Positions 1 through 23,183 of a stretch of DNA of 23,183 nucleotides are shown here, piece by piece; position 1 is the stretch's first letter; each line of letters opens with the position of its first letter. Below the pieces are notes generated by a model, which worked only from the letters and a program-made list of their open reading frames with translations, had not been told where the DNA came from and ran no database searches. A program made the position numbers and the translations under genes. Source of the DNA: a virus; the IMG/VR virus record IMGVR_UViG_3300042938_000602, positions 1 to 23,183 of that record. The stretch is one strand, 5' to 3'.

Positions 1-144
1 CGACAATATAAGAAAAGGATCAAAGGAACCTGTCAATCACCAGTTTGATTTAATATAATGTTTAAGAACTTTTGTAAAAAATTAGGAGGCTCCCGTAAGT
101 TGCTGATTCATACGGGTCAATAAACTCTCTTATCTCCATTATGC
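1..144 (+). other. Leader upstream of the small terminase gene
   Basis: This gene-free stretch opens the window. It holds a TATAAT hexamer at 54-59 with no convincing -35 box at the right distance, an AGGAGG-like run near 84-89 that is too far from the start at 145 to act as its ribosome site, and a dyad CCCGTA (92-97) / TACGGG (111-116) with a 13-nt loop. In lambda the cos site and the terminase binding sites lie just before the small terminase gene, so a packaging site could lie here, but no known cos sequence is recognised. Promoter and cos roles are both inference. Confidence 0.3.
54..59 (+). promoter_or_regulatory. Possible -10 box for the packaging operon
   Basis: A perfect TATAAT lies about 85 nt upstream of the small terminase start, in an AT-rich context. 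The hexamer 17 nt upstream (TGTCAA at 31-36) is a poor match to a -35 box, so this is only a weak promoter candidate. Confidence 0.25.
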
Positions 145-594
145 ATGATTAAAAAAACCAAGGTTAACAAGGTGACGCTCCAAGTCATCGCGGATGCGTG
201 GGGCGTCTCCAAAGTTGCCGTCCATAAATGGGTCAAGATGGGCTGTCCCACAACGTCGGTTGAGGACGCAACAAAATGGCGCGACGAATATCTGCAAGCG
301 TCGGGCAAAGCCGCACCGGCTACGCTGAACGAGGCTCGACTTGAGAAGACCCTGCTCGAAAGCGAACGCATTCGCGTCCGTCTTCAGCAAGACCGAGGCG
401 AGTTGGTCGAGATCGCCGTAGTCCGCGAAGCTGGAATCCGCATCGGCGCGATCTTCAGCGCAAAACTCGCGGCCTTGGTCAACGACGCCAGCGGCGCGTT
501 GGCAGGACTCGACGAAGCGAGCTTACGAAAGAAACTACATGAGCGCACACAAGCGATCTTGGCCGAGATCCGCAATGAATTAGAAAAGGTATGA
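145..594 (+). CDS. terS: Terminase small subunit (Nu1-like, HTH)
   Basis: This 149-aa protein probably recognises the packaging site on phage DNA and hands it to the large terminase. Residues about 10-32 form a helix-turn-helix of the MerR/Nu1 kind (IADAWGVSKVAVHKWVKMG), which is how lambda Nu1 binds DNA. The rest is charged and helical (residues about 60-149, rich in E, R, K and L), suitable for oligomerisation and for contacting the large subunit. It is the first gene of the packaging block and lies two small genes before a GpA-type large terminase, which supports the call. The ATG at 145 gives the natural N-terminus, and no good Shine-Dalgarno precedes it. An ATG at 141 is in another frame. 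The stop overlaps the next start (ATGA, 591-594), implying translational coupling. A different HTH regulator is less likely given position. Confidence 0.8.
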   Translation: MIKKTKVNKVTLQVIADAWGVSKVAVHKWVKMGCPTTSVEDATKWRDEYLQASGKAAPATLNEARLEKTLLESERIRVRLQQDRGELVEIAVVREAGIRIGAIFSAKLAALVNDASGALAGLDEASLRKKLHERTQAILAEIRNELEKV

Positions 595-800
595 CAAAAA
601 AAGAACTCTGGAAAATTTACTCAAAACGCAATCCTTCATTCGACGGTGAAGGAAACGTGACGCTGTCCGCCGCCGGTCTTCGAAAGATGTTTGAAACGAC
701 ATGGGAAGTTGCCATGTATGACGGAGAAGAGGAGCCGACATCTAAACAAGCGGCGTCTCCGAATATCGATGCGCTCAAACATATCTTTGGAATGAAATGA
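591..800 (+). CDS. Small hypothetical protein between terminase subunits
   Basis: This 69-aa protein is not recognised with certainty. It is mixed-charge and soluble-looking, with a basic N-terminus (TKKELWKIYSKRNPSF), a central part around LSAAGLRKMFETTW and a C-terminal helix (NIDALKHIFGMK). No membrane segment or catalytic motif is visible. It starts by ATGA overlap on the small terminase and ends by ATGA overlap on the next micro-ORF, so it is translated as part of the packaging operon. Its position suggests an accessory packaging factor, but nothing in the sequence proves this. Confidence 0.7.
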   Translation: MTKKELWKIYSKRNPSFDGEGNVTLSAAGLRKMFETTWEVAMYDGEEEPTSKQAASPNIDALKHIFGMK

Positions 801-871
801 TAATCTCAATCGTTGTCGCAATTTTATTGGTCGGCTTTTTTATTTGGGACGCAAGGAAAGATATTGGATGA
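797..871 (+). CDS. 24-aa single-span membrane microprotein
   Basis: This very short ORF encodes 24 residues, MIISIVVAILLVGFFIWDAR followed by KDIG. About 16 hydrophobic residues at the N-terminus form one membrane span, and a short positively charged tail (DARKD) follows. That composition is hard to get by chance in a GC-balanced region. Its start overlaps the previous stop (ATGA, 797-800) and its stop overlaps the ATG of the large terminase (ATGA, 868-871), so all three genes fit a coupled chain. It could be a real membrane peptide, or a coupling ORF that carries ribosomes to the terminase start. No homologue is recognised. Confidence 0.6.
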   Translation: MIISIVVAILLVGFFIWDARKDIG

Positions 872-2598
872 ACCCACTCGCACAAGGCATCCGAGACGGC
901 ATCAAGCTCGCGTTCGACGGCACGATACTCGACTGGGCAAGCGACCACGTTAACTTTCCCAACTCCGACCGCGCTTCGCGCTTCGACCCGTCGGTTGCGC
1001 CGTGGTTGAATGCGCCGCTGTTGGCCGCAAGTGATGACGAAACGACGCAGGTCTTCTTACGCGCTCCGACCGGCGGAGGCAAGACAACGATGATGGAAAC
1101 GCTGGCTTGCTTCATCGTGGCTCAAAAGCCTGGGCCGACATTGTTCGTAGGGCAGACGGATGACATGGTCAAGGACTGGACGGAGTCGCGCTTGTTGCCG
1201 ATCTTCAACGAATGCCAGCCGGTCAAAGACCTATTCCCAGAAGACCGGCACGCTCTCAGAAAAACGACTATACTTTTCCCACATATGGTATTGTTCGCAG
1301 GCGGCGCGAACATGACCAACTTGCAAGAAAAATCCATGCGCTATTGCATCGGCGACGAAGTCTGGAGATGGAAAGGTGGCATGATAAAGGAACTCAAGGC
1401 GCGACACCATGATAGATGGAACCGAAAGACGCTTTTAGTCTCGCAGGGATGGGACGCAGGACATGAGGCAGACGCTGAATGGGACAGCGGATCGCGAGAA
1501 GTATGGGGATGGACTTGTTCCCATTGTGGGAACTGGCAGCGTTACCTATTCGACCAGATCGAATACACGACCGAACGCGACGACAAGGGCGGGATTCTTT
1601 GGGACAAAGTGCAGGACTCGGTAAGAATGAAGTGCGAGCATTGCGAAACGCGATACAAAGACGACGCCAGCACCCGACGCAACCTTGCAAATACTGCAAC
1701 GTATCGTGCACTTAACCCACATCCGGTGCGAGGTCACCGCTCGTTTGAGTATCCAGCTTACGCCGTCTGGTGGATTCCGTGGTTTTCTATCGTCAAAGAG
1801 TGGATCGAAGCCAACGAAGCCAAGAGCAGCGGCAACCTGGAGCCGCTCAAACAATTTATTCAGAAAAGAAAGGCGCAGACTTGGCAGGACGAAGTCACGA
1901 GCGACTTGCCAGAAATCACGACCGGCGACTACGCGAAGGCCGAATATATCGAAGGCCAAAAGATCGACGGCGAGCATCGACGCTTTATGTGCGTGGACAA
2001 ACAACGCGATCACTTCTGGTGCATCGTTCGCGCCTTCCGCGTGGACGGCTCGTCGATGCTCTTGCACGAGTCGCGTCCGCTGACGTGGGAAACGCTCGAC
2101 GCCATCCAGCAGCAGTTCGATGTAGTGCCGAGGTGCGTTGTAGTGGATGCCGGCTATGACACGCCGTTGGTCTACGAGCAATGTGCTAGGCGTGGGTGGA
2201 CGGCTTCGCACGGATCGGGGCAAGATGGATTTTATCATATCGACGGCGGCAGAAGGACGCGCCGTTTCGTCTCAAAGATCGAGGGAGCGCAGGCTGGATC
2301 GGACGGACTCAAGTGTGCTTACTTTTTCTTCAGCAACGAAGGCATCAAGGACAAGTTGGCTTCGCTTCGCCAGGCTGACGCCGTGCCGAAATGGGAAGTT
2401 GCGCGTGACGTGTCGGATGACTACCGAAAGCAAATGTTGTCGGAGATGAAGAAGGATGTGACCAATTCCAAGACCAAGCAAGTTGAACAGAGATGGGTTC
2501 GCATCGGCGGACGTCCGAACCATCTTTGGGACTGCGAGTGTATCGCGCTTGCGTCCGCGATGCTGGCGGGGGTTTTACCGATAGGCGCGGAGAGCTAG
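868..2598 (+). CDS. terL: Terminase large subunit, GpA family
   Basis: This 576-aa protein is the ATP-driven motor and nuclease that fills the prohead and cuts the concatemer. The Walker A loop is at residues about 66-74 (APTGGGKTT) and Walker B at about 159-164 (YCIGDE). Two CxxC pairs at Cys217/220 and Cys256/259 look like a zinc-binding knuckle. The C-terminal nuclease part includes VVVDAGYDT and the near-terminal HLWDCECIALA motif typical of lambda gpA relatives. Length is slightly below lambda gpA (about 640 aa). A TTG at 844 would add 8 residues, but the ATG at 868 overlaps the preceding stop (ATGA) and gives the usual N-terminus (MNPLAQG), so 868 is preferred. GpA-type enzymes usually accompany cos packaging. 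Confidence 0.93.
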   Translation: MNPLAQGIRDGIKLAFDGTILDWASDHVNFPNSDRASRFDPSVAPWLNAPLLAASDDETTQVFLRAPTGGGKTTMMETLACFIVAQKPGPTLFVGQTDDMVKDWTESRLLPIFNECQPVKDLFPEDRHALRKTTILFPHMVLFAGGANMTNLQEKSMRYCIGDEVWRWKGGMIKELKARHHDRWNRKTLLVSQGWDAGHEADAEWDSGSREVWGWTCSHCGNWQRYLFDQIEYTTERDDKGGILWDKVQDSVRMKCEHCETRYKDDASTRRNLANTATYRALNPHPVRGHRSFEYPAYAVWWIPWFSIVKEWIEANEAKSSGNLEPLKQFIQKRKAQTWQDEVTSDLPEITTGDYAKAEYIEGQKIDGEHRRFMCVDKQRDHFWCIVRAFRVDGSSMLLHESRPLTWETLDAIQQQFDVVPRCVVVDAGYDTPLVYEQCARRGWTASHGSGQDGFYHIDGGRRTRRFVSKIEGAQAGSDGLKCAYFFFSNEGIKDKLASLRQADAVPKWEVARDVSDDYRKQMLSEMKKDVTNSKTKQVEQRWVRIGGRPNHLWDCECIALASAMLAGVLPIGAES

Positions 2599-2725
2599 GT
2601 TTTAAGCGGCTCCGACAAGGGCAAAAAATAATTTAATTTTTTTCTTTTCAAAAATTAAAAAAGCGTAGATATTTAAAACATCGAAGGGCAAGAAGCCCGA
2701 CGAAGAAAACCTAAAACCAAATAAA
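2599..2725 (+). other. Intergenic gap before a stand-alone gene
   Basis: This 127-nt gap separates packaging from the next gene, in contrast to the overlaps seen elsewhere. It contains the AT-only dyad at 2632-2659, a small GGGC/GCCC hairpin at about 2686-2698, and an A-rich leader before the ATG at 2726. No clear -35/-10 pair and no Shine-Dalgarno is visible. Confidence 0.5.
2632..2659 (+). repeat. AT-only inverted repeat after terL
   Basis: A perfect 10-bp inverted repeat, TTTAATTTTT (2632-2641) and AAAAATTAAA (2650-2659), encloses an 8-nt loop. It follows the large terminase stop at 2598 and sits in the most AT-rich part of the window. It could weakly terminate packaging transcripts or form part of a promoter for the following gene. 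An A/T stem alone is not a convincing terminator. Confidence 0.4.
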
Positions 2726-3088
2726 ATGAACATCGAAAATCACACAAACGCTAAGTGGACATACGGAACGGCACTTGAATCCCATGAGGAATCTTTTGGC
2801 CTAAAAGATAAATTCGGCAGAGGGGTGGGGGTTGATGTCAGCGTCTTCAAAATCCAACAGGAGACAGCAGAATATCGTCCAGATGGATATAAGGACGGGT
2901 TTGTCTATGTTGTTAAATTCGACGGGGCATCCGAGTTTTACTGCACAGAAATCCAACCCACCCGTAACGGAGAAATATACCAAAAAGATAACCGCTCATA
3001 CTTTTTAACCCGTGAGGAGGCAACTGCTCACGCAAACAAAAGCATCAAAGCGTCTCTCAACAGGGCATCCAAGAAATTCTCTGCCTAA
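2726..3088 (+). CDS. Stand-alone hypothetical protein (moron-like)
   Basis: This 120-aa protein is not recognised. It looks soluble, with alternating aromatic and charged residues consistent with a small beta-rich domain (VDVSVFKIQQ, DGFVYVVKFDG) followed by a helical, lysine-rich C-terminus (REEATAHANKSIKASLNRASKKF). There is no signal peptide or membrane span. It is the only gene here isolated on both sides: a 127-nt AT-rich gap precedes it and a GC-rich terminator follows. That arrangement is typical of a cargo gene (moron) transcribed on its own and inserted between late genes. A host-interaction role is inference from context only. The ATG at 2726 has an A-rich leader and no Shine-Dalgarno. 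Confidence 0.7.
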   Translation: MNIENHTNAKWTYGTALESHEESFGLKDKFGRGVGVDVSVFKIQQETAEYRPDGYKDGFVYVVKFDGASEFYCTEIQPTRNGEIYQKDNRSYFLTREEATAHANKSIKASLNRASKKFSA

Positions 3089-3096
3089 CACCAACC

Positions 3097-3132
3097 GGCG
3101 CGGGTTCAATCCCCGCGCCTTTTCTTTTTTTT
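3097..3132 (+). terminator. Rho-independent terminator with T-arm-like hairpin
   Basis: An 8-bp GC stem, GGCGCGGG (3097-3104) with CCCGCGCC (3112-3119), is followed by a T-rich tract (3120-3132). The 7-nt loop is TTCAATC, which also matches the T-loop of a tRNA. It follows the stop of the stand-alone gene by 8 nt and separates it from the head genes. Confidence 0.8.
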
Positions 3133-3136
3133 GACA
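3131..3136 (+). promoter_or_regulatory. TTGACA element before the gpW-like gene
   Basis: A TTGACA hexamer lies at the end of the terminator T-run, 14 nt before the ATG at 3151. It is one of five similar elements found just upstream of genes in this window. No -10 box can fit before the start codon, so it is not an ordinary sigma-70 promoter. Confidence 0.4.
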
Positions 3137-3150
3137 TCGCCATCAAATGA

Positions 3151-3399
3151 ATGGCGATGAACAAATCATTTTTTGGCCTGCCGCTTGCAACTCTGCAAGA
3201 ATTGCAGGGCGACTTTACGGCTTGCCTCAAGGCAATAGCCGTTGCCGGCGCGTCGTATAGCATCGCAGGGCGCTCGTTTACTCGCGCTAATCTTGCCGAG
3301 GTCGCGCAGACGATAAAAGAGTTGCAAGCCGCTATTGACAACGCCAGCGGATCGCGTATAAGAAGGTTCACGCCGACGTTCCCAACACAGCGCCCATAA
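3151..3399 (+). CDS. gpW-like head-tail connector
   Basis: This 82-aa protein resembles the lambda gpW family, small proteins that join the head to the tail below the portal. The pattern is a helical N-terminus (TLQELQGDFTACLKAI), a short beta hairpin (GASYSIAGRSFTRANL), a second helix (EVAQTIKELQAAID) and a basic, disordered tail, as in gpW. Size also fits (lambda gpW is 68 aa). It lies directly before the portal gene, where lambda has W, and the stop and portal start overlap by one base (TAATG, 3397-3401). The start may be the ATG at 3151 or the ATG at 3157, both without a Shine-Dalgarno. Confidence 0.75.
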   Translation: MAMNKSFFGLPLATLQELQGDFTACLKAIAVAGASYSIAGRSFTRANLAEVAQTIKELQAAIDNASGSRIRRFTPTFPTQRP

Positions 3400-5600
3400 T
3401 GCAAGACATCATCACCAAAGCCCTTTCTCTTGTTGCGCCCAAGGCCGCGCTGGATCGCATGGTCAATCAAGCGAAGCTCCGCAATTTCGGACGCTTCGAC
3501 TCAGCATTGACGAGCGAAAAGCGCGGGATCTCGCGCGGGGTGTCCGGCGGTGAAGACACGGCAGGAACACGCGAAAGACTTTCGCTCATCCGAGCCGCTC
3601 GTGATCTCGCAGACAACTTTCCGCCAGTTCGTTCGTTGCTTCTCAAATTTGCAACCTACGTTTCGGGGCGCATCGCATATCAGGCCCGCACCGGAGATCA
3701 CGATGTTGATACGAAGATCGAAAAGTATTGGCAACGGTGGTGTAACGAGTGCGACTTCCTAGGCCGTCACAACTTCACAACGCTTTTACAACTCGCTGTA
3801 ACGGCTATTCTGCGCGATGGCGACTGCGGATTTATTATCGTTCGAGACGGCGAAGATTTAAAACTGCAAAGCGTCGAAGCCGACCGAATCGGATCGCCTT
3901 ACGACAGAACAGATACCGACAAATACATTGGCGGAATAAATGTTGACGACTATGGAAGACCCGTTTCATACACTATTTTCACGCGTACTATCAATAACCA
4001 GTATATTTCTCCTGTTGATATTGTTGCAAAAGAGTTTATCCACCTATTCGACGCAGCAAGACTTGACGAATATCGTGGGCGGTCTGCTTTCGCAACTGCG
4101 TTAAACGCAACCCGCGACTTGCAAGAAGCCATAAAAGCCGAAGTGCAGGCGATCAAGTACGCGAGCTATCAAAGCGGAGTCATCACCACCGAGAGCGGGG
4201 CCGCTGACGCTGGAGACTACTTCGCACGTGGGAACTCAAACGATCAAGGCCAAGTCGCACGACTTCAGTCGCTCGACCCTGGCACGGTCAACTATTTGGG
4301 ATCGGGCGAGAAGATGGAGATGTTCAAGAGCGACCGTCCGACCGGCGCATTCGGAGAATTTATCCGACTCATCCAAGCTCATATCTGCATGGCAGTTGGC
4401 CTGCCCTACGGCTTCGCATTCGATGCAGACAAGTCGGGGCCAATGGCAAGGATGGAAGCGGCAATGGCAGAGCGCACGTTCTTGCGCTGGCGTGGGTTGC
4501 TGGAAGGTAAATTCCTAGACAGGATAAAAAATATTATCTTGCTCGACGCAGCCGCACGCGGACTCATTCCAGATTCCGAATACTTGCTCGATGGCCGCTG
4601 GTGCTGGCCTGCTAAAGTTTCGATTGATTACGGACGCGAAGCCAATGCCGATATTGCGCTTTGGAAAGCTGGCTTGAAAACAGCCGGTCAAATTTATTCC
4701 GACATGGGCGAGGACTACGAAGAAGCACTTCGCGCAAGGGCAAAAGAAGCGAACATGATCAAGGAACTCGGACAAGAGTTCGACATCCAGCCTTCACGTA
4801 TTTCTGATTCTGTGCCGGTCACGGCTATCGACACCATCTTTGACGAGAGCAAGAATGAAGCACCGCCGCTCATCGAGAGCATTGGCATCGGTGGAACGGA
4901 TGCGCTTTCTGGAATCCTCTCCTCGCTCGGTCGCGGCGAACTTTCAGCGGAACAAGTCGCCGTAATCCTTCGCGTTGTCTTCGGAATGGACGAGGAGAAC
5001 GCAAACAAAATCATCAACGCCGAACCAGCAAAGCCGCAGGAAGAACCAGCACCGTCAGCATTCGAGGCCGATCAGAACAAGCCTAGCAAGGGCATGATCG
5101 AGGAGGCCGCTCGTGGCTTGGAATGGCGCAGGAAATACAACCGAGGCGGAACCGAAGTTGGAGTCGCACGCGCTCGCGACATCAGCAACGGCAAGAATCT
5201 TTCGGACGATACCGTTAAAAGAATGCACTCGTTTTTTTCACGTCACGAAGTTGATAAAAAGGGGCAGGGTTTCCAACCTGGAGAAGATGGATTCCCATCC
5301 GCAGGCCGCATTGCATGGGCATTGTGGGGCGGAGACGCAGGGCAGACTTGGGCCGCTAATAAGACGAGCATCATGGCAGCAAAAGAAGCTGCGTCAAAAC
5401 AAAAGGGAATGAAATTCTCACGCGATAAACACGGGAGATTTAGCGGAGTTAATTTGATATCCGAACTGGTAATGCCTACCCCCTCGATAGGCGAATCTAA
5501 ATCTGACTTCGTCTCTCGCTGTATGGGCGATGATGTGATGATCTCCGAATATCCAGAAACCGCACAACGCGCAGCAGTCTGCCAAGCACAAACCAAATGA
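3399..5600 (+). CDS. Portal protein, lambda family, with C-terminal modules
   Basis: This 733-aa protein forms the ring at the capsid vertex through which DNA passes. Residues about 1-480 match lambda gpB-type portals in layout: ARDLADNFPPVRSLLLKFATYV near the N-terminus, AILRDGDCGFIIV, EFIHLFDAARLDEYRGRSAF, and AHICMAVGLPYGFAFDADKSG. The protein is about 200 residues longer than lambda gpB (533 aa). After an acidic linker, residues about 566-650 form a separate module (ARGLEWRRKYNRGGTEVGVA, then PSAGRIAWALWGGDAG), and residues about 695-733 form another (GESKSDFVSRCMGDDVM, then QRAAVCQAQ). I have seen both modules attached to various phage head proteins, from memory. Their function is unknown. 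The start overlaps the gpW-like stop. Lambda gpB is processed near its N-terminus; no cleavage site is evident here. Confidence 0.92.
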   Translation: MQDIITKALSLVAPKAALDRMVNQAKLRNFGRFDSALTSEKRGISRGVSGGEDTAGTRERLSLIRAARDLADNFPPVRSLLLKFATYVSGRIAYQARTGDHDVDTKIEKYWQRWCNECDFLGRHNFTTLLQLAVTAILRDGDCGFIIVRDGEDLKLQSVEADRIGSPYDRTDTDKYIGGINVDDYGRPVSYTIFTRTINNQYISPVDIVAKEFIHLFDAARLDEYRGRSAFATALNATRDLQEAIKAEVQAIKYASYQSGVITTESGAADAGDYFARGNSNDQGQVARLQSLDPGTVNYLGSGEKMEMFKSDRPTGAFGEFIRLIQAHICMAVGLPYGFAFDADKSGPMARMEAAMAERTFLRWRGLLEGKFLDRIKNIILLDAAARGLIPDSEYLLDGRWCWPAKVSIDYGREANADIALWKAGLKTAGQIYSDMGEDYEEALRARAKEANMIKELGQEFDIQPSRISDSVPVTAIDTIFDESKNEAPPLIESIGIGGTDALSGILSSLGRGELSAEQVAVILRVVFGMDEENANKIINAEPAKPQEEPAPSAFEADQNKPSKGMIEEAARGLEWRRKYNRGGTEVGVARARDISNGKNLSDDTVKRMHSFFSRHEVDKKGQGFQPGEDGFPSAGRIAWALWGGDAGQTWAANKTSIMAAKEAASKQKGMKFSRDKHGRFSGVNLISELVMPTPSIGESKSDFVSRCMGDDVMISEYPETAQRAAVCQAQTK

Positions 5601-6010
5601 TAACACAAGGAATCGCACTCTCAGCAAAGCAAGCCTTTTTGATAGGTCTGCATCAACCTAACGATCAATATAAAATCGCGCTATACAGAACGGATGCGAA
5701 GATCGGGCCGGAACTTCAGAAATACACGCCGAACGGCGAGATTAGCGGCAACGGGTATGAGGCCGGTGGCATAAAGCTATCGGGATTCAAGACAGGCGTT
5801 GCAGGAAAATCAGCTTGGGTTTCGTTCGATGACATCAAACTGATCCGCGCATCATTCCAGGCTGCCGGAGCCGTTGTTTACAATGCGTCAAAAGATAATG
5901 CTGTCATGTGCATCCTTGCCTTTGGTGGCGAACGTGGCGTTTTTGATGGCACATTTGAACTCAAGTTCCCTAAACCCACCGAAACGAGTGCATTGATATT
6001 GCTCGCATGA
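5597..6010 (+). CDS. Conserved phage structural-type protein
   Basis: This 137-aa protein resembles a common family found in late regions of many tailed phages. It has a conserved opening (LSAKQAFLIGLH), a KIALYRTDA strand, a YTPNGEISGNGYEAGG segment, and a C-terminal run of strands ending in ALILLA. It is probably a beta-sandwich virion protein, but the family has no firmly known role that I can name. The start overlaps the portal stop (ATGA, 5597-5600) and the end overlaps the next gene in the same way. Alternatives are a capsid decoration or a tail-associated protein. Confidence 0.7.
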   Translation: MITQGIALSAKQAFLIGLHQPNDQYKIALYRTDAKIGPELQKYTPNGEISGNGYEAGGIKLSGFKTGVAGKSAWVSFDDIKLIRASFQAAGAVVYNASKDNAVMCILAFGGERGVFDGTFELKFPKPTETSALILLA

Positions 6011-6510
6011 TCGCGTCAAACATCCTGCAAAATGGCGTCGGCACTTTTTGCACGTTTACGCCGCGAGAAAACCAACCGCCAGCAACTGCATTTGCAACGC
6101 TTGACACGCGAAATTCTATCGCCGTTTTAGATTTCGATGACACGACAATCGAGAACTCTATTTTTCTCGATGTCATTCCGCAATTCGCAATCCTTTCAAG
6201 TGGTCTAAAGATTCGCTTAATCTGGGCTGCGACAACTGCCACGACAGGAAATTGCGTGTGGCAAGTTGCATTGGAGCGAATGAATACGGATATGGACTCT
6301 GACTCGTTCGATACGTCAGCGAGCGCAACGGCAGCAACAAGCGGAACAAGCGGCATTCCTAATTATACAGAAATAACTCTGACGACAATCGACTCCGTCA
6401 CCGCTGGCGATGGCTTCCGATTGAAAGTCACACGCAATGCAACAAGCGGATCGGATACCATGACAGGCGATGCCGAGTTGATCGCTGTCGAAATCAGGAG
6501 CGCGGCTTGA
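6007..6510 (+). CDS. Conserved phage structural-type protein, beta-rich
   Basis: This 167-aa protein matches another widespread late-gene family from memory. The key parts are FATLDTRNSIAVLDFDD near residues 30-46, a hydrophobic strand GLKIRLIWAATTATTGNCVW, and a C-terminal GDGFRLKVTRNAT...GDAELIAVEIR. The composition (many T, S, A and alternating hydrophobics) suggests a jelly-roll or other beta-sandwich domain exposed on the virion. It is coupled by ATGA overlap to the previous gene, and the next gene starts two bases after its stop. The precise location on the particle is unknown. Confidence 0.68.
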   Translation: MIASNILQNGVGTFCTFTPRENQPPATAFATLDTRNSIAVLDFDDTTIENSIFLDVIPQFAILSSGLKIRLIWAATTATTGNCVWQVALERMNTDMDSDSFDTSASATAATSGTSGIPNYTEITLTTIDSVTAGDGFRLKVTRNATSGSDTMTGDAELIAVEIRSAA

Positions 6511-6511
6511 T

Positions 6512-7165
6512 ATGGCTTATAATTTTACAGCGGCGAGTAGTCAGTATTTAAGCACATCATCCTCGCCCGTCGGCGTGGCTCCATTAACTTTAGCATGCTG
6601 GTTCTATCCAAATACAATCACGGCAAACTATATTTTGTTTCAAATTTCTAATGGAAACACTACGAATCGGCATGGTTTAGGAGCATTGGGTGGAGTGACG
6701 GGCGATCCGCTGCGATTGTATAGCGCGGGCACAGCAGGAGGGCCTGCATCAGGAGAAGTAGATTCCTCGACAGGGTTCACGGCATCAAATTGGCAACATG
6801 CGTGCGGAGTCGTCGCTAGTTCTAACAGCCGCACTGTTTATTTAAATGGCGGAAACAATGCAAATAATACAACTAATGTAAATACCGAAAATATCAACCA
6901 AATAAACATTGCAACTAGACCATTTAATAGCGTCAATGGACTTTTTCTCGATGGCCGACTCGCCGAAGTCGGCATCTGGAACGCCGCCCTCACCGCCGCC
7001 GAAATCGCCTCACTCGCCAAAGGCATGACCTGCGACAAGGTCCGCCCGCAGTCGCTCGTATTCTACGCCCCCCTCGTCCGCGACCTCATCGACCAAAAAG
7101 GCGGTCTCACCATCACCAACAACAACGGCGCAACCGTCGCCAACCATACAAGAATCTATGCCTAA
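6512..7165 (+). CDS. LamG/concanavalin-like virion protein
   Basis: This 217-aa protein looks like a laminin-G/LamG-3 jelly roll, a fold that usually binds sugars. Typical signs are FTAASSQYLS at the start, LTLACWFYPNT, SNWQHACGVV followed by SNSRTVYLNGG, and LDGRLAEVGIWNAALTAAEI near residues 148-167. The C-terminal tail (VRPQSLVFYAPLVRDLIDQKGG) is also found on phage LamG proteins in my experience. There is no signal peptide, so it is probably a particle surface protein that contacts host glycans. The last 65 codons (from about 6950) are much richer in G+C and in C-ending codons than the preceding hundred bases, suggesting a mosaic gene. An AGGAG about 10 nt before the ATG may act as a ribosome site. 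Confidence 0.82.
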   Translation: MAYNFTAASSQYLSTSSSPVGVAPLTLACWFYPNTITANYILFQISNGNTTNRHGLGALGGVTGDPLRLYSAGTAGGPASGEVDSSTGFTASNWQHACGVVASSNSRTVYLNGGNNANNTTNVNTENINQINIATRPFNSVNGLFLDGRLAEVGIWNAALTAAEIASLAKGMTCDKVRPQSLVFYAPLVRDLIDQKGGLTITNNNGATVANHTRIYA

Positions 7166-7583
7166 TTATTACAATCGAATATATACTTCCGATCTTCGTG
7201 ATTTGGCACAATCTTTGATCGACACTTGGGAAGAATCAAACAACCCAAAATTGCAAGAATGGATTCCAGCACCACCGAAGCCAGCGCCAAATGCAATTTG
7301 GGATAATGGTCAATGGGTCATCCCCCCACCGCCTTCGTGGACAGCAGAAGAATGGTTGAACAAGGAAGGATACAATTCAACCGGACTTGTGACGCTTCTT
7401 GATTTGAGCGGGCAACTAATTTCAGCAGGCAAATCCTCGCCAAAACTGACGGCAGTTAAGGGTTGGACGGATGGGATGATCGCCGCATACGCGGCAGATC
7501 AGTCGCCGCGAAGCGATTGGACGAATGCCCCATTCGGATTCACAGAAACAACGCAAGAAGCAATCGCAATATTGAACTCCTAA
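7158..7583 (+). CDS. Hypothetical virion-associated protein
   Basis: This 141-aa protein is not recognised as a whole. Residues about 35-60 are proline and tryptophan rich (PAPPKPAPNAIWDNGQWVIP, then PPPSWTAEEW), which looks like a flexible linker. The C-terminal third (AVKGWTDGMIAAYAADQS, then TQEAIAIL) is helical and resembles short C-terminal pieces of other phage small structural proteins. The gene overlaps the end of the LamG gene by 8 nt and is followed after 4 nt by the next ORF, so it belongs to the same block. Acting as an adaptor or chaperone for the LamG protein is possible but unproven. Confidence 0.65.
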   Translation: MPNYYNRIYTSDLRDLAQSLIDTWEESNNPKLQEWIPAPPKPAPNAIWDNGQWVIPPPPSWTAEEWLNKEGYNSTGLVTLLDLSGQLISAGKSSPKLTAVKGWTDGMIAAYAADQSPRSDWTNAPFGFTETTQEAIAILNS

Positions 7584-7587
7584 ATAT

Positions 7588-8151
7588 ATGGCAAACGAAT
7601 TAAATACAGCACAACCGGCAACAGGTCTCACGGTAACGGCTCAACTCTTTAACTCTGGAATCACGGTTGGGTCGGCGATAACTTGCGCGGAGATTGGAAC
7701 AACTCGTTTTTATACTGGCAATATGCCAGCGATTACAGCAGGGACATATCAAGTCGCTTTCTATAATTCCACAACTCCTATTGCCAGCGGCTCGATTGCG
7801 TGGAATGGATCGGCTGAGATTCTTGTGAATGATCTTTCAACTGCCACAACCGCAGGGACGGCAATAGCCGTAAGATCGGAGCTTGGGGTTGAGCTTGGGC
7901 GCATTGATGTTGCAACTTCTAGTAGACTTGCCAGCGCGTCATACACAACGCCACCAACCGCAGCAGCAAATGCAAGTGCCACCCGAACCGAACTCGCGCC
8001 AGAACTCACGGAGATCACCGAGGTTCACGCAATCCACGGGCTCGACATTGCCAATGCTTTGACCGTCACACCAACTCAGCGATCAGCCGGGGCAATTACG
8101 CAAGCGATCACCGGTGACGGAACTACGAATACGGTTGTTACTCGGATTTAA
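7588..8151 (+). CDS. Conserved phage protein with beta N-domain
   Basis: This 187-aa protein has two parts. Residues about 10-75 are beta-rich (LTVTAQLFNSG, GTTRFYTGNMPAITAGTYQV), like a small immunoglobulin-like or jelly-roll domain. Residues about 95-187 contain a conserved string seen in many phage late proteins, to my memory (VELGRIDVATSSRLASASY, then LAPELTEITEVHAIHGLDI, ending NTVVTRI). The second half resembles helical stalk segments of short fibres. No signal peptide or enzyme motif is visible. It lies in the six-gene block between portal and protease. Fibre, spike or head decoration are all possible. Confidence 0.68.
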   Translation: MANELNTAQPATGLTVTAQLFNSGITVGSAITCAEIGTTRFYTGNMPAITAGTYQVAFYNSTTPIASGSIAWNGSAEILVNDLSTATTAGTAIAVRSELGVELGRIDVATSSRLASASYTTPPTAAANASATRTELAPELTEITEVHAIHGLDIANALTVTPTQRSAGAITQAITGDGTTNTVVTRI

Positions 8152-8154
8152 AGC

Positions 8155-8625
8155 ATGATCGCATCCTTGCTCATTGCAACGCAAGGCTTGCTGGCAAGCC
8201 CGACACCGCTTTCAATCGGCGTGCAAGGGCTATTGGTGGCGCAAATCGCGCCTCCAATCTCACCGACTGATCTCCCTGGAGGCGGTGGCGGGGAGAGATT
8301 ACGCAAAGACACTATCGTTAGCGTTCGCGGGAACAAAATCCGAATCACTTGCCATGCTCCGAGCATAGAAGTTTCATCGTCATTTAAAGTCAAAGGATGT
8401 CGGACAGGAGTAAATCTCAGCGGAGTCGGCATTGATTGCTTTGCGATGGTGGAAGCAACAGGAACTCGAACGCATTTGTGCTCATCGAGGGTGCGGCAAA
8501 GAATATCCACGTCATTCGAGATTGTGGGGTGCGCTCCAGATGACGAGGCGCAAATCATGGCCGTTGTGCAGTCGGCACTTGAGCAGCAAATTCTTGATGA
8601 AATCGTCAATCAATACTCGGATTAA
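8155..8625 (+). CDS. Hypothetical virion-associated protein
   Basis: This 156-aa protein is not recognised. The first 35 residues are hydrophobic and small (LLIATQGLLASP, VQGLLVAQIAPP). A glycine run follows (PGGGGGE, residues about 41-47), then a beta-rich part with several cysteines (ITCHAP, VKGCRTG, IDCFAM, LCSSR, VGCAP), and a helical acidic C-terminus (AVVQSALEQQILDEIVNQ). Opening and spacing resemble the preceding genes of the block, and it begins 3 nt after their last stop. The cysteines could be structural, but pairing cannot be judged. It is the last gene before the capsid protease and its TTGACA-type leader. Confidence 0.62.
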   Translation: MIASLLIATQGLLASPTPLSIGVQGLLVAQIAPPISPTDLPGGGGGERLRKDTIVSVRGNKIRITCHAPSIEVSSSFKVKGCRTGVNLSGVGIDCFAMVEATGTRTHLCSSRVRQRISTSFEIVGCAPDDEAQIMAVVQSALEQQILDEIVNQYSD

Positions 8626-8628
8626 CTT

Positions 8629-8634
8629 TTGACA
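8629..8634 (+). promoter_or_regulatory. TTGACA element before the protease gene
   Basis: TTGACA lies 13 nt before the ATG at 8648 and four bases after the previous stop, in the context ACTTTTGACAT. The leader has no Shine-Dalgarno. It repeats the arrangement seen at 3131, 10903, 14318 and 17310. Confidence 0.4.
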
Positions 8635-8647
8635 TCCGCGCCTTCGC

Positions 8648-9505
8648 ATGGATGTCATCGAAGGCGTATCAATCATTTCAATCGGCGAAGCAAAGGGTCA
8701 CGGTCTCTACGTTGACGAGACAACTTTGATGCAAGTCAAAGAGTGCGCGGAGTCATACAAGGGCGGCGTCAAGGTCAATCTGGATCACGGTGCAGGCATC
8801 AAAGACATCGTCGGATTCGTGAACAATTTTCGCATCGTCGGTAAACAACTCTTGGGCGATCTCAACCTTCTCGAAACATCGCCAATGCGCGATTACGTGA
8901 TGGAGATTTCAAGCAAGTTGCCGGACACCTTCGGCATCAGCATCGCTTTTACGGGGCCGATCCGCGAAGTGGAGGGACTCGCCTTCGCAAGTTGCACCGA
9001 GCTTTACAGCGCAGACCTAGTGCAAACACCAGCCGCAAATGCGACCGGCTTGTTCTCATTCACAGCAAAGCAAGTTGACAAATTTTCCAAACAAATGGAA
9101 GACGCAACAATCGAAATCGAACCAAAGGAGGACGAGGTCAGCATCGCCGACATCGTTTCTCGTCTCGCAGCTCTCGAAACAGCCTTCGGCGACTACAAGA
9201 GCAAAATGGAAATGCCACCCGAAGAGATGGCAGCCGAGCCTATGAAGGAAGAGATGGCCGCTGAACTCAGTGCAATTTCCAAGCTCGAAGCCAAGCTCGA
9301 CACGATCATCTCCAACTTCGGCGCCGCCCCAGTTAAGGCTTCGGTAGTCGCAGAAGAAAAAGCCGAAGAGAAATTCGACTTGAAAGCGATCATCACCCAG
9401 AAGACCGAGGAACTCGGCAGCCGCACCGAAGCTATCCGTTTCGCAATGCGCAACCACCGCGAAGCCTACATTGAAGCCCGCGACAATAACCAACTCAACT
9501 TTTAA
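8648..9505 (+). CDS. Prohead protease-scaffold fusion
   Basis: This 285-aa protein probably matures the prohead and also acts as its scaffold. The N-terminal domain (residues about 1-130) has the order expected of a herpes/HK97-type assembly serine protease: His47 in NLDHGAG followed by VGFVNNF, Ser98 in FGISIAF, and an acidic residue in TELYSADLV (Glu118 or Asp123). The catalytic assignment is inferred from spacing. Residues about 150-250 are acidic and helical (EMPPEEMAAEPMKEEMAAEL, ISKLEAKLDTIISNF), like scaffold coiled coils, and the C-terminus (TEAIRFAMRNHREAYIEAR) may contact the capsid protein. In lambda these jobs are done by C and Nu3, whose coding regions overlap. The next two genes are decoration and capsid, which fits. 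Confidence 0.82.
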   Translation: MDVIEGVSIISIGEAKGHGLYVDETTLMQVKECAESYKGGVKVNLDHGAGIKDIVGFVNNFRIVGKQLLGDLNLLETSPMRDYVMEISSKLPDTFGISIAFTGPIREVEGLAFASCTELYSADLVQTPAANATGLFSFTAKQVDKFSKQMEDATIEIEPKEDEVSIADIVSRLAALETAFGDYKSKMEMPPEEMAAEPMKEEMAAELSAISKLEAKLDTIISNFGAAPVKASVVAEEKAEEKFDLKAIITQKTEELGSRTEAIRFAMRNHREAYIEARDNNQLNF

Positions 9506-9517
9506 TCCAACTAATTT

Positions 9518-9877
9518 ATGGCAACACAAAACGACAACGGTATTCGGAGCTTTAGCTTCGCATCCGCGATCACCGCGAACACGCTCGTCAACATATCGGG
9601 CGCAAACGCTGCGCAAGCAGCATCAACCGGCGCAAATGCTATCGGAGTCGTCCAGAATGACGTCGCCGCTGGTGCTCAAGGCGCTGTCAAACTTTTCTTC
9701 CCATCCCAGTTCGGCATCGTGTCCGCGATTGTGACAGCCGGTAACACCGTTTTTGCGGTGACCAGCGGTCTGATCCTCGGCACATACGCCAACGCTTCGA
9801 CCGTTACTCTCGGAGTTGCGATCAACAGCGGCGTTGCTGGCGACGTCGTCGAATACGTTCCTAAGTTCAACCAATAA
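9518..9877 (+). CDS. Head decoration protein (gpD / DUF2190-like)
   Basis: This 119-aa protein sits exactly between scaffold and capsid, where lambda has the head-stabilising protein gpD (110 aa). The sequence is rich in A, G, V, T and S, with a pattern common to decoration proteins: ITANTLVNISGAN, ANAIGVVQNDVAAGAQGAVK, then NASTVTLGVAINSGVAGDVV. Such proteins bind as trimers at the capsid threefold axes after expansion. The leader CTAATTTATG is A/T rich and lacks a Shine-Dalgarno. The call rests on size, place and composition; a direct gpD relationship versus the DUF2190 type is not resolved. Confidence 0.78.
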   Translation: MATQNDNGIRSFSFASAITANTLVNISGANAAQAASTGANAIGVVQNDVAAGAQGAVKLFFPSQFGIVSAIVTAGNTVFAVTSGLILGTYANASTVTLGVAINSGVAGDVVEYVPKFNQ

Positions 9878-9888
9878 TCTAACACACT

Positions 9889-10842
9889 ATGGCACTCTCA
9901 TACACAACCATCCGCGCTGATATTGCGCAGGCCGTTTTTGAAGGTCTTTCCAACAAAAACAATTTGTTCATCGGCACAGAAGTAATGCCCGTGTTCTCCT
10001 CAGACGTTCGCTCCGGCGCATATCTGAAGTTGAATCTCGGCGACTCCGAAGCCCTCAACGACGACGTTCTCAAGATCGCCGCTGGTGCTGGATATCCCCG
10101 CACAAGCCGCCGGTTCACGAGCGACTCGTTCGACGCTATCGAATACGGTCTCGAGGAAGTTCTTCCTGACTCTAACCGCCGCGATCTCGATAGATTCTTC
10201 GACACCGAAGTGAACATCGCCGCGATGTTGCTCCGCCAAATTCAAGTCAGCCACGAGGCTCGCGTTGCTTCCGCAGCATTCGCCGCCAACGGCCTGACAG
10301 CGATCAGCGCATCGGCAGCATACACCGACGCGAATATCACATCCTTTGACGTTCCAGGAGATGTCGCCGCAGCAAAGCTCGAACTCGCCAAGTATGGCGT
10401 TCTTGCCAACACCTTGATCATGTCAATGCCTTTGTTTGAGCGCATCCGCCGCTCCGCTAAAGTGCAGAATCAGTTCTTCGGCATTGTTCCTTCCGATCAA
10501 AGCCGTCTCCTGAGCGAAGGCGAAGTTGCCGCCGCTGTCGGAGTTGACCGCGTTCTCGTAGGCCGCGCACCAAAGAACACCGCCGCTAAGGGTCAGACCT
10601 ATGCCGGTGGATTCATCTGGAGCAACACCTATATGGCCCTCGCCAACACGGTTGGTGGAGAGTTCTCCGGTGGTGGATTCGGTCGCACGATCGTATGGGC
10701 TGCTGATAGTCCCGTGCCTTTCGTTTCCGAAACCTATCGTGACGAGGCCCGCCGCGCAGACGTTCTCCGCGTTCGTCAGAACTCGGCTGAGAAAGTCATC
10801 GACGGTTCCAGTATCATCCGCATCACGACTGGATACGTTTAG
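9889..10842 (+). CDS. Major capsid protein (lambda gpE-like)
   Basis: This 317-aa protein is the expected HK97-fold shell subunit. Length is near lambda gpE (341 aa) and it follows the decoration gene. Motifs visible include an N-terminal helix (YTTIRADIAQAVFEGLSN), FDAIEYGLEEVLPDSNRRDL in the region of the extended loop, LANTLIMSMPLFERIRRS in the A-domain, and the C-terminal VSETYRDEARRADVLRVRQN that I associate with gpE-type capsids. No N-terminal delta domain of the HK97 kind is present, which agrees with a separate scaffold. A strong terminator lies 24 nt after the stop, so this is the last gene of the shell block. It is probably the most abundant protein of the region. Confidence 0.9.
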   Translation: MALSYTTIRADIAQAVFEGLSNKNNLFIGTEVMPVFSSDVRSGAYLKLNLGDSEALNDDVLKIAAGAGYPRTSRRFTSDSFDAIEYGLEEVLPDSNRRDLDRFFDTEVNIAAMLLRQIQVSHEARVASAAFAANGLTAISASAAYTDANITSFDVPGDVAAAKLELAKYGVLANTLIMSMPLFERIRRSAKVQNQFFGIVPSDQSRLLSEGEVAAAVGVDRVLVGRAPKNTAAKGQTYAGGFIWSNTYMALANTVGGEFSGGGFGRTIVWAADSPVPFVSETYRDEARRADVLRVRQNSAEKVIDGSSIIRITTGYV

Positions 10843-10865
10843 GATTCCCCGCAAGTAAGCATCGG

Positions 10866-10900
10866 AAAAGCCACCTCGAAAGGGGTGGCTTTTTTGTTTT
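10866..10900 (+). terminator. Rho-independent terminator after the capsid gene
   Basis: A 10-bp stem, AAAAGCCACC (10866-10875) with GGTGGCTTTT (10884-10893), is followed by a T tract. It separates the capsid gene from the glycosyltransferase cassette and would lower its expression relative to capsid. Confidence 0.88.
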
Positions 10901-10902
10901 TG

Positions 10903-10908
10903 TTGACA
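10903..10908 (+). promoter_or_regulatory. TTGACA element before the glycosyltransferase cassette
   Basis: TTGACA lies 18 nt before the ATG at 10927 and directly after the capsid terminator T-run. It is the only signal seen between terminator and cassette. No -10 box follows at a usable distance before the start codon. Confidence 0.4.
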
Positions 10909-10926
10909 TATACTTCAAGAGTAAAC

Positions 10927-12600
10927 ATGAACCAAAAAAAGAAGCTGGTCGCAGGGCTTATCTGCGGCAACGAAGAACCGCGCATCGAGCGATGCGTGCA
11001 ATCACTCAAACAGATATGTGACGAGATTGTTGTCGTCCGCGCAATCGGAGCACTCAAGCCGGATCGCACTCTCGAAATTGCAAAAGAGCTAGGCTGCCAC
11101 GTTGACGAATATCTCAACTCGCCGCTAGTCGCAGACTGGGAGCATCTCGACAACTTCGGCGAGGCTAGGAACAAAGCATTCGCCAAGGCTTACGAACTGG
11201 CAGGGAAAGACGGATGGGTCATGTGGGCCGATTGTGACGATATCATTGAGCCGCACATGGTCGCGCCAACATTGGCCGCGCTTGAAGAATGCCCGCCAGA
11301 GCAGGATTGGATTCTTACCGATTATGTAATTCCAGAACAAGGCAAACGCGCACCGAGGGAGCGTTTCTTTCGTTACCAGACGGCTTGGTGGCATCGTCCG
11401 GTGCATGAGAACGCGCAGCCTACGAAGGACGTGCAGGTATATATGCGGCGCGATCTTGAAATCATACACCAACCGCCGATAGGTCATCGCAACAGCAGCG
11501 AACGGAATCGCAGAATCTTGATGCACCAAGACCGCATGACTTCTCACTTCAAATTTTATTTGCACTACGAGAATTTCATTGCAGGCAACAAGGAACTCGC
11601 CGCGAAATACGGCTCAGAGGCACTAGCCTTGACCGATCTCGACGGCGTCAACCGCTACGAGATTCTTTTAAACTGCGCCAACATTACGAGCGGAGAGACA
11701 TCGCTCAACCTAGCACGCAAGGCCAAGGCACTTGAGCCGAAACGCCGCGAAGCCTACGGACTTGAGGCCAGCATTCTGCTTGACGATAAAAAATATCAAG
11801 ATGCGTTGAAAGTGGTGGAAGAAATGCTCGAAGTGCCGACGCCTAAATTCCCGCAATGGACGCACCGAAAAGAGTGGTATGGATGGAAGGGCGATCAACT
11901 CTACGCTTGGACGCTCCGCCTTCTCGGACGCAACGAAGACGCCGAAGAGATCGAACGCGAGACGCTAGCAGGATCAAGCAAGCCAAAAATCTCACTCGTC
12001 CACGCAACGCGAGGACGGCCCGTGGAGGCCGTGCAATGTATGACGCTATGGTTGTCACGCGCAACGCACCCAGAGCGCGTGGAACACATCTTTGCGGTCG
12101 ATCACGATGACGCCACGGCAGACATTCTAAAACGCTTTCGATCCGTGACGCAAAAAGAGGGTGGTTTTTCCGTCGGAGCTTGGAATCTCGGAGCCGCGAA
12201 AGCGACTGGTGATATTATCATTCAGCTTTCGGATGATTGGGAATGCCCGCCAGGGTGGGATGAGATGATCGAAAATCGTCTCGACATTTCAAAACCTCAA
12301 GTTCTGCGGATTTCGGACGGATATAGAAAAGACGAATTACTATGCATGGCGATCTTAACGTGTAAATATTATGAGCAAAATGGACTATTTAACCCAAGAT
12401 TCCGAAACGTCTACAGCGACACCGACTTCACCTTTCGTGCCGCGAAAAATGGGGCGATTGTTGATGCTCGTGACATTAACATCGTTCATCATCACCCGTT
12501 TTTTGAGGAGCGTCCGCTCGATGCGACATATCAGCGTGGCAACGATCCTGCGGAATATACGCGGGCAAAGGAAATCTTCGACGAACTCCACCCGAAATGA
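10927..12600 (+). CDS. Two-domain glycosyltransferase (GT2-TPR-GT2)
   Basis: This 557-aa protein appears to carry two family-2-like glycosyltransferase domains. The first (residues about 5-200) begins LVAGLICGNEEPRIERCVQS, has EARNKA and the acidic WADCDD at 100-105, a likely metal and nucleotide-sugar site. Residues about 215-305 look like tetratricopeptide-type helices (SEALALTD, ARKAKALEPKRREAYGLEA, YQDALKVVEEML). The second domain (from about residue 354) begins ISLVHATRGRPVEAV, has SDDW at 435-438 and a later SDTDF near 497. A GTG at 10885 would extend the gene into the terminator stem, so the ATG at 10927 is chosen. Targets may be a virion protein, host surface glycan or DNA base; the sequence does not say which. 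Confidence 0.8.
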   Translation: MNQKKKLVAGLICGNEEPRIERCVQSLKQICDEIVVVRAIGALKPDRTLEIAKELGCHVDEYLNSPLVADWEHLDNFGEARNKAFAKAYELAGKDGWVMWADCDDIIEPHMVAPTLAALEECPPEQDWILTDYVIPEQGKRAPRERFFRYQTAWWHRPVHENAQPTKDVQVYMRRDLEIIHQPPIGHRNSSERNRRILMHQDRMTSHFKFYLHYENFIAGNKELAAKYGSEALALTDLDGVNRYEILLNCANITSGETSLNLARKAKALEPKRREAYGLEASILLDDKKYQDALKVVEEMLEVPTPKFPQWTHRKEWYGWKGDQLYAWTLRLLGRNEDAEEIERETLAGSSKPKISLVHATRGRPVEAVQCMTLWLSRATHPERVEHIFAVDHDDATADILKRFRSVTQKEGGFSVGAWNLGAAKATGDIIIQLSDDWECPPGWDEMIENRLDISKPQVLRISDGYRKDELLCMAILTCKYYEQNGLFNPRFRNVYSDTDFTFRAAKNGAIVDARDINIVHHHPFFEERPLDATYQRGNDPAEYTRAKEIFDELHPK

Positions 12601-12818
12601 ATAACCGACCAACACCAGATACAGATCAAAGGGCAGTTCCGCACATTGGGTTTTATTCATGCGCAACCGTTCCAGCTGAATTTGCGCGAAAACTTGAACG
12701 CGAGCGCGACGAGGCGCGGGATGCGTTGATGAAAATTGAAGATTTATTTATTGATGGGACTATCCCATCAAAATTGATGGGACAGATATTTGCGCAGACA
12801 AAGAAAACATGGGCCTAA
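12597..12818 (+). CDS. Small phage protein with coiled coil
   Basis: This 73-aa protein starts by ATGA overlap with the glycosyltransferase stop. After a polar N-terminus (NNRPTPDTDQRAVPHIGFYS) it has a charged helix (FARKLERERDEARDALMKIE, residues about 29-48) of the type common in small phage proteins. I recognise the general pattern (a short acidic leader, then ARKLERERDEA) from many phages, without a known function. It sits inside the glycosyltransferase cassette and the next ORF starts within or just after its end. Confidence 0.65.
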   Translation: MNNRPTPDTDQRAVPHIGFYSCATVPAEFARKLERERDEARDALMKIEDLFIDGTIPSKLMGQIFAQTKKTWA

Positions 12819-12832
12819 TTGGAAAAAACAAA

Positions 12833-13081
12833 ATGACAAACGAACAAATCAATATCGCAATCGCGAAATCGTGCGGGTGGGATCTTCTAGACATTCCCGA
12901 CTACTGCAATGACCTCAACGCGATGCACGAGGCGGAAAATTCAATACCTCATCCGTCTTATTTCTACCAATCCAATTTAACAGAATTATGCGGAGGAGAA
13001 AACCGAATCTACCGCGCAACCGCATCTCAACGCGCAGAGGCGTTTCTGCGAACACTCGGAAAATGGGAGGGCGCGAAATGA
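12833..13081 (+). CDS. ABA-sandwich-like small phage protein
   Basis: This 82-aa protein has features of the phage ABA sandwich domain family: MTNEQINIAIAKSCGW at the N-terminus, IPDYCNDLNAMHEAEN in the middle, and a C-terminal ATASQRAEAFLRTLGKWE. These small proteins are common in phages; their function is not established. The ATG at 12833 matches the usual family start. An in-frame ATG at 12809 would add eight residues and overlap the previous gene. The stop overlaps the next start (ATGA, 13078-13081). Within the cassette it may be a passenger rather than a glycan gene. Confidence 0.7.
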   Translation: MTNEQINIAIAKSCGWDLLDIPDYCNDLNAMHEAENSIPHPSYFYQSNLTELCGGENRIYRATASQRAEAFLRTLGKWEGAK

Positions 13082-13662
13082 ATAAGGAAGTCACTCTCAT
13101 CGTCTTTGAAGGCTTAAGGTCTAGGCACGAACAAAGCGGAAAATTATTTAAACACCTTTGCGGCTTGGGTGGATTCGGCGACGCCGTTTATATCGCCGAA
13201 GACTGCACCTATCAACAAGCGATGCACTGGGAACTAGGCCGCTTCGCGGACTATTTCGACACTTCGCACGCGCTCATCTGCACGCATGACGGCTTCATTG
13301 CAAATCCGCACTTGTGGCAGGATTCTTGGCTTGAATACGATATGCTAGGTGCGCCGTGGCCTGCGTCTTGGAACGTAGGGCATCGCGTCGGAAATACTGG
13401 CTTCACGCTCCAGAGCCAGAAATTCTTGCAAATGGCAGCAAAGGCCGAGCCGCTCTGGAAGGGCGAGGCTGGGGATGTTTTTTTGTGCAGGACAATGGAG
13501 CAAGGATTCCGCGACAATGGCATCAAATACGCGCCGGTGAGCGTAGCGGCGGCGTTCTCTTGGGAGCATTACGTTGAGGAAAACACGGCAGGGCCGGATC
13601 GTTCCTTCGGATTCCACGGGTGGGTGGCAGGGAAAACGCGAGAACAATACTACACGTTTTGA
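13078..13662 (+). CDS. DUF5672-type glycosyltransferase-like protein
   Basis: This 194-aa protein resembles DUF5672, a family found in glycan clusters and predicted to be glycosyltransferase-like. Landmarks are VTLIVFEGLRS at the start, CTHDGFIANPHLWQDSWLEY near residues 61-80, MLGAPWPASW, VGNTGFTLQSQKFL, and a C-terminal FGFHGW. The acidic pair usually needed by such enzymes may be in HDGF, but no standard DxD triplet is evident. It starts by ATGA overlap on the preceding ORF, and a longer GTG-type start would run through that gene. Its partners on both sides are glycosyltransferases, so a role in the same glycan reaction chain is inferred. Confidence 0.76.
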   Translation: MNKEVTLIVFEGLRSRHEQSGKLFKHLCGLGGFGDAVYIAEDCTYQQAMHWELGRFADYFDTSHALICTHDGFIANPHLWQDSWLEYDMLGAPWPASWNVGHRVGNTGFTLQSQKFLQMAAKAEPLWKGEAGDVFLCRTMEQGFRDNGIKYAPVSVAAAFSWEHYVEENTAGPDRSFGFHGWVAGKTREQYYTF

Positions 13663-14321
13663 ACATTCTCATCGTTTATCACTTGAGGCTCGGAGACATC
13701 GCACGTTGCTTACCGATAGCGAAGCATTTCGCGGATCAGGGACATAATGTGATGTTTGAATGCCTGCCCGAATATCACGGTCTTTTCGCGATGGTCGATT
13801 ACTGCAAGCCGCTTTACCCACAAAACGACCACAGCGGCTTTCATCGCATCATCAACTTGCAAATATGGCCGGACTTGCACGAAGATTTTTGCGCGAGTCC
13901 GCTAGGCTGGAGTGATTACGTTTACGGACTTTTCCCCGAAGGCAAGGACATCGACAGGCAGATTGTTCTCAACTCTCCTGCAATAGTCACACCGCCAGAA
14001 CTCAAGTCATGGGTTCTTTGTTTTCCGACTGGATACAGCCAGGATAAAAAGATCGACGTGCGGGACGTCATTACGGTCGCGCACCAAGTCGCAAACGGCA
14101 GGCCCGTGCTTTGCGCTGGGAAGGCTGCTCACGGCATGGCTGAGTTTGAAAGCATAGAATATATGTGCGCGTACATCCGAGACGCTAACGAGGTTGTCAC
14201 GATCAATACCAGCACAAGCATTCTTGCATCGGCACTTCGCAAAAGCTGGGTTCACATTTCAGATAGTCCGAAGCACGACTTCACGCATCCGAACCAGAGA
14301 CGTGTAGAGCGCAAGTTTTGA
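13659..14321 (+). CDS. Glycosyltransferase, heptosyltransferase-like (GT9/GT-B type)
   Basis: This 220-aa protein starts at a TTG at 13659 that overlaps the previous stop (TTGA). Read from there, it opens MNILIVYHLRLGDIARCLPI, close to the first strand and loop of family-9 (heptosyltransferase) enzymes, where RLGD is typical. The C-terminal part has TINTSTSILASALRKSW and HISDSPKHDF, like the nucleotide-sugar end of a GT-B fold (NTSTSH...). At 220 aa it is shorter than bacterial heptosyltransferases (about 320-350 aa), so it may be reduced. Starts further upstream would lie within the preceding gene. It closes the cassette, and its stop TGA lies within the next TTGACG element. Confidence 0.66.
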   Translation: MNILIVYHLRLGDIARCLPIAKHFADQGHNVMFECLPEYHGLFAMVDYCKPLYPQNDHSGFHRIINLQIWPDLHEDFCASPLGWSDYVYGLFPEGKDIDRQIVLNSPAIVTPPELKSWVLCFPTGYSQDKKIDVRDVITVAHQVANGRPVLCAGKAAHGMAEFESIEYMCAYIRDANEVVTINTSTSILASALRKSWVHISDSPKHDFTHPNQRRVERKF

Positions 14322-14323
14322 CG
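14318..14323 (+). promoter_or_regulatory. TTGACG element before the head-tail connector gene
   Basis: TTGACG, one base off TTGACA, contains the stop of the preceding gene and lies 19 nt before the ATG at 14343. The gap holds a perfect CCCAC/GTGGG hairpin (14329-14341) ending 1 nt before that ATG. Confidence 0.35.
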
Positions 14324-14328
14324 CATTA

Positions 14329-14341
14329 CCCACTTTGTGGG
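14329..14341 (+). repeat. Hairpin abutting a start codon
   Basis: CCCAC (14329-14333), loop TTT, and GTGGG (14337-14341) form a perfect 5-bp hairpin that ends one base before the ATG at 14343. It would place the start at the foot of a stem and could tune initiation of the connector gene. Confidence 0.45.
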
Positions 14342-14342
14342 A

Positions 14343-14645
14343 ATGCTCGACATATTTACAAACGATCTAGCTGCTATGCTAGACGATCTGCCGCTCGCGG
14401 TCACATTTGGCGAGCGTAATTTTCTCGCGAACCGCACAGCATACCGGCGCGACAACAGCCTAGCGGACGGCGGATTCATGGATTCCGCATCGATGACTAT
14501 CACGGCGGTCTATGACGCATTCGTTCAGACCATTTCTCTCGGTGACGTGCTTGTCATCGGTGGCAGACGGTTTCGCGTTACCTCAGCCGAGCTTTCCCAA
14601 GACGCTGTCAGCGTCGATTTCACGCTTGAGGACATAAATAAATGA
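14343..14645 (+). CDS. Head-tail joining protein (gpFII-like)
   Basis: This 100-aa protein fits a connector that caps the filled head and accepts the tail. Position is diagnostic: it follows the head genes (and the inserted cassette) and is the last small protein before fibre and tail genes, where lambda has FII (117 aa). The sequence has a helical N-terminus (DIFTNDLAAMLDDLPLAVTF) and a beta-rich C-terminus (SLGDVLVIGGRRFRVTSAEL, then VDFTLEDIN), as in gpFII-type proteins. A GTG at 14337 lies inside the hairpin stem, so the ATG at 14343 is preferred. The end overlaps the next gene (ATGA, 14642-14645). Confidence 0.65.
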   Translation: MLDIFTNDLAAMLDDLPLAVTFGERNFLANRTAYRRDNSLADGGFMDSASMTITAVYDAFVQTISLGDVLVIGGRRFRVTSAELSQDAVSVDFTLEDINK

Positions 14646-15817
14646 GCATTTTCTTTCCCGAAGACGAAGGACGCGAAGTTCCGAACGTCGATAACCAGCC
14701 GATCCTTCGCACCGAAATCATTGCAGGCGCAGCGGGGCCGACCGGATCGCAGGGGCCAGCTGGGCCAGCGGGTCCGGGTGTAGTCACGGGGGGCTTCACG
14801 GGGCAAGTTCTCGCGAAGAAAACAAACGCGGACTATGACACGGAATGGGTCACAGGAGGAGGCGGCGGATCTGCAATTTGGGGCGGCATCGCCGGCACGC
14901 TTTCAAACCAAACCGATCTTCAAACGGTTCTCGATGCAAAGGCGCTCAAAATAACGGCGATCACAGCAGGCACAGGGCTGACAGGCGGCGGCGACTTCTC
15001 CGCATCGCGCACAATCTCGATGCTTGCGGACGTTCCTGCGGACTCACTAAATTTTAACGTAGCGGCAACCGAAACGGAAGCCATAGGAAAGATGTTCTGG
15101 AACTCTACCGAAGGCGCGCCGCAAGTCGGGCTTGCAGGCGGTAACGTGCAATTGCAAATGGGATCAATGCTTGTGGCCTATGTTCGCAACGCAGAGGCAA
15201 CAACGCTAAATAAGGGTGAGGTTGTTTATTTATTCGGAGCAACAGGCAACCGCGCAAGCGTCAAGCGAGCATCCAACGCAGCGGATTCCAGCTCGTCAAA
15301 AACTATCGGCCTTGTTGCCGAAAGCATCGGCGCAAACCAAAATGGATTTATTATTACGCAAGGCGTTCTTGACGGCCTTTCGCTAGGTTCGCCATTCGTG
15401 GACGGAGATTCGGTCTACCTTGGAAACGCCGCAGGAACATTTACGCGAGTCAAACCGACGCAGCCCGATCACATTGTTTTCATTGGAGTTGTCGAACGTG
15501 CGAATGCTGGCAACGGCCAGCTTTACATCAGACCGCAAAACGGATTTGAGCTTGACGAGTTGCACGACGTTCTTATCACTTCGCCACAAAACAACCAAAC
15601 GATTCTCTGGAACTCAGCGATCACCTTGTGGGTCAACTCGACGCTCACCGTCGGAACGATCAGCGGACTCTCAACGGATCTCAGCGGAAAGGTCGCATCG
15701 GTAACAACTGGCATCACGGGCGCAACGCAACTTACCAACATGATGCAGATCACGGCGGCGGGTTATAGCGCGATCACTTCGCCAGCCGCAAACACGCTCT
15801 ATATTATTGTCGGATGA
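14642..15817 (+). CDS. Tail fibre-type protein with collagen-like repeat
   Basis: This 391-aa protein is probably a particle fibre or tip adhesin. Residues 29-46 are a short collagen-like Gly-X-Y run (GAAGPTGSQGPAGPAGPG). Then comes a glycine-rich hinge (VTGGGGGS), a fibre-stalk pattern (TDLQTVLDAK, then TAGTGLTGGGDFSASRTISM) and a conserved middle domain (VAYVRNAEATTLNKGEVVYL, FIGVVERANAGNGQLYIRPQ) that I know from many phage fibres. Trimeric assembly is expected for such stalks. It sits between connector and tail terminator genes, not after the tape measure where fibre genes usually lie. The start overlaps the connector stop and its own stop overlaps the repeat protein gene. Confidence 0.76.
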   Translation: MSIFFPEDEGREVPNVDNQPILRTEIIAGAAGPTGSQGPAGPAGPGVVTGGFTGQVLAKKTNADYDTEWVTGGGGGSAIWGGIAGTLSNQTDLQTVLDAKALKITAITAGTGLTGGGDFSASRTISMLADVPADSLNFNVAATETEAIGKMFWNSTEGAPQVGLAGGNVQLQMGSMLVAYVRNAEATTLNKGEVVYLFGATGNRASVKRASNAADSSSSKTIGLVAESIGANQNGFIITQGVLDGLSLGSPFVDGDSVYLGNAAGTFTRVKPTQPDHIVFIGVVERANAGNGQLYIRPQNGFELDELHDVLITSPQNNQTILWNSAITLWVNSTLTVGTISGLSTDLSGKVASVTTGITGATQLTNMMQITAAGYSAITSPAANTLYIIVG

Positions 15818-16668
15818 TCTTAACCGATTCCAGTTCTGCTCGTGTTCAATCTTCGGTTGTCACGTCGATTGTAGGCGTATCAGCTTCGTTTTTGCAATTT
15901 ATGCAGTATGCCGCATTGACCGTTTCAAGGGCGATTTCTGGCACTATCGGACTTGTAAAAAATGGCGCGGCACAACTCACGCTTTCCGGAACTTGCACCT
16001 ACACAGGAGCAACGCAAATCAATGCGGGAACGCTTTCAATAACGGGCGCATCAACGCTCAACGGCGTCATTAGCGGAGCGGGGACTCTTTCAAAAAGCGG
16101 ATTATTGGCGGTCACGCTTGGTGGAAATAACACTTATTCAGGCGGAACAAACTACACTTCAGCTGGGGCTGCGGGAACAATCACCTTTTCATCGGGGAAT
16201 GTTTTTGGGACGGGGAATGTGACCTGTTCCGGCCCGTGCCAAATCATTACCAGCAGCTCTGTGACTATTCCAAATAACTTTGCGATAAATAGCTCAACAC
16301 TGCAATTTCGAACAACTGGTGCGCCAACTTACACAATTTCTGGAAACATTTCGGGGGCGGGCAATGTAAATAAAACAGGCAACGGGACTGTTGTTTTAAG
16401 CGGAACTCTGACTTATACGGGATCGACAACGATCACGGCTGGAATACTTCGCGCAACAAAAACAAATGGAGCATCAACGGCAACGGCATCCTTTCCGATT
16501 CAAGGACTCGCCCTTTCGGTCTCATTTAACGTTGCGCCAACGGCAGGCATGACATTCCGATTTTTCGCGGGCTCAACCGTCAGCACCTACGCATCCGTCA
16601 CGTTGGTCGGTGCTCCAGGGCGAACAGGGACATACAACTCGGCAAACTCTACGCTTACAATAGCATGA
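15814..16668 (+). CDS. Autotransporter-repeat (PATR) adhesin-like phage protein
   Basis: This 284-aa protein is made largely of parallel beta-helix repeats of the autotransporter-associated type. Three copies are visible: residues about 42-76 (NGAAQLTLSGTCTYTGATQI followed by NAGTLSI), about 84-118 (GVISGAGTLSKSG, then LGGNNTYSGGT), and about 177-213 (GNISGAGNVNKTGNGTVVLS, then LTYTGSTTITAG). There is no signal peptide and no C-terminal outer-membrane barrel, so it is not a secreted autotransporter; it is probably a virion spike, fibre tip or surface protein. The C-terminal 60 residues form another beta module. The repeat family is most familiar in bacterial autotransporter-like proteins. It is coupled to the fibre gene upstream by ATGA. 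Confidence 0.78.
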   Translation: MILTDSSSARVQSSVVTSIVGVSASFLQFMQYAALTVSRAISGTIGLVKNGAAQLTLSGTCTYTGATQINAGTLSITGASTLNGVISGAGTLSKSGLLAVTLGGNNTYSGGTNYTSAGAAGTITFSSGNVFGTGNVTCSGPCQIITSSSVTIPNNFAINSSTLQFRTTGAPTYTISGNISGAGNVNKTGNGTVVLSGTLTYTGSTTITAGILRATKTNGASTATASFPIQGLALSVSFNVAPTAGMTFRFFAGSTVSTYASVTLVGAPGRTGTYNSANSTLTIA

Positions 16669-16901
16669 TAATTCTACCGAACGAGCAGGGATGGGCATTC
16701 GACGAGTCAACCGCATGGAAACTCGTTTACGATGGGAGCACGATCATCTTTTTTGATGAAACAGAAAAGGCGATCTCGACGCAAAGCGTGCTGTTCGTAG
16801 GCACAAAAGACGAATGCGATGCAGAGATCGCTAGGCTTGGGCTTGTTGACGTTTCCGCCCAAGAGAATGATAACGGACTCGACTTACACGCTGACGCTTG
16901 A
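16665..16901 (+). CDS. Small hypothetical protein near fibre genes
   Basis: This 78-aa protein begins by ATGA overlap with the repeat protein. It has hydrophobic strands (TAWKLVYDGSTIIFFDETE), then a helix (TKDECDAEIARLGLVDVSAQ) and an acidic tail. Small proteins of this style often follow fibre genes in phages and may be fibre chaperones or tips, but that is only contextual. Its last 35 nt overlap the next gene in another frame. Confidence 0.6.
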   Translation: MIILPNEQGWAFDESTAWKLVYDGSTIIFFDETEKAISTQSVLFVGTKDECDAEIARLGLVDVSAQENDNGLDLHADA

Positions 16902-17313
16902 AAAGGCACTGACAGATACCTTCGTCCTTGCGCTTCAGCAAGAGATGCAAAGCGCACTTGTGGTGACCGCAGCCGAGAACTTCGGCACGATGACGCTTCC
17001 GGCGTGCTTCGTGAAATGCACTCGCCAGCGCGAGAGCATTATCGACTCAGCCATTTTCCAGTTCTCCGTCGATATCGCTTTGATCGTTCAAGCGGATGAC
17101 ATGGATCAGATGGCAATGGAGAATCTGTGGTCTCAGGTGCTTTGTATTTCGCATGACATCACCGGACTCAAGACGAAGTTGAACGCAGTTCGTCCGCAAT
17201 ACGCTTTTGTTTTCGGCATCCTTCGGGATGGTCCGGTTTCGCTCTCTTCAAATGAACGGCATTTCGAGCGTTCGGTCACGATCACGGTTCACGCCGCGCT
17301 TTTCGCAAGTTGA
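16867..17313 (+). CDS. Tail terminator-like protein (gpU position)
   Basis: This 148-aa protein lies immediately before the tail tube gene, where lambda has gpU (131 aa), the protein that ends tail growth and joins the head. It is a compact alpha/beta sequence: helix TFVLALQQEMQSALVVTA, strands around AIFQFSVDIALIVQADD, and C-terminal RHFERSVTITVHAALFAS, typical of small tail-completion proteins. A start at 16819 would extend it into the previous gene; the ATG at 16867, with AAGAG close by, is more natural. Its stop TGA falls inside the TTGACA at 17310. The assignment rests on size and place. Confidence 0.6.
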   Translation: MITDSTYTLTLEKALTDTFVLALQQEMQSALVVTAAENFGTMTLPACFVKCTRQRESIIDSAIFQFSVDIALIVQADDMDQMAMENLWSQVLCISHDITGLKTKLNAVRPQYAFVFGILRDGPVSLSSNERHFERSVTITVHAALFAS

Positions 17314-17315
17314 CA
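17310..17315 (+). promoter_or_regulatory. TTGACA element before the tail tube gene
   Basis: TTGACA overlaps the previous stop codon and lies 16 nt before the ATG at 17332 in a short A/T-rich leader. It matches the other elements of the set in distance and in the lack of a Shine-Dalgarno. Confidence 0.4.
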
Positions 17316-17331
17316 ATTTCGCCAAATTACT

Positions 17332-17697
17332 ATGCCAGCAACCGTCATCACCTCATCCGTCGCCTCAGGCGTCGAGTTCGGCCTTCTCCAAGAGACTGGC
17401 CTCCTTCTCAATTCATTCTCTCGCTCTGTTCAAAGCGACAAAGCAACCGTAATGGACGCGCTCGGCGACACCGTTGCCGTGGCGTATTTCAACAAGTCTG
17501 CAACGATCTCGCTCGACGGCGTCATCAACGGCGGCGTGGCTTATGAACTCGCTAACGTGCTTACGCTCGCCAACGATACGTCCTCCTACGGCGTTTCTGG
17601 CGGTGCAGTTATCGTTGATTCCGTTTCCGAAACCACAGGCGCAGGCACGTTCAAGACCATCACCGTTTCCGCGACTCAGTATCCCGAGATCGTCTAA
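17332..17697 (+). CDS. Tail tube (major tail) protein
   Basis: This 121-aa protein is the likely repeat subunit of the tail tube. It is beta-rich (VAVAYFNKSATISLDGVING, AVIVDSVSETTGAGTFKTIT) with one helix near YELANVLTLAN, as in tail tube folds of the gpV type. It lies before a terminator, two chaperone-type genes and the tape measure, the normal place for the tube gene. It is shorter than lambda gpV (246 aa), which carries an extra C-terminal domain. A TTGACA leader before it and a terminator after it suggest separately tuned, high expression. Confidence 0.77.
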   Translation: MPATVITSSVASGVEFGLLQETGLLLNSFSRSVQSDKATVMDALGDTVAVAYFNKSATISLDGVINGGVAYELANVLTLANDTSSYGVSGGAVIVDSVSETTGAGTFKTITVSATQYPEIV

Positions 17698-17716
17698 CAC
17701 CCTGGCTCATGCCGCT

Positions 17717-17746
17717 GGCTCCCCGGCTAAAGGGAGCCGCCTTTTT
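17717..17746 (+). terminator. Rho-independent terminator after the tail tube gene
   Basis: GGCTCCC (17717-17723) pairs with GGGAGCC (17732-17738) around an 8-nt loop, then GCC and a T run at 17742-17746. It begins 20 nt after the tube stop and ends 5 nt before the chaperone ATG, so read-through must supply the downstream tail genes. Confidence 0.85.
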
Positions 17747-17750
17747 ATAT

Positions 17751-18149
17751 ATGGACGCAAACAAGAAATTCTTTCACACGATCAACCTCAAAGCCGCTGT
17801 AGCACTCGCTACGATGGGTTTCAAAATGAACTTTCCACCGGTCACTCGACTAGTGCGCACCGACGGCAAAGAGTCAACGGAGTTTTGGTTTGAAGGCGAG
17901 AACGCAAAAGGCCAAGACGCTTCTCAAGTCTATCGCCAGATGACGAAGGAAGGCGATGAGTTGGAGGCCAAAGACCCAGAGAACCCGCTCTGCTACATCC
18001 GCGCCGCATTGGCGAACAGGGATGTCCTTGTGGACATCATCCGCAACACGCCGCGACTGATCGAGGTTGAGCACAACGGCAAGCGCATTGCCATTTCGGA
18101 GAATGCTTCCGACAAAACCAAGCAAGAGATGACAAGATTTTTAAAATAA
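17751..18149 (+). CDS. Tail protein between tube and frameshift gene
   Basis: This 132-aa protein is read from the ATG at 17751, just after the terminator (a start at 17709 would lie upstream of the stem). It has KFFHTINLKAAVALATMGFK at the N-terminus, a middle acidic part (QVYRQMTKEGDELEAKDPEN) and IRAALANRDVLVDIIRN near residues 83-99, ending in a lysine-rich helix. It is helical and soluble and probably works with the following G/GT-like proteins in tail assembly. No exact family is recognised. The stop and next start overlap by one base (TAATG, 18147-18151). Confidence 0.65.
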   Translation: MDANKKFFHTINLKAAVALATMGFKMNFPPVTRLVRTDGKESTEFWFEGENAKGQDASQVYRQMTKEGDELEAKDPENPLCYIRAALANRDVLVDIIRNTPRLIEVEHNGKRIAISENASDKTKQEMTRFLK

Positions 18150-18550
18150 TGAAAAAGACACAAAATACAGACCTAGTAAAAGACGACGAAATTCTCCGCA
18201 TCCAAGCGATGGAAGACGGGCCAAAGAAAGTAAACGGGCGCACGATGCGACCGATCACGGCGCTTACAATTTCATGGATGCAACGCAACGAAGTATTTTC
18301 TGGCGACATGGATCCAGTTTGGAAAGCGGCGGCATTTACATTCCTGCACTCCGAGCCAATGAGCACGATCAGAGGGGCTGTTAATGACCGCGACACGTTC
18401 ATCAACTCCGTCGATTCTTGGATCGAGAAGAACATGAAGCACCACCACGAGACGACAGCAATGTCGGACGAGATGGGCAAGGCGTTCGACCTTTATAACT
18501 CCGCTTCTCCAGCATCTCAGCCAGGGGAAGGCTCCGGATCGGGAAACTAA
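18149..18550 (+). CDS. Tail assembly chaperone, G-like
   Basis: This 133-aa protein has the place and behaviour of lambda gpG, which coats the tape measure during tail assembly. It is helical and polar (DDEILRIQAMEDGPKKVNGR, MRPITALTISWMQRNEVF, WIEKNMKHHHE) and ends in a low-complexity glycine/serine tail (PGEGSGSGN). The last two sense codons form part of a slippery heptamer GGGAAAC immediately before the TAA stop at 18548. A second ORF in the -1 frame continues from there, so a minority of ribosomes should make a longer G-T fusion. Codon phase, slippery site and downstream stem all agree. Confidence 0.86.
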   Translation: MKKTQNTDLVKDDEILRIQAMEDGPKKVNGRTMRPITALTISWMQRNEVFSGDMDPVWKAAAFTFLHSEPMSTIRGAVNDRDTFINSVDSWIEKNMKHHHETTAMSDEMGKAFDLYNSASPASQPGEGSGSGN

Positions 18551-18798
18551 ACAGCCCCAACTGGCTCGCCGTCTACGCCTACAGGCTAGTCAAGATAACC
18601 AGCTGGGGCTTTCGCGAGATCATGGAAGAGTTGCCCTTCGCGGCAGGGCTTCAGCTCTTGCACGCAGACGACTATGTTAATGGGCGACATTCGGCGTGGG
18701 CGAACAACAACGCCAGCGTCAATGTTGACGCTCTCGCCACCATAGAAGACACGCTCGCAAAATATGGCAAAATTCAAATTCGAGAGCTTGAAATTTGA
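18149..18798 (+). CDS. Tail assembly chaperone fusion, GT-like (-1 frameshift product)
   Basis: A -1 shift at 18541-18547 joins the G-like ORF to an 83-codon extension read from 18547 to the TGA at 18796-18798, giving a 216-aa fusion. The extension reads LNSPNWLAVYAYRLVKITSW, then GFREIMEELPFAAGLQLLHA and a charged C-terminus. The pattern of Trp/Phe, a helix of the ELPFAAGLQ type and polar end resembles the T part of other G-T pairs, which recruits tail tube subunits. The extension has no in-frame start of its own close to the junction and no stop over its length. The final 35 nt overlap the next gene. Expression by frameshift is a prediction from sequence. Confidence 0.83.
18541..18610 (+). 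promoter_or_regulatory. Programmed -1 frameshift signal
   Basis: GGGAAAC at 18541-18547 reads G GGA AAC in the 0 frame, fitting the X XXY YYZ rule, and the next codon is TAA. Five nt later, AGCCCCAACTGG (18553-18564) pairs with CCAGCTGGGGCT (18599-18610), 11 of 12 pairs with one A-C mismatch (18560 with 18603), enclosing a 34-nt loop. Slippery site, stop, spacer and stem match known -1 signals. Lambda G/GT uses the near-identical GGGAAAG. Efficiency cannot be read from sequence. Confidence 0.88.
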
Positions 18799-19564
18799 GC
18801 AGATAATGAAGGACTACGCAGAGATACGCGCAGTCACAATTCCTGACGCCGTCATGCTAAATGCTCGCCTTCTTTGCGTGGAGTTGGCTAGAAGAACGCA
18901 GCCGTTCGGAGATAAGCAGGAGTCTGGAACTATTCGCGTAAAAAATGACATCGGCAAGATTATCAAAAACACAGAGCAACTTGACGAATACGCTGACAGA
19001 GTTGGATCACAAAGGATCAAGGAGCGACTCAAAGATTTGATAAAAAGCGGTAAATTTGATATCGTTGAAACGATCCTTCGCAATATTGGCTTTTTAAACA
19101 AGTGGACAGGGATGGAAGTTATTAGCGGGAGCAAAATGAAATCCGTCCACAACCAGGCTCGGAACAAAACGACAGGCCGCACGAAGTCGCGAGGATCAAA
19201 GCTATTTATCGCGTCCGTATCAGATCAAGAGACATATATTTCAGAAGTGCAAAAGCGAGTCGGTATGTCGAAAGGTGGATGGGCAAATTGTGCTACGCAG
19301 TTAAAGAGGGTAAACAAGGGTTCATTGTTAAGCAATTTCCCTAAATGGGTAATAAAGGCAATGAAATCGGGGTCTGGGTCAGTCAAAGACATAACATCGG
19401 ATTTAAAAAACCCAAGAGTTGAAATGACGAATAACATTCCTTGGGCAAGCAATGTCATACCAAAGAGTGAAGAGGAATTTGCTAGGGCTGTCGTAGTCGC
19501 AAAGATGAAAATCCAGATGAACAACATCCTAAAAAAGAGACAAAAAACCCTTACAGAAACTTAG
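18764..19564 (+). CDS. Neck or tail-completion-like protein
   Basis: This 266-aa basic protein lies between the chaperone and tape measure genes and overlaps the end of the frameshift extension. It is not firmly recognised. The N-terminal part (AVMLNARLLCVELARRTQPF) recalls the opening helix of phage minor tail and HK97 gp10/lambda Z-like proteins, and the later RVGMSKGGWANCATQLKR and RVEMTNNIPWASNVI recall their central and C-terminal parts. Such proteins help finish the head-tail joint. If so, it is displaced downstream, since that gene class normally precedes the tail terminator. An alternative is a tape measure-associated assembly protein. Confidence 0.55.
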   Translation: MAKFKFESLKFEQIMKDYAEIRAVTIPDAVMLNARLLCVELARRTQPFGDKQESGTIRVKNDIGKIIKNTEQLDEYADRVGSQRIKERLKDLIKSGKFDIVETILRNIGFLNKWTGMEVISGSKMKSVHNQARNKTTGRTKSRGSKLFIASVSDQETYISEVQKRVGMSKGGWANCATQLKRVNKGSLLSNFPKWVIKAMKSGSGSVKDITSDLKNPRVEMTNNIPWASNVIPKSEEEFARAVVVAKMKIQMNNILKKRQKTLTET

Positions 19565-19567
19565 AAT

Positions 19568-22036
19568 ATGGCCGACGTTACAGTAGAATTTGGAGCAACA
19601 GATACAGGACTTGAAAAGACACTCAAGGCCGTTCAAGGGGAATTGAATGGTCTGAAAGACAAGGTCAAGGGCGGTGAGCTTTCGATGACAGAGCTTGAAG
19701 GAACGATGAAACGCATCGGCCAAGTAACGTCGATGGAGAAAAACATTAAGGCCATCGGAGATCAGTCCCAAGGCACGACAACTCAAGTCAAAACCCTCGG
19801 AGCGGCAGCGGAAGACACGGGCAAAAAGGGGGAAATTGGCTTTGGGAAAATAGCCGTAGGCGCAACGCTCGCCGGAGCCGCGGCAAAAGTCGGAGCAATG
19901 GCGATTGACGCGGCATTCTCGGTGGCGCTGAAGACCGTTCAGAGCTTCGGGGCCGCGCTTGATATGGGCGGCAGGCTTAACGACCTAGCCGACCGCACAG
20001 GCATTGCCGTTGATAAGGTCTTGTTGTTGGAGCGAGCATTCCAGAACGCCGGAGTTGGAGCCGATTCTCTTGGGCCGATTTTAAACAAAATGCAAAAGGC
20101 GCTCGTTGACGCCGAAGACGGCACAAGCAAGGCCGCTTACGCCTTCGCCGATCTAGGTCTTTCGCTTTCTCAGCTCCGTGGGCTTTCGCCAGAAGAGCAG
20201 CTCCGCACGATAGGAAAGGCTATCGCAGGCATTCCGGACCCTGCACAGCGAGCCGCGACAGCGATGGAGATTTTCGGCAAGAGCGGTGGCGCACTTAACC
20301 AAGTATTCGCAAATTTCGACGACGAGATCGAGACGGCAAAACTGCAACTCGGATCGCTGCCTGACATAATGAAGGCGGGATCGTCGCAGTTCGACCGCAT
20401 CAGCGACAACCTTGTTGTCGTGGGTGGCAAGTTTATCGAGTTTGCGGCAGGCTTGATCGACAAAGTCAAACCGGCACTTGATGCCGTCACTACGGCTCTC
20501 TCGATGTTCGACGCCGCAAAAGTGGGTCAAGAGATCGGCGCGTTTTTCGTCGGTGCAGGAAACGGCATGAAGTTATTCCAGAAGTCCGTTGATGAATTTA
20601 AAACTGGCAACTTTACAGACGGATTCAAGCTCGCTTGGCAGGCGATTGTTGAGCAGGCGAAAGACACAGCGAATAGTATTTACACTAATCTTGTTGCAGC
20701 GTTGAAAACCGTTGGCGACTTCATAAAAGATCAATTCAACTCAAGCGGCCCGCTGGTGTTAGCGATCACATCCGCATTTGATTACGTCAGCGGATACATC
20801 AAAAAGGTAGTATCTGGATCTCTTGCCGATACATTTACAGGTCTAGGTCCAGCATTCAGTCGAATTGCTGATGGATTAAAACAAAGCTCTGAAGCTGGCG
20901 CATTGCAGGCAGAATTAGCATTGCAACGAATCCCGGTTGCTGTCGAACTTGCGGCAGATAAGGCCAGCCAATCAATGGGAGACATCCCCGCGAATTTCAA
21001 AAAGAACATGGCGGATGTCCCGCCATTGTTCGACAAGGTTACCGAAAAACAAAAAGAAGTTGTAAAAGGAACTGATGCCATAATTTCTGCCGACGAGGAA
21101 TTTGAGAAGCAAACGATGGATCGCATCGACAAAGATGTTGCCGCTTCGCAAAAGGCCTTTTCGGAAAAGCAGGCTAATCAACAGACGTTGGCTAAGGATC
21201 AAACCGCCGAAGACGAGAGGGCTGCAAATGCCGAAAAAGCAAGACAGGAAAAGCTCAAGGAATCCGCCGCAATTAAACGCGACGAAGTTAATGCTCAGAT
21301 CGCTCTTAATAATGCCATCGCGGCTGGAGACACGAAATTAGCCGAGTCGCTTACTAACGCAAAAAAACTCCAAGCCACGATCCAAGATTTGATCAAAAGC
21401 GGAATGGGTGCTCCTGAAGCTACAAAGCTCGCAAATGAAATGGCCCGCGCCGCACGCGATGCCGACCGCGTCAAGAACTCTCTTGCCACAAAGATAGGAG
21501 CAGACATAAAAAAACGGCAAGAATCTGAGGCTGTTGACGCAAGTGGGAAGCTCCAGAAAAAGGCGCAAGAGCAAATTGCCGCAGGGCAATATAAGGCGGC
21601 AGAGGCAACAGGGCGACAATTAGCGGCGCGAGAACTTGAAACTTCCGTGATGGGAGCTGGAGATGTACGCGATATGCGATCAGCGGCGGATACCTTGAAA
21701 GATTATTACGGCAATAAGGCTCCATCCATGTTAAGCAAACAAGAGCAACTAGAGCTCACTCGACTTGCTCGCGAAGAGGGAGTTTTTAAAGACTTTTCAA
21801 AAATTACAGACTCGACGAAAAAGGGGTTGGACAGATTTGCCGACCTTGGCGCAGCGACCACCAAAAAAATGGGAGAGACGACAAAAGCCGTGAAAAACGG
21901 AGTAAGCCCACCAGCTGGAACACCTGGGGGCGGGCCAGCAAAAACTCCGAAAGACACGCTTGACTCAATGGTTAAATCCATCCTTGATCTTATTCAAAAA
22001 ATTGAACCGAAATTACCGCAACAAGTTTTAGCATAA
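19568..22036 (+). CDS. Tail tape measure protein
   Basis: This 822-aa protein sets tail length and later passes into or through the host envelope with the DNA. It follows the chaperone frameshift pair, the classic position. Features: a helical N-terminus (DTGLEKTLKAVQGELNGL), a hydrophobic stretch at residues about 97-130 (KIAVGATLAGAAAKVGAMAI), a conserved block typical of tape measures (LNDLADRTGIAVDKVLLLER, then AATAMEIFGKSGGALNQVF), another hydrophobic zone near residues 395-425, a long charged coiled coil at about 480-700, and a Gly/Pro-rich linker near the end (PPAGTPGGGPAKTPKD). At the usual 1.5 angstrom per residue, a tail of about 120 nm is expected. The ATG at 19568 has no Shine-Dalgarno. 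No lytic enzyme domain is obvious. Confidence 0.9.
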   Translation: MADVTVEFGATDTGLEKTLKAVQGELNGLKDKVKGGELSMTELEGTMKRIGQVTSMEKNIKAIGDQSQGTTTQVKTLGAAAEDTGKKGEIGFGKIAVGATLAGAAAKVGAMAIDAAFSVALKTVQSFGAALDMGGRLNDLADRTGIAVDKVLLLERAFQNAGVGADSLGPILNKMQKALVDAEDGTSKAAYAFADLGLSLSQLRGLSPEEQLRTIGKAIAGIPDPAQRAATAMEIFGKSGGALNQVFANFDDEIETAKLQLGSLPDIMKAGSSQFDRISDNLVVVGGKFIEFAAGLIDKVKPALDAVTTALSMFDAAKVGQEIGAFFVGAGNGMKLFQKSVDEFKTGNFTDGFKLAWQAIVEQAKDTANSIYTNLVAALKTVGDFIKDQFNSSGPLVLAITSAFDYVSGYIKKVVSGSLADTFTGLGPAFSRIADGLKQSSEAGALQAELALQRIPVAVELAADKASQSMGDIPANFKKNMADVPPLFDKVTEKQKEVVKGTDAIISADEEFEKQTMDRIDKDVAASQKAFSEKQANQQTLAKDQTAEDERAANAEKARQEKLKESAAIKRDEVNAQIALNNAIAAGDTKLAESLTNAKKLQATIQDLIKSGMGAPEATKLANEMARAARDADRVKNSLATKIGADIKKRQESEAVDASGKLQKKAQEQIAAGQYKAAEATGRQLAARELETSVMGAGDVRDMRSAADTLKDYYGNKAPSMLSKQEQLELTRLAREEGVFKDFSKITDSTKKGLDRFADLGAATTKKMGETTKAVKNGVSPPAGTPGGGPAKTPKDTLDSMVKSILDLIQKIEPKLPQQVLA

Positions 22037-22038
22037 AA

Positions 22039-22806
22039 ATGGCACACACTTATCACGGCTCAACCGAGCTAATTTTAACGAGCGCGAACAAGCAGTCTTT
22101 CGACAGCGGCCTAAACCGCGTCGATTGCGTCTTTAAATGCCGAACGACTACGGCGGACGACTATGTTGCTTTGCTTTCCGCGGGAGAAATAATGCCAGGC
22201 TTTGAGGACTATATTATCAAAGATCCGGCAACCAAGCAGACCGGCAGCGATGGATTCACGACTTTTACCGTTTCGGGATTTTTCGGCACGCTTGCACTCT
22301 CGTCGGGGACAGCCAGCGTCCCTTCTGTAATCGGCGCGATCACCAACAATTTTACTATTGCTATAAATTCTCTCGGCAGCAGCGCATTAGCGGGCGCGAC
22401 ATTCATCAACTACATTTTAGATATAAACATTTTAAGTGATACGCTTGTACGCACACTGACCATTGCGCCAAGTGAGTCAATCACCACGCTTGACATTCCT
22501 GCGGTCAATTTAAGTTATGTAATAAATTATGGGGCATTTTCATATGTAAATGGTCGGCCAGTAAATTTTACATATGACCTTTCCAGGACTTTGAGGGAGA
22601 ATATTAACAATTTAGTTCAGTCCTTTCCGCGAGCCGATTCATCGCCGCAACTTATTCCTGTCGGTGCAAATCTTATCGATGGCGATACAACGGTTTCAAA
22701 TGTGTCCCGCTCTAATTTCGGGAATGTCGATGAGGTAACGATAACCTACACTCAATCTTTTAGAGTCGCGAATGAGATAACAATTCTCTATTTAGAGAAC
22801 CCATAA
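22039..22806 (+). CDS. Distal tail or tail-tip-type protein
   Basis: This 255-aa protein begins two bases after the tape measure stop. It is beta-rich throughout (STELILTSANKQSF, GFTTFTVSGFFGTLALSSG, VDEVTITYTQSFRVANEI) with few helices, like baseplate hub or distal tail proteins that follow tape measures. The N-terminal YHGSTELILTSA and the C-terminal strands may form two beta domains. No enzyme motif is seen. The role is inferred from place and composition. The next ATG is one base after its stop. Confidence 0.6.
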   Translation: MAHTYHGSTELILTSANKQSFDSGLNRVDCVFKCRTTTADDYVALLSAGEIMPGFEDYIIKDPATKQTGSDGFTTFTVSGFFGTLALSSGTASVPSVIGAITNNFTIAINSLGSSALAGATFINYILDINILSDTLVRTLTIAPSESITTLDIPAVNLSYVINYGAFSYVNGRPVNFTYDLSRTLRENINNLVQSFPRADSSPQLIPVGANLIDGDTTVSNVSRSNFGNVDEVTITYTQSFRVANEITILYLENP

Positions 22807-22807
22807 A

Positions 22808-23137
22808 ATGAACAACAATTTCCCCGTAGATTTTAAAAACAACGTTAAAAGTGGCAAGACGTCGAACCCGATAAAAGCTGCCGATCTCATGCAAAATTTC
22901 GTCTGGGCGAAACTTCTCGTTGACGACTCGTTGACGGAAAAGACAACTTCGATGGGATTTTCTGCCTTTAAACTTAAAATACCAGCGATAAACAACAACG
23001 GAAATAGGGTGCTCGCCTCGACAGGCGGCGCGTTGAGCTGGAAAGAAGACATACCAACGCCGCCGGCATCTGGAACATACGTCCTCGGCGCGATTTCGGG
23101 CGCATTGTCGTGGATCGCAACCGAGGAATGCCCATGA
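22808..23137 (+). CDS. Small tail-region protein with repeated GALSW motif
   Basis: This 109-aa protein is not recognised. The N-terminal half is polar (FPVDFKNNVKSGKTSNPIKA). The C-terminal half has a short internal echo: STGGALSWKE and ISGALSWIAT, about 20 residues apart, each ending a strand in a way common in phage fibre and tip proteins that present results as repeated loops. It ends WIATEECP, and its stop overlaps the next ATG (ATGA, 23134-23137). It is probably a tail-tip or fibre-associated protein. Confidence 0.6.
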   Translation: MNNNFPVDFKNNVKSGKTSNPIKAADLMQNFVWAKLLVDDSLTEKTTSMGFSAFKLKIPAINNNGNRVLASTGGALSWKEDIPTPPASGTYVLGAISGALSWIATEECP

Positions 23138-23183
23138 TCCTAGGCCGCACACCATCCGGAGCGATCAAAACAAAAACCGACGG
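23134..23183 (+). CDS. Start of a truncated tail-region gene
   Basis: The first 16 complete codons of a gene are present, beginning MILGRTPSGAIKTKTD and cut by the window end. The start is coupled to the previous stop by ATGA. The opening is typical of small phage structural proteins, but no function can be given from this fragment. Confidence 0.6.
   Translation, partial: MILGRTPSGAIKTKTD

Follow-up and report, generated by a model that had tools for sequence, protein, structure and literature searches.

A glycosyltransferase cassette fixed behind the major capsid gene of a phage lineage, probably serving glycosylation of its own virion proteins

Introduction

What is the role of three glycosyltransferase-type genes lodged between the capsid gene and the connector gene of a phage, and what would they glycosylate? 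The question is raised by a 23.2 kb virus record (hereafter the window, i.e., the whole stretch of DNA analyzed), in which the genes run in the order terminase, portal, cement-like protein, major capsid protein (MCP), cassette, connector-like gene, and tail genes. A first reading of this DNA, made from the sequence alone, had described five coupled genes inserted at this site and had leaned toward virion proteins as targets, with host glycans and phage DNA as alternatives. Here we follow up that sequence-only reading across the relatives of the phage.

Results and Discussion

Gene order and composition of the cassette

As first described, five ORFs at 10927–14321 lie between the MCP gene and a connector-like gene, the latter being the constant downstream neighbor of the cassette. 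The features of the locus are as follows:

9889–10842, + strand: MCP, the constant upstream neighbor (PHROG phrog_1005 major head protein, 8.3e-27)
10863–10896, + strand: intrinsic terminator in the gap between MCP and cassette (terminator scan)
10903–10908, + strand: TTGACA element, 18 nt upstream of the GT2 start
10927–12600, + strand: GT2-TPR-GT2 glycosyltransferase, 557 aa, the constant cassette enzyme (PF00535, 1.7e-17)
12597–12818, + strand: orfB, small accessory ORF in a hypervariable slot, outside the core and missing from many complete relatives
12833–13081, + strand: orfC, a further small accessory ORF of this hypervariable slot (could also start at 12809; only 4 loci have a homologue)
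13078–13662, + strand: DUF5672 protein, putative glycosyltransferase of the type A module (PF18922, 2.5e-15)
13659–14321, + strand: GT9-fold (heptosyltransferase-like) protein, exchangeable module, TTG start (structure, Foldseek, RLGD motif)
14337–14645, + strand: head-closure/connector-like gene that closes the cassette (Pfam Phage_attach E=0.0018 and PHROG Hc1 E=0.023, both weak)

Translational coupling is seen at three junctions, where the GT2 stop overlaps the orfB ATG (12597–12600), the orfC stop overlaps the DUF5672 ATG (13078–13081), and the DUF5672 stop overlaps the GT9-like TTG (13659–13662). The description of five coupled genes holds to that extent, but only three of the five are constant in close relatives. 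The orfB/orfC pair is a variable insertion that is replaced, lengthened, or missing in these phages; orfC is not present in most complete cassettes, and in the shortest ones, which have no small ORFs, GT2 runs straight into DUF5672 with an overlap of stop and start. Because both small ORFs are variable, a functional unit of five genes was rejected. No Rfam elements were found in the window.

Linkage to the capsid gene and conservation across the lineage

Wherever a distinct MCP context extends 300 nt or more past MCP (122 of 122 cases), the GT2 gene stands directly behind MCP, and MCP stands in front of GT2 in each of the 116 GT2 contexts with enough upstream sequence. These contexts include MCP-based searches that were not conditioned on GT2, with MCP identity down to ~70%. 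The linkage rejects a private insertion in one phage: the cassette is fixed throughout the lineage and no oddity of a single phage. Its position between MCP and connector, as first read, is real, but what had been called an insertion is fixed lineage-wide.

All copies of the three enzymes are intact (GT2 in 90/90 loci, DUF5672 in 84/84, and GT9-like in 76/76), and their median dN/dS values are 0.049, 0.037, and 0.040, respectively, vs. 0.072 for MCP. These ratios, estimated from sequence comparison, point to strong purifying selection on the cassette genes, and decay or junk was rejected on the basis of the intact copies and of dN/dS values of 0.04–0.05.

The lineage has no known cultured member; a tblastn search with MCP against 50,697 phage records gave no match, and a scan of prokaryotic genomes with GT2 found no relative. 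Among cultured phages, the highest terminase score in our search was that of the Verrucomicrobia phage P8625 (25% identity), which has small hypothetical genes directly behind its coat gene and no annotated glycosyltransferase, and a TerL scan of prokaryotic genomes returned one Verrucomicrobia MAG contig (37%). This terminase affinity tentatively suggests Verrucomicrobiota as hosts of the lineage. The two ends of one relative's contig share a 3.75 kb overlap that is only 91% identical; the contig spans about one full genome but, owing to this divergence, is probably no clean circle.

The terminator and the TTGACA element

Of 102 distinct intergenic sequences behind MCP, 98 have an intrinsic terminator; its stem comes in 21 different versions, and among 1020 shuffled controls only 4 had one. 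The capsid terminator behind which the cassette had been placed is therefore real and conserved. Downstream of it, TTGACA occurs 17–19 nt from the GT2 ATG in 85 of the 102 distinct intergenic regions (TTGAC in 95/102), and insertions in some relatives, e.g., of a Mom gene, fall exactly between the terminator and this element. The cassette had been described as flanked by two TTGACA-like elements. The one at 10903 is indeed conserved before GT2, but a promoter scan recognized no sigma-70 promoter there, finding no -10 partner, and the TTGAC-N-ATG motif class is near chance across the whole window; a sigma-70 promoter was rejected on both counts. The second element is only TTGACG and overlaps the GT9 stop codon.

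Transcription together with late genes had been offered as an argument for virion targets. This argument is weak because the conserved terminator lies between the capsid gene and the cassette.

The constant enzyme GT2-TPR-GT2

The three family assignments were borne out, by Pfam for the GT2 and DUF5672 proteins and by structure for the GT9-like protein. The first enzyme scores 64.3 bits against PF00535 (cut-off 23.3), and in relatives both of its halves match this family separately. The DxD-type motifs of both GT2 domains are invariant, DxD and SDD being kept in all of 16 diverse homologues. Among solved structures, profile comparison puts GmaR (8e-8) and SunS (4e-5) nearest, with designed TPR proteins next; fold comparison puts SunS (8.9e-16) and ThuS (8.2e-14) first, then two-domain polymerases and GalNAc-T2. 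The SunS and ThuS structures carry the name of glycocin S-glycosyltransferases, and GmaR modifies flagellin. The cassette enzyme resembles the GmaR/SunS type in an N-terminal GT2 domain with a DxD-type motif, a shared HE motif, and helical repeats that follow, but differs in having an extra C-terminal GT2 domain. Membership in the SunS family itself was rejected, the enzyme lying far below the equivalog cut-off of the SunS peptide S-glycosyltransferase model TIGR04195 (16.6 vs. 350 bits). In FlmG, the glycosyltransferase domain without the TPR domain fails to restore flagellin modification (PMC7591256).

The GT9-fold protein

No Pfam family matches the GT9-like protein at E<=1, and PDB profile searches with it and with the DUF5672 protein gave chance hits only. 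Its AlphaFold model (pLDDT 92) nevertheless upholds the earlier GT9-like call, with Foldseek matches to GT9 3tov (3.4e-6), TibC (5.1e-6), and WaaC (1.8e-5), so that the assignment of the third enzyme to the GT9 fold is backed by a predicted structure. Its RLGD motif is invariant, and the N-terminal "GD" motif is present with Asp13, which we take to be the catalytic base by analogy with WaaC. The sequence-only reading had named a lack of active-site residues among its possible refutations; the catalytic motifs are intact and invariant (DCDD, SDD, and the GT9 "GD" Asp13). Compared with TibC and the GT9 heptosyltransferases, with which it shares fold and N-terminal motif, the cassette protein is shorter (220 aa vs. 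~300–390 aa) and only 10–16% identical. TibC heptosylates autotransporter proteins (PMC4358343).

Module exchange behind the constant GT2

Among 78 complete cassettes, 50 carry the type A module of the window (DUF5672 and GT9-like), and 25 carry a type C module composed of a GT2-methyltransferase fusion and a GT32-like protein, one of them with Mom upstream; the GT32-like label is a putative one, drawn from a motif and sub-threshold Pfam scores. A type B module (Methyltransf_23 and GT9-like) is present in L075 and, with an extra ORF, in L192, where a sulfotransferase was considered and rejected, as a PRSG motif was seen and family support was not found. In L189, GT2 has a C-terminal extension, and behind it come an FkbM methyltransferase and then a GT2-like and a GT9-like protein.

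The pair L074 and L075 illustrates the exchange. Their DNA is 92.9% identical through MCP and GT2 (98% between the MCPs and 94% between the GT2s), similarity ends where GT2 ends, and it resumes (89%) 19 nt upstream of the connector gene. In this pair, type C and type B modules have been cleanly exchanged on a shared backbone. A constant GT2 with interchangeable modules is as expected for enzymes that act in series on one product.

What the cassette may glycosylate

We consider the cassette to be probably a phage-encoded unit that glycosylates a major protein of the phage's own virion; the likeliest acceptors are the capsid protein and other abundant proteins of the shell or tail. The analysis establishes which genes are present, how they are linked and conserved, that their motifs are intact, what fold they have, and that modules are exchanged. 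A virion-protein target, in particular, is favored by the MCP linkage, the soluble enzymes, the affinities to protein glycosyltransferases, and the lack of a hydroxymethyl-base pathway in relatives, which together make virion glycosylation, favored in the earlier reading, the best supported explanation even with the co-transcription argument weakened. Most of the solved structures nearest to the cassette enzymes are glycosyltransferases that act on proteins or peptides (GmaR, SunS, ThuS, and TibC, the last alongside GT9/WaaC). No transmembrane segment was found in any cassette enzyme (maximum 19-residue hydropathy 1.29 across all cassette proteins), and no hydroxymethylase, TET, or 5hmU kinase was found among the Pfam hits for selected ORFs of near-complete relatives. 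Several points count against a virion target: the MCP linkage could stem from block inheritance instead of target choice, the modeled GT9 fold is common to LPS heptosyltransferases (WaaC), DNA-modification genes occur in some relatives (see below), and the conserved terminator separates transcription of the cassette from that of MCP.

The activity, acceptor, sugars, and benefit that we infer would fit together as follows. The TPR segment of GT2-TPR-GT2 would hold the protein acceptor, and the enzyme would serve as initiator, attaching and extending the first sugars in the cytoplasm from host nucleotide sugars. The downstream module would then extend or cap the glycan, by means of DUF5672 and the GT9-fold protein here and of methyltransferases and other glycosyltransferases in relatives. 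A module swap behind constant GT2 and MCP would thus give the particle a different outermost sugar and hence another surface identity.

It is also conceivable, but unlikely, that the enzymes modify the host surface late in infection, changing lipopolysaccharide, S-layer, or another surface glycan, whether to block superinfection or to keep released particles off debris. The fold proximity of the GT9 protein to the LPS heptosyltransferases WaaC and heptosyltransferase II would fit such a role, and serotype-converting phages also have interchangeable glycosyltransferase modules. Gtr-type seroconversion, however, involves a membrane-bound glucosyltransferase and a flippase, neither of which was found, and no cassette protein has a hydrophobic segment; moreover, no integrase appears among the Pfam hits of relatives, the constant enzyme is closest to peptide/protein glycosyltransferases, and absolute linkage to MCP would not be expected.

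Glycosylation of phage DNA, i.e., sugars added to a modified base as a defense against restriction, deserves consideration since genes for a TAGT-type DNA glycosyltransferase or for Mom are present in some of the relatives, and Mom can occupy the slot just upstream of GT2; judging by these genes, DNA modification is probably found in the lineage. As the function of the cassette we regard it as very improbable, given its late/structural position, the lack of a base hydroxymethylase, TET dioxygenase, or 5hmU kinase in near-complete relatives, and the fact that dedicated DNA glycosyltransferases, where present, belong to another family and are encoded elsewhere in the genome. The lowest probability is given to an acceptor in the variable virion fiber (collagen-like or PATR-repeat proteins, 14642–16668) instead of the shell, even though TibC, a fold neighbor of the third enzyme, glycosylates autotransporter passengers, PATR repeats are present at 15814–16668, and, among complete contigs, the slot genes occur in most type A but few type C phages. 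Three phages with complete type A cassettes (L030, L044, and L115) have only 6 nt between the connector and the next gene and no fiber there, so that the collagen-like/PATR genes cannot be the obligatory target, and GT2 is constant even without fiber genes.

Comparison with known systems

Virion-protein glycosylation by phage enzymes has a precedent in mycobacteriophages. According to the statements citing Freeman et al. (2023) in PMC12363180, PMC12619734, and PMC11256854, the phages Che8, Corndog, and Myrna are reported to have glycosylated proteins. Corndog (cluster O) encodes an O-methyltransferase, two glycosyltransferases, and a GlcNAc-transferase-like gene among its structural genes, between portal and protease (PMC4351075). 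The lineage studied here likewise has glycosyltransferase genes kept within the structural region, but between MCP and connector, with a linkage fixed lineage-wide and with modules exchanged, and here the glycans are predicted from genes. No mycobacteriophage was found by tblastn with the GT2, DUF5672, GT9-like, and GT2-MT proteins. The cassette would work like the mycobacteriophage systems but is a separate assembly of enzymes. In our best reading, it is a lineage-wide modular variant of the virion glycosylation known in mycobacteriophages.

A parallel in logic only is provided by the unrelated eukaryotic giant virus PBCV-1 (chlorovirus), in which the MCP glycan is the product of soluble virus-encoded glycosyltransferases (A064R), of which one has a predicted methyltransferase domain, and in which variants of this glycan are antigenic variants (PMC5408694). 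Among phages, the unrelated ctKR88 (MW202524) has a GT2-TPR protein and two further glycosyltransferases behind its own MCP. The similarity of this capsid-adjacent three-glycosyltransferase cassette lies in its GT2-TPR protein, at 26% identity across roughly half of the query; it differs in an MCP that is not detectably homologous and in other partner families (GT4-like by inspection). In other phages, DUF5672 adjoins a terminase-like gene. Comparable arrangements have therefore arisen more than once.

Possible significance of the modular cassette

In the portions of the open-licence literature covered here, demonstrated phage virion glycosylation is confined to mycobacteriophages and is discussed in terms of animal antibodies. 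If our reading is true, particle glycosylation would be more general and would have another selective cause, as suggested by a strongly conserved, lineage-wide modular cassette in apparently free-living phages and by the independent parallel in ctKR88. We tentatively propose, as a possibility that falls somewhat short of an even chance, that in this aquatic lineage a constant capsid-linked initiator with exchangeable modules allows particle "serotypes" to be switched by recombination on an unchanged capsid, much as bacteria exchange O-antigens. Selection would then come from recognition of particles in the environment, for example by grazers or host-derived binding molecules, and not animal immunity. 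The swapped-module pair described above would offer the same capsid with a different predicted glycan.

Glycosyltransferase cassette and comparable gene groups

Within the otherwise highly conserved operon of the cassette, window positions 12597-13081 form a hypervariable small-ORF slot, and a sequence like that of its orfB also turns up on a Verrucomicrobia contig (L201), where it lies in an early region. In most intergenic regions (window 10903-10929 and relatives), the GT2 start codon is conserved at 17-19 nt after a TTGACA element, for which no -10 partner is recognisable there. TTGACA also lies ahead of each of the starts at 3151, 8648 and 17332 in the window.

Phage ctKR88 (MW202524.1) carries a three-glycosyltransferase cassette; its MCP is unrelated and the two cassettes are independent:

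L202:1656-7307, ctKR88 cassette, immediately 3' of MCP

In three contigs of another phage type (L249, L250 and L251; one of 67 kb), DUF5672 adjoins a terminase-like gene; behind it come a methyltransferase-like gene and a GT9-like gene on the opposite strand.

Accessory genes in the window and its relatives

Mom-family DNA-modification genes and TET-associated glycosyltransferase (TAGT) homologues are present in relatives, the latter in two; the ORFs scanned gave no match to the TET dioxygenase family:

L190:11038-11661, Mom-family, inserted between capsid terminator and GT2 unit
L125:15116-15793, Mom-family
L124:16150-16869 (-), TAGT homologue
L127:6238-7065 (-), TAGT homologue

Two further features belong to the window:

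6512-7165, protein with a lectin domain of Laminin-G/concanavalin type, encoded in the portal-protease interval
14642-16668, collagen-like Gly-X-Y protein and PATR (autotransporter-repeat) protein, inserted at the connector/tail gene boundary

Only a few relatives have such a lectin domain protein, and the slot at 14642-16668 is occupied in most type A phages (DUF5672 and GT9-like genes behind GT2) and vacant in most type C phages (GT2-methyltransferase fusion and GT32-like genes).
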